Source: a bacterium (GTDB lineage Bacteria > SZUA-182 > SZUA-191 > JAJRXT01). From it: 64,000 nt of DNA. The notes beneath the pieces are model-generated. The model did no database searches, was not told the origin of the DNA, and saw only the letters and a program-made list of their open reading frames with translations. The stretch spans positions 1 to 64,000 of the forward strand of contig JAJRXT010000099.1 of assembly GCA_024276125.1 (NCBI GenBank), given 5' to 3'. The position numbers and the translations under genes were made by a program. This document shows positions 1-64,000 of this stretch, piece by piece; the stretch's first letter is position 1, and the number at the start of each line of letters is the position of its first letter.

Positions 1-3
1 ATA

Positions 4-463
4 CTATTTGTGTTTTCTGCCAAAAATAAAAATCACCCACATTCCTAATACTACAGCCATTATATATCCCAAAAGACCAAACATTGATATATCATGCCAT
101 AATGGTTTAATTTTGGCGTGGATCACCAAAGAACCGCCGACTGCCAGTCCGGCAGATATAATCCCTAAGGCAATACAGGCCGCCAAGCTGTCAAGCCGTT
201 TGTAGAATCCCTCCAAATCGGTTATAGCAATCCTCATGGTCATTTTTTGTTCTTCTATAAGCGATAGGATTTTTGCAGTCTGCCTAGGTAAAGCCTGAAT
301 AAGCCCTGACATAGATTATAAAATTTTCCGGATGGCGGGTCTGCATGAAAAAAAGCGTCTGAAAACATTTGTTTTAAGGTAAGCGCTAAAAGATTAGCGG
401 AAATTTTTTTCAGATCATGTTCGTTCTTTTTAAGCTGTGCAACCTCGCCTATGGGAATACCTA
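4..463 (-). pseudogene. ubiB/aarF-family kinase remnant with internal deletion
   Basis: Two pieces of an ABC1/UbiB-type atypical kinase lie head to tail on the minus strand. The upstream piece (about 463 to 324) carries a line resembling the family's 'GFFHADPHPGN' nucleotide-binding motif, here seen as FFHADPPSGK. The downstream piece (312 to 4) is the family's typical C-terminus: a basic helix followed by two membrane segments and a short basic tail. More than a hundred codons that normally separate them are missing and the two pieces are in different frames. A half copy of the GTCATTCTGA palindrome family (469..508) abuts the 5' break. UbiB proteins support quinone synthesis or membrane lipid homeostasis, but this copy is unlikely to work. 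The C-terminal piece alone could still be translated as a two-helix membrane peptide. Confidence 0.75.
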
Positions 464-878
464 CTATGCAGATTCTTCGCTCGGTTTGCGCCTCCCTCAG
501 AATGACAGTTATAAAAAGTCTTATGTTATCGGCATGTCCCATGCCAAACATGCTAGTATGTAGCCGCGGATTTAAAAACCCGCTATTTTAGCCGACCTAA
601 AGGTCGGCAGCTACAGCGTATATTCCTACAGCGTATGTTTCATTAAAATGTATACATTTTATTTTGTCATTCTGAGGCCGAAGGCCGAAGAATCTGCTCG
701 CATACGCAGGCAGATTCTTCGCTTCGCTTCAGAATGACAACACTTAAACCCATCTATGTTTCGGCATGTCCCATGCGGAAACATGATTGCTCACCGCAGG
801 TGTGTTTCGGGGTGAGATACCCCGAAACATAAAAACATAAACAGTTGCACATAATTTAAACCAATGACTTCACCAGTT
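464..878. repeat. Repeat-filled intergenic stretch
   Basis: No gene is visible. It holds a half copy of the GTCATTCTGA family (469..508), a GCCGACCTAAAGGTCGGC-type palindrome near 590..610, a full GTCATTCTGA copy at 666..738 whose two ends are inverted, and several short TGTTTCGGGGTG...CACCCCGAAACA-type palindromes between about 765 and 830. Confidence 0.8.
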
Positions 879-3410
879 TTACTCTATAACCACAAACCCG
901 CCCAAAACAGCGCGGTCAACCAAGACGCTGCCATCAGCCAGCATGGTTATAACGCGAATTATGCCGTCGCCTAAGGCCGCATTCGGCGGTATGGATGCGC
1001 TTAGTGAAACATAATAATCGCCGGGCGCATAATCCTTATAAAGCAATTTGCCCAATAAGGTATTTTTACCGGCGGAATCCGTTAGAAAATAGCGTACCTG
1101 CAAATCATAAAGACCGCCGGAGGCGCCGTCTATGCGAATACCTGATTTAAGCTCTATAGTATCATTGGGAGCAAAGGCAAAATCCCAGTTACCGCCGGCA
1201 TCTTCAGTATAGAATTGTTTAATGCCAAGCTTACCCGGGGGTATATATGATTCGCTGATTTTTACCACAAAGCCATCAGCTCCGCCGGCGTTTCTGGCTT
1301 GTATGGGATTTTGCGTAGGGAAATCAGCAGAGCGAGTCCTGCCGGTTAAATATATATTAGCGGTATTATCTACAGCAATTGCATGACCTTCATCATCACG
1401 CCTGCCCCCTAAATAACTGGAAAAATCAATAGCGCTGCCTGCCGGCTCTATTTTGATTACAAACGCATCATAATATCCCCCGATAACTGCCTGAATTGCA
1501 TTTACGGTTGGAAAATCGGCAGACGAGGTAATTCCGGTTACATAGGCAGCGCCTGTATTATCAACTGCAATAGCCGCCGCCCAGTCACTGTCGCCGGCGC
1601 CCAAATAAGTAGAGTATGAAACAGCGGAACCTGCGGGATTTATTTTGGTTACGAATCCATCATCATATCCCCCGCCGAAAGCGCCTTGAATTGGATTTAG
1701 CGTAGGAAAATCGATAGAGCGGGTCTGTCCGGCTACATATGCAGCGCCAGTATTATCAACTGCAATACCGGCAGCCCAATCGCTATTACCGCCGCCCAGA
1801 TATGTAGAGTAGGTAATGGCGGCGCCTGCGGGATTTATTTTGGTGACAAATGCGTCATCAGTCCCGCCAAAAGTACCCTGAATGGGGTTTTGAGTAGGAA
1901 AATCAGTAGATTGCGTATATCCGGTTATATATGCTGCGCCAGTATTATCAACTGCAACACCGGCGGCGCCGTCAGCGCCGCTTCCTCCCAAAAAGGTGGA
2001 GTAGGCAATTGCAAAACCAACAGTATCTATTTTAGTTATAAACGCATCATAATATCCGCCGCCGTAAACCGGCTGTATGGCGGATAAGGTAGGAAAGTCA
2101 GTTGAAAGTGTATATCCGGTTACATATACGGCGCCGCTTGCATCTAATGCCATTGCATAACCTTCGTCGCTGTCAGTACCTCCCAAGTAAGTTGAAAATA
2201 AAACAGCAGAACCGGACGAATTTATTTTAGTCACAAATACATCCCAATATCCGCCGCTATGAGTTGCCTGAATAGGATTTACCATCGGAAAATCAGTATA
2301 AGCAGTGCGTCCGGTTATATATACTCTACCGGTATTATCAACCGCAACAGCCTCGCCCCCGTCACTCTCACTTCCGCCGAAGTAGGTGGAATAGGCGATA
2401 GCAGAACCGGAGGGGTCAATCTTGGTGATAAAAGCATCATAATAGCCGGTATTGGCTGCCTGAATTGGATTTACAGTAGGAAAATCAGTGGAATAAGTAG
2501 AGCCGACTATATATGCGGCTCCAGTTGCATCTACGGCAATACCGCTGCCCCAGTCAGCGCTGGCGCCGCCCAGATAGGTAGAATAAGAAAGTACCGGGTC
2601 TATTATAAGCGGGTATTGCCTATTGTATGCAGCTACTTCAAAACTGTAGAAAAAATCGCTTCCCTGCTTAGTCCCCACGACAAATCTACCCTCAATTTGC
2701 TGTTTTTTTCCATTAATCACTTGATAAATATAGGGACTTTTTTGAAGGATACTACCTTGAGACAAAACAATCTCCAAATTACCTTCATGAGTAGTCTTTA
2801 GAGCAGTAATCCCTTCATAACCAAATTTTATTTTAGATAAATCGGCTTTCGGGGCAACAATAACATCATATTCCAATTGTTGGTTATTCCCGTAAAATCT
2901 AATATCCACGCCGGGATATATGTTTTTATATCTAAGCGCTTTATAGGTGGGAATGTTGGTTTTCCATTTGCTCTTGTCATTACCGATTAAATAATTAACC
3001 TTACCTGCCTGCATATCTTCTGCAATTATTTTTGGATTTTTGTTAGAGTTAAGCGCCATAAGTTTTATTACTTCGCTTTTAATGCCAACTTGTTTCTTTT
3101 TGGTTAATCTTTTCGGTCTATCCTTGGTTTGATTCGATAATTTATCTTTTTTAGTTAAACTTAAATAAATACCTTCTTCAGTAAAAAATGTAGCATGCCC
3201 GCTTGCTTTTTCGTAATATTTCACATCTTTGTCTAATTGGCCCTCGTTTTTGATAAAATACAGCGGTAATTTTCCATATGTCTCCTGCATTTGGGCATTA
3301 GCGGCTGAATCTACCCCTGTCTTTTTTTCTGCCCAAGCCGGAGTTGTAAAACAGCTCACTACAAACAACACCAAAACAGCTAAACTAGCCGAAAACCATT
3401 TCTTTTTCAC
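879..3410 (-). CDS. SBBP-repeat beta-propeller secreted protein
   Basis: The 843-residue product starts at GTG behind an AGGAGAG ribosome site and has a clear signal peptide (residues 1-27, ending in an AWA-type cleavage site). Residues about 40-270 form the N-terminal domain usually found ahead of SBBP propellers. Residues about 275-720 contain eight copies of an approximately 55-residue repeat (YSTYLGG ... IAVDNTGAAYVTG ... DFPTxNPIQ ... DAFVTKI), the PF06739 beta-propeller unit. A C-terminal beta-rich domain follows, resembling those that end large secreted proteins. Export to the periplasm or surface is expected; the ligand and role are not known. It stands alone on its strand between repeats. 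Confidence 0.9.
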   Translation of the reverse strand: MKKKWFSASLAVLVLFVVSCFTTPAWAEKKTGVDSAANAQMQETYGKLPLYFIKNEGQLDKDVKYYEKASGHATFFTEEGIYLSLTKKDKLSNQTKDRPKRLTKKKQVGIKSEVIKLMALNSNKNPKIIAEDMQAGKVNYLIGNDKSKWKTNIPTYKALRYKNIYPGVDIRFYGNNQQLEYDVIVAPKADLSKIKFGYEGITALKTTHEGNLEIVLSQGSILQKSPYIYQVINGKKQQIEGRFVVGTKQGSDFFYSFEVAAYNRQYPLIIDPVLSYSTYLGGASADWGSGIAVDATGAAYIVGSTYSTDFPTVNPIQAANTGYYDAFITKIDPSGSAIAYSTYFGGSESDGGEAVAVDNTGRVYITGRTAYTDFPMVNPIQATHSGGYWDVFVTKINSSGSAVLFSTYLGGTDSDEGYAMALDASGAVYVTGYTLSTDFPTLSAIQPVYGGGYYDAFITKIDTVGFAIAYSTFLGGSGADGAAGVAVDNTGAAYITGYTQSTDFPTQNPIQGTFGGTDDAFVTKINPAGAAITYSTYLGGGNSDWAAGIAVDNTGAAYVAGQTRSIDFPTLNPIQGAFGGGYDDGFVTKINPAGSAVSYSTYLGAGDSDWAAAIAVDNTGAAYVTGITSSADFPTVNAIQAVIGGYYDAFVIKIEPAGSAIDFSSYLGGRRDDEGHAIAVDNTANIYLTGRTRSADFPTQNPIQARNAGGADGFVVKISESYIPPGKLGIKQFYTEDAGGNWDFAFAPNDTIELKSGIRIDGASGGLYDLQVRYFLTDSAGKNTLLGKLLYKDYAPGDYYVSLSASIPPNAALGDGIIRVITMLADGSVLVDRAVLGGFVVIE

Positions 3411-3706
3411 AACAATCCTCTCCTATATTGGCGGTTATACTAAATTAGCCCTGCCGACCAGGTTTCGTAAGTCTTTGGGTTTATTTGCGTCGTCATTCTT
3501 AAAAGCAAATAATCTACTTAACCTTAAATTTGTTGAACTTATTAACCCGTCCCATGGCCGACCTAAAGGTCGGCATCTACTGTAGGTTATGTTTCGGGAT
3601 GTCTCATCCCGAAACACCTGCCTCAAGTAATTAGTTTCAGGGTGAAGACATCCCAATAAGTCATACCAAACAGCAAATAAGCTACCCCGAATCCACCACA
3701 CCTATA
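3411..3706. repeat. Short palindromes between genes
   Basis: Contains a GCCGACCTAAAGGTCGGC palindrome (about 3557..3575) and a TTTCGGGATGTCTCATCCCGAAACA palindrome arm pair (about 3590..3616), then a fragment of the 'gggtggatt ... ccaccacgcc' element. No gene is seen. Confidence 0.6.
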
Positions 3707-6121
3707 CTAATTAAATGATGTCAAATCAGACTTATCGGGACACAGCCAGGCCTCTTCGCCGCTTAACTGCATAAATTTCTTGTTTTTAATTCCCATTATA
3801 AACAGTTTTTTTTGTGAATCCCCGTTTTCCGTAAAATTGGTTTCCCCTGAAACACCGGGAAAATCTTTTATATCCAGGAGATATTCTCTAAACTCTTCCC
3901 GCGATACAGGGTTTTGATTTAGAGCCTGAATAAAAATTTGAGCGGCATCATAAGCCTGGGCTGCCAACAGGTTGGGTTTTTCCCAATAATAGTCATTAAA
4001 TTCAGTAATAAAGTTCTGCACTAACGGGTCCGGGCTGCCGTCATAAAATCCAATCGGAAATATAGCTTCTTCTATGAAGTTGCTCCCTTCCTTAATCAAT
4101 TGCGGAGAATGCCAGCCATTGGTACCCAACAAAACAATTTTTGGGAACCGGTTTTTGTCTTTCTTTTCCGGTTTAATAATATCCTGCTCCCATGGAGTCC
4201 TTTTAATCGGTATAATCGCAGGCGGCAGGCCGCTGCCGCTGCCGCCCTGCATCCACCATTCACTGCCGGTTTCTTGTTTTAATTCCGCCTGTAATCTCTG
4301 TTGTAACTCTTCTTTTTCGCGTTTACTCTCACCCTCATCCAATAATACGTCGGGGTTTAATTCTTCCGGTAATTCATTAGATGTATAAAAACTAAGCTGC
4401 GGCACGATAAGCGCTACTTTATCTGCATAATCAGGAATAAAAATAACCTCCGGCTCCAATTCATTCAGATAATTAGCCTGCGCTCTAAAATCGGTCTCTC
4501 CGTCTTCATAATTGGCGACCCCCAATAGATTACCGCCAAGTTCCGCTACCGATGGGATAAAAATATCCTTAAATTCCCTGCCGTAAGAATTCTTCGGATA
4601 TAATACGGCAAATTCCTTTTTGCACATTTTTTCTATGGAAAACTGGATAATCGTTTTGACCTGTTGGGCGCTGGTAATACAGTTTCTAAAAACATAATCC
4701 CCTAATTCAGGGATTCCCTTAGCGCTGGCTGTAGGGCTTAGCATAGGGGTTTGCAATTGATTCGCCCATTTAGCGGCTACTTTTGCAGATTTACTTAGTA
4801 CCGGACCTATAACGCCTATGACTTTATTTTGTTCCGTCAGTTCCTGCATAGCCTTAGCCGCCAGATAGGGTTTCCCCTTGGAATCCTTAACTACTAAAGA
4901 AAGTTTTATCTCTCGCCTTATATTTTCTTGTTCAATAGCAAATTGTACCCCCTTTAACACCATATTACCGAAAACGGAAAACCTGCCGGTAAGCGGAATG
5001 ATCAGACCTATATTACTCATCTTTATCATGCTGATATTTTTTACTTTTTCCATAAGTTCCGTTGCTTCCATGTAGCGTGAGTGTTGTGGGAAATCCTCGA
5101 AAAAATCCTCCAATAAACTTTCAGCCTGACTATAATCATTTTGCTTGATAGTCATTCGGACAAGTTTTAAGATAGCCTCGCCTGCCGGAAACTTGTGTGC
5201 ATAGCGTTTTTTTACAGCGCTAAGCTGCTCGTAATTAAATCGTTCACCTATCAGCTCTTTAATCATATCTTCGATTTCTTTTTTGCTAAATATAATCCGA
5301 TCAATATTATCTGCCGGTAAATCCTGCCGGACGGCAATTAGTTTTTCCCAAGCCAGCCAGTAGTGTCCTTTTAGATTGGCGATATTGCCCAGCATAAGCT
5401 TTATGTTCAGCTTTTCGGTAGGTGTAAGCAAATCATCGTTTATTCTGTACAGATTATCCCAAGCCAGTTGATATTTTTTTTGATAAAAGGCCGCCAGGGC
5501 AAAGCCGTAAGTCACCTCCGGCGATAGATTAGAACTTGGATATTCCTCTTTTATCAGCTTAAAATAAACAAAGGAGTTATTATAATCATTAAGCTGCTGG
5601 AACGATTTGGCTATCATAAAGTATAACTCAACCGACTTACGCCGGGGGTATTTATTTAATAAATTTTTTAATGTATTAAGTGTAAGCTGATAATTCTGTA
5701 AATTATAATAACAGGTACCAATTAGCTGTAATGCCTGTGCTTCCTGTTTATGGTTGTGGAACAAAAGCAGAAATTCCTCCAGCTCTTTTCTGGCGCGAGC
5801 ATATTTTTTTTGTTTTAATAAAATTTGACCTTTTCGCAGGTATGCCGTAGGGCTATTTATATCGTCAGGGTATGATCTTGCGAATGTTTCATATGCGGCC
5901 AGCGCCTTATCATAGCGTTTTTTTTGGTATAGTCTTTCTGCTTTGGCAAATTCAAAAGCCGGATTTTTTTCTTTAGCCTCAGTTGCTACTGATATTTCTT
6001 TGGGAATACATCCAAAGGCAAAAATTAGAATTGATAAAATTAAAATCTGTAAAACAGACGCTCCTGCTCGTAAGCTAATATAATTAATAAGGTTTTCGGG
6101 GGTTTTATATGTTTTTTCCAA
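3707..6121 (-). CDS. Lipoprotein with TPR array and periplasmic-binding domain (LpoA/LppC-like or receptor ligand-binding type)
   Basis: The 804-residue product starts at TTG with an AGGAAAA site. Residues about 21-38 form a lipoprotein signal ending in a lipobox-like LIFAFGC. Residues about 50-330 are tetratricopeptide-like helical repeats (AERLYQKKRYDKALAAYETF and similar). Residues about 365-800 match the receptor family ligand-binding / periplasmic-binding-protein fold (IGLIIPLTGRFSVFGNMVLKG near the start, then VIGPVLSKSA). TPR plus this fold is the architecture of LpoA/LppC, the outer-membrane activator of PBP1a, and also of some branched-chain amino-acid receptor relatives. A low-complexity insert with acidic and Gln-rich sequence lies near residues 575-625. 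Exact function is inferred only. Confidence 0.8.
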   Translation of the reverse strand: MEKTYKTPENLINYISLRAGASVLQILILSILIFAFGCIPKEISVATEAKEKNPAFEFAKAERLYQKKRYDKALAAYETFARSYPDDINSPTAYLRKGQILLKQKKYARARKELEEFLLLFHNHKQEAQALQLIGTCYYNLQNYQLTLNTLKNLLNKYPRRKSVELYFMIAKSFQQLNDYNNSFVYFKLIKEEYPSSNLSPEVTYGFALAAFYQKKYQLAWDNLYRINDDLLTPTEKLNIKLMLGNIANLKGHYWLAWEKLIAVRQDLPADNIDRIIFSKKEIEDMIKELIGERFNYEQLSAVKKRYAHKFPAGEAILKLVRMTIKQNDYSQAESLLEDFFEDFPQHSRYMEATELMEKVKNISMIKMSNIGLIIPLTGRFSVFGNMVLKGVQFAIEQENIRREIKLSLVVKDSKGKPYLAAKAMQELTEQNKVIGVIGPVLSKSAKVAAKWANQLQTPMLSPTASAKGIPELGDYVFRNCITSAQQVKTIIQFSIEKMCKKEFAVLYPKNSYGREFKDIFIPSVAELGGNLLGVANYEDGETDFRAQANYLNELEPEVIFIPDYADKVALIVPQLSFYTSNELPEELNPDVLLDEGESKREKEELQQRLQAELKQETGSEWWMQGGSGSGLPPAIIPIKRTPWEQDIIKPEKKDKNRFPKIVLLGTNGWHSPQLIKEGSNFIEEAIFPIGFYDGSPDPLVQNFITEFNDYYWEKPNLLAAQAYDAAQIFIQALNQNPVSREEFREYLLDIKDFPGVSGETNFTENGDSQKKLFIMGIKNKKFMQLSGEEAWLCPDKSDLTSFN

Positions 6122-6139
6122 TATGATTTTTCCTAAGTT

Positions 6140-6658
6140 ACTTACTCATGTTATGCAAAAAAATAATAAACTTGCCGCAGGGGGGGGATTAAGGGGTTTG
6201 ATATAACAGGTATTCATTATAAACTTATGTTACGCACTAAAAAGTAAGAATATCTTAAAATGACAAAATCCAAATGTCAAAAAGAAGACTTATCCCCATT
6301 TTTGTGTAGTCATCCCTAAAGACCTGGCTGCGGGCTTTGTGGTGTCAGATTTAAGAATCGGGCGGTTAAGTTCAAAATGAGACGGTTTTGGCATTTACTT
6401 GACATTTGAGCTTTGTAATTTGACATTTTACAAGCTATGTTAGTCTATCTTTATTTTGTGCGTAAGGTGAGTTATAAATTAAAAAAGATAATAAAATTAT
6501 ATAATAATTACCCCTAATCCACATATAAACTAATACTAAGTTGGCGGTTCCGCAATACTCAAAGAAAGAATGTAAGCCCAACATAATATACTTTAGGCTC
6601 TTTTGTAAAATGGGCTTGATCCACCCCGCATTTAAAAACAAGCTTTGCGTAAGGTGAG
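6140..6658. repeat. Family D inverted-repeat element, interrupted
   Basis: Its left end CTCATGTTATGCAAAA and right end TTTGCGTAAGGTGAG are imperfect inverted repeats matching those of the elements at 26727 and 11292. The interior shows the family's marks: 'gggattaagggg' at the left and 'gggcttgatccacc' at the right. No transposase gene is present, so it is a miniature non-autonomous element. It is split by another element at 6224..6471. Confidence 0.7.
6224..6471. mobile_element. Miniature inverted-repeat element nested in family D, with target duplication
   Basis: This 248-bp insert has imperfect terminal inverted repeats (CTTATGTTACGCACTAAAA on the left, complement CTCACCTTACGCACAAAAT on the right). 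It is flanked on both sides by the same 7 bases TTATAAA (6217..6223 and 6472..6478), as expected of a target-site duplication. It has no coding capacity, so it must have been moved in trans. Confidence 0.7.
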
Positions 6659-7023
6659 CCTTTTAATATTTATAAAATTAAGTTTACCTCGTTTGAACTA
6701 TAGTTATTCTGGACAAGCTTTACAGGTTACAGAAAGAATAGCAGGTTAACCCTTTTTTTTCAAGCTTGGGCGCTTGTTAAGAAGAAGTTATTTTCCGGTA
6801 CAAAAATGCCTTATTAGGATATAGAGTTTATTTTTAAAGCCGATTATTTTTACGCACCCCGACAATGCTAACACTGATACTGCATGTAGCGTGCCAAATT
6901 TTATGGCGTCCGCATATAGCGTAACGCTGATTTTGTTTGTTTTTTTATAAAATTATAATTCTAACTTCTTAATTTATTGAGGAATTTGCCAATAGATTGT
7001 ATCCGGCAATGGGTTAATAATAC
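6659..7023. other. Intergenic, no gene seen
   Basis: AT-rich sequence between the family D element and the promoter of the first tRNA. I see no reading frame with a plausible start and no further repeat. Confidence 0.5.
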
Positions 7024-7052
7024 TTGACAGAATAAGCCAAAGATGTTATATA
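7024..7052 (+). promoter_or_regulatory. Sigma-70-type promoter for the tRNA cluster
   Basis: TTGACA (7024..7029) and TATATA (7047..7052) are separated by 17 bases. The -10 box ends 36 bases before the first base of the tRNA-Arg gene. Confidence 0.7.
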
Positions 7053-7088
7053 ACAAATGCTGTTGGATAGGACAGAGTATATAATTTT

Positions 7089-7165
<77 letters not shown>

Positions 7166-7687
7166 GCTTAATTTGCTTTACAAAACAGGGCGCTAGTTGT
7201 TTTTTATATAAGTGGTTAATCTATTCACTCATATTATGCAACAAAGATTTAAAATTATATAGAATGATAAATTTCAAAGCTAAAATGCCAAATGAATAAC
7301 AAAACAGTTTTTTTTATGCGGTACCTGATTTTCAAAGTCAATGTCTGATTAACTCACCGGATATTTTAATAATTTGCCAATTAGAAAATACGGTTTGATT
7401 TTCCAACTATTATTTTGACACTTGATTTTTTTTTTGCGTAATATGACATATTCATAAAAGTTTGTTTTGGGTTTTAAATATCCAAATAATTTAATTAAAG
7501 TAACAATTTTATCCGTTTTTTTCTGCTTGACATATAATTCAATCCATTTTAACCTATTGCACATACAGTACGAATTCGCGGCGCTAGATCTTCAAATCTG
7601 CACTGTATTAAAGTTTTAATACAGTGTTGGTTAAAAAATCTGCTGCCGCAAAGAAAAAAATGTGATTTCCTGATATTATAAGTTTAT
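7166..7687. other. Intergenic between tRNA genes
   Basis: AT-rich. I do not support any gene here: the only minus-strand reading frame of note (about 7349..7564) has no convincing ribosome site and a composition like translated spacer. A weak TTATGCAA motif near 7233 resembles a family D end. Confidence 0.5.
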
Positions 7688-7765
7688 GGTGGGCGTAGCT
7701 CAGTTTGGTAGAGCTCTGGATTGTGGCTCCAGCGGCCGAGGGTTCAAGTCCCTTCGCTCACCCCA
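7688..7765 (+). tRNA. tRNA-His (anticodon GTG)
   Basis: A cloverleaf with anticodon loop TTGTGGC (anticodon GTG). It has the extra G at position -1 opposite C73 that is diagnostic of tRNA-His, and encoded CCA. Confidence 0.96.
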
Positions 7766-7772
7766 TATTTAT

Positions 7773-7849
7773 GCGCCCGTAGCTCAGTTGGATAGAGCGA
7801 CGGACTTCGAATCCGTAGGCCGTAGGTTCGAGCCCTACCGGGCGTACCA
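7773..7849 (+). tRNA. tRNA-Arg (anticodon TCG)
   Basis: A 77-base cloverleaf with anticodon loop CTTCGAA (anticodon TCG, reads CGA/CGN) and encoded CCA. It starts 7 bases after tRNA-His and probably shares its transcript. Confidence 0.96.
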
Positions 7850-7866
7850 AGAAATGAGATAAGACT

Positions 7867-8343
7867 ATGTCGCAAAACTCAGCAGCTAAACCAGATGCAG
7901 ATATTGTTGAACAATTAGTTCACAAATTAGGCATCAGCCCTAAAAAGGCTTGCCTTGCAGTAAATACCGTCTATCGGAATATTGGTAAAACTTTGATTCA
8001 TGATGCCGATGAAATAAGAGATGCCGCTTGCGCTGATCTTTCTTCTGATGAGTCCATGCAGAACAAGAATACTGCCGAAGCAGTAATGATACACATATCC
8101 TCTCGAAAGATACCAGTCTCCGGCGCCGCTCAAAACTTGGAAATAATTGACGAACAGGAAACGATTTCAGAAGCAGATTTAGAAGAATTGGTCGATTGTT
8201 TTAAAGAATGTGCTGGTGAGATAAAGAAGAAATTAGCAGTAACTAATCAAAAACTGGATATCTTAATTAAAGATAGAGAAGAATTCTGGCAAGAAATTGA
8301 GAAAATAGATAAAGAAATAGATAAATATGCCCATAATAGATAA
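7867..8343 (+). CDS. Hypothetical coiled-coil protein in the tRNA cluster
   Basis: 158 residues, not recognised. The first 50 residues (IVEQLVHKLGISPKKACLAV) look like a small helical, perhaps winged-helix or helix-turn-helix, region. Residues about 95-158 are charged heptad-like helix rich in Glu and Lys. It begins 17 bases after tRNA-Arg(TCG) and its last 17 bases overlap the next gene, so the two are translated as a pair. Its position between tRNA genes suggests cotranscription with them or a past insertion; nothing indicates function. Confidence 0.65.
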   Translation: MSQNSAAKPDADIVEQLVHKLGISPKKACLAVNTVYRNIGKTLIHDADEIRDAACADLSSDESMQNKNTAEAVMIHISSRKIPVSGAAQNLEIIDEQETISEADLEELVDCFKECAGEIKKKLAVTNQKLDILIKDREEFWQEIEKIDKEIDKYAHNR

Positions 8344-8620
8344 ATTTAAAGCAGAGTTAAGAAGCTTGGTATCAATAAGTATGGGAGAGGAAATAACCAG
8401 CATAAACACCAAGCTTGATTCGGTCATCACTGAAAACAACAAACTAACAAATAAGATTAATAAAATAGAGAATGATGAACTGGAAATATTCCAGAGATTA
8501 AGCGAGTTGGAAGGACGGTTTGATAATCTAGCTAGTGAAACATGGCTAAAGGTAGAAAACCAAATACTAAAAACAAACCTAAAAAAAACTACTGGAATAA
8601 AACCGGATAAATTGGTTTAA
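8327..8620 (+). CDS. Hypothetical short coiled-coil protein
   Basis: 97 residues, almost wholly predicted helix. Residues 20-75 show Asn/Lys/Glu-rich heptads (ITENNKLTNKINKIENDELE). It overlaps the preceding coiled-coil gene by 17 bases and ends 12 bases before tRNA-Lys. Hetero-oligomerisation with its neighbour is a reasonable inference from overlap plus shared coil character. No family recognised. Confidence 0.6.
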   Translation: MPIIDKFKAELRSLVSISMGEEITSINTKLDSVITENNKLTNKINKIENDELEIFQRLSELEGRFDNLASETWLKVENQILKTNLKKTTGIKPDKLV

Positions 8621-8632
8621 TATAAAGCATAT

Positions 8633-8708
<76 letters not shown>

Positions 8709-8806
8709 TTATGTAGCCGCCGACCGAAAGATCGGCTATCGTTAGCGCTGGTCTTAAGGCCTTGTTTTGTATGTCTAACAGGCCGGCTTAAAAGCCGGCA
8801 GTTACA
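8709..8806. repeat. GCCGAC-type palindromes
   Basis: Two short palindromes of the 'gccgaccgaaagatcggc' and 'ggccggcttaaaagccggc' kind separate tRNA-Lys from tRNA-Leu. Relatives occur near 590, 3560, 31665, 43330 and 47480-47560. Confidence 0.6.
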
Positions 8807-8892
8807 GCGAGAGTGGCGGAATTGGCAGACGCGCAGGATTTAGGATCCTGTGGGGATAACCTGTGTGGGTTCAAGTCCCACCTCTCGCACCA
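8807..8892 (+). tRNA. tRNA-Leu (anticodon TAG)
   Basis: An 86-base class II tRNA with a long variable arm (TGGGGATAACCTGT), anticodon loop TTTAGGA (anticodon TAG, reads CUA) and encoded CCA. The anticodon reads a leucine codon and is not a stop suppressor. Confidence 0.96.
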
Positions 8893-8936
8893 ATATTAAT
8901 TATAATAATTATTTTGTATAAGCAGGGAGTAATTTG

Positions 8937-9542
8937 ATGAATTTAGTACCTATGGTAATAGAACAAACTGGCCGCGGCGAGCGGGCTTACGATATTTTCT
9001 CACGCCTATTAAAGGATCGTATTATATTTATCGGTTGTCCTATTGATGATGGAATTGCAAATCTGGTAATTGCTCAAATGCTGTTTTTAGAAGCGGAAGA
9101 CCCAGCCAAAGATGTGTATTTGTATGTCAACAGCCCGGGCGGAATAGTCAGTTCAGGTCTGGCCATATACGATACAATACAATATATTAAACCGGATGTT
9201 TCTACTATTTGTATAGGGCAGGCTGCCAGTATGGGAGCCCTATTATTGGCAGCCGGCGCTAATGGTAAACGCTTTGCTCTGCCTCATGCGCGGATTTTAA
9301 TACATCAGCCATTGGGCGGTTTTTCTGGACAAGCATCAGATATAGACATTCAGGCGCGTGAGATTTTGAAGATGCGTGAGATTTTGAATCAAATTTTAAC
9401 TAAACATACCGGCCAACCCAACGATAAAATTCAACTCGACACTGACCGTGATTTTTATATGTCGGCACAAGAGGCCAAAGAATATGGGATTGTTGATGAT
9501 CTCTTGGAAGAAGGGGACCGCTTTAAGCGAAAGCTCGCTTAA
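8937..9542 (+). CDS. clpP: ATP-dependent Clp protease proteolytic subunit ClpP
   Basis: The 201-residue product is the serine peptidase that forms the ClpXP degradation chamber in the cytoplasm. Catalytic Ser98 sits in GQAASMG and His123 in ARILIHQP, at the numbering usual for ClpP; the Asp lies in the later DTDRDFYMS segment. The ATG at 8937 is chosen over the TTG just before it because AGGGAG ends 7 bases upstream. It follows tRNA-Leu by 44 bases and is followed by clpX and lon, the common clpP-clpX-lon order; no trigger-factor gene precedes it. Confidence 0.96.
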
Positions 9543-9639
9543 TCTTCTTTATCCATGAATTTTGGCAGAATTATACCAGACTTCTTATACCTTTTGTACT
9601 AGGTACAGCATCCATTTTATCTTGACTGGTTAATATCTT

Positions 9640-9828
9640 GTCATTCTTAAACGAAGTGAAGAATCTTCATGTTGCGTGAGCAGACCCTTATACTAAGTTG
9701 CAATCAAAAATTTGGCGCTCTTAAGTCGTTCCTAACTTAAGAGTCTTCAGAGGTCGGGCTTAAGAAACAAGGCCGACTACCGTGATATTTTTAAAAGCAA
9801 CTTAGTATTAGCTTCGTTTAAGGGTGAC
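9640..9828. repeat. GTCATTCTGA-family palindrome split by another element
   Basis: The left arm (GTCATTCTTAAACGAAGTG...) and right arm (...GCTTCGTTTAAGGGTGAC) of one repeat are separated by a 119-bp insert. Compare the uninterrupted relative at 35403..35471. Confidence 0.7.
9690..9808. mobile_element. 119-bp miniature element inside the palindrome
   Basis: Ends are inverted repeats ATACTAAGTTGC and GCAACTTAGTAT. Direct TTA triplets flank the 10-base core ends. The interior carries a further 'gctcttaag ... cttaagagt' inverted repeat and a 'gtcgggcttaag ... aaggccgac' one. No coding sequence. Confidence 0.6.
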
Positions 9829-9945
9829 AATTAAGAAGTTCTAAACGCGACAATTTAAAATGGTTAGTGTGCTAGCTTACACAATAAGTTGCCTGAACAG
9901 GTTTTATGTTCAGGGCTCAATTTTTCTAAGAGAAGGATTTTGTTT

Positions 9946-11184
9946 ATGAAAAACAAGAGAAACGGCAATATCGTACTCAAGTGTTCCTTTTGTGGCAAAA
10001 CCCAGGATCAAGTACGTAAACTAATAGCCGGACCGACAGTATATATATGCGATGAGTGTATTGAACTGTGTAATGATATAATTGAAGAGTAATGGGAAGA
10101 CGAAAAAGGTAAAGGGCTAAGACGCCTGCCTAAGCCACAGGAAATAAAGCAAGCTTTGGATGAATATGTAATAGGGCAGGAAAAGGCTAAGCGTATACTG
10201 GCCGTATCAGTACACAACCATTATAAAAGAGTGGAAGCAAATATTGTCTCCAAGGAAGTTGAGCTGCAAAAAAGCAATATTCTGCTAATAGGACCGACAG
10301 GCTCAGGTAAAACCCTGCTTGCGCAGACACTAGCCAGAATACTGCATGTTCCTTTTACCATTGTGGATGCTACTACATTAACCGAGGCGGGTTATGTTGG
10401 AGAAGATGTAGAAAATATTATATTAAAATTATTGCAATTAGCGGATTATGATGTCAAACGGTGTGAGCGCGGGATTGTATATATAGATGAAATTGACAAA
10501 ATCAGTCGTAAAACCGAAAGTCCTTCCATAACCAGAGATGTTTCAGGAGAGGGCGTCCAGCAGGCGCTGCTCAAGCTGATAGAGGGTACAACAGCCAGCG
10601 TGCCGCCGCAAGGAGGAAGAAAACATCCGCATCAGGAGTTTGTACAGGTGGATACCACCAATATTTTGTTTATTTGCGGCGGGGCGTTTAATGGTTTGGA
10701 AAAAGTCGTTCAACACCGTATAGGAAAAAACGCTATCGGATTTGGAGCTAAGGTGGTAAACAAGCATGACCGTAAAATGGGAGAGTTGTTTGCTATGGTT
10801 CAGCCGTGTGATCTCTTGAAATACGGCCTTATTCCAGAATTTGTAGGCCGCCTGCCGGTGGTGGCTACTTTAGAAGAATTGGATTAGACCGCTTTAGTAC
10901 GTATACTGCAAGAGCCTAAAAACGCTTTAATTAAACAATATCAAAAATTCTTTGAATTTGAACGCGTAAAACTTCGGTTTGCACCGGAGGCAATAACCGC
11001 AGTAGCAAAAGCGGCTATAAACCACGGCAGCGGCGCCCGCGGTCTAAGGGGTGTGCTGGAAGAAATTATGCTGGATATAATGTATGATCTGCCGTCTCAA
11101 AGCAGTCTAAAAGAGTGTATAATCAGTAAAGAGGTGATCTTAAACAAAGATAGACCCATTATGGTTTATGAAAAGGCGTCTTAA
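9946..11184 (+). CDS. clpX: ClpX unfoldase with two in-frame stop codons
   Basis: Read through, this is a complete 412-residue ClpX, the AAA+ unfoldase that feeds ClpP. The ATG follows AGAAGGA. The zinc-binding domain (CSFCGK ... [10 protein letters not shown]) is at residues about 10-43, Walker A GPTGSGKT at 116-123, Walker B VYIDEIDK near 180. Codon 49 is TAA (10090..10092) in the linker after DIIEE, and codon 314 is TAG (10885..10887) within LEELD-stop-TALVRIL, where ClpX consensus is LDEEALV. Everything downstream stays in frame and well conserved to the natural TAA at 11182. Glu fits both sites. Either the stops are read through or they are G-to-T changes in the sequence. Confidence 0.9.
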
Positions 11185-11240
11185 AGCGGGCGAATAAAAA
11201 AGGACGCTTATATATATTTAAAGTCAGCACTTATTCTAAG

Positions 11241-11670
11241 TAACGTGAGTTCGACATAAGAAACATTAAAACACAGTTATATATTAATTAACTGATGTTA
11301 CGCAAAAAAGACTAATCACATCACCGTAGGGTGGATTAAGGGGCTTTATTTAACAGGCGTTCTTATATAAATAAAGGATAACAATTTATTAAAAGATTAC
11401 CCCGAATCCACCACGCCCGCTCACGAGTAGGCGTGGTGGGTCCGCAACTACAAAATAACGTATGCCTAACAGACATTTTTGACTCTTTCATGATACGGGC
11501 TTTGACCACCCTACATTTATAAAAGCAGGGTTTGCGTAACATAAGTTAATTAATTGGTGTAAATTTCTGTAGGTGAGAGGCTTGTCCTCTCCCGAATCAC
11601 GGGCTAAGGACAAGCCGTCGCCCGTATCAGTTTAATAAAATCAACAAGTTTTATGTCGAACTTAAGGTTA
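11241..11670. repeat. Family C inverted-repeat element carrying a nested element
   Basis: The ends TAACGTGAGTTCGACATAAG and TTTTATGTCGAACTTAAGGTTA are inverted repeats of the family seen intact at 21153..21317. The interior has the 'ggcttgtcc ... ggacaagcc' palindrome. It is split by the family D element at 11292..11545, so family C was here first. Confidence 0.75.
11292..11545. mobile_element. Family D miniature element with 8-bp target duplication
   Basis: A 254-bp element with terminal inverted repeats CTGATGTTACGCAAA and TTTGCGTAACATAAG. It is flanked on both sides by TTAATTAA (11284..11291 and 11546..11553). Interior marks are 'gtagggtggattaaggggc' and 'ccaccctacattt' near the two ends and a central 'ccaccacgcc ... 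ggcgtggtgg' palindrome. No transposase. Confidence 0.8.
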
Positions 11671-11677
11671 AGTAAAA

Positions 11678-11797
11678 ATGGATAGCCTTACTTTGTTTTT
11701 CATTTTGATAACAGTTATTGTGTTAGGAGCCGGCGGCTACTGTGTTTATCAGGACAGAAAACCCAACAGCCCCTCTCATAAAGAAAAGCGCGTTTAG
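11678..11797 (+). CDS. Small single-span membrane protein
   Basis: A 39-residue reading frame beginning ATGGATAGC and ending in TAG. Residues 4-25 (LTLFFILITVIVLGAGGYCV) are a strong membrane segment, followed by a basic tail ending HKEKRV. The size and topology recall small subunits or regulators of membrane complexes, but no family is recognised. It lies between the repeat cluster and lon, with no clear ribosome site, so whether it is expressed is uncertain. Confidence 0.45.
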   Translation: MDSLTLFFILITVIVLGAGGYCVYQDRKPNSPSHKEKRV

Positions 11798-11981
11798 CGC
11801 TAAAATGTACAAGTTATTTTGTGACAGTTCCTAAATAGTGGCGTACTCGTAAAATTCCTCATTTATGTTTCAATAAATCAATAATAGGTTCTCGCTTAAA
11901 GCGGTATAATATTTTTTTATAAGAGTATCAATACTGATTGTATTTTATTGCGGTTATAGGGAACCAGGAGTAATTAATTAT

Positions 11982-14402
11982 ATGTTTTTTCAAGACAAGA
12001 AAGAAAAAAAAGGCAAAATTATCCCAATGTTGCCTTTGAGGGATGTGGTAGTATTTCCACATATGATTGTTCCCTTGTTTGTAGGACGGGAAAAATCCAT
12101 TAATGCCTTGGAAATGGCCGAGGGGCAGGATAATCGTATTCTATTGGCTACCCAAAAAAGCGCCAAAACCGACGGTCCTAAACCCAGTGAGATATATGAT
12201 GTAGGAGTTGTTGCTGAAATACTGCAATTGCTAAAATTACCCGATTCTACAGTTAAAGTGTTGGTGGAAGGGCAATATAGAGCGGAGATTATCAGATATA
12301 CTCCGCGTCAGGAATTTTTAGAGGTAGAGATAAAAGAGGCTATCCAAAAAATAACTCCAAGCAATGAAGTGGAAGCGCTTATGCGCAGCGTATGTTCCAA
12401 ATTTGAGGAATATATAAAATTAAACGCCAAGATTCCGCCAGAGGCTATCCTATCCACCAGCAACATAGAGGATACCGACCGCTTAGCTGATGTGATCATT
12501 TCGCACCTGCCTATAAAAGTTCCTGAAAAACAGAAAATGTTAGAGACAATATCTCCGGTAGAACGATTGAATGCCTTGGCTAATCTACTTGAATCTGAGA
12601 TAGAAATATTACAGATTGAAAAGCGTATTCGCGGGCGCGTACGTCATCAGATGGAAAAATCGCAAAAAGAATACTATTTAAATGAGCAGTTAAAGGCTAT
12701 TCAAAAAGAATTAAGCGGACGCGACGATCAGCGTGAAGAGCTGGATAAGCTAAAAAGTAAAGTAAAAAAAGCTAAAATGTCTAAGGATGCTGAAGAAAAA
12801 GCGCTAAAGGAATTAAAGCGCTTAGAACAAATGCCCCCTATGTCGGCTGAAGGTACGGTAGTGTTAAATTATATTTAGTGGCTGGTTTCCCTGCCTTGGA
12901 GTAAGTCTTCTCAGGAAAAAGTGCAAATAAACGAAGCCGAGCAGATATTGGATGAGGACCATTACGGTCTGGAAAAAGTAAAAGAACGTATTTGCGAATA
13001 TTTAGCGGTACGTCAGTTGGTAAAAAAGATAAAGGGGCCGATATTATGTCTTGTAGGCCCGCCGGGGGTGGGGAAGACCTCTTTATCCAAGTCCATCTCT
13101 CGTTCTATGGGACGAAAATTTATAAGGCTTTCTTTGGGTGGAGTGCGTGACGAGGCGGAAATTCGCGGTCATCGCCGAACATATATCGGCGCTATGCCCG
13201 GCAGGATTATTCAGTCCATGAAAAAAGTTAAGGTTAAGAATCCGGTTTTTCTGCTGGATGAAATTGATAAGATGAGTACCGATTTTAGAGGCGACCCCTC
13301 AGCTGCGTTGCTGGAAGTGCTTGATCCTGAACAAAATAATGCTTTTAGCGATCACTACCTTGAAGTTGACTTTGATTTATCAGAAGTGTTTTTTATTACT
13401 ACCGCTAATGTGTTGCATAATATTCCTCAGCCCTTACAAGACAGAATGGAAGTTATTCGCCTGCCCGGCTATACGGAAGAGGAAAAGGTTAATATAGCCG
13501 AAAAATTCCTAGCGCCCAGCCAATTGCAAACCAATGGTTTAGGAAAAAATAATCTCAATTTCTCTCTCTCGGTTATCAGGCAGATTGTACAAAAGTACAC
13601 CCGCGAGGCCGGAGTACGTAACTTGGAGCGTGAGTTAGCCAAAGTTTGCCGTAAAGTGGCCAGACGCATTGTAAAAGAAGGTAAAGACACCAAAATCAGC
13701 TTAACTGCAAAAAACCTGCATAAATATTTAGGCGTAGCCAAATATAGCTACCAGGCGGCCGAACACAAAGACGAGATAGGGCTGTCCACTGGTTTAGCCT
13801 GGACGGAAGTCGGCGGAGATATCCTGGTTACTGAAGTTACTGTAATGGATGGTAAAGGCAATTTAACTCTTACCGGACATTTAGGAGATGTTATGAAAGA
13901 GTCGGCTCATGCCGCTTTAAGCTATATTCGTTCCCGCTCCAGAGAATTGGGTTTGGCCAAAAACTTTTATCAGAAGGTCGATATTCATATACATGTACCG
14001 GAGGGCGCAATTCCTAAAGACGGACCATCGGCCGGTATTACTATGGCAACAGCATTAGCATCCGCATTGACCAGGCATAAGGTTAAACGCGATGTTGCTA
14101 TGACTGGAGAGATAACCTTAAGGGGGCGGGTATTACCTATCGGCGGGTTGAAAGAAAAAATATTAGCCGCTCATCGGGCTGAAATAAAAACCCTGATAAT
14201 GCCGCGCCAGAATGAAAAGGACTTAAAGGAAATCCCCGCCAAGGTTAAAAATGCGCTGAAGATCGTAATGGTAGAGCATATGGATGAGGTGTTAAAAGAG
14301 GCCTTACGGCCTACTGTGGCGGAAGATGAACCACTGGATACCGGAGATTCCATGTATGATGACAGTTACCAAAACACTGCATTGCCTCAACAAGTTAATT
14401 AG
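11982..14402 (+). CDS. lon: ATP-dependent protease Lon with one in-frame stop codon
   Basis: Read through, this is a full-length 806-residue LonA, the cytoplasmic AAA+ serine protease for misfolded and regulatory proteins. The N-terminal substrate domain is at about 10-210, a coiled-coil at about 215-290, Walker A GPPGVGKT at 359-366, and the Ser/Lys dyad at Ser683 ([10 protein letters not shown]) and Lys724 (GGLKEKIL). Codon 299 (12876..12878) is TAG within VVLNYI-stop-WLVSLPW, where Lon proteins have NYI(D/E)WL. A GAG codon would give Glu by one base change. The halves on either side are intact and at family length, so simple decay is unlikely. An AGGAG site precedes the ATG. Confidence 0.92.
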
Positions 14403-14439
14403 GCTTGTTGAACTATATAAAATTACAACCTGCTGAAAC

Positions 14440-14471
14440 ACAATGGGGCTTAAATAAGCCCTGTTTTTTTT
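14440..14471 (+). terminator. Rho-independent terminator of lon
   Basis: GGGCTTA and TAAGCCC pair around a short AA loop, extended by flanking ACA/TGT, and run into eight T residues, 38 bases after the lon stop. Confidence 0.8.
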
Positions 14472-14475
14472 ATGT

Positions 14476-15537
14476 GTGATTAAAAATATTATGTATATTA
14501 GGATAACCCCACATTCTAAAATAGCCGCAAAATTATTTACGCTAAAGCCGCTAACAGCTTTTTTTTTGCTGGTTATTGGAGTTTTATGTATAATTAATTG
14601 CGGCGATACTCCCTCTACTGAGAATCAAGACAATATAATTACAATTACAGAAAATCCGGTAATAGCGATTGTAAATGGAGAAAAAATAAAATTAGAGGAT
14701 TTAAATAAGCGTTTCCTGCCGGTTAAATTGCAATATACCTTAAGCCTGCCTCCTGAAGTAGATAAAAACATGCAGCAGTTGCAACAAGAGTTTCTGCAAA
14801 AATTAATTGATAAAAAATTATTGCTCCAAGAAGTCCAAAATAAAAAAATTACTGTCGATAGAAACGAATTAGAGCAGTATTTAAATAAAATATCAGACCC
14901 TAGCGCCGATAAAAAATCAAATAACCAACAAAATAAAAATGGTAATGATAATAAAAACTGGCAAAAGGAAATAAAACAGGAACTTTTAATTAACAAACTA
15001 ATTAAGCAGGAGATAGAACAAAATATACTGGTTACAGAAGAGGAAGCAGCAAGCTATTATGATATGTATCCAGAGCAGTTTAAGCAGCCGGAACAAGTTA
15101 GGGTCCGCCAGATTTTAATGGAGACCGAATGGGAAGCTGAAGCCCTTCGTAAAAAGTTAATACGCGGGGCTGATTTTAAAAAATTAGCCGAGGCAAATTC
15201 CCTAAGCCCGGATGGCGCAAAAGGAGGAGATTTAGGCTATTTTGGCAGCGGATATATGCCGCCTGAGTTTGATGAGGTCGCCTTTTCATTAAAAAAAGGA
15301 AAAATAAGCAAGGTTTTTAAAAGCAGTTATGGTTATCATATCTTTAAGCTGATTGATAAAAAAAAAGCCGGTAAGCTTTCCTTTGACCAAGTTAAAGATA
15401 AAATAAAACAAAAAATAATGGCGGGAAAAAAGGATAAAGCCATAACTAATTGGATGGCGCAATTGCGTTCTAGGGCTAATATTAAAATAGTGCCTTATTT
15501 TGCAACGGGTAAAAATAAAAAACCAGCCACAGGCTAA
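14476..15537 (+). CDS. Peptidyl-prolyl isomerase lipoprotein (SurA/PrsA-like)
   Basis: The 353-residue product starts at GTG, or alternatively ATG at 14491. A membrane segment ends in a lipobox-like CIINCG (about residues 30-43), indicating lipid anchoring in the periplasm. Residues about 60-200 form the SurA_N helical chaperone region with an Asn/Lys-rich low-complexity insert (NNQQNKNGNDNKN). Residues about 210-310 are a parvulin domain (VRVRQILMETEW ... GGDLGYFGSGYMPPEFDEVAF ... YGYHIFKLID). It would assist folding of exported or outer-membrane proteins. It is followed by a second parvulin gene, so this is a two-foldase block. Confidence 0.85.
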   Translation: MIKNIMYIRITPHSKIAAKLFTLKPLTAFFLLVIGVLCIINCGDTPSTENQDNIITITENPVIAIVNGEKIKLEDLNKRFLPVKLQYTLSLPPEVDKNMQQLQQEFLQKLIDKKLLLQEVQNKKITVDRNELEQYLNKISDPSADKKSNNQQNKNGNDNKNWQKEIKQELLINKLIKQEIEQNILVTEEEAASYYDMYPEQFKQPEQVRVRQILMETEWEAEALRKKLIRGADFKKLAEANSLSPDGAKGGDLGYFGSGYMPPEFDEVAFSLKKGKISKVFKSSYGYHIFKLIDKKKAGKLSFDQVKDKIKQKIMAGKKDKAITNWMAQLRSRANIKIVPYFATGKNKKPATG

Positions 15538-15633
15538 ACTAATTGCCTCTCTAGCGTCCTGCGTCCCCAAGCGCCGGCCTATATTTACACCAAACCAAAT
15601 GTGATTACACAATTTTATACACAAGTGAAAAAA

Positions 15634-16599
15634 ATGACAGCAAGCAAAGAAATTAAAGGCCTTATATTCCCCATCTTATGCCTTATCTGCTTATTTTGTT
15701 TTACTAAGACTAAAACAGCGCAGGCGGTGATAATAGATAAAATAGTAGCTGTAGTAAACGTGGAAATGATTACCCTAAGCGATGTATTAAAAAGTGAAGG
15801 TATACTTTCCAGCAAGGGTTATACCAGTATTCCCAATACTACCCCCCTATTAAACAAAGAAGTTCTGGATAAAATAATTGAAAAGAAAATTCTGTTGCAA
15901 TTAGCTAACGAAAAAAACGCTCAAGTACCGGAAGAACAATTACAAGCCGCCATAAATGATATAATAGAGCAGTATGGAGCGGAAAACATGACTCAATTGG
16001 CGGAAGAATTAAAACAGCAGGGACTTTCTATTGAAGGTTTAAGGCAGGAAATTGAAGATAAAATAAAGATAGCCAAATTGGTAAATATTGAAGTACGCTC
16101 AAAGATTATGATTACCAATAGCGAACTAGATGAATATTATAAGCAACATATTGATGAATATGAAAAAAAAGAAAAAATAAACGCTAGCCACATCCTCTTG
16201 CCATTATCTCAAGAGATTGCCAAGCAGGAGAAAACAAAAGTAAAGCAACAGGCCGAAGAAATAATTAATTGGCTAAGGCAGCAGCCAAAAAATACGGCTG
16301 ATCCATCAACGAAGTTTGAAGTATCATGGAGTGATTTGGGATATATAAAACGCGGGGATTTAATGGCTGAGCTTGAAAAGGCTATCTGGGAACTAAAAGT
16401 GGGAGAAATTGTCCTTGTCCGCACGCAATTGGGCTATCATATTGTGCAAATTACTGACCGCAAGATACCTTCTTTAGAAAATGATCCAAAAGTAAAAGAG
16501 GAGATCGAGGAAATCATACGGCAAAAAAAAACCAACAAACGCTTAGAGGCTTGGTTAAATGAACTGCGCGACAAGGCTACTATTGATATTATGCCGTAG
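15634..16599 (+). CDS. SurA-like periplasmic chaperone and peptidyl-prolyl isomerase
   Basis: About 321 residues from ATG 15634; an in-frame GTG at 15601 is the alternative. A signal peptide covers residues about 1-32 (cleavage near TAQA). The SurA_N signature follows at once (IDKIVAVVNVEMITLSDV), then helical residues to about 160. A parvulin domain lies at about 180-290 (KINASHILLPL ... SDLGYIKRGDLMAELEKAIW ... LGYHIVQITD). The role is folding of outer-membrane proteins in the periplasm. It lies 96 bases after the previous parvulin gene and ends 11 bases before the microcompartment shell gene. Confidence 0.85.
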   Translation: MTASKEIKGLIFPILCLICLFCFTKTKTAQAVIIDKIVAVVNVEMITLSDVLKSEGILSSKGYTSIPNTTPLLNKEVLDKIIEKKILLQLANEKNAQVPEEQLQAAINDIIEQYGAENMTQLAEELKQQGLSIEGLRQEIEDKIKIAKLVNIEVRSKIMITNSELDEYYKQHIDEYEKKEKINASHILLPLSQEIAKQEKTKVKQQAEEIINWLRQQPKNTADPSTKFEVSWSDLGYIKRGDLMAELEKAIWELKVGEIVLVRTQLGYHIVQITDRKIPSLENDPKVKEEIEEIIRQKKTNKRLEAWLNELRDKATIDIMP

Positions 16600-16610
16600 T
16601 TTTTTTTATT

Positions 16611-17159
16611 ATGTACCCAGCTATTGGATTAGTGGAGTTAAACAGCATAGCCAAAGGTATTATGGTAATGGATGCTATGCTAAAGAAGGCTCCGATAAAA
16701 ATAATTGAGGCTATGCCGGTGTGTCCGGGTAAGTATATGGCGCTTATTGCCGGTGAGGTAGCTTGTGTGGAAGCTTCGCTTGAAGTGGGAGTTGCTGTGG
16801 GGGAAAACTATGTACTTGATCAGTTGTTCTTACCATATGTACACGAGCAGGTCGTGCCCGCTATATTGACCCTTACTGAAATTGACCAGTTGCAGGCTTT
16901 AGGTATTATGGAGACATTTTCCATTGCCACGGGTATATTAGCGGCTGATGCAGCGGTTAAGGCGGCTGATATTACCTTGATTGAGGTGCGCTTGGCTAAG
17001 GGGCTGGCCGGTAAATCATTTGTTACGCTCACGGGTAAAATCGCAGATGTGGAGGCTGCTATTAGCGCCGGTACAGATTTAGTTGTCTCTAAAGGACTGC
17101 TATTGACCCAGGTTATTATACCCGCTCCCCATGATGAGGTTACTGACAAGGTATTATAA
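16611..17159 (+). CDS. PduT-like tandem-BMC microcompartment shell protein
   Basis: 182 residues with two BMC domains in tandem (about 4-85 and 97-180), the trimeric BMC-T architecture. Each opens with the fold's typical line (AIGLVELNSIAKGIMVMDAM; ALGIMETFSIATGILAADAA). Cys38 in VCPGKYM sits exactly where PduT has the cysteine that holds a pore iron-sulfur cluster, so electron passage across a protein shell is the likely job. No other shell or enzyme genes of a compartment are nearby, although a PduS-like protein is encoded at 43388..44725. It may be cotranscribed with the foldase just upstream. No strong ribosome site precedes the ATG. Confidence 0.88.
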   Translation: MYPAIGLVELNSIAKGIMVMDAMLKKAPIKIIEAMPVCPGKYMALIAGEVACVEASLEVGVAVGENYVLDQLFLPYVHEQVVPAILTLTEIDQLQALGIMETFSIATGILAADAAVKAADITLIEVRLAKGLAGKSFVTLTGKIADVEAAISAGTDLVVSKGLLLTQVIIPAPHDEVTDKVL

Positions 17160-17165
17160 CCCTCC

Positions 17166-17322
17166 TGACTTATCCGACATTATTTTATTAATGGACGCGA
17201 AATATCTGTAAGATAGGGGCTTGTCCCTCCCAAATCACGGGCTTAGGACAGGGTTACTAACCCACGCCGCCGTCCTTACAGCTTAATAAAATTAATAAGT
17301 TTTATGTTCGCACTCAGGTTTT
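17166..17322. repeat. Decayed family C element
   Basis: Degenerate ends (GACTTATCCGACATTA at the left, TTTATGTTCGCACTCAGGTT at the right) and the central 'ggggcttgtccc ... aatcacgggct' block match family C, with several mismatches. This is an old copy. Confidence 0.55.
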
Positions 17323-17335
17323 TTTAGATAAAAAG

Positions 17336-18484
17336 ATGTATAAGGTAAAACCACCAATGAAAACAGCCATAACTAAAATTATTGGCAAATTATCTTTATT
17401 GCTTGTCTCAATTGTTTTTACGCTTATTTTGGCAGAGGTTCTGGTCAGAGTATCTTTTCCCACCGGAAATGAGCCGGGAACTCCGGCTGGACAGTTGGGT
17501 ATATGTTTTTGGGTACATGATGATATTTTGGGTTATAGGCAATTGCCGAATGTAAATTCCGGCTGGAAAGGTGTTTCTGTAATTACCAATTCCAAGGGAA
17601 TCAGGGACAATGAATATACTTATGAGCGCCAACCTCAAAAAAACAGAATTCTGGTTTTGGGAGATTCTTATGTTTGGGGATGGGGAGTAAAACGCCAAGA
17701 GATATTTACCAAATTAATAGAAAGTCAAAAAGAAAATTTGGAAGTAATCAGCATGGGTGTCCCCGGTTATTCTACTGATCAGGAATTATTATGGTTTAAA
17801 GACGAAGGATTAAAATATTCCCCTGATATTTTGTTGCTGCTAATCGAGGGGGGAGATTTTTATGGTGATGTATCGTATATGTGCGGCGGACGCTTTAAAC
17901 CGATGTTTAGTATAGAAAATGACAAGTTAATATTGACTCATGTACCTGTACCAGATGACCCGGTTATAAGAAAAATCCACTATTTTTTCCGCAGTCACTC
18001 CTATTTTTATATATTTTTATATAAAAGAAACATAACCGAACTGGCGAAAAGTCTTTATGAAAAAATTACCGATAAACCGCTAAGCTCAGGTAGAGCATCT
18101 AAGGTTGAATCAACCAAAAAGTCTTCTGAATCAGTAAAGGAAAATATAAAAAATAAATACATTGTTACTTTAAAAATTTTAAAGGAAATACATTCTATCT
18201 GTAAGGAAAACAACATCAAACTTATCCTTGCCGCCCATCATATGGTACCAGAACAGCTCGAAGTTCTTGATGGATTAGCTAAAGAAGATGACTTTCCATT
18301 TATTAATCTTATCCCTTCATTAGCAAACTTTAAAAAGGCGAATCCTGATACAAAAATCAGATTGGGAAATGCGGATGACCATTGGGACCCATTAGGGCAC
18401 AAAATCATAGCAGATGCCATAATTGATTACATGGACAAACACCAACTATGGCCAAGCCCAAACCAATCGCCCAACACTGTTTAG
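17336..18484 (+). CDS. Membrane-anchored SGNH/GDSL-family hydrolase
   Basis: 382 residues; ATG 17357 is an equally possible start. An N-terminal membrane segment (about residues 12-38) leads to a periplasmic SGNH hydrolase fold. Block I is ILVLGDSYVWGWG near residue 104 and the catalytic Asp-His block is NADDHWDPLGHKI near residue 350. A Lys/Ser-rich, probably flexible, insert lies near 230-275. Enzymes of this type remove or transfer acyl groups on surface polysaccharides or lipids; the substrate cannot be told from sequence. It stands alone between a family C remnant and argJ, which faces it. Confidence 0.8.
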   Translation: MYKVKPPMKTAITKIIGKLSLLLVSIVFTLILAEVLVRVSFPTGNEPGTPAGQLGICFWVHDDILGYRQLPNVNSGWKGVSVITNSKGIRDNEYTYERQPQKNRILVLGDSYVWGWGVKRQEIFTKLIESQKENLEVISMGVPGYSTDQELLWFKDEGLKYSPDILLLLIEGGDFYGDVSYMCGGRFKPMFSIENDKLILTHVPVPDDPVIRKIHYFFRSHSYFYIFLYKRNITELAKSLYEKITDKPLSSGRASKVESTKKSSESVKENIKNKYIVTLKILKEIHSICKENNIKLILAAHHMVPEQLEVLDGLAKEDDFPFINLIPSLANFKKANPDTKIRLGNADDHWDPLGHKIIADAIIDYMDKHQLWPSPNQSPNTV

Positions 18485-18626
18485 GAAATATACACAAATC
18501 ATCTTATTCTTATAGGAAGCCCCCCTCCTGCCGGTCAAAGCAGTTGGGATGGCGGCACAGCCTCGTAGAAAAATTAGACTTTTCAGATGATTATGTCTGG
18601 TGACAATGAACTTATGCAATTAAACG

Positions 18627-19829
18627 CTAGGTATGGTAATCGGCGTTTATGCGTACGTATTCATAAGACAGATCGCAACTCCACATATTATAGCTTTTAT
18701 CGCCCTGTTTTAGATCAACGATAATCTCAATATCTTTTGATTTAAGCCTTTCTTCGGCTTCTATTGCAACCTGCTCACCCAGACCGCAGCCGTTTTCTAC
18801 TAATTTTACGCTATTTAAATAAAGATCAATCTGTTCCGGGATAATACCGGCGCCAGCCATTCCGGCGGCGGCTAAAATGCGTCCCCAATTGGCCTGCTGA
18901 CCGAATAAGGCTGTCTTTACCAGCGCAGAATTGCCTACACAAGAAGCAATCTTTTGCGCCTGCTTTTCTGATATCGCGTCGATAACCTTAATTTCAATAA
19001 ACTTTGTCGCCCCCTCGCCGTCTTTTATTATATCTTTAGCCAGTTTTATGCACATCATATTTAAGGCATCACAAAAATCCTGCCAGTAGGCGGATTCAGG
19101 AGTTATTTGCGCGCCGCCTGCCGCATTATTGGCCAGTATCATTACCATATCATTGGTACTGGTATCGCCGTCTACTGAAATACGGTTAAAGGATTGATTT
19201 ACCGCTTGATTTAGGGCAAGCTGCAAGTGTTCGGCCTTAATGTGCGCATCTGTCGTGACAAAACATAGCATTGTAGCCATGTTTGGGCATATCATACCGG
19301 AGCCTTTAGCCATTGCGCCTATGGTGATTGTTTTATCTGCAATCTCAAGTTCTACAGCGGCTTCTTTGGTGCAGGTGTCGGTCGTCAGGATAGCTCTAGC
19401 CGCCTGTTTGCCCATTGCTTTACTAAGCGCCGGTACGATTTTTTTTATCCCGCTTTTAATTTTGGATATCGGCAGGCGCTCACCGATTATTCCGGTAGAG
19501 GCCGCCCAAACCAAAGAGGAATCAATCTGTAATTCTGCGGCGGTTATATCTGCCATTGTGCGGGAGTCTAAAAGCCCTTGCTGGCCGGTACAGGCATTGG
19601 CATTGCCGCTGTTTATAATAACAGCCTGTATTAGTCCCGAACAAAGGCGCTCCCGACAAAGTTTAATCGGCGCTGCTTGTACTTCATTGGCGGTAAATAC
19701 CGCCGCTATCTGCGCTGTTTTTTCACTGTATATAAGCGCTAGATCAAGATTACTTTGTTTTATCCCGCAACATATACCGGCTGCTTTAATTCCGACGGGC
19801 GCGGTAATTCCCCCTTCGATAAATTTCAT
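18627..19829 (-). CDS. argJ: Bifunctional ornithine acetyltransferase / N-acetylglutamate synthase
   Basis: The 400-residue product matches full-length ArgJ. It recycles the acetyl group from N-acetylornithine to glutamate in the cytoplasm for arginine synthesis. Visible marks are the oxyanion-hole region WAASTGIIGERLP (about 108-120), the self-cleavage site before the nucleophilic Thr in CPNMATMLCF (about 185), and GDTSTNDMV (about 275). The protein is cut there into alpha and beta chains. It is a lone arginine gene here; the gene upstream on the same strand is rpsI, with a terminator-like hairpin between them. Confidence 0.95.
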   Translation of the reverse strand: MKFIEGGITAPVGIKAAGICCGIKQSNLDLALIYSEKTAQIAAVFTANEVQAAPIKLCRERLCSGLIQAVIINSGNANACTGQQGLLDSRTMADITAAELQIDSSLVWAASTGIIGERLPISKIKSGIKKIVPALSKAMGKQAARAILTTDTCTKEAAVELEIADKTITIGAMAKGSGMICPNMATMLCFVTTDAHIKAEHLQLALNQAVNQSFNRISVDGDTSTNDMVMILANNAAGGAQITPESAYWQDFCDALNMMCIKLAKDIIKDGEGATKFIEIKVIDAISEKQAQKIASCVGNSALVKTALFGQQANWGRILAAAGMAGAGIIPEQIDLYLNSVKLVENGCGLGEQVAIEAEERLKSKDIEIIVDLKQGDKSYNMWSCDLSYEYVRINADYHT

Positions 19830-19853
19830 TATTATAATCCGTGGTAAATCGGC

Positions 19854-19916
19854 ATAAAAAAAGGAAGATAAAATCGGTAAGACAACAATGAAGTCAGACG
19901 AATTTATCTTCCTTAT
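19854..19916 (-). terminator. Hairpin with U-tract between rpsI and argJ
   Basis: On the minus strand AAGGAAGATAAA pairs with TTTATCTTCCTT and is followed directly by a run of T. It sits 25 bases before the argJ start, so it could end the rplM-rpsI transcript or act as an attenuator for argJ. Confidence 0.65.
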
Positions 19917-20238
19917 AGGGTTTGTATGTAATTAATTTTTATGCTTCGGTATGAGACTATGTTCTATGTTTCGGGGTGAGACACCCCGAAACATAAAATC
20001 TTACTCGCATATATGGGTGCAGATTCTTTACTGCGCCTACGCTTCGAGGCTGTGTCACTGTCAGAAAAATCGCTTTTTTTCTGTCATTCCCACGAAAGTG
20101 GGAATCTATAACTTGTTGAAAAAACTGGATTCCTGCCTTCGCAGGAATGACAGATTGAGGGCAATTTTCAGCTTATAAGCAATTACGACACAGTCTCTTC
20201 GTTCAGAATGACAACAAAATGAAATACAGTAACAAATA
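19917..20238. repeat. Stacked repeats with double nesting
   Basis: From left to right: a TGTTTCGGGGTGAGACACCCC-type palindrome (about 19968..19995), then a GTCATTCTGA-family copy lacking its left end (about 19998..20212). Inside that copy, at a GCTTC|TTC junction, sits an element with ends GAGGCTGTGTC / GACACAGTCTC (20046..20197). That element in turn contains a CTGTCATTCCCACGAAAG ... GCAGGAATGACAG palindrome (about 20080..20152). Confidence 0.8.
20046..20197. mobile_element. GAGGCTGTGTC-ended miniature element
   Basis: A 152-bp insert with inverted ends GAGGCTGTGTC and GACACAGTCTC interrupting a GTCATTCTGA repeat. A sister with the same ends interrupts another copy at the equivalent site (39076..39193). 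No coding sequence. Confidence 0.75.
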
Positions 20239-20631
20239 TTAACGCTTGGAAAATTGGAATCTGGCTCTGGCGCCGCGTTGACCGCATTTTTTACGCTCTT
20301 TCTGACGCGAATCACGCGTTAGGAATCCTTTTTTGCGCAGTTCAGCTCTGTTTTCCTCATCTACCTGAACTAATGCGCGTGCGATTCCATGCCTGATTGC
20401 GCCGGCCTGACCCGATGTACCCCCGCCATTTACATTGACCAGTACGTCATATTTATCCTGTACATTAAGTCTTTGTAACGGCTGTTTCATAATCATCTTA
20501 AGTGTTTCGCGTTTAAAGTATGTGTCTAAGGGTTTTTTATTTATAGTAAATTAGCCGCTGCCTGCCCTAAGCCATACTCTGGCTACAGAAGTTTTGCGCC
20601 TTCCTGTACCGTAATATTTTTTTTCATCCAT
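20239..20631 (-). CDS. rpsI: Ribosomal protein uS9 with one in-frame stop codon
   Basis: Read through, this gives a normal 130-residue S9 of the small ribosomal subunit. It starts [16 protein letters not shown] and ends with the family's invariant FSKR tail that reaches the P site. Codon 27 (20553..20551) is TAA inside GSG-stop-FTIN, where relatives carry Lys or Glu. The ATG overlaps the rplM stop (TAATG), the usual translational coupling of L13 and S9. Without readthrough only a 26-residue peptide is made, or reinitiation would give a protein lacking its first third. It is hard to see either supporting life, so recoding or a base change in the sequence is likely. Confidence 0.92.
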
Positions 20632-21083
20632 TAATTAACCTGCCTTTTTTTATCTGCTATTTCTAATATACTTGGTTTTTGTGCTGCATGAGGATGTTGC
20701 GTTCCGGCATATACCTTTAATTTTTTAATCATTCTGCGACCGATAGTATTTTTAGGCAACATTCCGCGTATTGCCATTCTGATGACTTTTTCAGGCCTTT
20801 GCTGGATCAGCTTTTTAGCGGTGACAGATTTTATCCCGCCGGGATAATTTGTGTGCCTGTAATAGGTTTTTTGTTCTAATTTTTTTCCGGTAAAGGCCAC
20901 TTTTTCGGCATTTATTATTATAATATGATCGCCGGTATCCAGACTTGGCGTATAAATTGGCTTATGTTTACCTTTTAGCATTAGGGCAGCTTGTGAAGCT
21001 AGTCGCCCCAAATTTTTGTCATTAGCATCTATAAGATACCATTTACGAGTTATATCTTTTTGTTTTACAACGTAAGTTTTCAA
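20631..21083 (-). CDS. rplM: Ribosomal protein uL13
   Basis: The 150-residue product is L13 of the large ribosomal subunit, with KWYLIDANDKNLGRLAS at the start, DHIIIINAEKVAFTGKK and the MLPKNTIGRRM segment. The start is TTG: AAGGAGG lies 10 bases upstream and no ATG fits. It is first in a two-gene operon with rpsI. Length and sequence are normal. Confidence 0.95.
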   Translation of the reverse strand: MKTYVVKQKDITRKWYLIDANDKNLGRLASQAALMLKGKHKPIYTPSLDTGDHIIIINAEKVAFTGKKLEQKTYYRHTNYPGGIKSVTAKKLIQQRPEKVIRMAIRGMLPKNTIGRRMIKKLKVYAGTQHPHAAQKPSILEIADKKRQVN

Positions 21084-21152
21084 CTAGTTAGCGCCTCCTT
21101 GACCCGAATTCTAACGGGATTATATCTTATAAAAAAAATATTTATCTAAAAA

Positions 21153-21317
21153 TAACGTAAGTTCGACATAAAAGTTGTTGAATTTATTAAACTGTAGGGA
21201 CGGCGGCTTGTCCCCGCCCGTGATTCGGGAGGGGATGCGCCCCTCCCCTACAGTAAATCTACGTTAATTACTTGATATGCAATAGTATTCTACTCTTCTT
21301 ATGTCGAACTCACGTTA
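21153..21317. repeat. Family C inverted-repeat element (intact)
   Basis: A 165-bp element with near-perfect inverted ends TAACGTAAGTTCGACATAA and TTATGTCGAACTCACGTTA. The interior has a 'ctgtaggg ... ccctacag' inner palindrome and a GC-rich 'ggcttgtccccgcccg' block. It is the cleanest copy in the window and defines the family's borders. Confidence 0.8.
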
Positions 21318-21801
21318 AAAATAAAAAGCGAGCAAGCTTATAAAATGCTTTAATATTTTTAAGTTAAATTGACATAATACTATAAACAATCATATGCTTA
21401 ATTGTCAAGAAAAAAAAGAATAAGGCTGCTGACTTATAATAAGCATAGCCGCATAATTAACCGTAATATTTTTAGTGAGGTCAGATTTTAAAATCTGACC
21501 CCGAAGATACTGTTGTCGGATTTTTAGAATCTGAAAACACAACTTATAGATATTTATACAATTATGCTAAAGGCTTAAGAAAAAATCATACAAATATAAT
21601 TTGTATTTTTACGCCGATTAATTTCCTACTTATTCGGGTTAAACCCGCTGCCTAATAAAAAAGTATGTTTTTGGGCTGCAACACAATATAAGGTAGATGA
21701 TGACGATAAAATAGGCTGATGTAGTAGATTTTGGGCGCAAAAGTAATCGGCAATATATTCCCTAAACTTGAAATGTATTTATAATGTGGTAAATTAATTA
21801 T
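21318..21801. other. Intergenic with one small palindrome pair
   Basis: Mostly AT-rich sequence without a gene. Around 21478..21545 is a 'gtcagattttaaaatctgac' palindrome with a following 'ggatttttagaatctga', a type that recurs at about 22433..22492 and 47395..47455. Confidence 0.5.
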
Positions 21802-22053
21802 ATGGACAACGATACAGTAGTAATGAACGATATCACACCGCTTAAAAATGAAACAGCCGCTAAAAGTGAGCCTGCACCTAAAAGTGACTTTTTGTTACTT
21901 TCCAAGGAAGTGTTAAAAATGATACAGGACAAAAACATATTAAATGAGTTTTTCAAGATTACTGATATTCTAGCATCTAATGATACCTTCAAAAAAGTAT
22001 CAATTAAAGCCAACCTTAAAAACAAACAAATCTACTTTTTAATTCAATTATAG
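21802..22053 (+). CDS. Small orphan protein, paralogue 1
   Basis: 83 residues, not recognised. Residues 1-29 are variable and polar (starting MDNDTVVMNDITPLK). Residues 30-83 are highly conserved with the product of 31848..32111, including SDFLLxSKEVLK and the tail from TDILASNDTFKK to QIYFLIQL. No signal peptide, membrane segment or cysteine is present. It stands alone between repeats with its own AT-rich upstream region. Conservation of the C-terminal half in two unlinked copies argues that this is a real protein family. Confidence 0.75.
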   Translation: MDNDTVVMNDITPLKNETAAKSEPAPKSDFLLLSKEVLKMIQDKNILNEFFKITDILASNDTFKKVSIKANLKNKQIYFLIQL

Positions 22054-22551
22054 CCAAATACATCCTGATTGATTAAATCTTGGCTTATCCTCAAACTTTG
22101 TTTTTTTCAGACCGCCTAGAATCTAAGCTAAATCTTAGCGCCGAAATGCACAATTTATTTTTACTTAAGCCCTAACAGTTTCGGCTTGAGGACAAACCAA
22201 AATATCAACATTATACTGAAAGACTGGCCGAAACATCAGAGTGTTTTTTTACTGTCATTCTGAGGCCGAAGGCCGAAGAATCTGCTTGCTGTTGCAGGGG
22301 GAGATTCTTCACTCCGTTCAGAATGACAAGTTGTATGTTTCGGGGTGTCCCACCCCGAAACAAGCGTAATTTTACATACATATTATCTGATTTCGGTTTG
22401 AGCCCCCCCCGACAACATAAGTTGATTTGTGGCGTCAGATTAAGAAATCTGACGCCTGCCAGAATGCCGGATTTTTAGAATCCGGCAGTCACAAACTTTA
22501 AGCATAAAATTAGGTTCTAAAACCTATTTTATAGAAACATAAAATCATTAT
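22054..22551. repeat. Repeat-filled intergenic stretch
   Basis: Holds a full GTCATTCTGA copy (22254..22327), a TGTTTCGGGGTG/CACCCCGAAACA palindrome (about 22338..22363) and an 'aatctgacgcc'-type palindrome set (about 22433..22492). No gene is seen. Confidence 0.7.
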
Positions 22552-22755
22552 TTATTGATTATCTTCTTCAAATAAAGCGTTTAAATCCGCCATTAAGTCG
22601 TTAATGTCAATTCCGTGCATTAGCGCGCCGCTTTCAATAGATTCAGCCGTAGCCCCCATACAGGAAAAACATCCCATATTATATCTGGAAAATATTTCAA
22701 TAGCTTTAGGATGAGCTTGCAGCGCCTCTTCTATGGACATGTCCTTAGTAATCAT
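22552..22755 (-). CDS. DUF1858-domain protein
   Basis: 67 residues forming a single DUF1858 domain: SIEEALQAHPKAIEIFSRYNMGCFSCMGA, with the family's paired cysteines in GCFSCMG (residues about 28-31), then IESGALMHGIDINDLMADLN. The domain occurs alone or fused to ScdA-like and hybrid-cluster-type redox proteins in anaerobes; its biochemical role is not settled. A GGAAAGGAGA ribosome site lies just ahead of the ATG. It stands alone, about 4.6 kb from the ferredoxin/CODH-like block. Confidence 0.85.
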   Translation of the reverse strand: MITKDMSIEEALQAHPKAIEIFSRYNMGCFSCMGATAESIESGALMHGIDINDLMADLNALFEEDNQ

Positions 22756-23203
22756 TAATTCTCCTTTCCTTGTCTTTATAACCCTAATAATTCTTGCGAA
22801 ATAATCCGGGTAAAAATTTATTTTTCTGAAATTATAGGCTTTGTGCGTCTTAAGTCAAAAACCCCGTAGGGCGGTTATTTGTTTGTGGGCTCCTCGCCCC
22901 AATTTGGCAATAAGTCTCTTATTTCTGAATCTCCTTATCTTACAATGTAGGCGCGGGTTTTTGAATCCGACCTATGGCCGATCGAAAGAGCAACGTCTAC
23001 AAGAGGTACTTTGCATATAAGGTATGCTAAATCTTTAATTAACCTTCCCAAATTTTAGCTCCAAAAAAACTTGCCAAGATTAGATAGCTTATGTTAAAAT
23101 CATCACTTGCGCTTGATAAATGGTTTTTTTTACATTTTTTCAAAGCGTCTGTTAATGTAATAAACCTATATCTTATAACTAACTAATTGAATTAGGAGTC
23201 TTT
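22756..23203. other. Intergenic upstream of rpmB
   Basis: No gene is visible. A GTAGGCGCGGGTTTTTGAATCC-like repeat fragment and a 'ggccgatcgaaagagcaacgtc' fragment lie near 22945..23000. A strong AGGAG just before 23200 is the rpmB ribosome site. Confidence 0.5.
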
Positions 23204-23395
23204 ATTCCGGGTAAATGCGAAATTTGCGGTAAAAGTGTACAATTTGGCTGCAATGTAAGCCATGCTCATAACAGAACCAAAAAAATGTGGCATCCGAATA
23301 TTCAACGGGTAAGGGTTGCCGTTGGCGGTCAGGCCCGTAAAATTAATGTTTGCACACGCTGCCTGAGATCCGAAAAGGTCTCTAAAGCCAGCTAG
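23204..23395 (+). CDS. rpmB: Ribosomal protein bL28 with ATT start
   Basis: 63 residues of a zinc-type L28: PGKCEICGKSVQFGCNVSHA, then TKKMWHPNIQRVRV and a second CxxC in VCTRCLRS. The four cysteines fit the zinc-binding form. The expected initiator is ATG before CCG GGT AAA, but the codon is ATT. AGGAG stands five bases upstream of it, and no ATG, GTG or TTG lies in frame between it and the upstream stop. ATT is a rare genuine start in bacteria (infC). One G-to-T change from ATG would also explain it. Confidence 0.9.
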   Translation: MPGKCEICGKSVQFGCNVSHAHNRTKKMWHPNIQRVRVAVGGQARKINVCTRCLRSEKVSKAS

Positions 23396-23585
23396 CAGGT
23401 AGTATAGCACCATCATATTTGGATGTCTACTTAAAAAAAGTAATCTAAGTTTTATGTTTCGGGGTGTCTCACCCCGAAACCGCATTAGCGGAAGCTTGCG
23501 TTGATGCGGCGATTGTTTCGGTATGAGACATACTGAAACATAGTTTTTCGGCTTGGGGACAAGCCGAAATATCGTATAGGTTGTT
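23396..23585. repeat. CCCCGAAAC palindromes
   Basis: Between the convergent rpmB and rel genes lie a TGTTTCGGGGTGTCTCACC-type palindrome (about 23455..23481) and a second, TTTCGGTATGAGACATACTG-type, copy (about 23515..23541). Confidence 0.65.
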
Positions 23586-25748
23586 TCAGGCCGCCCGCAC
23601 TCTTTCTACCTTAAATACGTCTTTTATTTGTTCTATTGATTTTATAATCTTGTTTAACTGCTTTAAATTTTTGACCTCGATTACAAATTTATGGGTAGCC
23701 TGTTTGTCACTGGTGGTTTGAATGTTTGCGGTTAAGATATTGGCGGCGGTTTTGGATATCGCCTCGGTGATTTCAGCCAAAAGCCCCTGTCTGTCGCCTG
23801 ATAATACAGAAATACCAACCGGCTGGGTGCCCTTGATTTTAGAACCCCATTTTACCTCTATTGTGCGCTCAGGATCAGAAGTTAACGACAAAGCATTGGG
23901 ACAATCCGCTCTGTGTATAGAAACTCCCCTGCCGCGGGTTATAAAGCCTATAATATCATCGCCCATTACCGGATTACAGCATTGGGCGAAATTTATCAAC
24001 AGGTCGTTTAAACCCTTAATCACCACCCTCTGAGAATTAGAAAAGGGGATGACCAATTTCTTCATTATTTTTTTGAATTTGGAAGAATCCTTTTGCGCTT
24101 GCGGTGAGTCTTCATGCGGTTTTAGCCGGCTGATTATCATCTGGGCGGAAACTTTGCCATATCCAATAGCCGCCATTAGATCATCTTCTTTTTGAAAACC
24201 CAATTGACCGGCGGCCTCCAGCAATTTACCCGCTTTTTCGGCTTTAGCTAAATTTAGGCTGCTCTTTCGGAATTCCTTTTCGCATATTTCCTTACCCAGC
24301 GCTATACTTCTTTGGCGTTGTTCCACCTTCACCCAATGGCGGACGCGATTAATCGCCCGCGATGTTTTGACTATTTTAAGCCAGTCAGGACTTGGTGCGT
24401 GAGAGGTCAGGGTAATAATATTTACAATATCGCCGTTTTTAAGCTGATATTTTAGAGGGACAATCTTTCCGTTTATTTTAGCTCCGACGCAGTGATGACC
24501 TATATCTGTATGGATTCGGTAGGCAAAATCAATAGGAGTGGCTCCTTTGGGAAAGCATTTAACTTCCCCTTGCGGAGTAAAAACATAAACCTCATCCGGG
24601 AAGAGATCGGTTTTTATGGAACGCAAAAATTCACGCGGGTCTTTTAAGTTTTGCTGCCACTCAAGAAGCTGCTGGAGCCATTCAAATTTTTCATCGTATT
24701 TCTCATCCAACTTACCTTTCTTTTTGTACCTCCAATGAGCCGCTATTCCTTGTTCTGCAATACGGTGCATCTCGCGGGTTCGTATTTGCACTTCTAAGGG
24801 TTTACCCTCAGGACCGATTACAGTGGTATGTAATGACTGATACATGTTTGGTTTCGGCATAGCCACGTAATCATTGAATTCTCCCGGGATCGGGGTCCAC
24901 ATGGAATGAACAATCCCTAATGTGCCATAACAGTTTTGCACTGTATCCGTAATCACGCGGATAGCTAAAAGATCGAATATCTCTTCAAATGGCACGCCTT
25001 TGCGCTGCATTTTTTGATAAATACCCTGATAATGTTTGGTTCTGCCGGTAACATCAGCCGGTATATCTGTTTTCTTTAACTCTGTTTTAACAATTTGTTT
25101 GGTATTTTCAATAAATTCTAAGCGTTGTTTGCGGCTTTGAGCTACCTTTTTTTCTATAGTTACGAAATTTTCCGGCTCTAAATATTTAAAAGACAAATCT
25201 TCCAGTTCACATCTCAAGCGTCCCATACCCAAACGATTGGCTAATGGCGCGTATATTTCCCTGGTTTCTTTGGCAATTCTTATTTGTTTTTTTTTCGGGA
25301 CATATTCCAATGTACGCATATTATGCAGTCTGTCGGCCAGTTTTATCAAAATAACCCGGATATCTTTAGCCATAGCAAAAAGCATTTTGCGTATATTTTC
25401 AGCCGCCCGTTCTTCTATGTTATCAAAGGTTATCTGGCTGATTTTGGTGACGCCGTCTACTAAAAAACTGGTTTCCTTGCCGAATAGCCGCTCGATCTCA
25501 TCCAGTGTAGTAAGCGTATCCTCTACAGTATCATGCAGCAGACCCACGACAATACTGGTGACATCCAGCTTTAGCTCGCTTAGGATGCCGCTTACTTCTA
25601 ATGGATGAGAAAGATAGGGGGCGCCGGATAAGCGCAACTGGCCTTGGTGGACCTTGGCGGAGAAAATATAGGCTTTGCGAATAAAATCCGTATTAGCGTT
25701 AGGGGTATAAGACAGAACATTTTCTACAATATCACCTAAACGCAACAT
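23586..25748 (-). CDS. Bifunctional (p)ppGpp synthetase/hydrolase of the Rel/SpoT family
   Basis: 720 residues from ATG 25748 (AGGGACA site). An earlier TTG at 25844 would add a tail unlike the family. It makes and degrades (p)ppGpp, the stringent-response alarmone. The HD hydrolase domain is near residues 20-175 (YLSHPLEVSG, GLLHDTVEDT). The synthetase domain is near 230-345 (DLLAIRVITDTVQNCYG, QIRTREMHRIAEQGIAAHW). A TGS domain lies near 385-445 and a C-terminal ACT domain at about 645-720. Intact HD and synthetase motifs suggest both activities. It stands alone and converges with rpmB. Confidence 0.95.
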   Translation of the reverse strand: MLRLGDIVENVLSYTPNANTDFIRKAYIFSAKVHQGQLRLSGAPYLSHPLEVSGILSELKLDVTSIVVGLLHDTVEDTLTTLDEIERLFGKETSFLVDGVTKISQITFDNIEERAAENIRKMLFAMAKDIRVILIKLADRLHNMRTLEYVPKKKQIRIAKETREIYAPLANRLGMGRLRCELEDLSFKYLEPENFVTIEKKVAQSRKQRLEFIENTKQIVKTELKKTDIPADVTGRTKHYQGIYQKMQRKGVPFEEIFDLLAIRVITDTVQNCYGTLGIVHSMWTPIPGEFNDYVAMPKPNMYQSLHTTVIGPEGKPLEVQIRTREMHRIAEQGIAAHWRYKKKGKLDEKYDEKFEWLQQLLEWQQNLKDPREFLRSIKTDLFPDEVYVFTPQGEVKCFPKGATPIDFAYRIHTDIGHHCVGAKINGKIVPLKYQLKNGDIVNIITLTSHAPSPDWLKIVKTSRAINRVRHWVKVEQRQRSIALGKEICEKEFRKSSLNLAKAEKAGKLLEAAGQLGFQKEDDLMAAIGYGKVSAQMIISRLKPHEDSPQAQKDSSKFKKIMKKLVIPFSNSQRVVIKGLNDLLINFAQCCNPVMGDDIIGFITRGRGVSIHRADCPNALSLTSDPERTIEVKWGSKIKGTQPVGISVLSGDRQGLLAEITEAISKTAANILTANIQTTSDKQATHKFVIEVKNLKQLNKIIKSIEQIKDVFKVERVRAA

Positions 25749-25932
25749 AATATCTGTCCCTAGCCTGACTGGATTGATAGGATTATTAGTTGATAAACAA
25801 GAGGTTTTATTTTTAAACCTACCAAACATGCCCCTTATTGTCAAGTGGATATTAATGTTTCACTTGCGATTATATATCTATAAAAAGTTTTATTCCTTTT
25901 TACCAAAATTGTGAATAATTGAGATTGATGTC

Positions 25933-26298
25933 CTAGGGGGAGGGAGGAATCTCAGAGGCGCCTTTAAATTCAATCTTATAGCTGGATATATGCTTGACAT
26001 TGGCTTTAATGGTGGTATTAAAGTTTTTGGCTTTAGCTTTTATAAAATTTCTGATAGTAAAGTTGCTTTCTGCTATTAATTTTTTATTCTCATTAAATAC
26101 TTTGATGACAAAATCCGCATGCCTTAAATTTATACTGGAATTATTAATAAGCTCCCCCCTTACCCTTGCAAGTTTGGTAGACATTTTTATAAAATCAATT
26201 TTTTTGACGCTGAAATCCTTATCGGTTTGAGCGAAACTGATTTGATAGGAACAAAACAGGATAATAAGGACTAATCCAATGTTTCTCATGCTTTTCAT
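25933..26298 (-). CDS. Small exported FxLYD-like protein
   Basis: 121 residues from the ATG with GGAGGGCGG ahead. A signal peptide covers residues about 1-23 (LVLIILFCSYQISFAQ). The rest resembles the FxLYD / DUF3426 beta-sandwich, which describes how residues beside a 'GELINNSS' turn form an immunoglobulin-like fold (ARVRGELINNSSINLRHADF). It is likely periplasmic. The match is weak and no partner is evident. Confidence 0.6.
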   Translation of the reverse strand: MKSMRNIGLVLIILFCSYQISFAQTDKDFSVKKIDFIKMSTKLARVRGELINNSSINLRHADFVIKVFNENKKLIAESNFTIRNFIKAKAKNFNTTIKANVKHISSYKIEFKGASEIPPSP

Positions 26299-26726
26299 AA
26301 AGCCGCCCTCCATAACAGGATAAGTTTTATTTTGGGAGCCTCTTGCAAAAGCCCCCCAAAATGTCATTCCCGCAGTGATTTTAAGCGGGAATATATTTTT
26401 AACTCTTTAAAAAACCAGATATATGTATATGTTTCGGGGTGAGACACCCCGAAACATACAAACATACCTATTTGAGTTGACGCCGAAACCAAAGCCGTTT
26501 AATTTTCTTAGCTGTCATTCTGAATGAAACGAAGTGGAGTGAAGAATCTGCTCACGTATGCGGGTAGATTTTTCGGCCTTTGGCCTCAGAATGACGGCTA
26601 AGAAAAGGCTTTTAAGCTTAAGTCAACAGCATTGTTCCCTGACCATGGTGAGGGAACCAGATAAAGTTGTTCTTCTTAGCTCTTTTAGTATATCATACAT
26701 TAAGTTTTAACTCTAATTAAAATAAC

Positions 26727-26986
26727 TCATGTTACGCAAAAAAACTAACAACACCACCGTAGGGTGGATTAAGGGGCTTTTATATAACCGATCACCAAAA
26801 AATGAGCAAATAACACAAAACGCTCAAAAGATCGCCCCGAATCCACCACGCCTAGCGGCGAGCAATTTGCAGGCGTGGTGGGTCCACAACTACAAGACAA
26901 TGTATGCCTAACAGACATTTTGGGCTTTTTCATAATACGGGCTTGACCCACCCTACATTTATAAAAGCGGGTTTGCGTAACATGAA
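26727..26986. mobile_element. Family D miniature element with TAAAATAA duplications
   Basis: A 260-bp element with ends CTCATGTTACGCAAA and TTTGCGTAACATGAA. TAAAATAA stands on both sides (26719..26726 and 26987..26994). This and the copy at 11292 set the duplication length at 8 bp with AT-rich targets. Confidence 0.75.
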
Positions 26987-27117
26987 TAAAATAATTTTTA
27001 TAAAAAAGTAACTTTCTTGACTTAAGTCAAGGCGTATAATGTTTTTATCGGCTATTATTGCTAGTAGATGCAGATTAGTAAAGTTTAGGTTAATACCCGA
27101 ATTGTTCGGGTTACTAA

Positions 27118-27317
27118 CTCACGTTACGCAAACACCGCAGGGTGAATTAAGGGGTCTTATATAACAGGCATTCGTTATAAATTAAAATGGCTATTTGAGT
27201 AAGTGTGGTGGATCCGCAACTGTCAGAAAACGTAAACCCGGCATGTTTTTTTTAGGCTCTTTCCCAATATGGGCTTGATCCACCCTACATTTAAAAACAC
27301 GTTTTGCCTAAAGTGAG
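27118..27317. mobile_element. Shorter family D element
   Basis: Ends CTCACGTTACGCAAA and TTTTGCCTAAAGTGAG are inverted repeats with mismatches. The interior has 'gggtgaattaaggggt' and 'gggcttgatccaccctac'. No clear target duplication. It ends 37 bases before the ferredoxin-type gene and may carry part of its upstream region. Confidence 0.6.
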
Positions 27318-27354
27318 TTAATTATTTAGAAATACAGTATGGAGGGCTTATAAT

Positions 27355-28068
27355 ATGGAGAGCGTATTAAGAAAAATAGTGCATATTGACGAGGAAAAGT
27401 GTAATGGCTGCGGATTGTGCGTACCGGCCTGCGCTGAAGGGGCTATTCAGATTATAGATGGTAAAGCCCGTTTGGTTGATGATAAATTCTGCGATGGTTT
27501 GGGCGCATGTCTGGGAGAATGCCCGCAGGACGCAATTATTATAGAAGAGCGCAAGGCGGTGGAATTTGACGAACAGGCGGCTGCCCTGCATGTAAAGCAG
27601 GCTGAAAACAAAAAGGTAACGCCCATATCGGCTTGTCCCGGGGCGGCGGTACAAAGTTTTAGCCCGTCAAGTAAAAGCGCTGCCATTACAAATCTACCCG
27701 CAAGGTCATATTTGGAAAATTGGCCGATTCAGTTACACCTAATACCGCCTCATGCGCCTTTTTTAAAGGATGCGGATTTACTTATATGCGCCGATTGCGT
27801 ACCCTTTGCCTATGCTGGTTTTCATCAGGAATTACTAAAGGATAAAACGCTTATAATTGCCTGTCCCAAGCTGGATGATGTATCGGTTTATATGGAAAAA
27901 TTACAACAAATCTTTAAAACGGCTAAACCCAAAAACATAACCATTCTACATATGGAAGTACCCTGCTGTTACGGGTTGGTTAATTTGGTAAAACAGGCGC
28001 TTAGTCTGTCGGGAGAACAAATTGACTTGCGGGAACAGGTAATTGGCGCTAAGGGAAACAAGCTGTGA
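27355..28068 (+). CDS. Ferredoxin-type 4Fe-4S protein
   Basis: 237 residues. Two cluster motifs lie at about 16-30 (CNGCGLCVPAC) and 46-60 (CDGLGACLGECP), giving a two-cluster ferredoxin head. The rest (about 75-237) is an alpha/beta domain with further cysteines (ISACPG, LICADCVP, IIACPKLDD, EVPCCYG) seen in anaerobe proteins that travel with CODH-like and hybrid-cluster genes. It is likely a cytoplasmic electron carrier or partner of the CODH-like protein. Its stop overlaps the next gene's start by four bases (GTGA). A GGAGGG site precedes the ATG. Confidence 0.85.
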   Translation: MESVLRKIVHIDEEKCNGCGLCVPACAEGAIQIIDGKARLVDDKFCDGLGACLGECPQDAIIIEERKAVEFDEQAAALHVKQAENKKVTPISACPGAAVQSFSPSSKSAAITNLPARSYLENWPIQLHLIPPHAPFLKDADLLICADCVPFAYAGFHQELLKDKTLIIACPKLDDVSVYMEKLQQIFKTAKPKNITILHMEVPCCYGLVNLVKQALSLSGEQIDLREQVIGAKGNKL

Positions 28069-28562
28069 GTAGCGCGAAAATAGACAAAGATAAGCTGATT
28101 GCCAAAATGGAAGCCTATTTTGGTGAAGATAAGCGCAGAATAAAACATGCTCATACGGTCGCTGACTATGCGCTGGAAATACATGAATCTGCCGGCGGGG
28201 ATTATAATGTAATCTTAGCCGCCGGTGCGCTGCATGATATTGGCATTCATGAGGCCGAGCGTAAGTATCAAAGCTGCGCCGGTCGTTATCAGGAAATAGA
28301 AGGGCCGCCGATTGCCCGGGATATATTAGAGCAAATGAATGTTGCGGAGGAGATTATAAATGAGGTATGTGAGATTATAGCTCATCACCATAACCCGGGG
28401 ATTATAAATACGCTTAATTTCAGGACGCTTTATGATGCCGATATGCTGGTTAATCTGGGCGATGAGGGGCGGGAGTATGATAAGGATAAAATGCAAAGGA
28501 TAATAGATAAGACATTTTTAACCCCTGCGGGTAAAAAAATAGCGCAGGAGCTGTTTTTGTAG
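28065..28562 (+). CDS. HD-domain phosphohydrolase
   Basis: 165 residues from a GTG coupled by a 4-base overlap to the ferredoxin gene. An HD fold is plain: HAHTVADYALEI (first His), GALHDIGIHEAE (His-Asp pair near residue 65) and IIAHHHNPG (near 105-115), then DADML. Such domains hydrolyse phosphate esters, often of nucleotides. Position between a ferredoxin and a CODH-like gene suggests a maturation or nucleotide-linked role, but no substrate can be named. Confidence 0.85.
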   Translation: MSSAKIDKDKLIAKMEAYFGEDKRRIKHAHTVADYALEIHESAGGDYNVILAAGALHDIGIHEAERKYQSCAGRYQEIEGPPIARDILEQMNVAEEIINEVCEIIAHHHNPGIINTLNFRTLYDADMLVNLGDEGREYDKDKMQRIIDKTFLTPAGKKIAQELFL

Positions 28563-28768
28563 GAAATACTTTATATTTCAGGGTGTCCCACCCCGAAACC
28601 AGTATCACTAAAAAGTAAACAATATCAATGTTTCGGCATGGGACATACCTAAACATAAAAAAGAATGCCGTGTCATTCTGAAACGCAGCGAAGAATCTGC
28701 CTGCATATGCGAGTAGATTCTTCAGCCTTCGGCTTCATAATGACAAGAACATTTAACGAAACCAACGC
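28563..28768. repeat. Repeats between the HD and CODH-like genes
   Basis: Two CCCCGAAAC-type palindromes (about 28577..28602 and 28628..28655) and a full GTCATTCTGA copy (28672..28744) separate genes that are otherwise arranged as an operon. Confidence 0.7.
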
Positions 28769-28780
28769 ATGGAGGATGAG

Positions 28781-30661
28781 ATGGACAAAGTAAGTCAGCA
28801 TGATAATATCAATCGTTTATATGACAAAGTAAGTCAGGATAATATGTCCAATGTAGCCGATCGCTACGAGGCGCAGGAAAAAGTACGCTGCCGTAATTAT
28901 TGTGATAAGGGATTAAGCTGTCAGTTGTGCAGCAACGGCCCCTGCCGCATTGTTCCCGGGCGTATTGAACGCGGGGTATGCGGTATTGACGCAAATGGTA
29001 TGATAATGCGTAATGTTTTGCACAAAAACAATATGGGAGTCGCCGCATATACCTATCATTGTAAAGATGCGGCCAAAACCTTGAAAGCTACGGCGCAGGG
29101 CAAGACGCCTTTTAGCATAAAAGATACGGCTAAACTGGATATGCTGGCCGCCGCCCTGGGGGTGGAAATCAATCAGGATACCAATGCCAAAGCCGTAGCT
29201 GTAGCTGATGCGGTGATTGCATCCTTGTCTCAGGACAGCGAGCAGGAATCGGTTATGGTAGATGCCTTTGCCCCGCAATCCCGTAAGGATATATGGCGCG
29301 GTTTGGGTATTTTACCGGGTGGTCCCTTAAATGAAATGATGGATATGGTTACGCGTTCTATGACCAATATTGACGGTGATTGGGTCTCATTGGCTAAATG
29401 TTCGCTGCGCCTAGGTATTGCCAGTACGTATGGGGCATTGATTCCCTTGGAGATTATGCAGGATATTTTGTTCGGCACTCCCACTCCGCATGAGGCCGAT
29501 GTTGATCTGGGTATTTTGGATGGCCGATATGTAAACATATTACCTAATGGTCATGAGCAGTTTGTTGGCGCCGCCCTGATTGAAGCTGCCCGTAAACCGG
29601 AGGTTCAGGCCAAAGCCAAAGCCGCCGGCGCTGCCGGTATTCATATTGTAGGCTCCATTGAAACCGGTCAGGAGCTGATGCAGCGCTATGCCTGCGATGA
29701 TGTGTTTGTAGGTCTTACCGGTAATTGGTTGAATCAGGAATATGTGCTGGCTACCGGTACGGTGGACTTGTTTGCTATGGATATGAATTGTTCCGTACCC
29801 TCTTTAAAGGAATACGCCGATAAATACGGGGTTACATTAGTCAGCGTATCCAGATTGGTGGCTGTTCCGGGAGTTACCGAGCGGATAGACTATGTGCCGG
29901 AGAAGGTAGAAGAGCAGGCGCTTGCCTTAATTGATTTGGCGATTGATAATTTCAAAGGGCGTAAGGGTAAAGCCACTGTGACCGGTTTAAAAAAGACCAA
30001 AATATTAACCGGTTTTTCCAATGAAGCGGTAGTCGCAGCATTAGGCGGCAGCCTTGATCCATTGCTTAATGTGATAAAAGACGGTACAATATTGGGAATC
30101 GCCGCTTTAGTAAGCTGTACCAGCTTAAAAAACGGCGGGCAGGATATAATAACCACGCAAGTGGCCAAAGAGCTTATTAAACGTAATATTTTGGTACTGT
30201 CCGCCGGCTGTGGTAACGGCGCCTGTCAGGTGGCCGGATTATGCTCTGTTTCCGCGCAAGAATTGGCAGGCGACGGCCTTAAGGCTGTTTGTAAACAATT
30301 GGGTATTCCGCCTGTTTTGTCTTTTGGTACCTGCGGTGATACGGGCCGCTTGTTGATGCTGGTTACTGCTGTAGCCGATGCTTTGGGAGTAGACCCTGCT
30401 CAATTGCCTGTTGCTGTTACAGCGCCTGAATATATGGAGCAAAAGGCCACGATTGACGCCTTTGGAGCGGTGGCATTCGGTTTATATACCCATGTATCAC
30501 CTGTTCCGCCGGTTAGCGGTTCGGCTGATGTAGTAAAATTGTTAACTCAGGATGTAGAAGGGCTTACCGGCGGTAAGATTGCGGTCGGCGATGATCCCGA
30601 GCAGATTGCAGAAGGAATAAAGGCGCATATTGAAGCAAAAAGAGCTGCTTTGGGAATATAG
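28781..30661 (+). CDS. Divergent Ni-Fe carbon monoxide dehydrogenase-like protein (CooS family)
   Basis: 626 residues; ATG 28781 is chosen because GGAGG lies 5 bases upstream. B-cluster cysteines are Cys47, Cys50, Cys55 and Cys67 (SCQLCSNGPCRI ... GVCG). For the D-cluster, the CooS pair is not conserved: Ser46 stands where the second Cys is expected, and Cys37 and Cys41 lie nearby. Of the C-cluster ligands, His258 (NGHEQF), Cys337 (MDMNCSVP), Cys446 (LVSCTS), Cys477 (SAGCGNG) and Cys518 (FGTCGD) are present. The 'GICCTG' cysteine is replaced by GSIETG (291-296), so CO oxidation is uncertain. It sits in a ferredoxin / HD / zinc-ribbon neighbourhood and has no cooC or acs gene beside it. The N-terminus repeats DKVSQ twice. 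Confidence 0.88.
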   Translation: MDKVSQHDNINRLYDKVSQDNMSNVADRYEAQEKVRCRNYCDKGLSCQLCSNGPCRIVPGRIERGVCGIDANGMIMRNVLHKNNMGVAAYTYHCKDAAKTLKATAQGKTPFSIKDTAKLDMLAAALGVEINQDTNAKAVAVADAVIASLSQDSEQESVMVDAFAPQSRKDIWRGLGILPGGPLNEMMDMVTRSMTNIDGDWVSLAKCSLRLGIASTYGALIPLEIMQDILFGTPTPHEADVDLGILDGRYVNILPNGHEQFVGAALIEAARKPEVQAKAKAAGAAGIHIVGSIETGQELMQRYACDDVFVGLTGNWLNQEYVLATGTVDLFAMDMNCSVPSLKEYADKYGVTLVSVSRLVAVPGVTERIDYVPEKVEEQALALIDLAIDNFKGRKGKATVTGLKKTKILTGFSNEAVVAALGGSLDPLLNVIKDGTILGIAALVSCTSLKNGGQDIITTQVAKELIKRNILVLSAGCGNGACQVAGLCSVSAQELAGDGLKAVCKQLGIPPVLSFGTCGDTGRLLMLVTAVADALGVDPAQLPVAVTAPEYMEQKATIDAFGAVAFGLYTHVSPVPPVSGSADVVKLLTQDVEGLTGGKIAVGDDPEQIAEGIKAHIEAKRAALGI

Positions 30662-31080
30662 GTATAGGAATTTAAAGTATGGTGTCGTCGGGGTCGCCTC
30701 TGGCCCTGACGGCCGGCTTTATTAGCTGTCATTCTGAACGCAGTGAAGGCAGTTGTCATTCTGAATGAAGCGTAAGCGCAGTGAAGAATCTACTCCCGTT
30801 ATGCGAGCAGATTCTTCAGCCTTCGGCCTTCGGCCTGGCAATGACAGTACATATTGTAGATCAGAATAACAGCATATATTGTAACCTGAGTTCGACATAA
30901 GAAAAATTAAAATGTTTTTATATATCAGCTAGTTGGTGTTTTGTATAGATTTGATTGACGTAAAATTTTTGTAGAAGAGTGACATATCCTCTCTTGCTGT
31001 AGGGGCGGGTTTGAAACCCGCCCCTACAAGATAACAAAATCAAGAACTTTTATGTCGAACTCACGTTATTGTAGATAGGA
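30662..31080. repeat. GTCATTCTGA copy and family C element
   Basis: A GTCATTCTGA repeat with its left arm partly duplicated (30728..30845) is followed by a family C element (30882..31068) with ends TAACCTGAGTTCGACATAAG and TTATGTCGAACTCACGTTA and an inner 'gtaggggcgggtt ... aacccgcccctac' palindrome. No gene is seen. Confidence 0.75.
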
Positions 31081-31091
31081 GGTTTTTTAGA

Positions 31092-31556
31092 ATGTCAAGT
31101 GGACGGTGCCCTGGACAAAATACTCAGTTTTGGGGCGCGGAGGATATATTTGAAGTAACCTGTCCGAGTTGTGGTCAGGCGGTAGAATTTTTTAAAGACG
31201 ATGCAAAGCGGACTTGTAAAAAATGCGGCAAGCGCCTGTTTAATCCCAGAATGAATTTTGGCTGCGCCAACTGGTGTCCTATGGCCAAGGAATGCTTGGG
31301 ACAAGAAAAATATGAAGGTTTAAGGGAGATTGCCGAGGCTGAAGCAAAGCGCAGGGCTGATTTTGACGCCTTGTTGGCTAGCATTGCGCCTGAAGATACG
31401 CAGGTTGAAAAAATATTCAGGAAATTATACTTACAAAACAGGGGTACAAACACCCTGTTTGACAGCAAAGAATTATTCTCTTTAGCTGAAGATGATCCCA
31501 ATTTATTTAAAAAAGCGACAGAATATTATACCCAATTTATTGAATCCAAGAAATAA
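31092..31556 (+). CDS. Zinc-ribbon protein of the CODH-like module
   Basis: 154 residues. Residues about 18-45 form a zinc ribbon (VTCPSCGQAVEFF ... RTCKKCGKRL). A second cysteine set follows in NFGCANWCPMAKECLG (about 55-71), a pattern that looks metal-binding. The remainder is helical and charged. The ribosome site is GGAGG. I recall similar small ribbons beside CODH-like or HD genes in anaerobes, but no function is established. It lies on the same strand 430 bases after the CODH-like gene, with repeats between. Confidence 0.7.
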   Translation: MSSGRCPGQNTQFWGAEDIFEVTCPSCGQAVEFFKDDAKRTCKKCGKRLFNPRMNFGCANWCPMAKECLGQEKYEGLREIAEAEAKRRADFDALLASIAPEDTQVEKIFRKLYLQNRGTNTLFDSKELFSLAEDDPNLFKKATEYYTQFIESKK

Positions 31557-31756
31557 TGATGTATAAAATTCATGGTTTATGTTGGTATGTCTTATGTTGA
31601 AACATTGCAATCCAGTCGTTTTGGGGTGGGACGCCCCGAAACATAGACCTGCCCTCGCCGACTTAAAAGTCGGCTGCTACGGATTTTATAGCAACGGATT
31701 TTGGGGAATTGACAAAGCCTTTGCATTATAGTAGTATAATAAAAAATTCTATTTTA
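31557..31756. repeat. Palindromes and tRNA-Gly promoter region
   Basis: A GGGGTGGGACGCCCC-type palindrome (about 31618..31645) and a GCCGACTTAAAAGTCGGC palindrome (about 31657..31676). TTGACA at 31709..31714 and TATAAT at 31735..31740 precede the tRNA; the 20-base spacing is long, and TAGTAT at 31732 gives 17. Confidence 0.55.
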
Positions 31757-31832
31757 GCGGGTGTAACTCAGTTGGTAGAGTACAAGCTTCCCAAGCTTGG
31801 AGTCGCGGGTTCGAATCCCGTTGCCCGCTCCA
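31757..31832 (+). tRNA. tRNA-Gly (anticodon CCC)
   Basis: A 76-base cloverleaf with anticodon loop TTCCCAA (anticodon CCC, reads GGG), T-loop TTCGAAT and encoded CCA. It has G-U pairs at the inner end of the acceptor stem. It lies at the edge of the phage-like block. Confidence 0.95.
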
Positions 31833-31847
31833 TTTTCTGCAATTGCA

Positions 31848-32111
31848 TTACAATTGTATTAAAAAGTAAATCTGCCTGCTCTTAAGGTTGGCTTTTATTG
31901 AGGCCTTTTTAAAGGTATCATTGGATGCTAAAATATCTGTAAGCTGGAAAAATTCCTTTAGAATATTCTTTTCTTGTATTAATTTTAATACTTCTTTTGA
32001 CATCAATAAAAAATCACTCTTGGATGCGGGCTCATTTTTACTGCCGGAAGAGCTGCTGGTTTCGCCTTTAAGCGGCGTAATGTAATTTATTATAATAGTG
32101 TCATTGTCCAT
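31848..32111 (-). CDS. Small orphan protein, paralogue 2
   Basis: 87 residues, same family as the product of 21802..22053, from which it differs mainly by a Ser-rich insert near residues 19-25. Shared blocks are MDNDT at the start, SDFLLxSKEVLK, and the tail TDILASNDTFKK ... QIYFLIQL. Its stop codon lies 15 bases from the end of tRNA-Gly, which it faces. There is no recognisable domain, signal peptide or membrane segment. Confidence 0.75.
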   Translation of the reverse strand: MDNDTIIINYITPLKGETSSSSGSKNEPASKSDFLLMSKEVLKLIQEKNILKEFFQLTDILASNDTFKKASIKANLKSRQIYFLIQL

Positions 32112-32337
32112 ATCTTAAACTTACCATGCTACAGGGTAATTTCAAATTATTTTATTAATGAAAATGTATACAAGAGTAATCGCTTTTTGTCATTATAGGC
32201 TTTAACTGTATGATAATTAAGTTGTTTTTTTGGTATGTAGCTCCCTGCCTTTTATCTAATATTTTTTCAAAGATTAATTTGTCCCCATGCGATAATTTCA
32301 ATAAGGTAAATTTTAGATGCAAAAAAGAACAAGTTAT

Positions 32338-33138
32338 TTAATCAGAAAGCCGTTTATATTTAAAGCTGTTGGGTTCCCATTTATATACTTGGCGGAATTT
32401 ATGTTCAGATTTTGCTAAAGTACCCCATTTTTTTTTATCCTTATCAAAAGCAAAAGTTTTTACGGAACCTTCTCTAATAATTTCTTTGATTCCGTTATTG
32501 TCTATATCTTGGTATGAAATATCTGCTGTTTCTTCTGTCCGATAATCCTCAGGAAAAATAAAGGAGCTTTTTTTTAATGTTCCGCTCCAAATAGTTCTCA
32601 TTTTATTTTGGTCCCATTTTAGTAATGTCCGGGTATAATCTTGGAAACCGCTGCCCCAGTTTAACTCGTCTAGCTGTAGCGCCGATATTTTGGCGTCTAT
32701 TAGATATTCAAATTCAATGTTTTGTATCTGGCTTCTTTTAAAAAAATCAGATTCAATATATTCATTTTTGTTCTTTTTAAATATGCAAACAACGCTAGTT
32801 CTTCCCCCTTTAAGACCAAAGGCCGCAATACATTCATCTTGCATATCCCCGCATATATTTTCAAAGAAAAGCCGCCGGTTAAACGACATTCCATAATTTG
32901 CAGGGTTATATCGTTTAATTAAGTAATTAAAGAGGCTGTCTCTTGCCTGTTGTTTTTCTTCGGGAGTTCCCTCTCTTATAATTTTAATCAAATAGGACGG
33001 TTTAACGCCGGAAACAAAATCCGGGGTTATAGCAGGACAAACCGGCGTTTTACAGAAAACGATTGATAGATTACCGACGAAAACAAGGAATACAACAGCG
33101 AGCGCTATTAACAATACTATTTTGTGCTTAGTTCTCAT
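32338..33138 (-). CDS. Hypothetical membrane-anchored protein
   Basis: 266 residues from ATG 33138, chosen because it lies 17 bases after the preceding stop; a GTG at 33177 would overlap that gene. One membrane segment (about 6-30) or an uncleaved signal is followed by a soluble domain, probably periplasmic. Residues around 215-230 (DIDNNGIKEIIREG) look like an FG-GAP/EF-hand-like calcium loop. It is last in the minus-strand phage-like series and follows the cell-wall hydrolase closely. It may be a host or cargo gene and not a virion protein. Not otherwise recognised. Confidence 0.6.
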   Translation of the reverse strand: MRTKHKIVLLIALAVVFLVFVGNLSIVFCKTPVCPAITPDFVSGVKPSYLIKIIREGTPEEKQQARDSLFNYLIKRYNPANYGMSFNRRLFFENICGDMQDECIAAFGLKGGRTSVVCIFKKNKNEYIESDFFKRSQIQNIEFEYLIDAKISALQLDELNWGSGFQDYTRTLLKWDQNKMRTIWSGTLKKSSFIFPEDYRTEETADISYQDIDNNGIKEIIREGSVKTFAFDKDKKKWGTLAKSEHKFRQVYKWEPNSFKYKRLSD

Positions 33139-33154
33139 ATCTGCTAATATCTTC

Positions 33155-33727
33155 CTAACGAAAGAATTCAAAATCACAAGGGTCTATGCCTTCTACGCGT
33201 ACAATATCCATATCTAACATCCAAGATTGATATCTAACCGGGCCATTATAGGCATTTGGGCTGTGAAAATAGAAAATATCAGGTAGAGGATTGGACGATT
33301 CTGGAGCATTAACAACATCTTTTGCAATTCTGATACAATTATCCCAAGCTTTTTTTTCTGTAGGATTTTTTTGAATTTCCTTTATTAAAAGACTGTCATT
33401 TGTATCCCTAGCAAGATAAGGGCTAAACTGTCCCGGGTCAGTAACTACGTCTTGATAGGTCGTACCCCACTTGCCAAAGGGGTTTTCCCTGCGATTTCTT
33501 GCCACCCAACCAACGGCTTCCCTCGCCTTATCATCCAGCTTTGCATCCCTTGCTTCCCAAAAGATCATTTTTGCCAGCCAATACTCATCTTCAGGGATAG
33601 ATACCAAAGCGCCATTTTCTAGGGATACTCTAGGATACTCTTTCTCCAGAGACTCCTTGTCTGCCCCGCTTAATCTATCATAATATTTCTGCTTATCTTT
33701 TGACAACATAAATCTAAGTTCAGACAT
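33155..33727 (-). CDS. Cell-wall hydrolase (SleB/Hydrolase_2-like)
   Basis: 190 residues. The fold resembles the SleB-type cell-wall hydrolase (PF07486): MIFWEARDAKLDDKAREAVGWVARNR with the likely catalytic Glu at about residue 56, then QFSPYLARD and a late YFHSPNA. No signal peptide is seen. Its place at the end of the phage structural series suggests a lytic or tail-associated peptidoglycan enzyme. A lone domestic amidase is possible. Confidence 0.75.
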   Translation of the reverse strand: MSELRFMLSKDKQKYYDRLSGADKESLEKEYPRVSLENGALVSIPEDEYWLAKMIFWEARDAKLDDKAREAVGWVARNRRENPFGKWGTTYQDVVTDPGQFSPYLARDTNDSLLIKEIQKNPTEKKAWDNCIRIAKDVVNAPESSNPLPDIFYFHSPNAYNGPVRYQSWMLDMDIVRVEGIDPCDFEFFR

Positions 33728-33807
33728 TAAATAACCTACCTTTTCCTTAATTAACCCAAGTTGCTGCCTATGTGGGTTTGTTTTTAGAAATATTTAGTTT
33801 TATACCT

Positions 33808-33894
33808 GTCATTGCCAACGCGGCGCAACGGAGTGAAGAATCTCCTCGCTATTGTGTGGGGGGGAGATTCTTCGGTTTTCGGTCTCAGAATGAC
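33808..33894. repeat. GTCATTCTGA-family copy
   Basis: 87-bp palindrome, GTCATTGCC-type left arm, between the hydrolase and tail genes. There is an 'gaagaatct ... agattcttc' core. Confidence 0.75.
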
Positions 33895-33934
33895 AAAAAG
33901 GATAACTCACATTATAGGCAGCAATTTGAGTTAA

Positions 33935-34393
33935 TTATATTGGCGTATAGCGGATATATTCTTCTACCTTAAGTTGTATTCGGCATTGGTGCATCAGGAT
34001 TCCGGCGTAAGGATGGGGAGAAAGTACGTCCACTTGCGGCGGGTAACTCTTAAGGCAGGTTCCATTTAAATTGTTGTGCGTCCGCAATGTTGAGCGTATG
34101 GATTCAATCAAGTCCTGAAAGGTCTTTTCGCTTTCTATATTATCCTTTAGTCCATAGTAACCTTTAATGGCAAGGGTATGGGTGGCAATATTCACTGCTC
34201 CGGCAGCTTGTAGACGTTCTCTCGTATCTATCCGCGTTATCATCCAGCCGTTTATTTTGTTATTATCAGTATTAAAGCAGTTCAAAAACGTACGCCAGTC
34301 ATTAGTCCAGCGCTCATAGTCATGTACCTTGCCGATACCGGATACGGTTTCTAACAGGTTTTTTATTTCAGTGCGGATTTGAGCCAGTCCCAT
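33935..34393 (-). CDS. Putative phage neck/tail-completion protein
   Basis: 152 residues with an AAGGGG site. It is a small alpha/beta protein (MGLAQIRTEIKNLLETVSGIGKV ... TFQDLIESIRSTLRTHNNLNG). Size, order and overall look fit tail-terminator or completion proteins that sit next to the tail tube gene. It lies 10 bases after the tail-tube-like gene, so the two are cotranslated. Assignment rests on position more than on motif. Confidence 0.55.
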   Translation of the reverse strand: MGLAQIRTEIKNLLETVSGIGKVHDYERWTNDWRTFLNCFNTDNNKINGWMITRIDTRERLQAAGAVNIATHTLAIKGYYGLKDNIESEKTFQDLIESIRSTLRTHNNLNGTCLKSYPPQVDVLSPHPYAGILMHQCRIQLKVEEYIRYTPI

Positions 34394-34403
34394 GATTTAC
34401 CCC

Positions 34404-35330
34404 TTATGTCAACACAATACTTAACTCATCGTCGCCCGTATTGCGGTTTAGTTCAAAATCAGCGCCCAGAGTGCGTATGTCGCCCCTATCGGCTAAAGAA
34501 AGCCGGCTGTAGCGGCATTTGGGAGCGCTGATGTTGATGATATTACCAGCGGTCGTCCCCAAGGTTAAGCTTAATGCGCCCTCGCTTCCGCTGCGCCATT
34601 TATCGAATATATCGTATTGGACAACCAGCGGTAATTCAGGATCAAGCGATCCCGCCGGACGCCTGCCGGTTATCGCTGCGCTTAGGTATCCGCTTTGTTT
34701 GTTTACATCAGAGCGCAATTGCATATTATTATTGATATTCAATTCCAATTTTTCTATTAATGCCTGATAGCTGTCTATAGAAAAGGCGGCATTAGAAAAT
34801 ATTTTCGGTTCGGTAGTATCATAGCTTACACCGGCGAGTATTGCCGCATCTTCCACCGAAAAATCAGCGCCGGTAAATACAAAGCTGGCTGTGGCCGGCG
34901 CTCCCGCTGAAAAATTAAAAGCTACGCTGCCGCGGGCGCCCCATAGTTTTAAAAGCAGCCCGTCCATATATACTGATAAGGTAATACTTGGTATGCCGGC
35001 TGATGTCGGGGTATAGGTTACGCTTATGCCTGCGGCAATATCCTCGTAAAAACCGCAGACTTTAAGCAGCTTACCCCATTCGGGCGCAACTCCGGCAGCG
35101 CCTGAGCCTTTAAGCTGTACATCAAAGTTTATTTTTCCAGAACGCCTGCCGGTAAGCGATTTATAGCGCGATAAATCTGAGCTAATAAGATTTTGTTCAT
35201 GAGTCTCAATTTGCGGTGTGAAATTGGGATTTATAATTAACAAGGCATCTGCGGCTGCCGGTGTCTCCGGGCTGCCCTCTGATGCTTCAAGCTTAGCTGC
35301 TAATTGGGTTTTTTGTACCAAAATGGGCAT
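34404..35330 (-). CDS. Phage tail-tube-like protein
   Basis: 308 residues from ATG 35330, which has AAGGAGA 5 bases upstream; longer starts read into repeat sequence. A beta-rich protein with the layout of phage tail tube proteins: it begins PILVQKTQLAAKLEASEGSPETP, then SLTGRRSGKINFDVQLKGSG and a Thr/Ser-rich beta domain, and closes with ALSLTLGTTAGNIINISAPK. It would form the stacked rings of a siphovirus- or myovirus-like tail. No tape-measure or baseplate genes follow. Confidence 0.7.
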   Translation of the reverse strand: MPILVQKTQLAAKLEASEGSPETPAAADALLIINPNFTPQIETHEQNLISSDLSRYKSLTGRRSGKINFDVQLKGSGAAGVAPEWGKLLKVCGFYEDIAAGISVTYTPTSAGIPSITLSVYMDGLLLKLWGARGSVAFNFSAGAPATASFVFTGADFSVEDAAILAGVSYDTTEPKIFSNAAFSIDSYQALIEKLELNINNNMQLRSDVNKQSGYLSAAITGRRPAGSLDPELPLVVQYDIFDKWRSGSEGALSLTLGTTAGNIINISAPKCRYSRLSLADRGDIRTLGADFELNRNTGDDELSIVLT

Positions 35331-35402
35331 ACTTATCTCCTTAAAAACAAAATGTTCTATGGGCGAATTTTGTGGCTGTAAAGACAAAGCTCTTTTTAGC
35401 CT

Positions 35403-35471
35403 GTCATTCTGGAGCGCAGCGAAGAATCTTTCAACCTATGTAAGCAGACCCTTCGCTTCACTCAGGGTGAC
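35403..35471. repeat. GTCATTCTGA-family copy
   Basis: 69-bp palindrome between phage-like genes; right arm CAGGGTGACAG. It shows the uninterrupted form of the site occupied by an insert at 9690..9808. Confidence 0.75.
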
Positions 35472-35501
35472 AGCTTACGACAATTTAAACTTGACACGCC
35501 C

Positions 35502-36176
35502 CTAGCGTTGTTTGCGCGGGTGATTCAGTCTGTCTTCTCCCCAGGGGTAATTTACATCCCAGTCGGCAACGCCGGTAGCCGCGCCTATTCCTTTTTGTTT
35601 ACCCATTAGGCGGTTGTATCTTTGCTGTAATTCCTTAGCGCGTTGGGCGTATAGATTGGATTTACTTTGAAAATCCACAATATCAACTTCCAAACCCGAG
35701 TCTATATTCTGAGCATAGGAGCGCGACAGCGTCTCACAACATATAGCGGCGGTAAGCAACGCTAAGGCATCCTGCATGGAGACCGGAATGTTATCTAAGC
35801 TGGTTTTGGTAAAGGGAGTGGTATAAGTCAGGCGGATAGTTTCCGCTGCATTGGGAGTATGCCTTAAAAAGCGTAGCTTTTCTCCTGAAGGCGTTTTATA
35901 CAAATTGTAGTCATCAGCTTCCAGATAAACCGGTATTTGTTTACCCACTGGATATTCCACCTGTCTTAACCATGATACCGCCTCTATCCAGTCTGACGGC
36001 AGATTGTATAGATAACTTCCATCACCGGGGATATCGGCAATTTTTACATGTGGATAATCTTTACTAAAATAGCCTAAGGCTTCTAAAATAAAATCGGTAA
36101 GCTCTTCAGATTTAAGCCTGCCTGCCTCATCCTGAATAAGCCTTTTAACCTTGTTTTTTAAGTCGATGAGCGGCAT
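35502..36176 (-). CDS. Phage head-tail connector-like protein
   Basis: 224 residues with an AAGGAG site. Residues 1-25 (DLKNKVKRLIQDEAGRLKSE) and the following helices recall the small adaptor proteins that bind under the portal, and a central beta region (LPSDWIEAVSWLRQVEYP) matches the DUF-type neck proteins of this size. It lies between the capsid and tail-tube genes, where such an adaptor is expected. Function inferred from order and fold impression. Confidence 0.6.
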   Translation of the reverse strand: MPLIDLKNKVKRLIQDEAGRLKSEELTDFILEALGYFSKDYPHVKIADIPGDGSYLYNLPSDWIEAVSWLRQVEYPVGKQIPVYLEADDYNLYKTPSGEKLRFLRHTPNAAETIRLTYTTPFTKTSLDNIPVSMQDALALLTAAICCETLSRSYAQNIDSGLEVDIVDFQSKSNLYAQRAKELQQRYNRLMGKQKGIGAATGVADWDVNYPWGEDRLNHPRKQR

Positions 36177-36214
36177 TAATTTACTTTTCTCCTTATGAAA
36201 TATGCTTATTTTCT

Positions 36215-36296
36215 GTCATTCTGGAGCGGAGCGAAGAATCTTCTCGCTTACGGATGCGGGAGATTCTTCACTGCGCTTCGCTTCGTTCAGAATGAC
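36215..36296. repeat. GTCATTCTGA-family copy plus CCCCGAAAC palindrome
   Basis: 82-bp palindrome followed by a TGTTTCGGGGTGTCTCACC-type palindrome at about 36320..36347. Confidence 0.75.
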
Positions 36297-36375
36297 AGCT
36301 AAAGTTAGTCAGACTCGTTTATGTTTCGGGGTGTCTCACCCCGAAACTGTTTTGCGTTGCATATATTGCTTATTG

Positions 36376-36558
36376 CTATGGCTGTTCTCCGCGCCATAGC
36401 TCGCGATCGTATAATAATCTTTGTCTTAACATACATTGCTCATCCACTGCATCATACAGCGGGCAGCTGGCATTGGTGTTTTCAGCTAAAATTGCAACAC
36501 AGGTTTTACTGGTAGTACCAGCGGATGAGAATGGACAGTTATAAGTCGGCGCCGGCAT
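36376..36558 (-). CDS. Small cysteine-containing phage-block protein
   Basis: 60 residues, not recognised. It has AAGGAGA 6 bases before the ATG and sits in line between the capsid and connector genes, which supports a real gene. Four cysteines (YNCPF, KTCVA, ASCPLY, EQCML) are spread through it. It could be a head-fibre, decoration or scaffolding-remnant protein; nothing decides. Confidence 0.55.
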   Translation of the reverse strand: MPAPTYNCPFSSAGTTSKTCVAILAENTNASCPLYDAVDEQCMLRQRLLYDRELWRGEQP

Positions 36559-36592
36559 AAATTATCTCCTTAATGTATTTTGTATATGCCAT

Positions 36593-36698
36593 GTCATTCT
36601 GAGGCCGTAGGCCGAAGAATCTGCTCGCATATGCAAGTAGATTCTTCACGGAGTTTATCCTTGAGCAAAACGAAGGGCTGCGCTTCATTCAGAATGAC
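36593..36698. repeat. GTCATTCTGA-family copy with long arm
   Basis: 106-bp copy that includes the 'cggagtttatcc ... cgaagggctgcgc' extension shared with 46185..46291 and 63215..63321. It is followed by two CCCCGAAAC-type palindromes to about 36780. Confidence 0.75.
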
Positions 36699-36791
36699 AA
36701 TTTTTTATGTTTCGGGGTGTCTCACCCCGAAACAGTTTGCTCATTGCAGGTATGTTTCGGCATGAGACATACCGAAACATACCCAATAAAT

Positions 36792-38795
36792 CTAAACCAC
36801 AACAGACTTGTACATACCGCGGTGGTCTAATACGCAGATACCGTATATATGCCGGATTTTGTAGGTTATTTTATCCTGCGAAAACATGGAGCCGGAGGTC
36901 GGTTGATCTTGTACGAATAGTTCCGGCTCTTCATTGCCGTTAAAAAAACCTACTTCTATAGTGGGGCAATCCCCCGGGTCGCAGATAAGCGCCCAGTCAT
37001 TAGCGTCAGTCCAGTAGGGTACGACTACTACCCCCAGACCATATGTTGCATGAATATTGGGTTCAGTACCCGCATTATTGGTAACTCCGATTACAGTAGA
37101 CGAGGCTGCCAGCCGGTAGGCTATATCTTCTAATTCCAAGGGTACAAGCAGCCATTTGGGAGTAAGCCCCAAAATATCGGCGGTATCTCCATAGGCGGTC
37201 TGTTCGCTCATAGCTATTTTGGAGCTAAGCAATGAGTTGGCGGCTAAAGCGCTGCTGCCCAAATTATTATGCGCAGCATCGAATAATGGTGTTGCATCAT
37301 ATGAAGTATTGTTATTATTTACAATAACATCAAGTACGCTCTTATATAACGTACGAGCGGCGGCGCGTCCCAATTTTTGCGGTATACGTCTTATTGCGCC
37401 TACATCGTCATTTGCGATCATCTCCAGAGTCAAATCTTCTAAGCCGCCCTTTTTGGCAATTGTAAAGGTAGCCTCCTCATCGGCGGGCGAGGTAAGCGAC
37501 AGATAACTAGCAGCCTCAGCTACTGCCGGCAGTGTCCCGTATCCCCCGATACGCATACGGCGGTTGGTTCTAAAATCGCGTACTGACGTAATATCGGATA
37601 CTATCTTGCGCCAATCATCCAAACCCGGGGTATGGTATTCGCTAAGCATGGTGCGGGTTATGGATTCGCCTAAAACCTCCGCCCATGATGAGCTGGTTAA
37701 GGATTCTGTAAACTTTTTTAAATTACGCGCATCACGCAGTTGACCGCTTAGAGAACTGTCTCCGGTTATGGTTACATAGGCTTCCCTGAATGATCGAAAA
37801 CGCGGTATTCCGTCAATATCACGGTTGGCGAAAAAACCGTCCAGCGCCTTTAAGGTACGCTGTCGCTCTCCTGTAACATGGGTAATACCCGCCCCTTTTA
37901 CATTATGAGAACCGGAAATACGAGCCAGGAAATTACGCTCTTCAGATACAGCCTCGCGTAAATCTTCTTCCGTAAACACCTGATTGCGAAACCGCCGGTT
38001 AATTTTTTGTCTGGCAAGCGGCGGCAGACCGCTTTCGTGCAGCGCTTCGGCTAAGAATAATCTGCACTTGGTAAGCGTTAGTTCCTCTTCCAAAGCATAA
38101 AGCCTATCTGTCAGACCGGTTTTATTTGGAGCCTGTTGAGGATGACGCGAAACCGCCTCTGTATATAATTTAAGCGCTTGCTGCTGGTCGATGTTTTTCA
38201 TATCCAGCCCCCCGTAAAGATCGGGCGCATTTTGTTCTATAAAGTTTAGCATTTCTTCAAGCATAAATTCTTCCTCCCTTAATTTGGGGCCGCTTGCGGC
38301 CACTAATTTGGCAATCCGGCCGCCGGCCGCCGGATTAACCACCACATCCACTGTATCCACCTTATGGATGCACTCTACAAATTTGATTATGCCGTTCCGG
38401 TTACGTGCCAGACGGCTTTCGCCTTGAGCGACAATGGAAAACCCTACTATATCGCGCTTGCCGCACCGCCAGGCATCCAGCATCAAAAGACGCAGCCAGT
38501 CGGCGGCCTCTGATATGTGGAAACAGGCCTTTATTTTATCTTCGGTAAATCGGGGATTACTGAACCAGCCTACAATGTTTCTTACATTTTTATTTGTATC
38601 CTTTACATGCTCCCCGTCGGCTCTGGCCAGAGCGCGTATCCCGTCAAACAGGGGAGCCGCCTGCTTTAAAACTTTAGGTGAATAATTAAAACCATTACCG
38701 GATAAACCGGCTTGGATAATTACCACCTCCCATTCGCTCCCCTTTTTATGTGTAGATTCAATGAGCGGAGTATCAATTTTTAATTGATTCATCAT
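36792..38795 (-). CDS. Fused prohead protease and Mu-type major capsid protein
   Basis: 667 residues. Residues about 20-180 look like a prohead protease domain (EWEVVIIQAGLSGNGFNYSP, HISEAADWLRLL, then GFSIVAQGES). A helical linker of about 100 residues follows, of the kind used as scaffold. Residues about 310-660 resemble the Mu gpT major head subunit (LEDLTLEMIANDDVGAIRRI, YDATPLFDAAHNNLGSSAL, KWLLVPLELE, WALICDPGDCPTIEVGF). Self-cleavage would release the capsid subunit during head assembly. The fusion is compact and in frame, so heads could be assembled from a single polypeptide. Confidence 0.8.
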   Translation of the reverse strand: MMNQLKIDTPLIESTHKKGSEWEVVIIQAGLSGNGFNYSPKVLKQAAPLFDGIRALARADGEHVKDTNKNVRNIVGWFSNPRFTEDKIKACFHISEAADWLRLLMLDAWRCGKRDIVGFSIVAQGESRLARNRNGIIKFVECIHKVDTVDVVVNPAAGGRIAKLVAASGPKLREEEFMLEEMLNFIEQNAPDLYGGLDMKNIDQQQALKLYTEAVSRHPQQAPNKTGLTDRLYALEEELTLTKCRLFLAEALHESGLPPLARQKINRRFRNQVFTEEDLREAVSEERNFLARISGSHNVKGAGITHVTGERQRTLKALDGFFANRDIDGIPRFRSFREAYVTITGDSSLSGQLRDARNLKKFTESLTSSSWAEVLGESITRTMLSEYHTPGLDDWRKIVSDITSVRDFRTNRRMRIGGYGTLPAVAEAASYLSLTSPADEEATFTIAKKGGLEDLTLEMIANDDVGAIRRIPQKLGRAAARTLYKSVLDVIVNNNNTSYDATPLFDAAHNNLGSSALAANSLLSSKIAMSEQTAYGDTADILGLTPKWLLVPLELEDIAYRLAASSTVIGVTNNAGTEPNIHATYGLGVVVVPYWTDANDWALICDPGDCPTIEVGFFNGNEEPELFVQDQPTSGSMFSQDKITYKIRHIYGICVLDHRGMYKSVVV

Positions 38796-38828
38796 TCCTC
38801 CTTGATATATCAGAATAAACAGCTTGAT

Positions 38829-38970
38829 CTTGTAGGGTGGAACAAGGCGTAAGCCGGTTCCACCATCTTTGTTGGCATGGTGGATTCGGAGTAATCTTAT
38901 TGCTGTTTGGTATCCTTCAAATATATAAGCACACCTGTTATATAAAACCCCTTAATCCACTTGACACAAC
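38829..38970. repeat. Family D fragment
   Basis: Retains only interior marks ('gtagggtggaacaaggcg', 'catggtggattcgg', 'cccttaatccac'). The inverted ends are gone. Confidence 0.55.
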
Positions 38971-39005
38971 TGATTTTCCATCTGGTTGTTTGCCTTGCTA
39001 TGCCT

Positions 39006-39208
39006 GTCATTCTGAGGCTGGAAGCCGAAGAATCTACTCGCATATGTGGGCAGATTCTTCGGTCAGCTTCGCTTCGAGGCTGTGTCGCAATTACCTTTCG
39101 GGTGGGATTTGCACCGTATGTTGTACGTCAAGCCTTGTATCTCTACCACCTGTAGACGTAAAAATTGGACAAAGGTAATTGCGACACAGCCTCTTCCCTC
39201 AGAATGAC
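39006..39208. repeat. GTCATTCTGA copy interrupted by a second element
   Basis: The left arm (GTCATTCTGAGGCTGGAAG ...) and right arm (...TTCCCTCAGAATGAC) of one repeat are separated at a GCTTC|TTC junction by the element at 39076..39193. Confidence 0.8.
39076..39193. mobile_element. GAGGCTGTGTC-ended miniature element, second copy
   Basis: 118 bp with perfect inverted ends GAGGCTGTGTCGCAATTACC and GGTAATTGCGACACAGCCTC. It shares ends and target position with 20046..20197 but not its interior. No coding sequence. Confidence 0.8.
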
Positions 39209-39249
39209 AAAATGGCAGATATTGCGCTTATGCTCAGGGTGACAGTAAC

Positions 39250-40554
39250 TTACATCTCAAACCCCATGCGGCCTGCCAGCATTGCAAATAATTTAGAGGC
39301 GCTGTTCTGACTCACCCAGCCGCGCTCTTGGGCTATTTGCAGGGCATCGGTTACACGTTTTAGCGATAGGCTCAAAGTATTTGTATCCTTTAAGGATATC
39401 TCCGGCATAATAACCTGAAAACCGGTATCATTTTCTGGGGTTAAGCGGTGATGAATAAGCGCCTGATCAAGTGCAAACCTGAATATATACTCCAGCATAT
39501 AACGGAAATAACGTTGTCTGGCCTTTAGATGTTTTATGGTGGGTTCGCCCATTTCAGCAGCGGTTGAGCGGTTGGCATTACCGCCTTCTGCAAACCAGTG
39601 TTCTGGAAAACCGGAGCCGCCTAAGATATGATTTTTTATCATCCGCGCTTCATTGGTGGCATCTTCAGTCTTTAAATCTGGCGCTACAGCCTTATACTGT
39701 ACATTTTCATTATGCGCGCGAATTGAGCCGGGTTTTGGCGGCGGAGTATTGCGCAGCCAGCGTTCGATTTCTTCTTGCGTGAGCCCCTTTAGAGTGATAT
39801 CCCAGACAAAGGCGTTTATCAGCGCAGCTCTGTCCAAGCGGTTAAATAAAAACTCGTCATAACCGGAGAGCCAGTCGCATAAAGACAATAGATCAGAGCG
39901 CCCGCGAGTGGAATTACTTACGCTGTTTACCTTAAAGAAAAAGCAATCCCCGGTAAGATAGCCGTAGGTTTCGCTGTCGGCGGCCTCGTCTTGGCCAATT
40001 ACTTTAAGCAGTCTGCCGGCTTGTCCAGCGCTGCCTTTTAATCTTATATGGGTAATCACTTCGGCATTATCAGGGTCGGATATTACCTCATCAATATGCA
40101 GCGGATCAATATAACCCAAGCGTACCCTGCCGTTATATTCATTCACCACAACGCTATAGCATTGCTCGCCGTATAATCCCAGCTCTAATGCTTTATTATG
40201 CTGTTTTATGTCCCACAAATTTACCGGATCATACCAGAACTCATCTAATACAGCTTTAGTCTTTTTATCCGGCGCCTCATATGAGATGCCCTCTCCTACG
40301 ATAAAATCATTGGTCATCTCAACAATGCGGTGAGCCAGCGGATTGGTCTCGTATAAATGATAGACGATTTGCAGCATGCGCTCTTGTTTTATAGAGGATA
40401 GGTCTTTATTTATATTACCAGTAAGCTTGCGGTATAAGTGTTCGTCGCTATCTATAGCCCCTCCGCCGGGCAATGATTCTCTTAGGGCTTGTTTTACTCT
40501 TTTTTGTATATAATTTCCGGCTATCAGATTTATTAAGCTATGCTTTATACCCAT
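39250..40554 (-). CDS. Phage portal protein
   Basis: 434 residues from ATG 40554 (GGGGG site); earlier starts would read through repeat DNA. Portal signatures include NPLAHRIVEMTNDFIVGEGISYEAP early, VLDEFWYDPVNLWDIKQHNKALELGLYGEQCYSVV and YIDPLHIDEVISDPDN mid-protein, and a helical C-terminus (FRYMLEYIFRFALDQALIHHRL). It forms the twelve-subunit ring at the head vertex through which DNA is packed. It is placed between terminase and the protease-capsid gene, the standard order. Confidence 0.85.
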   Translation of the reverse strand: MGIKHSLINLIAGNYIQKRVKQALRESLPGGGAIDSDEHLYRKLTGNINKDLSSIKQERMLQIVYHLYETNPLAHRIVEMTNDFIVGEGISYEAPDKKTKAVLDEFWYDPVNLWDIKQHNKALELGLYGEQCYSVVVNEYNGRVRLGYIDPLHIDEVISDPDNAEVITHIRLKGSAGQAGRLLKVIGQDEAADSETYGYLTGDCFFFKVNSVSNSTRGRSDLLSLCDWLSGYDEFLFNRLDRAALINAFVWDITLKGLTQEEIERWLRNTPPPKPGSIRAHNENVQYKAVAPDLKTEDATNEARMIKNHILGGSGFPEHWFAEGGNANRSTAAEMGEPTIKHLKARQRYFRYMLEYIFRFALDQALIHHRLTPENDTGFQVIMPEISLKDTNTLSLSLKRVTDALQIAQERGWVSQNSASKLFAMLAGRMGFEM

Positions 40555-40621
40555 ATGGCTTTTACCCCCATTATTGTATATTTCGGGGGGCCCACCCCGA
40601 AACATAAATGTATTGTATGCT

Positions 40622-40703
40622 GTCATTCTGAGGCTGGAAGCCGAAGAATCTACTCGCATACGGGGGTAGATTCTTCACTGCGCTCCGCTTCGTTCAGAAT
40701 GAC
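40622..40703. repeat. GTCATTCTGA-family copy
   Basis: 82-bp palindrome between the portal and terminase genes; a GGGGGGCCCACCCCG-type palindrome lies just left at about 40582..40606. Confidence 0.75.
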
Positions 40704-40730
40704 AGCTACCTTAAGTCAATGGTATTGACC

Positions 40731-42488
40731 TTACCCCCAGATTCTTTTGCGTCTGGAGCGGTACCAGCCGCGGGGCGGTTCCAGTCCGCTTATAGCCGCC
40801 GGCGTAAATTGCAATAATCCGCGGTAAAGATAGGTCAAGGACTTCGCCATATCTATATGTACGTTGCGGCCCGGTTTTAAGAGCCGCATTTTGTCATGTC
40901 CTCTTATTTCATAGCGGCAATAGGTAAGCTGGCGGCATAATTCGCTGTATTCGGCGGAATCATCATTTCTAAATATTTTCAAGCGTTCGTTGTTTATTAA
41001 GGCCAAAAGACCGTAACAATCTTGGCTGACCGAACCGCTGTCTGCCGCATAGGTTATTACTCCGGTATGATGTTTGGCCAGATATTTAGCCATCTGTTCG
41101 CCTATTCCGCGGCTGTCTACTACTGTTACCTGCGGACGCCACAGCTTAAGCAGGCGAAGAAGGCTTGACTGCTGCCCGGGCAGACCGCTTGAATCATCGC
41201 TTAGCGATTTACCTGTCCACCAGTGTATATCAACCAAGCGGCAGGCCGGATAGTCGTTTTTCATGTCATTTGAGTCTATCTCAAATACAAAGGCTACTGT
41301 ACTGTCTTTTGCGCCTTGGCTTTTTGCCTGCGGATTATCTTCTTCTGTTTCTGATTCACCGGCTATATCTATAGTTACCATATAGGTGCGACCGTCTTTG
41401 GGCGCAAAATAGCGTATATGCTCGCTGTCCAGCAAGCTGGCTATTTGAGCCGATTTTAGATACCCTCCCAATGTATCTACGTCCACTAAATCGTATTGAG
41501 TAAGTATTACAGGGTGATCCGCTCCCAGTTTCCTTACGCGCTCTTCATAGTGTTTGGCGTATCGTGGCATTAGCTCGCACCATATGCTGGCCGGATAATT
41601 TAAGTTTAATTCAGGATTATGCTGTCGGTTATGCTGGACGTATTCATATAGTAAGTCCTGCTTATCCGCCGCTACTCCCCACATAATAATTGGTACATTA
41701 TGGTATGCGGCCATAGGTCCGAAATCCTCTTCAAATTTACCTTTATCAACCTTATGCGCCTCATCAATGTCTAAGACAATAGATGCGGTGGAGCCGACTA
41801 CATTTGCGCCTTTATCGCTGGAAAGCAAAAGTATTTGCGCCTCGCCGTGCTGTAAGATAAACCCGTCGCGGCTTTGATAATCTTTATTTATCAGCGGATC
41901 GCGCTTTAGGAATTTTTCTATCCGCTGTTTGGAATTTAGGATTTGCGGCCGCCAAGTGGGGGCTGTGCGAATGTATGTGCCGCCTTTATCCTTATAATAT
42001 GCGAGCGCCCTTACGCAAATCATGCCGGAGCATTCGTTTTTCATGGTCTGACGGGCGCTGCGTATGGTGATTACTTTGCCCGTTTTTTCATGAATATGTT
42101 TTTCCACTAATTGTATAGCTTCAATTTGCGGAGCAAAAAGCGGCATATTATATAGAGCGCTGCGGTGAAATTCTACATCAGACAGGGCGTGTATTTTTAC
42201 AGCATCCATCCATTGTTCAAGCGGCTGTTTGCCTTCATGATCCATGTGAGTCGCCAGCCGCTGTCCCTTTTGGGCGATACTCAGGCTGTTGGATAGGCGT
42301 AATAAATCAAGAGGATTAAGGGAGTTGGTTTTTCCGGTTTGGGAGTTTGCATTAGATTGCCCTAGATAACCGATTATTTTTTCTATTAACAAGTGATAGG
42401 CTGTAAAATGTTCAAGGTTAATTAGTTCCAATTCATTACTAGCTGATTCTGAATCTTGGTTTTGATGTTTTCTTTTGGTTACAGGCAT
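40731..42488 (-). CDS. Phage terminase large subunit
   Basis: 585 residues. A polar N-terminal extension (1-105) precedes the packaging ATPase. The Walker A region is TIRSARQTMKNECSG (about 146-160), where a usual Gly is replaced by Met; Walker B is IVLDIDEAH (about 235-243). The C-terminal RNase H-like nuclease has DIAGES (about 375), VVDSRGIGEQ (about 470) and a final acidic/His region. It cuts and pumps DNA into proheads. No small-terminase gene is seen upstream. It heads the minus-strand structural series. Confidence 0.82.
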   Translation of the reverse strand: MPVTKRKHQNQDSESASNELELINLEHFTAYHLLIEKIIGYLGQSNANSQTGKTNSLNPLDLLRLSNSLSIAQKGQRLATHMDHEGKQPLEQWMDAVKIHALSDVEFHRSALYNMPLFAPQIEAIQLVEKHIHEKTGKVITIRSARQTMKNECSGMICVRALAYYKDKGGTYIRTAPTWRPQILNSKQRIEKFLKRDPLINKDYQSRDGFILQHGEAQILLLSSDKGANVVGSTASIVLDIDEAHKVDKGKFEEDFGPMAAYHNVPIIMWGVAADKQDLLYEYVQHNRQHNPELNLNYPASIWCELMPRYAKHYEERVRKLGADHPVILTQYDLVDVDTLGGYLKSAQIASLLDSEHIRYFAPKDGRTYMVTIDIAGESETEEDNPQAKSQGAKDSTVAFVFEIDSNDMKNDYPACRLVDIHWWTGKSLSDDSSGLPGQQSSLLRLLKLWRPQVTVVDSRGIGEQMAKYLAKHHTGVITYAADSGSVSQDCYGLLALINNERLKIFRNDDSAEYSELCRQLTYCRYEIRGHDKMRLLKPGRNVHIDMAKSLTYLYRGLLQFTPAAISGLEPPRGWYRSRRKRIWG

Positions 42489-42665
42489 AAGTTAGCCTCT
42501 CAAGTTAAAAAGGGTTCAAAAATTATAAGCTAGCTTGAAATTTTCCGACTTGGATTATAACCACACATTGTCCAATGAAAGTATTATTACACAATATAAC
42601 ATTTTTGTCAACTTGCGTTACGGGGTGATACGGATGGCTAGCCGGAAAAATGCTTGGCTGTGCAT

Positions 42666-42705
42666 ACGTTACGTAACAATTACGTACAATATTGTTGCGT
42701 AACGT
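42666..42705. promoter_or_regulatory. 40-bp inverted repeat between terminase and cytochrome c genes
   Basis: ACGTTACGTAACAAT (42666..42680) and ATTGTTGCGTAACGT (42691..42705) are inverted repeats with one mismatch and a 10-base spacer. It lies between divergent genes and could be an operator for either, a hairpin, or an element end. The rest of 42489..42829 holds no gene. Confidence 0.5.
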
Positions 42706-42829
42706 TGTTTTGTTTCTTTTTTGCTGTTAAGTGATTAATAGGAGGAAAAAATAATTGTACTTAAATTATAAAAATGATATATTTTAAGCTACTAATTATT
42801 TGGATAATATTTTATAAAAGGAGAATTTC

Positions 42830-43312
42830 ATGAAACGTTATTACTTCTTAGGAATCGCCGTACTGTTTATGCTGGGAATAAGTTTGAGCGCATCTGCTCA
42901 ACAGAAGATGACGGATTTTCAAAGACAGATGCGCGAAAAAATCATGCAGCAGACCATGCAGCAGGTACAAGGCGGTAAGATACAGCCGCCTGCCGGAGCG
43001 GCGGGTCAGGTAGCGCCGGCTAAAGCGGTTATAGACGGTAAATCGCTTTTTAATGATCCTAGTTTGGGAACCAATGGCAAGAGCTGCGGCAGTTGTCATA
43101 AGACAGAAGGCGAAGGGCCATTGGACGGACGAGCGGTGGACAGCCATTATGTGGCCTACATTCAATATTGTTATGAACATGCTTTGGCTGGTAAAGAGGT
43201 AATTGAGCGAAACAGTATTCAAAAATTGACGGCCTACCTTAAATCTTTGCAAAAGAGTAAATTTCACGCGCCTGACGCTCATCCGCTTAAAGGCGGAGAA
43301 GAGGCTTGGTAG
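42830..43312 (+). CDS. Exported monohaem cytochrome c-like protein
   Basis: 160 residues with an AAAGGAG site. A signal peptide covers 1-23 (cleavage near ASA). Residues about 25-65 are Gln/Met-rich helix. The haem c site CGSCH is at 86-90 and a cytochrome c-type helix follows (YVAYIQYCYEHALAGKEVIE), then KLTAYLKSLQK, which resembles the closing helix of class I cytochromes. An axial Met is not obvious. It would carry electrons in the periplasm. It ends 75 bases before the PduS-like gene, which faces it. Confidence 0.8.
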   Translation: MKRYYFLGIAVLFMLGISLSASAQQKMTDFQRQMREKIMQQTMQQVQGGKIQPPAGAAGQVAPAKAVIDGKSLFNDPSLGTNGKSCGSCHKTEGEGPLDGRAVDSHYVAYIQYCYEHALAGKEVIERNSIQKLTAYLKSLQKSKFHAPDAHPLKGGEEAW

Positions 43313-43387
43313 AATTATATTAAACTGTAGCAGCCGACCTTAAGGTCGGCGGCTACTGACGATATTTCTAAGAGGGTAAAACATCGC

Positions 43388-44725
43388 TTAATACAGCGAC
43401 TGTATTTCTATAAAATCATCCGTTACCCCGCTAATCTGTCCGCTGATTGACGCGTGTATTAGCGCTCCTGTTTTATTTTGGTCTACATTTCCGATTAATT
43501 GTCCTTTTTTAACCATGTTGCCTGTATTTACAACCGGTTGCGCAGGCATTCCTATATGCTGAAGCAGTTTTATACGTACCTGTGCCGGTATCACCTGTTC
43601 GGTATTAAATACCGGTTTTTGCATATAAGCTGTCAGATTGAGCGCTTGAGCTAATCGTTTTAGAGAAACTTTGCGTCCATAGCGGTCAGGATGAGGGGTT
43701 GGGATAGTCAAAGGGTGGGGATTCTTTACGCCTTGACTGGCTAATTCTTGTTTTATAGTTCGATATATCTTGCGCGGAGAAAGATGACAGGGGCAGGCCA
43801 GCATATCGCACACGCCGCATTGAGAGCATAAAAATGCGGCGGTAAAATAATCCGTATGCGTATGCAGTCCGTAGCTCATGCCGCGAATTGCAAGATGCGG
43901 TTGTATCTGGTGTCCCAATAGATAACGCGGGCACATATCAGTACACATACGGCAGCCCTCACATGATAGGCGCGCCTTATGCAATACGTCTGTAATGGAT
44001 TGGCTGTATTTGGTTACTAATATATGATCGGTGGGGAGTACGATGATCCCGCTTATGGTTTTGGTAATCGGCTCATCGCAACCGGTAATACGCCCCATCA
44101 TGGGACCTCCGGCAATTATAGCATAATCCTTAATTCTTGCGCCGCCTGCGGCATCAATCAAATCTTTTATGCTTGTGCCGATAGGCGCGTTTAGGACGCA
44201 AGGGTGTTTAACCTCGCCGGTTACGGTAACCGCACGCTGGATTACGCTTTCATTTTGCATAGCGTATCCGATTTGTGTAAGAGTGGTTACATTATTGACT
44301 AGTACGTTTATCTGCGGAGGGATGCCCCCTTGCGGGATAAGTTTGCCTAAAACCTCATATACCAGCAGATGCTCGTCTCCAGCCGGATAAAAATCTTGTA
44401 GTATGTGTAATTTAATTTGGGGAAAACGCTCAAGATAGGGAGTTATAGCGGATATTGCTTGATAATAATGTTGCTTTAGGGCGATAAATGCTTCTTTTGC
44501 GCCGACAGCGCTCATTGCAGCCCGTATACCGCTTATGAGTTTATTTGGCTGCTGGACTATGGTATATTGGTCGCTGTATAATAATGGCTCGCATTCGGCG
44601 CCGTTTGCAATCAGCGTATCAGCGGCGGAAGCCAGCTTTATATGAGCAGGGAAACCGCCTCCTCCGGCGCCTGCAATCCCTGCGGCATATGTTTTAGCGA
44701 TAATTTCATTTTGAGTATAGGGCAT
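43388..44725 (-). CDS. PduS-like RnfC-family iron-sulfur flavoprotein
   Basis: 445 residues matching PduS closely. The NADH/FMN domain opens AAGIAGAGGGGFPAHIKL with AECEPLLYSDQ. The SLBB domain is near residues 165-235, followed by two 4Fe-4S sites, CEGCRMCTDMCP (255-266) and CSQCGVCDMLAC (300-311). PduS reduces cobalamin inside propanediol microcompartments and is thought to pass electrons to PduT. A PduT-like shell protein is encoded at 16611..17159 in this same window. No diol dehydratase or other shell genes are next to it. A sodium-pump RnfC role is less likely because no other rnf gene follows. Confidence 0.85.
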   Translation of the reverse strand: MPYTQNEIIAKTYAAGIAGAGGGGFPAHIKLASAADTLIANGAECEPLLYSDQYTIVQQPNKLISGIRAAMSAVGAKEAFIALKQHYYQAISAITPYLERFPQIKLHILQDFYPAGDEHLLVYEVLGKLIPQGGIPPQINVLVNNVTTLTQIGYAMQNESVIQRAVTVTGEVKHPCVLNAPIGTSIKDLIDAAGGARIKDYAIIAGGPMMGRITGCDEPITKTISGIIVLPTDHILVTKYSQSITDVLHKARLSCEGCRMCTDMCPRYLLGHQIQPHLAIRGMSYGLHTHTDYFTAAFLCSQCGVCDMLACPCHLSPRKIYRTIKQELASQGVKNPHPLTIPTPHPDRYGRKVSLKRLAQALNLTAYMQKPVFNTEQVIPAQVRIKLLQHIGMPAQPVVNTGNMVKKGQLIGNVDQNKTGALIHASISGQISGVTDDFIEIQSLY

Positions 44726-44763
44726 GGTTTATTTAGGTAGAATATCGGGTTACAATTATTATG

Positions 44764-45444
44764 TTAAATTTTTAAACTTCTTAAGAACACATCAATGTCT
44801 TCACTTAATCTGCGTTCTAAACCAGTATCTTCTTTTTTAGCTTTGAGGATTCTCAGAATATCTTCTAGTTTCGATTTGGCCTTTTTATTTTTGGAAATCA
44901 AAACAGCTTCTATATAATATTTAGCGGCTTTTTCATAATCTTTTTTTTCTAAGGCAAGGTCGGCTAAAATATTTACATAAAAGTCAGGTAATCTCAACAA
45001 ATCCTTAATGTTTTTGCTTAGCTTGCATTCCAAGTCATGGTTAGACTTAAACAAAATCCACTCTGTTCTGGAAAAATCAGAGGGTCTTTTGTGACCTTGT
45101 TCTGTAATAAGAAAAACTGTTTTGCCAAAACCAAGCATAAGTCCGGTTTCCAAAAAAATATTGGATACTGCACTAATTTCAAATTCTTTCAAATAAAGGG
45201 AAATACCGAAAGAAGTGGACCTTATAGTGTGACAAATTTTACAAAGTATATCTCCGCTTACTGAAATATCTTCAGCGGTAATTAGCTGAAAAGATAAGCT
45301 GTTACAAGTATTTTTAATAGCTTTGCGTATATTGGATAGTTTATCGGAAGGGTTATCCGGTAAGGCAGTCATTAAAAAACAACTCTGAGGTCGGGGCGCT
45401 AATGCTTTGGAGCATTCATCACTGGTTAGAGGGCAGATGATCAT
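44764..45444 (-). CDS. Deoxyribosyltransferase/TIR-like nucleotide-binding domain with TPR tail
   Basis: 226 residues. Residues about 20-140 look like the nucleoside 2-deoxyribosyltransferase-like / TIR-like Rossmann fold: FLMTALPD, LITAEDI, then IRSTSFGISLYL, with the hallmark NIFLETGLMLGFGKTVFLIT (about 95-114), whose Glu is the usual catalytic residue. Residues about 150-195 form a TPR-like pair (YVNILADLALEKKDYEKAAKYY). Domains of this kind cleave N-glycosidic bonds, including NAD in some defence systems. It may be paired with the small gene at 45463. The function is inference. Confidence 0.6.
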   Translation of the reverse strand: MIICPLTSDECSKALAPRPQSCFLMTALPDNPSDKLSNIRKAIKNTCNSLSFQLITAEDISVSGDILCKICHTIRSTSFGISLYLKEFEISAVSNIFLETGLMLGFGKTVFLITEQGHKRPSDFSRTEWILFKSNHDLECKLSKNIKDLLRLPDFYVNILADLALEKKDYEKAAKYYIEAVLISKNKKAKSKLEDILRILKAKKEDTGLERRLSEDIDVFLRSLKI

Positions 45445-45462
45445 TATTTTTTACATGATGAT

Positions 45463-45630
45463 TTATTTTGCTTTTCTGACGTGCTTATAGGGATGAGGGG
45501 TCTTTTTGTGTGCTATAATCCTACCGGTGGTTGTGTCTATTTTAACCCAGCGTTTAATTCTGGGATTAAATGCCTGCAACCTGTTTTTTATCGCACCTTT
45601 TATATTGTCATCAGAAGTTTTGGCAACCAT
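45463..45630 (-). CDS. Small basic protein (55 residues)
   Basis: A frame beginning MVAKTSDDNI, then RLQAFNPRIKRWVKIDTTTG and a Lys/His-rich end. It is strongly basic and lies 18 bases upstream of the TPR protein gene on the same strand. GAGGT is 6 bases before the ATG. The IKRWVKIDTTTGRI line resembles small conserved hypothetical proteins, but I cannot name the family. Confidence 0.55.
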   Translation of the reverse strand: MVAKTSDDNIKGAIKNRLQAFNPRIKRWVKIDTTTGRIIAHKKTPHPYKHVRKAK

Positions 45631-46361
45631 ATACTTTACCTCACTGAATTAATTTTTTAAAGAATAACATATTATTGTTTATAAATCAATTTGAATCTTC
45701 GGTAAAATCCGGCTTGAATATATATCAACCTTCAGGCATAATAACGATGCTTGTATAGCATAAATCTATCTATATTTCTATAATAACGTGAATTCGGCAT
45801 AAGAAAAATTAAATTGTTTTTATATATCAGCTGGTTGGTGTTTTGTATAGATTTGATTGACGTAAAATTTTTGTAGAAGAGGGGCATATCCCATCTTGCT
45901 GTAGGGGCGGGTTTGAAACCCGCCCCTACAAGATAACAAAATCAAGAACTTTTATGTCGAACTCACGTTATAATAGGCTTTAAGTTTGTCATTATGAAGC
46001 GAAGAATCTACCAGCGTATCCAAACAAGATTCTTCGGCCTTCGGCCTCAGAATGACAGGCTAAAAAGAGCTTTTCATTATAGTATAGACCTTAAGTCAAC
46101 AGCATTGCCGTGATACGGGGGAATAAACCCCAAATACTGTTGACTTAAGAACATTTTATGCTTAAAAGACTTCTTTAAACCCGTCATTCTGAGGCGATAA
46201 GCCGAAGAATCTCCCCCTGCAACAGCGATCAGATTCTTCACGGAGTTTATCCTCGAGCAAAGCGAAGGGCTGCGCTGCGCTTCAGAATGACAGAATAAAT
46301 GTATGTCTTTTACTGAAATGATGTACTAACTGGTATGTAAGGATTTTCTGGCTTTCCTTCT
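45631..46361. repeat. Repeat-filled intergenic stretch
   Basis: Family C element (45784..45970, nearly identical to 30882..31068), a short GTCATTATGA-type copy (45988..46056), a 'taagtcaacagcattg' fragment, and a long GTCATTCTGA copy with the cgaagggctgcgc extension (46185..46291). No gene. Confidence 0.75.
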
Positions 46362-46385
46362 GTGGGATTCAGGTTATATAAAACC

Positions 46386-47342
46386 ATGTCAAAACAAATT
46401 AAACAAATTAGTATAGATAATCTGGATACGGCGGAATTTGCCGTAAGCTATCCCATAGAAAAACAGCAGCTTGTTGATTCTATTCGTAAGGTAGGATTAA
46501 TTCAACCGCTTGTAGTATATCCCAAAGATGCGGCATATCACGTGATCTGCGGTTATCGCCGGCTTTGGGCGGCGGGTCGGCTTGGCTTTAGCTCTATAGA
46601 TTGTATTATTATAGAGCGCATACCGCCGCTGGAGACGCTTAAGTTGGCTATTTACGACAACTTGAGCATTCGTAAGTTTAATATAATAGAAAAATCCAAT
46701 ATTATAAATAAATTATTGGAATATCTGCCGCCGGAAAAAGTAATTACCGAATACCTGCCGCTTTTGGGATTAGCCGCTCATTACAAAATTTTAAATAAAT
46801 TTTTAGCTGTATTCGGATTAAAGGAAAAAGTAAAACAGGCTGTAGCGCAAGGTGCAATAAATGAAGACATAGCCTATGATTTAAGCAAATGGCCGAAAGC
46901 AGAACAAATAAGCCTTGCGAATATATTTAAGCGAATCCCCTTCAGCGCATCCAATCAACGGCAAATCATATCCCTTATATGGGAGATAAGCCGACGCGAG
47001 GATAAAACATTATCAGACGTGTTAGGCTGTGAGCAAATAACCGGATTATTAAGTGATACCGCTTTAGGCAATCCCCAAAAAGCACAAAGTATAAAACAAT
47101 ATTTAAAGCAACGCCGTTATCCCAAGTTAAATATAGCCGAAGGTAAATTTAATGGATATATTAAGGCAATAAAATTGCCGGCAGGTACAAAGCTTATTCC
47201 GCCCGCTTATTTTGAAGGCGGAAAATTTCGGCTGGAATGCTCGTTTAGTACGCCAGAGCAATTGCATGATCAGCTTTTAGAGTTGGAAAAACTAGGGCAA
47301 AAGAAAGTTTGGCAGGATATTTTTAAATTGGATGTTACCTAA
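46386..47342 (+). CDS. ParB/sulfiredoxin-domain protein
   Basis: 318 residues; ATG 46386 begins the conserved part, though an earlier ATG at 46362 is possible. The N-terminal ParB/Srx domain is clear: YPIEKQQLVDSIRKVGLIQPLVVYP, then VICGYRRLWAAGRLGF (about 45-60). A helical DNA-binding-type region follows (about 90-230). The C-terminus is unlike chromosomal ParB. No parA gene is beside it, so it is an orphan that may act as a DNA-binding CTPase or transcriptional regulator. Moderate confidence in the domain, low in function. Confidence 0.75.
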   Translation: MSKQIKQISIDNLDTAEFAVSYPIEKQQLVDSIRKVGLIQPLVVYPKDAAYHVICGYRRLWAAGRLGFSSIDCIIIERIPPLETLKLAIYDNLSIRKFNIIEKSNIINKLLEYLPPEKVITEYLPLLGLAAHYKILNKFLAVFGLKEKVKQAVAQGAINEDIAYDLSKWPKAEQISLANIFKRIPFSASNQRQIISLIWEISRREDKTLSDVLGCEQITGLLSDTALGNPQKAQSIKQYLKQRRYPKLNIAEGKFNGYIKAIKLPAGTKLIPPAYFEGGKFRLECSFSTPEQLHDQLLELEKLGQKKVWQDIFKLDVT

Positions 47343-47736
47343 TCGCATAGGAAATCCAATCTTTAAAGTTAAATAAAACAACATATTAGGTGTTGCCGAA
47401 TTCTCAAATCCGGCCACGTTAACAGGTGTTAGATTTGAGAATCTGACGCCACAAGTTCGATGTTTCTTTAAATTTTTAGCTGCCGACTTTTAAGTCGGCT
47501 TGGTTAGACGCACCAAACAAGCCTTAAGACCGGCGTAAGCGATAGCCGACCAGAAGGTCGGCATCTACATAACGTGAGTTTGACATAAAAATTGTTGAAT
47601 TTATTAAACTGTAGGGGCGGCGGCTTGTCCCCGCCCGAGGATGCAGGATGGGATGCGTCCCTTCCCTACAGGAAATTTACGTCAATTGTTTGATATATGA
47701 TAATGTTTTACTTAAGAGTGACAGTTATAAGTATAA
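47343..47736. repeat. Palindromes and truncated family C element
   Basis: 'gaattctcaaatccgg ... tttgagaatctgacg' and GCCGACTTTTAAGTCGGC-type palindromes lie at about 47395..47555. A family C copy from 47570 (TAACGTGAGTTTGACATAA) loses its right end near 47705 into a 'cttaagagtgacag' fragment of the GTCATTCTGA family. Confidence 0.65.
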
Positions 47737-48516
47737 TTAGAATTCATCTTCTGCTGGAGCGAATGTATCCATTTGTTCGTTTTCTTCTATGGGTTCTGTC
47801 TGCATGTTTTGTTGGGCTGGCGCTGGTGCGGGAATTGAATGTATAAGCTCTGCTATAGTTGCCATGTATTCTTGGTTGGTTTGCTGTAAGGCTGAGAGCA
47901 ATTTTTGATTATCTTCCTGAATTTTTGTTATAAGTTTTTCATTTTGTTTTTTTATAGCCTTTAATTCTTTTTTCAAAATACTTGTTTTGAGGGGAGTCGC
48001 TGTGGAGCTGATTGCTGGTGCGGAGACTTCTTGAGATTCTGTTTTAATGGCGTTTAATAGTTTTTCATTTTGTTTGTTTACGGTTTCAGTTATGTTTTTA
48101 CTTTCGTTTTGTACTATTAGTACCAGTTGCTGGTTTGATTTTTTTATCTCAGCTAATTCCGGCATTTTGGTTTGTGTGGATTTGGGGATTAATATGGCTA
48201 TTATACCCAAAATTATTATCCCTACAGTTATATACCAATATTTAAGGGAAGTTAATTTACCTGAAATATTAGTCAGGCTTTCTGCTTGATAGCGGATATC
48301 GTCCTGAATATTTTTCAGGCTTTTTTCATATTCTATCTGCGCTGATTGCAGTATTTCATCAAAATGTTTAAATTTTAGGTCAACGGATTTATCTATATAT
48401 TCAATTTTTTTGTTTATCTCATCCAACTGTCTGCTTTGCGAAAAACCCTCTTTGCCGATTTTTTTGACAATTTCTTTTAGTTGGGCTATCTCTTGTTTTA
48501 ATTCCTTATAATCCAT
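47737..48516 (-). CDS. Membrane-anchored coiled-coil protein
   Basis: 259 residues. Residues 1-85 are a predicted coiled coil, followed by one membrane helix (about 92-111, WYITVGIIILGIIAILIP). A second long coiled coil with repeated ILKKELKAIKKQNEKL and NxxLLxALQQTNQ-type heptads follows to about 215, and a Pro/Ala/Gln/Glu-rich tail ends in DEF. The shape suggests a scaffold or tether spanning the cytoplasmic membrane. It starts two bases after the stop of a 33-residue frame. No family is recognised. Confidence 0.65.
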   Translation of the reverse strand: MDYKELKQEIAQLKEIVKKIGKEGFSQSRQLDEINKKIEYIDKSVDLKFKHFDEILQSAQIEYEKSLKNIQDDIRYQAESLTNISGKLTSLKYWYITVGIIILGIIAILIPKSTQTKMPELAEIKKSNQQLVLIVQNESKNITETVNKQNEKLLNAIKTESQEVSAPAISSTATPLKTSILKKELKAIKKQNEKLITKIQEDNQKLLSALQQTNQEYMATIAELIHSIPAPAPAQQNMQTEPIEENEQMDTFAPAEDEF

Positions 48517-48517
48517 A

Positions 48518-48619
48518 TTATTTAATTTCTCCGTGTAGATTTTGTACGCTTATCAATTTATTGATGGCGCTATCTAACTTACCCAGATATTTGTCCATAT
48601 TAATATTTGCTTTTTTCAT
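48518..48619 (-). CDS. 33-residue leader-like peptide gene
   Basis: The frame MKKANINMDKYLGKLDSAIN ... HGEIK ends at TAA (48518..48520), immediately before the ATG of the coiled-coil gene. The peptide is helical, with heptad-like leucines and isoleucines, and could pair with the coiled-coil protein. The tight TAATATGG junction argues for translational coupling. Confidence 0.45.
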   Translation of the reverse strand: MKKANINMDKYLGKLDSAINKLISVQNLHGEIK

Positions 48620-48796
48620 ATAGATTCTTTTAGAATTGAGATATCCCCGAATTATTAAAACTATTATCTCTTTATATCACAATCATTTGTTTATGCCAAC
48701 TAAAAATTAAACTTTGCTGGACAATCATTTATATACCGGTAAAATTAAAAAGATATGGTATTTTTATATTATATAAAAAACAAGGAGAAGCAATTT

Positions 48797-49102
48797 ATGA
48801 AAAAAGTCTTTAGTCTTATTATTTGTTCATTATTACTTATTCCCTCTTTAGCTATGGCGCATGGCGGGCATAAAAAGGGGGGACGACGAGGCCTAAAGGG
48901 TCCTGTTTCTCCGGGACCGATTTCCCCTGGACCTGGTTTTGATAAACAGAATTCGCCTAAACGTCCCATACCGCCCAGATTGCTTGTAGTAGAAGAAACA
49001 GATGATACAGATGAGACGGATAATGCAGGCAATACAAGTAATAGCGATAAAGCAAACAAAACAGATGAGGCCGAAAAAACAGAGCAGTCAAAACAGGAAT
49101 AA
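48797..49102 (+). CDS. Exported low-complexity protein
   Basis: 101 residues from the ATG with AAGGAGAAG ahead. A signal peptide covers 1-21 (cleavage near AMA). The mature chain is His/Gly/Lys-rich at first (HGGHKKGGRRGLKG), then Pro/Gly, then an acidic Thr/Asp/Asn/Glu tail. It may bind metal or polymer at the surface. No family is recognised. Confidence 0.55.
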   Translation: MKKVFSLIICSLLLIPSLAMAHGGHKKGGRRGLKGPVSPGPISPGPGFDKQNSPKRPIPPRLLVVEETDDTDETDNAGNTSNSDKANKTDEAEKTEQSKQE

Positions 49103-49118
49103 AATTTATAATTCATGT

Positions 49119-49334
49119 TACGCAAGACTTGCTTTTAAATGTAGGGTGGAACAAGCACATATTGAAAATGAGCCTAAAAGATATGTTTAAGATTATGTTT
49201 TCTGATAGCAGCGGTTCCACCACATCCGGCGGTGAGCAATGCTGGCGGATTCGGGGTAATCTTTTGTTATAATTTGGAGTTCTTTGTTTATAAAGTATAT
49301 CTGTAATATAAGACCCCTTGATCCACCCTACAGT
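49119..49334. repeat. Family D element with lost right end
   Basis: It begins ATGTTACGCAAGACTTGC and contains 'gtagggtggaacaagc', 'ccaccacatcc' and 'cttgatccaccctac', but the right inverted end is missing. It abuts the truncated gene that follows. Confidence 0.65.
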
Positions 49335-49667
49335 GGTATTATCGCCTTTTCAGATATCAAAAAAGTCATACTTCAGACCAGTGGAGTCGGGGACAGGTAT
49401 GCTTTGTCATATTATAGATTGGCTTTAATCACCAAAGATCGAACAATTTTCTTGACAAAGTCTTATTCGGCAGGTACAAAGGATGAATACTTGGCTGTAA
49501 GCAAAAAAATCTTAAGAATATTATCAAAAGACAGTATTATGGAGCAGGCAAAAGCAGGTTATAAAATTCAGGCGATAAAATTTGCCCGGGACCATTATAA
49601 AATGGGGCTTACTCAAGCCAAGGAATTTGTTGAGAATTTGGCTGGCGCAAAGGGGCGTTTTAAATAG
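49335..49667 (+). pseudogene. 5'-truncated gene with L7/L12-like C-terminal domain
   Basis: The conserved part reads from GIIAFSDIKKVI to the stop TAG. Its last 40 residues (YKIQAIKFARDHYKMGLTQAKEF) resemble the ribosomal L7/L12 C-terminal-like domain found at the ends of small bacterial proteins. The reading frame upstream runs through family D DNA, so the natural start has been lost or replaced. The nearest start codon is a TTG inside the repeat (49284). It may still be made as a fusion. It lies 9 bases before rnpA. Confidence 0.5.
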
Positions 49668-49676
49668 GTTGGTTTG

Positions 49677-50033
49677 ATGAAAAAATTTGGTTTCCCCAAA
49701 GAAGACAGGATAAGAAAAAATGCCGAATACCGCAATATATACCAAAACGGTAAAAAAATAGTAGATCGCTATTTTGTGATTTATTATAAGAAAAACCAGT
49801 TGGATAAAGTCAGATTTGGACTTTCGGTAAGCAAAAAAAACGGTAATGCCGTAATCAGGAACAGATTAAAACGCATCTGCCGTGAAGTATTCAGGCTAAA
49901 CAAACATAAATATCCGAAAGGCTATGATTTTGTGTGGGTGGCCAGACGCTCTATGATAAACTTAAATTCAAACCAACTGGCTGAAAGAATAGAAAAGGTG
50001 TTGACTAAGAATAAGTTGTTGGTAAAACAATGA
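49677..50033 (+). CDS. rnpA: Ribonuclease P protein component
   Basis: 118 residues. RnpA signatures include [47 protein letters not shown] (the RNR basic motif) and DFVWVARRS. It binds the catalytic RNase P RNA and matures tRNA 5' ends. The ATG at 49677 is preferred to the adjacent TTG. Its stop overlaps the yidD start (ATGA). The usual rpmH gene is not found upstream; a damaged gene and a family D element occupy that position. Confidence 0.94.
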
Positions 50034-50239
50034 AGCGTCTGTTTGTATATATAATAAAATTGTATAAACGGATAATATCGCCATATCTGCCTCCTGCCTG
50101 CCGTTTTTATCCTAGCTGTTCTGAATATGCTGTTTTAACGCTGCAAAAACACGGGCTTGGTAAAAGCCTGTTCTTAATTATATGGCGGATAATAAGATGT
50201 AATCCTTTTTGTGCCGGCGGATATGATCCTGTAAAATAA
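50030..50239 (+). CDS. yidD: Membrane-insertion efficiency factor YidD
   Basis: 69 residues with the family signature [19 protein letters not shown] and the GGYDPVK end. A 4-base overlap with rnpA matches the common rnpA-yidD-yidC order, but yidC does not follow here: a repeat and a small membrane protein come next. Confidence 0.94.
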
Positions 50240-50263
50240 AGGGCGTACTTAGGTAAGGAAATT

Positions 50264-50347
50264 GTCATTCTTAAACGCAACGGAGTGACGTGAAGAATCT
50301 ATCCGCTGTATGCGAGTAGATTCTTCGGCTTTCGGCCTCAGAATGAC
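50264..50347. repeat. GTCATTCTGA-family copy
   Basis: 84-bp palindrome with a GTCATTCTTAAACG left arm, located where yidC would normally begin. Confidence 0.75.
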
Positions 50348-50442
50348 ATGATTAAAACCTGTTATAGAAATATCAAATCTCTCCCGATATAGACATTCGC
50401 AAATGACAGGCGGTTTTCCTAAGAGTCTGTAGGAGCAAATTT

Positions 50443-50685
50443 TTGCCCAAATCAAATGATTTACTATTTAAAATAATATTATCCATATCGGTGTTTATAA
50501 TCGGAATTATTTTAATTGAAAATATTTATAATTCAATCTATCCGCCGCTGTTTATAGCGCCCAAAATAGATGTTGAAAAGGTGTCGCAACGGATAAAAAA
50601 GGCCGGTCTTACCCCGATAGAAGCTAAACATTACAGAGTCTTGGAAATAGACCGACAGGGGAATATAAAGGAAAATCTCAAATGA
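50443..50685 (+). CDS. Small single-span membrane protein
   Basis: 80 residues from TTG with AGGAG 7 bases upstream. One membrane helix (residues about 8-28) is followed by a soluble tail (PKIDVEKVSQRIKKAGLTP). It occupies the position often taken by yidC but shows no relation to it. No family is recognised. Confidence 0.6.
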   Translation: MPKSNDLLFKIILSISVFIIGIILIENIYNSIYPPLFIAPKIDVEKVSQRIKKAGLTPIEAKHYRVLEIDRQGNIKENLK

Positions 50686-50706
50686 CAAAATCCAAAAACA
50701 GTTGAA

Positions 50707-53043
50707 TTATTCTGTTAGTTGTATTTGAATATTTGTATTTTGTTCTTCTTCAGAATCATCCGAATCAGCGCTACTTTCCCTTAAACAGCGAAATCCTACA
50801 TTAGAATTCCTAAAGTTCAGCTCATTATAGCTGCGGCTGTAGCATTGGGCAAAGGTCTGGTTATAAAGCCATGAGCCGCCGCGAAGCACGCGTATATCCT
50901 TAATCATACAGCTATGCGTCCACTCCCAAATATTGCCCGCCATATCCTGACAGCCGTAAGGACTGGCGCTGCCCGGATGACCGGTTACATCTGTTGTCGC
51001 AAGTACTTTAGATTCGCTGCAATTGCATTTGTTTTTATCGAATGTATTTCCCCATGGATATTCGCGTCCATCATTGCCTCTGGCCGCCTTTTCCCATTCT
51101 TCTTCAGTAGGCAGGCGATAATTCTGCCCGCTCTCTTGGCTTCGCCAATTACAATAAGCTTGCGCCTCATACCATGATATTCCAACCACGGGTTGTTTGG
51201 GATTGTTAAATTTAGTATCATTCCAATATCGAGGCTCAGTTATATTATTGTTACGCCAGCTCCAGCCGTCTAATGACCAAAGTTCCTTTTTTTCATATCC
51301 GCCTGCGTCAATAAATTTCTTATACATTTGATTGGTTACCGGAAAGACGTCCATGTGGTAATCATAATCAATCTCTTTTTGCTGCATCTTTTCGCCGTAT
51401 AAGAAGGTTCCTTTGGGAATTATGGTCATTTCACCCGGTATAAATTCAATAATTGCGCCATGTTCTCTGGCGAACATCCGTTGTTCTAAAGATAAACCGG
51501 TTGCTTTTTGAAAATTTGCTCCCTCTAGCGATAAGGTTTGTTTAAAAAATTCCACTCCTTCCAGATTTGCCCCTTCCAGATTTGCGCCCTTTAGATTTAC
51601 GCCTTTTAAATTGTTTCTTTTTAGATTTGCCCCGCAAAGATTAGCATTTTCTAAATCCGCAAGGCAAAGAGAAAAGGGCAATATCTGGACATTTGTTATA
51701 AGTTTGATCTTTTCAACGACAAATTGCCGCATTAGTTCTGTCAATGAAAAAAATGAGCGCTGGGAATCCTCTATCTCTAAGAAAAACTCTACAAATAAAA
51801 ATTCCATAATTGAACGATGAGCAAATTTACCGTTTCCCTCTATATCGCGATGCAAAAGCGAATCTTTATGGGCAAAGCTGGTATCGTCAATATATATATG
51901 GCTGTATTTACCCATGTCTACTAATTCTGCTTGCGGGATAACCGGTTGTTTTCTTTCCTCAATATTTGAATAAATATCAACCGCCAGTTTTTTGGCAAAG
52001 GGTAATAATTCATATTGGGTTATCCATTTACTTTCTTTTTTCATCCACCGGTTTATTAGTTGTTGGTAAATTTGATACATGTTGCTTGTTTCAGGGACTT
52101 TTTTGCGGCCATAACCTTCAGTTATATCAGCAAGATACGATAGATACATTGGTCTGTTGCCCAGCTCTTTTAGTTTATTTGATATATCGCTGGTTCTTTT
52201 TTTTGCGATAAATTGCCATACCTGAAATCTTTTATTTAAAAATTCTTTTATTTGCTCATTGGTAAAAGGTGAAAGATAAAGTTTGTATAATTTATATTGA
52301 ACGGATTTGTCTGTTTCGTCATAACCGACATTAATAAAATTATTTATGGTTTTATCGGGGTTTGCTTTGTCGGAAATTTTGTTTTCGGTTTTAAGGCATT
52401 GTTCGCTAGATGTTATTAGGACAGCCTTGAAATATTTACAAGCCTGCATTAATTCATTTAACCGATTCATGCTGTCTTGGGCGGCTCTTTCATATTCATC
52501 AAAGCCGTCCAGAAAAAGAACGGTATATGGTTGATTAGGTACTTGTTTTATTCTTTTTATGGCGTTAGGTATCCCCAAGGGAACCAAAGAAATATTTTGT
52601 CTTTTATCTTTAGGAAGGCTGTGATTATAAAAAAAATAGTTTAAAACAAACGAAGTTTTTCCCATACCGGCATCACCCAGTAAAATAAAATATTTGTAAG
52701 GGGTATTTTTAGCGGAAAGAAGTTTGCATACTGTGTTGAAAATATTTTGATTGCTTTCAACTTGCGTTTTGTCTGATTCTGTTTCGTTTATTTCAGGTTC
52801 TGCTTGCTTGCCAGTCTCTATGTTACATGTACAATTTGGAGTAATGTAATTATGAGTGGATTTTTTTATTGTTTGTTTATCAAATAAAAACTTAACAAGT
52901 TTTTTCTTTAGTTGGTCTTTTTCCTGCCGTTTTGTAATAGATTCACGAAACCTAAACCATAAAATTCCTGCGAGTAAGGCAAGAGCGCTAATATATCCTA
53001 ATATCGCCTGTACATAACTTACGTCAATGGGAGAAGATTTCAT
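50707..53043 (-). CDS. NACHT-type STAND NTPase with pentapeptide repeats and FGE-sulfatase domain
   Basis: 778 residues. A membrane helix near the N-terminus (about 11-31) precedes a P-loop NTPase of NACHT type: Walker A LLGDAGMGKT (about 121-130), Walker B VLFLDGFDEYE (about 175-184), and GNRPMYLSYL in the winged region. Pentapeptide repeats lie at about 460-500 (ANLCGANLKRNNLKGVNLKG). The C-terminus (about 540-760) is an FGE-sulfatase fold: YRLPTEEEWEKAARG, YPWGN, GCQDMAGNIWEWTHS and VLRGGSW. STAND proteins sense ligands and switch on effectors; this type is seen in regulation and antiviral defence. Which role applies is not known. Confidence 0.85.
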   Translation of the reverse strand: MKSSPIDVSYVQAILGYISALALLAGILWFRFRESITKRQEKDQLKKKLVKFLFDKQTIKKSTHNYITPNCTCNIETGKQAEPEINETESDKTQVESNQNIFNTVCKLLSAKNTPYKYFILLGDAGMGKTSFVLNYFFYNHSLPKDKRQNISLVPLGIPNAIKRIKQVPNQPYTVLFLDGFDEYERAAQDSMNRLNELMQACKYFKAVLITSSEQCLKTENKISDKANPDKTINNFINVGYDETDKSVQYKLYKLYLSPFTNEQIKEFLNKRFQVWQFIAKKRTSDISNKLKELGNRPMYLSYLADITEGYGRKKVPETSNMYQIYQQLINRWMKKESKWITQYELLPFAKKLAVDIYSNIEERKQPVIPQAELVDMGKYSHIYIDDTSFAHKDSLLHRDIEGNGKFAHRSIMEFLFVEFFLEIEDSQRSFFSLTELMRQFVVEKIKLITNVQILPFSLCLADLENANLCGANLKRNNLKGVNLKGANLEGANLEGVEFFKQTLSLEGANFQKATGLSLEQRMFAREHGAIIEFIPGEMTIIPKGTFLYGEKMQQKEIDYDYHMDVFPVTNQMYKKFIDAGGYEKKELWSLDGWSWRNNNITEPRYWNDTKFNNPKQPVVGISWYEAQAYCNWRSQESGQNYRLPTEEEWEKAARGNDGREYPWGNTFDKNKCNCSESKVLATTDVTGHPGSASPYGCQDMAGNIWEWTHSCMIKDIRVLRGGSWLYNQTFAQCYSRSYNELNFRNSNVGFRCLRESSADSDDSEEEQNTNIQIQLTE

Positions 53044-53709
53044 ATTTTTGCTACCAAATCTTTTGGGTAAAATTTCTTAAAATATCTAGCAGGTATACTT
53101 GTAGCGCCTAACCCTATCCTTAGCGGGGAGAGGGCGGTATTCTTATGCGACCTGTTTTTAAGTTTACTGCTTGTAAAATTTGCTTTAAATTTATATTTAA
53201 GCTTAATCAAATATATTTAATACTCCCTAGAAATAAATTTACCCGCTATTTTCAAAAGATCAACCAAAAAGATTAACCCGAATAATTTGGGAGTTAAGCT
53301 GGAACAATGTGCATCTTGTTGAAATTATATATACTTTACGCTTCCTGTCAAAAAGCTTAAAAATACAAATCGTATTAATAGGATGTTGTGCTATTTTATT
53401 GTTTTATAAACTGTTTTTGCATATACTTACTATGTCTCATAAAATATGCGGGTTTAAGGCAGTTTATTTTTTATTTTATGAGTGAGGCGTTCAGACTCAC
53501 TCTGCCGGCATAATATGACAACATAAAATAATACGTCTTGGCAAAATTCTCCTTGCCAACAGCCTTATTTTAAGCTATGTTTAAAATGGTTAGTTTTATG
53601 TACTCCGGTTTGATTAAACTTGGGTGGATTGCATCCAGTCCTTATGTGCGGAAGATAAGTCGAGTTATTACGAATTATTTGGTTTAGTTCATTTAAGAGG
53701 AAATAAAAA
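53044..53709. other. Intergenic, no gene supported
   Basis: AT-rich, with no good ribosome site or conserved reading frame. An AAGAGGAAA site stands before the next gene. It may hold the upstream region of the divergent NACHT gene. Confidence 0.45.
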
Positions 53710-53943
53710 ATGAGTTATTGTCCTTTTAACACAAACAGGGCATGTGGCGCGCAGTGTAAACTTTTTTCAAACGGTACTTGTGTTTTTGAAGATATTAAGA
53801 GCAATCTTGGCAGGATTAACACTTCTTTAGTTGATGTTACTACAATTGCTAAGCTTATTTATTCCCTTAATAATAAAATATCTGCGATGTCGGCGGAAAA
53901 ACAATACAGCAGCCAGCCCTTTAAGAAAAAAAAGCCGCTATAG
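53710..53943 (+). CDS. Small cysteine-containing hypothetical protein
   Basis: 77 residues. The first 30 residues hold cysteines in CPFNTNRACGAQCKLFSNGTC, a pattern that could bind a metal or a cluster. The rest is helical and basic with a Lys-rich end. An AGAGGAAA site precedes the ATG. No known family. It lies upstream of thi4 but separated by 230 bases. Confidence 0.6.
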   Translation: MSYCPFNTNRACGAQCKLFSNGTCVFEDIKSNLGRINTSLVDVTTIAKLIYSLNNKISAMSAEKQYSSQPFKKKKPL

Positions 53944-54062
53944 CCTTGCAAAGAACAGTTACGTTTAGAAACGCCCCGCCGGGCTATCATTAAATTACCC
54001 TACTTTTTATAACCCGAAGAATTCGCCATAAAACTGTCCATAAAATTCAGCTTAAATTTTCC

Positions 54063-54091
54063 TTGACCTGATATTTAGAATGTGTTAGCAT
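54063..54091 (+). promoter_or_regulatory. Sigma-70-type promoter upstream of thi4
   Basis: TTGACC (54063..54068) and TAGCAT (54086..54091) with 17-base spacing, about 85 bases before the start codon. No TPP-riboswitch CTGAGA core is visible in the leader. Confidence 0.55.
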
Positions 54092-54174
54092 CTGTTTTGA
54101 ACAAAATAATTGTTTAATATTACCTTTTTGATCATAAATCCAATTTTATATATTAACAAGGGGGCGCTGATAAA

Positions 54175-54987
54175 ATGGCCATGTTTCATCCTATTTCAGA
54201 ATTTGATGTAACTTCTGCAATTGTTTCAGAATTTTCAGAAGCTTTAAAGAATGTTATTGCCAGCGATCTATTGATTGTCGGCGGCGGTCCGAGCGGTCTT
54301 ATGGCAGCCAGAGAGGTTGCTCTTGCCGGTTACAAAGTATTGGTTATAGAAAGCAATAATTATTTGGGAGGCGGTTTTTGGATTGGCGGTTATTTGATGA
54401 ATAAATTAACTTTCCGCGCTCCGTCTCAGAAAGTTTTGGAATAACTTAAAATACCGTATAAAAAATTTAAAGACGGTTTATTTGTAGCCGACGGTCCTCA
54501 TGCCTGCTCAAAGCTGGTAGCTGCCGCCTGTGAAGCCGGCGCAACAATTCTTAATATGACTAAGTTTGATGATGTGGTATTAAGAAATGACAGGGTGGAA
54601 GGCGCTGTAGTTAATTGGACGCCGGTTTCCGCTCTGCCCAGAGCAATCACCTGTGTTGATCCTATTGCCTTGGAATCCAAGATTGTAATGGACGCCACCG
54701 GGCATGACGCTTGGGTGGTAAAATCCTTAGAGACCAGAAATCTGGTGGAAATAAAAGGTATGGGCGCTATGCACGTAAATATTTCAGAAGAAGGAATCGT
54801 TGAAAACACCGGCGAGTTGTTTCCCGGCTTAATCATATGCGGTATGGCGGTATCTACTACTTACGGAATCCCGCGAATGGGTCCGACTTTTGGCGGAATG
54901 CTGTTATCGGGTAAAAAAGCAGCCGAATGCGCTAAAGATATATTGCTTAAACAAGCATCCAAACAGGCTAAAATAAAAGTAGCCTAA
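54175..54987 (+). CDS. thi4: Thiazole synthase Thi4 with one in-frame stop codon
   Basis: Read through, this is a 270-residue Thi4/ThiC4-family enzyme making the thiamine thiazole from NAD and glycine. The Rossmann motif is GGGPSG (36-41), then VIESNNYLGGGFW, and IPRMGPTFGGMLLSG closes the fold. Codon 90 (54442..54444) is TAA in SQKVLE-stop-LKIPY, where the family has an (E)L.I motif with Glu directly before Leu. One G-to-T change from GAA would do it. The remainder is intact. It precedes a PP-loop enzyme and an IscU gene, a sulfur-handling neighbourhood. The sulfur donor cannot be told: I did not find the suicidal Cys of eukaryotic Thi4 with certainty. Confidence 0.88.
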
Positions 54988-55156
54988 TAGATTTAAAAGC
55001 ATACCTTGCAAAATTAGGGCGTTCGTTTAAGCGCAAGGCGGGTGAAAAATTTAACTACAGGTATATAATTAATATTCCGAGGATTAAATTTTAATACCCA
55101 ACGCAGAACTTGGACGAAAAGACAATTTTTCAAAGGTATGCCAACAGCGTTTATAC

Positions 55157-55213
55157 AAATAGGGGGGAACAGTAGTCAAGTTTTTTTGATCTTACTTTCC
55201 CCCTATTTTTATT
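55157..55213 (+). terminator. Terminator between thi4 and the PP-loop gene
   Basis: AAATAGGGGGGAA and TTTCCCCCTATTT pair around a loop of about 30 bases containing GTCAAGTTTTTTTGATC. The distal arm runs into T residues. Confidence 0.6.
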
Positions 55214-55232
55214 ATGGAGTAGTGATAAATCA

Positions 55233-56228
55233 ATGAATAAAAAAGCAGTAGCTCTGCTTTCCGGCGGGTTGGATAGTACACTGGCGGTTAGATTAATCCT
55301 TGATCAAGGCATTGAAGTAACCGCTATGAATTTTGTTTCCCCGTTTTGTACTTGTAATCGTCACGGAAGATGTGAGTCGGCGCACGTAGCAGAGCAATTT
55401 GATATAAAGCTTAAAATAATAAGCGTAGGGATGGACTATATCAACCTTATTAAAAACCCGCGTTATGGCTATGGTAAAAACATTAATCCATGCTTAGACT
55501 GCCGCATCTTCATGTTTACCAAGGCGCGTCTTTATATGGAAGAGATTGGGGCGGCTTTTGTGTTTACCGGCGAAGTGTTAGGGCAGCGTCCAATGTCGCA
55601 GCGTATGGACGCTATGCGGCTTATAGAGCGTGAATCTGGATTAACCGGCAAGTTGCTGCGCCCGCTGTCGGCTAAACTTCTTGAGTCTACCTCGGTGGAA
55701 GGCTCAATCGTAGACCGTGAGAAATTAATGGATATAAAGGGACGCTCGCGTAAGCCGCAGATGTCTATGGCTAAAGATTACGGAATTGACGATTATGCGT
55801 GTGCGGCCGGCGGATGCCTGCTTACCGATTTTCAGTTTGCTAATCGGATGAGGGATTTGTTTGTGCATTATGACGAGCCTACCCTAAAAGATATTGCTTT
55901 TTTGAAAGTCGGTCGTCATTTTAGGATATCAGATAATACCAAGGTAATTGTCGGCAGGGATGAGGCGGAAAATAAACGCTTACTTAATATGCAAAAAGCA
56001 GAAGATACCTGTCTTCAAATAGTAGATGCACCGGGGCCGGTTACTTTATTACAAGGAGAGCGGCATCCTGAAAATCTGGCTAAAGCGGCTTGCCTTGCCG
56101 CTCGTTACAGTGACGCTAAGCTAAGTCCTTCGGTTAAAGTCGCCTATCGGGCAAACGGTGCAGATGAGCCGGTTATATTAGATGTTGTCCCGATGAGGGA
56201 TGAGCATTTACAGCAGTTGCGGATTTAG
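55233..56228 (+). CDS. PP-loop ATPase, ThiI/thiouridylase-like
   Basis: 331 residues. A PP-loop SGGLDST is at 10-16, followed by cysteines in FCTCNRHGRCES and CLDCRIFMF (NPCLDCR about residue 90), then CAAGGCLLTDFQFANRM. This is the adenylation-sulfur transfer layout of tRNA thiolation enzymes, though no THUMP domain is present. It is the homologue often annotated 'thiamine biosynthesis protein ThiI' or 'tRNA methyltransferase'. It likely acts on tRNA or a sulfur carrier in the cytoplasm. The neighbouring thi4 and iscU genes agree with sulfur transfer. Confidence 0.78.
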   Translation: MNKKAVALLSGGLDSTLAVRLILDQGIEVTAMNFVSPFCTCNRHGRCESAHVAEQFDIKLKIISVGMDYINLIKNPRYGYGKNINPCLDCRIFMFTKARLYMEEIGAAFVFTGEVLGQRPMSQRMDAMRLIERESGLTGKLLRPLSAKLLESTSVEGSIVDREKLMDIKGRSRKPQMSMAKDYGIDDYACAAGGCLLTDFQFANRMRDLFVHYDEPTLKDIAFLKVGRHFRISDNTKVIVGRDEAENKRLLNMQKAEDTCLQIVDAPGPVTLLQGERHPENLAKAACLAARYSDAKLSPSVKVAYRANGADEPVILDVVPMRDEHLQQLRI

Positions 56229-56667
56229 GTATATTATGAGGCTTTTGTAAAACTATCTGTCATTCGATGTTTCTATAATAGGTTTTAAGCGTGTCATTCT
56301 GAACGAAGCGAAGCGCAGTGAAGAATCTAATTAGATTCTTCGGTCGGCTTCGCCTCCCCTCCCTCAGAATGACAGCTATAGATGACCTGATATTGTCGGC
56401 TTGTCTCAAGCCGAAACATCAGACTCCGAAACCAAAGTCGTTTAACAGTTCTTAACTGTCATTCTGAACGAAGCGAAGTGGAGTGAAGAATCTGCCCCCG
56501 TATGCAAGCAGATTCTTCGGCCTGCGGTCTTAGAATGACAGAATATAATCTTTTTGGTAAGAGAAATTAATGGCCATTTTTTCTTATGTCGAACTTACCT
56601 TGCTTTGTCTTTTTTTCTAAATTGCTTACAATACCAATTTTAGTATCTTAAACTTTGGAGTTTACTC
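56229..56667. repeat. Two GTCATTCTGA copies
   Basis: Copies at 56293..56373 and 56458..56539, with a 'gtcggcttgtctcaagccgaaac' palindrome between them (about 56396..56418) and a short GTCATTCGA stub at 56260. No gene. Confidence 0.75.
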
Positions 56668-57057
56668 ATGTACAGTAAAAAAGTAATGGATCATTTCAGT
56701 AATCCTCGCAATGTAGGTGAAATGGAGGATGCCAGCGGCGTCGGTCAGGTGGGGAATCCTGTCTGCGGCGATGTAATGAAGCTTTACATTAAAGTGGAAA
56801 ATGAACGTATTGTAGATGTTAAATTCAAAACCTTCGGATGCGGCGCCGCAATTGCTACTAGCTCTATGGTAACAGAATTGGTTAAAGGTAAAACCATTGA
56901 CGAGGCTCTTAATGTATCTAATAAAATGGTTGCCGAGGCCTTAGACGGATTACCGAAACAAAAAATGCACTGCTCGGTTTTGGCGGAAGAAGCCTTGCAG
57001 GCGGCAGTTGATGATTATCGCTCCAAATTGGACAAAAAAGCGCCTGAGGCGGAGTAA
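56668..57057 (+). CDS. IscU/NifU-type iron-sulfur scaffold protein
   Basis: 129 residues matching the IscU/NifU N-terminal scaffold. Cluster ligands Cys33 (NPVCGDVM), Cys58 (FGCGAAIA) and Cys102 (MHCSVLAEEAL) are all present, as is the conserved Asp35. It assembles 2Fe-2S and 4Fe-4S clusters with a cysteine desulfurase, which is not in this window. It has a GGAG site and follows the PP-loop gene after repeats. Confidence 0.93.
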   Translation: MYSKKVMDHFSNPRNVGEMEDASGVGQVGNPVCGDVMKLYIKVENERIVDVKFKTFGCGAAIATSSMVTELVKGKTIDEALNVSNKMVAEALDGLPKQKMHCSVLAEEALQAAVDDYRSKLDKKAPEAE

Positions 57058-57161
57058 TCACGATCGATGTTTGGTATGTCCCATGCCGAAATAGTTAAGG
57101 GCGTCCTCAGTGGTTTCGGTTTGAGACAAACCGAAATATCGAAAAAGCATTTTTTAAAGCC

Positions 57162-57245
57162 GTCATTCTTCAGCTTTCAGCCGAAGAATCTTACCCCGCA
57201 ACAGCGAGTAGATTCTTCATTCAGCTTTGCTTCATTCAGAATGAC
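57162..57245. repeat. GTCATTCTGA-family copy
   Basis: 84-bp palindrome between iscU and ftsK. TGTTTGGTATGTCCCATGCC, GGTTTGAGACAAACC and CGGGGTGAGACACCCCG-type palindromes accompany it (about 57066..57345). Confidence 0.75.
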
Positions 57246-57356
57246 ATTTTTCTTAAGTTAACAGCATTTGGGGGATATCCATTCCCGTTTTCGCAGGAAT
57301 TACAGCGGCTATGGCAGTTTTGGGGTGAGACACCCCGAAACATAAATATTAAAAAT

Positions 57357-59540
57357 ATGTCAGATGATACTGCTACCACGAATAAAGTCATAAACGAGGC
57401 ATTTGGGGTGTTTTTTTTAGCCCTTGCCGCTCTGTTGTTGGTAAGTCTTATTACCTATAATCCAACTGATTTGTTTATAACAGGCGCAAAGGCAGCTAAA
57501 ACCTCTAATTACGCAGGAGTTATCGGTGCATATCTGGCATATGGACTGTATACTTTTTTAGGCTTATCCGCCTATTTACTCCCCATATTCAGCCTGTCAT
57601 TTGGCATTGTCTGCTTTTATCAATCTAAAATTACTATAAATTGGCTTACTCTGGCCAGCGGTATAATTCTTATAATAACCTCTTGTAATTTATTTGCTCT
57701 GTACTTTAAGCTTCCGCTTAGTTTAGGTAAAATTACAATTGATCTATCCGGCGGGGTACTTGGTTATTCTATTACTCAAACCGTTCTATTGCCATACTTA
57801 AATACTGTAGGCAGCTATCTGGTCATTGTTCCGTTATTTATTATATCCTTAATGCTTTATACCGGATTAACATGGTCGGCATCATTTAGGCGGCTGGCTG
57901 GTTTGGGACTGGCGGTTTTACATATAAAAAACAGTTTGGGAAGCGAGAAGTCAGAGCGTAAAAAATCCAAAAAGAGTAAATCCAAAAAAACGGATTCCCC
58001 CGCTATAATAACTAATTATCTAAAGAAAAAAAGTAAAAAAAAGAAGGATGAAACAGATTTAACCGTACCAGAGCAGCCGTTTGATCCGGCTGTATATAAT
58101 TATCCGCCCCTAGCGCTGCTTAATATTCCCAAGCGGGGAAGAAAAAAAGAGTGTATGGAGGATTTGCAGGAAAATGCGCAAATCCTATTAAACAAATTGC
58201 AGGATTTTGGAGTAACCGGTAAGGTGGTGCAGATTCATCCCGGTCCGGTTATTACCCGATACGAGTTTGAGCCGGCGCCGGGCGTGAAAATAAATAAAAT
58301 AACTAATCTATCCGATGATTTGGCGCTGGCGATGCGCGCCCGCGCTGTAAGGGTGGTGGCGCCGATTCCGGGTAAAGCGGTGGTGGGTATTGAAATACCC
58401 AACCAGCAAAGAGAGACCATTTGGTTGTCGGAGATTATCGGCTCTGATAATTTTAAGCGCTCTGACTCAAAACTGACGCTGGCCTTGGGTAAGGATATTT
58501 CCGGGCAGCCATATGTAACCGATCTTGCTAAAATGCCGCATCTTTTGATTGCCGGCGCTACTGGTTCGGGTAAAAGCGTAGCCTTAAATACTGTAATTTG
58601 CAGCCTGCTGTACAAGGCTTCGCATGAGGACGTACGCATGGTTATGCTTGATCCCAAAATGCTTGAGCTGGGAATGTATAATCATATTCCGCATTTGTTG
58701 GTACCGGTGGTTACTGATCCTAAAAAAGCGGCGCTGGTCTTAAAATGGGCGACTAATCAAATGGAGTAGCGCTACCGCCTGCTGTCAAATTATGCAGTAC
58801 GCAATATCGGCCAGTATAATCAATTAATAAAAGAAATGCCGCCTGCGCCTAAAGCCCAAAACGGGCAAGACGTTGATGCTGCCGCACCGCCTGCGCACCT
58901 GCCGTATATCGTTATTATTGTTGATGAATTTGCTGATTTAATGATGGTGGCTCCGCGGGAGATTGAAGGTTTAATTACGCGTTTAGCCCAAATGGCACGC
59001 GCTGTAGGTATACATTTAATAATCGCCACTCAGCGTCCTTCGGTGGATGTTATAACCGGTCTTATAAAGGCCAATTGCCCCTCGCGTATTTCATTCAGGG
59101 TATCATCCAAGGTGGACTCGCGTACGATTATAGACACTATTGGCGCTGAAAAACTCTTAGGTATGGGCGATATGCTGTTTTTACCCCAGGGCAGTTCAGA
59201 CCTGCACCGTACGCACGGCGCTTTGGTTACTGAAAAAGAGGTAACGGCAATAGTCGATTTTCTAAAGACCAAGGCGCAGCCTCAGTATGATGAGTCGATC
59301 TTAGCCGATGATGAGACGGATACTACGCAGACAGAACCGGAGGATTATGACGAATTTTATGACAGGGCAGCCGAATTTGTAGTACAAAAAGGGGAGGCGT
59401 CTATTTCTCAGATACAGCGTCGTTTTAGAATAGGCTATAATCGGGCGGCCATAATTGTAGAAATGATGGAGCGCGACGGGCTGGTCGGCCCTGCGCTCGG
59501 CGCGAAACCGCGTAAGGTACTAACAAGGAAAGAGCTATGA
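57357..59540 (+). CDS. ftsK: DNA translocase FtsK/SpoIIIE with one in-frame stop codon
   Basis: Read through, 727 residues. Four membrane helices (about 10-170) are followed by a Lys/Ser-rich linker (195-235). The motor carries Walker A GATGSGKS (400-407) and the Walker B-like VIIVDEFADLMM (about 525), and the gamma winged helix at the end reads QIQRRFRIGYNRAA. Codon 471 (58767..58769) is TAG inside NQME-stop-RYRLL, where FtsK proteins have EME(R/E/D)RY. It pumps and unlinks chromosomes at the division septum. Its TGA overlaps the lolA start by four bases. Both halves are intact and conserved. Confidence 0.93.
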
Positions 59541-60181
59541 AATACTTGTTGTTTTTATGTATGTTATCTGTAATATCACCGCTAAAGAGTTGGGCTGGTT
59601 TGCCTTTAGAACAAGTGGTGGATAAAATTCAGCAAAAATATAATGCCACCAAAACACTGGAAACAGATTTTGTTCAAAGCGCGTATAATAAATCAATAAA
59701 TCAAACTCAACAGGCAAAAGGCAAAATGTATGTAAAAAAGCCGGGTATGATGCGCTGGGATTATAATCCGCCGGATGAGCAGTCGTTTATAGTAAATGAT
59801 AAAACCTTCTGGTGGTATACGCCTAAGACTAAACAGGTAACGGTAAAAAAGACTGAAAAAGCCTTTGAGTCACACCTGCCGCTGGCGTTTATCAGCGGAA
59901 TCGGGCAGTTATCTAAAGATTTTAATGTTGCTTTTGCCGAAGCTGAGCAAGGGCAAGGAACTTATGAACTTGAGTTAATCCCCAAAAAACCGCAGGTAAA
60001 TTTACAAAAAATGCTGCTTTTGGTAGATGACGCGCAATTTGATATAAGGCGGGTAGTCTTGTATGATTTTTACGGGAATACGACGAAAATAGAATTTTTA
60101 AATCATAAGAAAAACCAAATGCTTAAAGATGAGCTTTTTGTATTCGAGGCGCCCTTTGGGGTGCAGGTGGTGGAACAATAA
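59537..60181 (+). CDS. lolA: Outer-membrane lipoprotein carrier LolA
   Basis: 214 residues. A signal peptide covers 1-20 (cleavage after SWA). The LolA fold shows in LETDFVQSAYNKSINQTQQAKGKMYVKKPGMMRWDYNPPDEQSF, the FWWYTPKTKQV strand and a late FGVQVVEQ tail. It ferries lipoproteins across the periplasm, so the cell has an outer membrane. The ATG overlaps the ftsK TGA (ATGA), a common ftsK-lolA arrangement. Confidence 0.93.
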   Translation: MKYLLFLCMLSVISPLKSWAGLPLEQVVDKIQQKYNATKTLETDFVQSAYNKSINQTQQAKGKMYVKKPGMMRWDYNPPDEQSFIVNDKTFWWYTPKTKQVTVKKTEKAFESHLPLAFISGIGQLSKDFNVAFAEAEQGQGTYELELIPKKPQVNLQKMLLLVDDAQFDIRRVVLYDFYGNTTKIEFLNHKKNQMLKDELFVFEAPFGVQVVEQ

Positions 60182-60256
60182 AGGGCAAGGCGCCCCGGCC
60201 AATTAGGGGGTTCCCCCCTGCGCTTCCGTTGGTCGCTACCCCAAGATAAAATAAAA

Positions 60257-60524
60257 TTAAACTTTGCGGTAAACGTCCTTCCTGTGACCGGATATAATGG
60301 ATGAGTATTGTTTTGCTTGTGGTGTCTACTTCATAGATTACCCGATAATCTCCAACTCTTAACCGATATGTTGTCTCTGAACCGGATAACTTTAAAGACT
60401 GGCTAGGGTGGGGAGTAGTTGCGAGTATTTATATTTTATTAAGGATATTATTAATAATAGGTGGTGGAATCTTACGTATATCATGCTCTGCCGAGCGCCT
60501 AAACTTAAGTTTGTAGGAGTCCAT
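60257..60524 (-). pseudogene. RelE-family toxin, damaged
   Basis: A RelE/ParE-type reading frame starts ATG at 60524 and overlaps the antitoxin gene by 20 bases: YKLKFRRSAEHDIRKIP, then YRLRVGDYRVIYEVDT, both typical. Codon 32 (60431..60429) is TAA within NKI-stop-ILATTPHP, where relatives have Glu or Ala. An extra base before GHRKDVYRKV shifts the last ten codons out of frame. Without these two lesions the protein is 88 residues. The pair is thus a toxin-antitoxin locus with an inactivated toxin, unless both are sequence errors. Confidence 0.7.
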
Positions 60525-60702
60525 CTGCGACCAGCCTTTGCTTTAGCTCATCCAGACTAATGGTAGGCTCATGGCGGCGTTCGGCCACTACGGACAGATC
60601 ATGCAAGTCTTCCATTAACTGCCGGTAATCCTTTAACGGAATGATTACCGCTGTTTTTTTGCCTGTCTGATCTACAATGAATTGTTCATGAATTTTACTC
60701 AT
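60505..60702 (-). CDS. Phd/YefM-family antitoxin
   Basis: 65 residues. A Phd/YefM start (MSKIHEQFIVDQTGKKTAVIIPLKDYRQLMEDL) is followed by a short C-terminal helix that would grip the toxin. It overlaps the damaged toxin by 20 bases, as expected of a TA operon. It should repress its own promoter, which lies in the AT-rich stretch just upstream. Confidence 0.8.
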   Translation of the reverse strand: MSKIHEQFIVDQTGKKTAVIIPLKDYRQLMEDLHDLSVVAERRHEPTISLDELKQRLVADGLLQT

Positions 60703-60816
60703 TTATTTTCTTCCGAGCTACATATGTGTAAGTTTATACTACATAAGTATAGGCTTCGGCTGATTGATTGTCAATGAAAATACCATTGCTTTCAAGGCTG
60801 TTCACTTCTATGACCC

Positions 60817-60900
60817 GTCATTGCCAACGCAGCGAAGCGGAGTGAAGAATCTACTCGCTATTGCGGGGGGAGATTCTTCGACCTTCGGTCTCAGAATGAC
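60817..60900. repeat. GTCATTCTGA-family copy
   Basis: 84-bp palindrome with GTCATTGCC-type left arm, matching the copy at 33808..33894. Confidence 0.75.
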
Positions 60901-60912
60901 AGAGAATAAGCA

Positions 60913-62004
60913 TTACTTACCATAAAAACCATCTAACAGCATATTACCCAACCCGCCGTATTTTACCGGCGTATAACCGAAGACTTCATGCCAAACCTCT
61001 GTACTTTCCATACATAAATAAACGCATGTTTTGGGAGCAAATTTACGAATACAATCATACAAGCTTTTATACATTTTTATGCGAATCGGCTTGAAATAGC
61101 GCATTTTTTTATCTAATCCCGGGATAAATTCCTCGTAGATAAATCTATCTTTTGGGTATTTTTCAGCAATTAGCTGTTTTAATTTAGGCATAAAGCGAAA
61201 CGCCCCCAGACTTATCCATGCGATATCTTCAGGATTAATATATTCAAATAACAGATTTATCGTCTCCGCATAATCATTCTCCCAGCCGGGATAATATATA
61301 ATAGGATCAAAATGAAAAGCCAGCCGGTAGCCCCATCTTGCAACATTCGCGGCGGCTTCTAAGCGTTCTTTAAGCGATGCGGTATTATTTTCGTAGTGTT
61401 CTATACATACTTTGCTGTTTAGCGACCATGCGATTATTACCCGATTATTATGCGCCAGTTTCTTTAAGTGTCCAATCTGTACGGTTTTGGTTTTTAGCTC
61501 TAATACAGCGTTTTTTCTGTTTCCTATAAATGGAATCAATTTGCCGGAAAGTTGAATAATATCATCCCATAACAGGCTGTCGGTAAATTCACCGGTACCA
61601 AGACGGATAACCCCCTTGTGACGACTAAGCAGTGTATCTAATTGCGAAAAGAGATCGCCCAAATTAGCGTATATAATCGGATAGGGAAAGTTTAGATATG
61701 CCTGTAAAATACAATAATGACAGCCCAGATTACAGCCGGCGGCAAAATCTATAATCTGATAACCGCAACATAGATAGTTTTTAGTACCCGGACAGGGACG
61801 GATAAACTGACCGTACTGACGCTGCAATAAGAGAGCGGATTCTTTTGGCGGAGAAATCTTTATCTGCCTTAAGATATCAGCTTGAAATTCTCTTGCATCC
61901 CCCCAGTTAACCGGTATATCGGGTAAATTACCTAATATTTTATAAACCCACGGCTCATCGCTCAGGCTTTTATCCACAAAGATTCTACTAGGTAGGTAAG
62001 TCAT
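60913..62004 (-). CDS. Spore-photoproduct-lyase-type radical SAM protein
   Basis: 363 residues. The radical SAM cluster site is CNLGCHYC (Cys91, Cys95, Cys98), preceded by a Cys-rich line (RPCPGTKNYLCCGYQIIDF). The TIM-barrel core follows (VIRLGTGEFTDSLLWDDI, VIIAWSLNSK, GYRLAFHFDPIIYYPGWENDY). It resembles the SPL family, whose founding member repairs a UV thymine dimer in spores. Many non-spore-formers have homologues of unknown role. No spore genes are evident, so DNA or nucleotide repair is only an inference. Confidence 0.82.
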   Translation of the reverse strand: MTYLPSRIFVDKSLSDEPWVYKILGNLPDIPVNWGDAREFQADILRQIKISPPKESALLLQRQYGQFIRPCPGTKNYLCCGYQIIDFAAGCNLGCHYCILQAYLNFPYPIIYANLGDLFSQLDTLLSRHKGVIRLGTGEFTDSLLWDDIIQLSGKLIPFIGNRKNAVLELKTKTVQIGHLKKLAHNNRVIIAWSLNSKVCIEHYENNTASLKERLEAAANVARWGYRLAFHFDPIIYYPGWENDYAETINLLFEYINPEDIAWISLGAFRFMPKLKQLIAEKYPKDRFIYEEFIPGLDKKMRYFKPIRIKMYKSLYDCIRKFAPKTCVYLCMESTEVWHEVFGYTPVKYGGLGNMLLDGFYGK

Positions 62005-62043
62005 TATTTTCCAGATGTAGATGCGGGTTTTTAAATCCGCCGC

Positions 62044-63027
62044 CTACGGTAAATCGGCCTGCGGACGCCCGTCATTTTTTACATAATCTTCAAAAAAACT
62101 CATGTACTTAAACCCGTTATCCGGCGATATTGCTACAGCCACGCCTTTTTTATCTTTAGTATATTTCAGCGCCGCCTTAACTATAGCGCCGGTAGACGGG
62201 CCAACAATAAGAGCCTCTTCCCTGGCCAGTTTTATACTCATGCGATAAGCCGGATCATCTGCTACAGTAATACTTTCATCCACCACTTCGCTGTCTAAAA
62301 TACCGGGTTGTCTGGATTCTTCAAAATTTTTCATTCCCGGAATACGGTGGTCTTTTTGCGGAAAAACTCCGATTATTTTAATATCAGGATTTTGTTCTTT
62401 TAGATAGCGTCCGATACCGCTTATGGTTCCGCAGGTTCCGTAACCGGCTATAAAATAGTCTATTTTACCTTCAGTCTGCGCCCATATCTCAGGCCCGGTG
62501 GTCTCATAATGCGCTCTTACATTGTCGGGATTCTCATACTGATTCGGCATAACATATTTATCTTTGGTCTGTTTACTGTCTATAAATGAATGAGCCAAAG
62601 CAATAGCCCCGTCTTTGGGATGCTTTATTGGACACAAACTGTCCGGTGTCGGCCAGACCACCGCTCCTAAGAGGCGCAGAATATTCTGCTTTTCTAATGG
62701 CACTGCATCGGGAATGGTGATTGTCGTTTTAATCCCCAGCAGATTAGCAAGCGCTACCAAGGCAATGCCCGTATTACCGGAGCTTGGTTCTACAATTTGC
62801 TTGCCCTCCAGCTCTCTTCTGTTTTTTAAACCCTCAAGCAAAAATTTAGCCGTACGGTCTTTTATTGACCCGAATGGATTATACCATTCAAGTTTTACAA
62901 ATAGCTTAAGGTTTTTGTTTGGGTTTATTTTATTTAATCTGACAATAGGAGTCGGATTATCGCGATTGCCGATTAATTCTGAGACATTATTATATCGTCT
63001 CAATTTTTGATTGGAGTTTAAAGCCAT
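62044..63027 (-). CDS. cysK: Cysteine synthase / PLP beta-synthase
   Basis: 327 residues. The PLP lysine is Lys56 in NPFGSIKDRTA, and the cofactor loop SSGNTGIALVALA and glycine-rich GYGTCGTISGIG are present. It makes cysteine from an activated serine and sulfide, or an analogous beta-replacement; O-phosphoserine or O-acetylserine use cannot be told apart here. It lies 40 bases upstream of the SPL-type gene on the same strand and may share its transcript. Confidence 0.88.
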   Translation of the reverse strand: MALNSNQKLRRYNNVSELIGNRDNPTPIVRLNKINPNKNLKLFVKLEWYNPFGSIKDRTAKFLLEGLKNRRELEGKQIVEPSSGNTGIALVALANLLGIKTTITIPDAVPLEKQNILRLLGAVVWPTPDSLCPIKHPKDGAIALAHSFIDSKQTKDKYVMPNQYENPDNVRAHYETTGPEIWAQTEGKIDYFIAGYGTCGTISGIGRYLKEQNPDIKIIGVFPQKDHRIPGMKNFEESRQPGILDSEVVDESITVADDPAYRMSIKLAREEALIVGPSTGAIVKAALKYTKDKKGVAVAISPDNGFKYMSFFEDYVKNDGRPQADLP

Positions 63028-63449
63028 AAATTACTCCCTTATCTTTGGTTATCTTAAAATATATTTCTGGAGTCTGCTTATAAAATTATAGCATATTAAT
63101 CAAAAAAATAAAGTGATTTTCGTTGTTTTGATTGTTTGACTTGTTCTAACAGCGATGTCGGCTTGTCTTGCTTGACCCCCAACCCGAATAATCAACGTTG
63201 TTGATAAGGTAGCTGTCATTCTGAACGGAAGCGAAGCCCTTCGCTTCGCTCGAGGATAAACTCTGTGAAGAATCTACATACATATGCGAGTAGATTCTTC
63301 GGCCTATGGCCTCAGAATGACAGGCTAATAAGAGCTTTTTGTAATATTAAGTCAACAGCATTGGTCCCACCCTGAAACAAGTGCGACTTTCACGTACATA
63401 TTATCTGGTTTCGGGATGAGATATCCCAAAACATAAATAAGAATAACTA
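63028..63449. repeat. Long GTCATTCTGA copy and palindromes
   Basis: A 107-bp GTCATTCTGA copy (63215..63321) with the cgaagcccttcgctt extension, a 'taagtcaacagcattgg' fragment and degenerate CCCCGAAAC-type arms (about 63366..63435). No gene. Confidence 0.7.
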
Positions 63450-64000
63450 CTAATCAGCAATGTATACATCTTTTAATGAGGTAAAATCCCCGCCCGGATA
63501 GGGAGTAAAGCCGGCTACGTTTTTTCGCATAACCACTACATTCATAAGATGCCATAGATTAATATAGGGCAGTTCCTCTGACAGCATGCGCTGCACTTTA
63601 CTATAGATAGCCTTTCTTTTCTCTGTATCCAAAGTGTTGCGGCCTTGCTCTAATAGAGCGTCCAATTTGGGATTAATATATTTTCCGCGGTTGGCGCCCG
63701 CTGGAGACATGGAAGATGAATGAAAAATATAATAATATATATCAGGTTCGGTAACTCCCACCCATTGCAAAGTATATAGCTGAAAATTTCCTGAATTAAT
63801 ATCGGAAAAAAACGTACCCCATTCATGAGATTTTATCTCTACTTTTATTCCCAGCTTTTGCCATTGACGCTGCAAAACTTCAGCTACGCGGCGGCTTTGT
63901 TCATTTTGCGAGGTTTTATAGGTCAGTTTAAAGCGGTATGCTTCCGTATCCGTATCAGGCAGCCTAAAACCAGCCTCATCCAAAAGCCTGCGGGCTTTTT
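63450..64000 (-). CDS. Peptide/nickel ABC transporter substrate-binding protein (C-terminal part)
   Basis: Only the last 183 or so residues lie in the window; the frame continues past base 64000 (KARRLLDEAGF). The SBP_bac_5 fold is clear: VAEVLQRQWQKLGIKVEIKSHEWGTFF, then YYIFHSSSMSPAGANRGKYINPKLDALLEQ and LPYINLWHLMNVVVMRKNV. It would bind peptides or metal complexes in the periplasm for an ABC importer whose other genes are outside. Confidence 0.85.
   Translation of the reverse strand, partial: KARRLLDEAGFRLPDTDTEAYRFKLTYKTSQNEQSRRVAEVLQRQWQKLGIKVEIKSHEWGTFFSDINSGNFQLYTLQWVGVTEPDIYYYIFHSSSMSPAGANRGKYINPKLDALLEQGRNTLDTEKRKAIYSKVQRMLSEELPYINLWHLMNVVVMRKNVAGFTPYPGGDFTSLKDVYIAD

Follow-up and report, generated by a model that had tools for sequence, protein, structure and literature searches.

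Structural group D-1 of the CO dehydrogenase (CODH)-like proteins is defined by a Cys-to-Glu exchange together with Tyr and Lys at the acid-base positions (Inoue et al. 2019, PMC6344411). Its characterised member, CooS-V of Carboxydothermus hydrogenoformans (CooS-V_Ch), contains a nickel-free [4Fe-3S-nO] hybrid cluster and neither oxidises CO nor reduces CO2 (Jeoung et al. 2022, PMC9311411). The same study reported that CooS-V_Ch reduces hydroxylamine slowly and NO not above background, that its midpoint potentials lie about 300 mV below those of hybrid cluster protein (Hcp), that the C295E exchange in CODH-II abolishes CO oxidation, and that the C. hydrogenoformans genome also encodes an Hcp; in the part of the paper available to us, the assay description mentions artificial donors and no cognate FrdX. 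For a D-1 protein of M. acetivorans, a genetic hint of a part in CO oxidation is cited by Inoue et al. (PMC6344411). A redox-sensing role in organisms with an active CODH has been proposed for clade D (PMC13056359), and a 2026 survey reported co-occurrence of clade D as a whole with Hcp and noted that experimental proof of a stress role for CooS-V-type proteins is missing. The gene frdX belongs to the HcpR regulon (PMC1274295, PMC12915319), for which the consensus wyTTGACnnnnGTCAArw was published for delta-proteobacteria (PMC1274295), and in C. difficile FrdX and Hcp confer protection against NO (PMC12915319).

The locus studied here lies in a 64,000-nucleotide stretch of bacterial DNA (contig JAJRXT010000099.1 of assembly GCA_024276125.1, positions 1 to 64,000; referred to as the window). 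The following features were assigned.

27017..27030, + strand: palindrome TTGACTTAAGTCAA, a predicted HcpR-type activator box (perfect TTGAC-N4-GTCAA)
27053..27058, + strand: TATTAT, a predicted -10 element lying exactly where an activator box centred at -41.5 (class II) would require it
27355..28068, + strand: frdX-like gene, 237 aa, with a two-[4Fe-4S] ferredoxin domain and a C-terminal domain, a likely electron donor (Fer4 domains; homologues beside hcp)
28065..28562, + strand: HD-domain gene (PF01966), 165 aa, with a GTG start, overlapping frdX
28781..30661, + strand: cooS-V, a CODH-like gene of structural group D-1, 626 aa, for a predicted hybrid-cluster enzyme (match, alignments, tree and fold)
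28889..28903, + strand: codons of C37-x3-C41, predicted subunit-bridging D-cluster cysteines, a CxxxC variant of type III (alignments)
29660..29662, + strand: codon of Glu294, in place of the Fe1-binding cysteine, Cys295 of CODH-II (alignments)
31092..31556, + strand: zinc-ribbon gene (RCPGQ...CPSCGQ...CKKCG), 154 aa (identity to a zinc-ribbon/HD fusion)

The cooS-V reading frame is intact and uninterrupted, with a possible alternative start at 28769, 12 bases upstream. A first-pass annotation of this gene had described a full-length CooS fold. In line with this, the protein matched PF03063 (the Prismane/CO dehydrogenase family) over its full length with 493 bits and TIGR01702 with 792 bits (cut-off, 478). 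Its best match in the PDB was CooS-V_Ch (7b7q; 754 bits, with the next at 395), and its AlphaFold model (mean pLDDT, 91.6) had a TM score of 0.98 to CooS-V_Ch (7b9a/7b7q) and of about 0.95 to true CODHs. Phylogeny, proposed in the annotation as a check, placed the window protein, 80 relatives, the kin protein of genome G006 and CooS-V_Ch in one clade (n = 83; support, 100) apart from the canonical CODHs; the tree of 101 proteins was quickly built and midpoint-rooted, with groups D-2 to D-4 left out. Judged from these comparisons, the protein is a member of the described group D-1, of the CooS-V type, and the exchange for which the annotation had presented it as an unusual variant is the one that defines this group (PMC6344411). 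With the Hcp model TIGR01703 it scored 43.8 bits against a curated cut-off of 360.8. It differs from Hcp in its CODH descent, its 626 residues, its extended N-terminal domain and its expected homodimer, and identity to Hcp is about 22-26% over its C-terminal half; it is not an Hcp by descent but may work like one. The second CODH of the window genome (contig C21; L081, 1378-3315; motif GICCTANE) grouped with the canonical CODHs in the same tree, and its nearest solved relative is the CODH of Thermococcus sp. AM4.

At the active site, most of the earlier reading held. Five of the six canonical C-cluster ligands are kept (H258, C337, C446, C477 and C518), and the cysteine that binds the pendant iron is replaced, by Glu294, in a GSIETGQE motif that reads GICCTGNE in canonical CODHs. 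No other cysteine aligned with position 294, which excludes a substitute cysteine. Glutamate was found at this position in 80 of the 80 best relatives, excluding a sequencing error or a chance loss of the cysteine, and forms an invariant column in a 39-sequence alignment, as do Y90 (Tyr at the position of the acid-base His), K555 (the retained Lys) and all of the hybrid-cluster ligands. A functional Ni,Fe-CODH has a C-cluster of His and five Cys and an acid-base His, where the window protein has E294 and Y90. It shares its fold and the five ligands with the Ni,Fe-CODHs of clades E and F (CODH-II, DvCODH) but lacks the Fe1 cysteine and has Glu, Asn, Tyr and EQK in place of their Cys, Gln, His and SEK or HEK; the Asn (Asn336), the EQK motif and the hybrid-cluster ligands are common to Hcp. 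With CooS-V_Ch it shares 56% identity, the Cys-to-Glu exchange, the hybrid-cluster ligands, and Tyr and Lys at the acid-base positions. Glu294 and the Hcp glutamate were not aligned by MAFFT, owing to a gap; the two are taken as equivalent on the basis of published structures (PMC9311411). The annotation's expectation of an altered or different reaction finds its counterpart in the characterised D-1 member, with its nickel-free hybrid cluster and lack of CO activity (PMC9311411). The change in active-site chemistry is therefore already known; the surroundings of the gene and its promoter appear new.

The claim that the D-cluster pair is not conserved proved wrong. C37 and C41 are invariant among the relatives and align with the [2Fe-2S]-binding CxxC of CooS-V_Ch, with one extra residue between them; with CxxxC present, loss of the D-cluster is excluded. 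Together with C47 they follow a Cys-x3-Cys-x5-Cys spacing, compared with Cys-x2-Cys-x5-Cys in type III of group D-1, and on sequence this looks like a minor additional variation on the known CxxC type. The extra residue is common to the window, L001, L002, G006 and six Methanomethylicia loci (L074-L079). In the D-1 tree CxxxC turns up in two distinct places, as would result from insertion on two occasions or from a transfer between Methanomethylicia and bacteria. The N-terminal B/D-cluster stretch is the less confident part of the AlphaFold model (block pLDDT, 64-73), and the model therefore says little on the geometry of CxxxC.

What proved most informative, namely the FrdX gene upstream and the promoter of HcpR type, lies outside the interval covered by the first-pass annotation. 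The neighbourhood was compared among nine genomes of one phylum, including that of the window (G000). In G001 and G003 a homologue of the window ferredoxin gene stands close to a true hcp with a zinc-ribbon/HD fusion gene between them, and in G005 a zinc-ribbon/HD-frdX pair and cupin-hcp lie on separate contigs. The HD gene of the window is 38-47% identical to the C-terminal half of this fusion, which accompanies hcp or frdX in G001, G002, G003 and G005, and the zinc-ribbon gene is 57-65% identical to its N-terminal ~66 residues. In the window these partners are retained, although as two genes for the two parts of the fusion, and cooS-V stands where its kin have hcp. The same gene order was found in G007, from another genus of the family, with CooS-V 81% identical, 27 bases between HD and cooS-V and a downstream zinc-ribbon ortholog of 65% identity; G006 has a short ferredoxin gene with cooS-V. 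No hcp above the cut-off was found in the window genome (94% complete), G006 or G007, and hcp or a fragment of it was present in five of the six other genomes. By context and architecture, the window ferredoxin is the likely counterpart of FrdX of the HcpR regulon. The locus matches the HcpR-type hcp operon in its partners (frdX, HD and zinc ribbon), box, spacing and regulator family. It differs from CooS-V_Ch, whose genome encodes Hcp: here no hcp was found, and cooS-V accompanies frdX downstream of a box of the HcpR type. The gap between HD and cooS-V in the window is 218 bases long and contains repeats, so that co-transcription of these two genes is putative.

Several other features of these loci were observed. 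Contig C15 of G002 (L128) carries an operon remnant consisting of a cupin fragment, zinc-ribbon/HD and frdX, with no hcp. On contig C499 of G004 (L119), hcp is reduced to its first 75 residues, by an insertion or an assembly break, and adjoins two small opposite-strand genes resembling a nucleotidyltransferase/HEPN pair. Imperfect repeats of 34-65 bases occur in the window at 26429-26595, 26918-26965, 27250-27297 (before frdX) and 28573-28744 (in the HD/cooS-V gap), and bring the frdX leader to about 290 bases, longer than in G007. A probable prophage lies beside the operon on the - strand (33155-38795), with genes for a head maturation protease/major head protein (36792-38795), a minor tail protein (34404-35387) and an endolysin-like protein (33155-33727). 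Two paralogous small proteins of 83 and 87 aa, 73% identical and without a PHROG match, flank the region in opposite orientation (21802-22053, +; 31848-32111, -).

The palindrome TTGACTTAAGTCAA fits the core of the delta-proteobacterial HcpR consensus. It was the sole match in the window, even with one mismatch allowed, and one of three sites in the 2.98-Mb genome; the probability of a box no more than 400 bases from any one operon start is 0.0002 to 0.002 per genome. An exact box also lies upstream of frdX-cooS-V in G007, of the ferredoxin-cooS-V pair in G006, and of cupin-hcp in G001, G004 and G005, and a one-mismatch box precedes cupin-hcp in G003. In the window, transcription is predicted to start at about 27065. 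At exactly the class II spacing, six of the six exact-box operons of the phylum have a hexamer that departs from TATAAT at one position or none (mean mismatch, 0.83, versus at least 2.67 at every other offset). Five loci of Desulfurobacteriaceae and one of an actinobacterium also have boxes before cooS-V, with weaker -10 matches. No box was found in the 319 bases available before hcp of G008. On contig C118 of this genome, an Rrf2-family regulator gene directly precedes frdX (L124, 4046-4483).

Exactly one CRP-type HTH protein above the cut-off was found in seven of the nine genomes, the exceptions being G002, which has neither hcp nor cooS-V, and G008. In the window genome, the single protein with an HTH_Crp_2 domain above the cut-off is encoded on contig C33 (14924-15619); it is 40-44% identical to the regulators of the hcp genomes, and most of these share its ETLSR recognition-helix segment. 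An FNR-type oxygen sensor was rejected as the regulator, as the match of this protein to the Fnr model begins at profile position 34, past the expected N-terminal Fe-S region, which we take to lie before that position. Judged from this sequence, a signal other than FNR-type oxygen sensing is likelier.

To what extent does this arrangement extend across group D-1? FrdX homologues were found near cooS-V in the loci of 21 of the 80 relatives (Armatimonadota, Thermoplasmatota, Methanoperedens, Nitrospirota and Bacillota), CRP/FNR genes in 12 of the 80, and cupins recurred too. Among 31 D-1 genomes searched whole, one encodes Hcp and 24 a FrdX homologue, which in 19 of the 24 lies on the same contig close to cooS-V, a proportion biased by a sample that was partly chosen for FrdX linkage and includes many drafts. 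In 100 genomes of a Bacillota class, Hcp was found in 74; FrdX lies beside Hcp in 20, and two genomes lacking Hcp have it next to cooS-V. The D-1 proteins at least 64% identical to that of the window came from genomes without Hcp (3/3), those 54-58% identical from genomes with Hcp (13/13), usually with no adjacent frdX, and one at 51% identity from a genome without Hcp. It is therefore a subgroup of D-1 that shows displacement of Hcp, and the proposed role need not apply to the whole group; the reported co-occurrence of clade D with Hcp fits these other Bacillota. In ANME/Methanosarcinales (L033, L036, L038, L040, L043, L055, L058 and L059), genes for a flavodiiron protein, near flavorubredoxin models, and for rubrerythrin lie beside the D-1 cooS in a stress-type neighbourhood.

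Collectively, these findings suggest that cooS-V probably encodes a hybrid-cluster reductase that takes the place of Hcp in an HcpR-type nitrosative-stress operon. This reading draws on the partners, box and -10 spacing of hcp that accompany cooS-V where no hcp was found; on the kinship with CooS-V_Ch, the hybrid-cluster ligands and the Asn336 and EQK shared with Hcp; on the protection against NO by FrdX and Hcp in C. difficile; and on the single CRP-type regulator in most of the nine genomes and the scarcity of Hcp in the D-1 genomes. By analogy with CooS-V_Ch, the enzyme would contain a nickel-free, redox-switching Fe/S/O hybrid cluster held by H258, E294, C337, C446, C477, C518 and E553 and no Ni-Fe C-cluster. 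Under NO or nitrite stress, the CRP/FNR-family regulator may bind the box at -41.5 and switch on frdX-HD-cooS-V-zinc-ribbon. Electrons would then pass from FrdX through the bridging cluster at C37/C41 and the B-cluster to the hybrid cluster, where NO, hydroxylamine or a related reactive nitrogen species would be reduced. The main counter-evidence is that CooS-V_Ch, assayed alone, did not reduce NO above background; the Hcp-bearing genomes of the 54-58% kin, the CO-related hint from M. acetivorans and the 218-base gap also count against it. To the wider proposal, that this D-1 subgroup is a second, independently evolved hybrid-cluster enzyme that displaced Hcp in the HcpR/FrdX operon and acts as an FrdX-dependent NO or hydroxylamine reductase, we give about an even chance.

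The slow turnover of hydroxylamine, the undetected NO reduction and the low potentials of CooS-V_Ch would also suit a hybrid-cluster enzyme with another role, such as a reductase of hydroxylamine, peroxide or another oxidised substrate, or a redox sensor for organisms with an active CODH. The window genome does encode a canonical CODH, and the flavodiiron protein and rubrerythrin genes at some D-1 loci may mean oxidative stress. However, such a role leaves unexplained why cooS-V stands in the place of hcp, with a FrdX partner and a box of HcpR consensus in the same phylum, and we regard it as rather unlikely. That the protein is a working CODH with a Glu-modified C-cluster is very improbable. 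Its CODH fold, its five ligands and the genetic hint cited for M. acetivorans (PMC6344411) would allow it, but CooS-V_Ch, which carries the same substitution, has neither Ni nor CO activity, C295E leaves CODH-II unable to oxidise CO, the acid-base His is replaced by Tyr, and the genome already has a canonical CODH. Among the ORFs adjoining cooS-V, no ACS-, cooC- or hydrogenase-like gene was seen, on which ground a CO-metabolism operon was also rejected. Loss of the canonical cysteine could alternatively mark a degenerating CODH gene without function, a prospect that is next to negligible: the ORF is intact, the cluster residues are invariant across bacteria and archaea, and the other-genus ortholog has kept 81% identity, gene order and promoter. 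Conservation of this kind excludes a degraded gene.

We found no description of cooS-V replacing hcp within an operon of HcpR type, with a shared promoter and a FrdX partner, in the open-access literature, subscription papers and preprints lying outside the scope of the search. The sole link found there between CooS and FrdX or HcpR was a study of D. desulfuricans that lists a cooS, its clade unstated, at 2.01 with NO; two surveys of CODH gene context reported different neighbours or saw no clear pattern. For the physiological role of CooS-V-type proteins, a regulated operon in which cooS-V displaces hcp offers a clear lead from genomics, and supplies an electron donor, FrdX, and a candidate inducer, NO or nitrite. 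If the Hcp-replacement reading is true, the same unusual cluster would have arisen twice and would be interchangeable in one pathway, and many of the annotated 'CO dehydrogenases' of metagenomes should not be counted as CO oxidisers.
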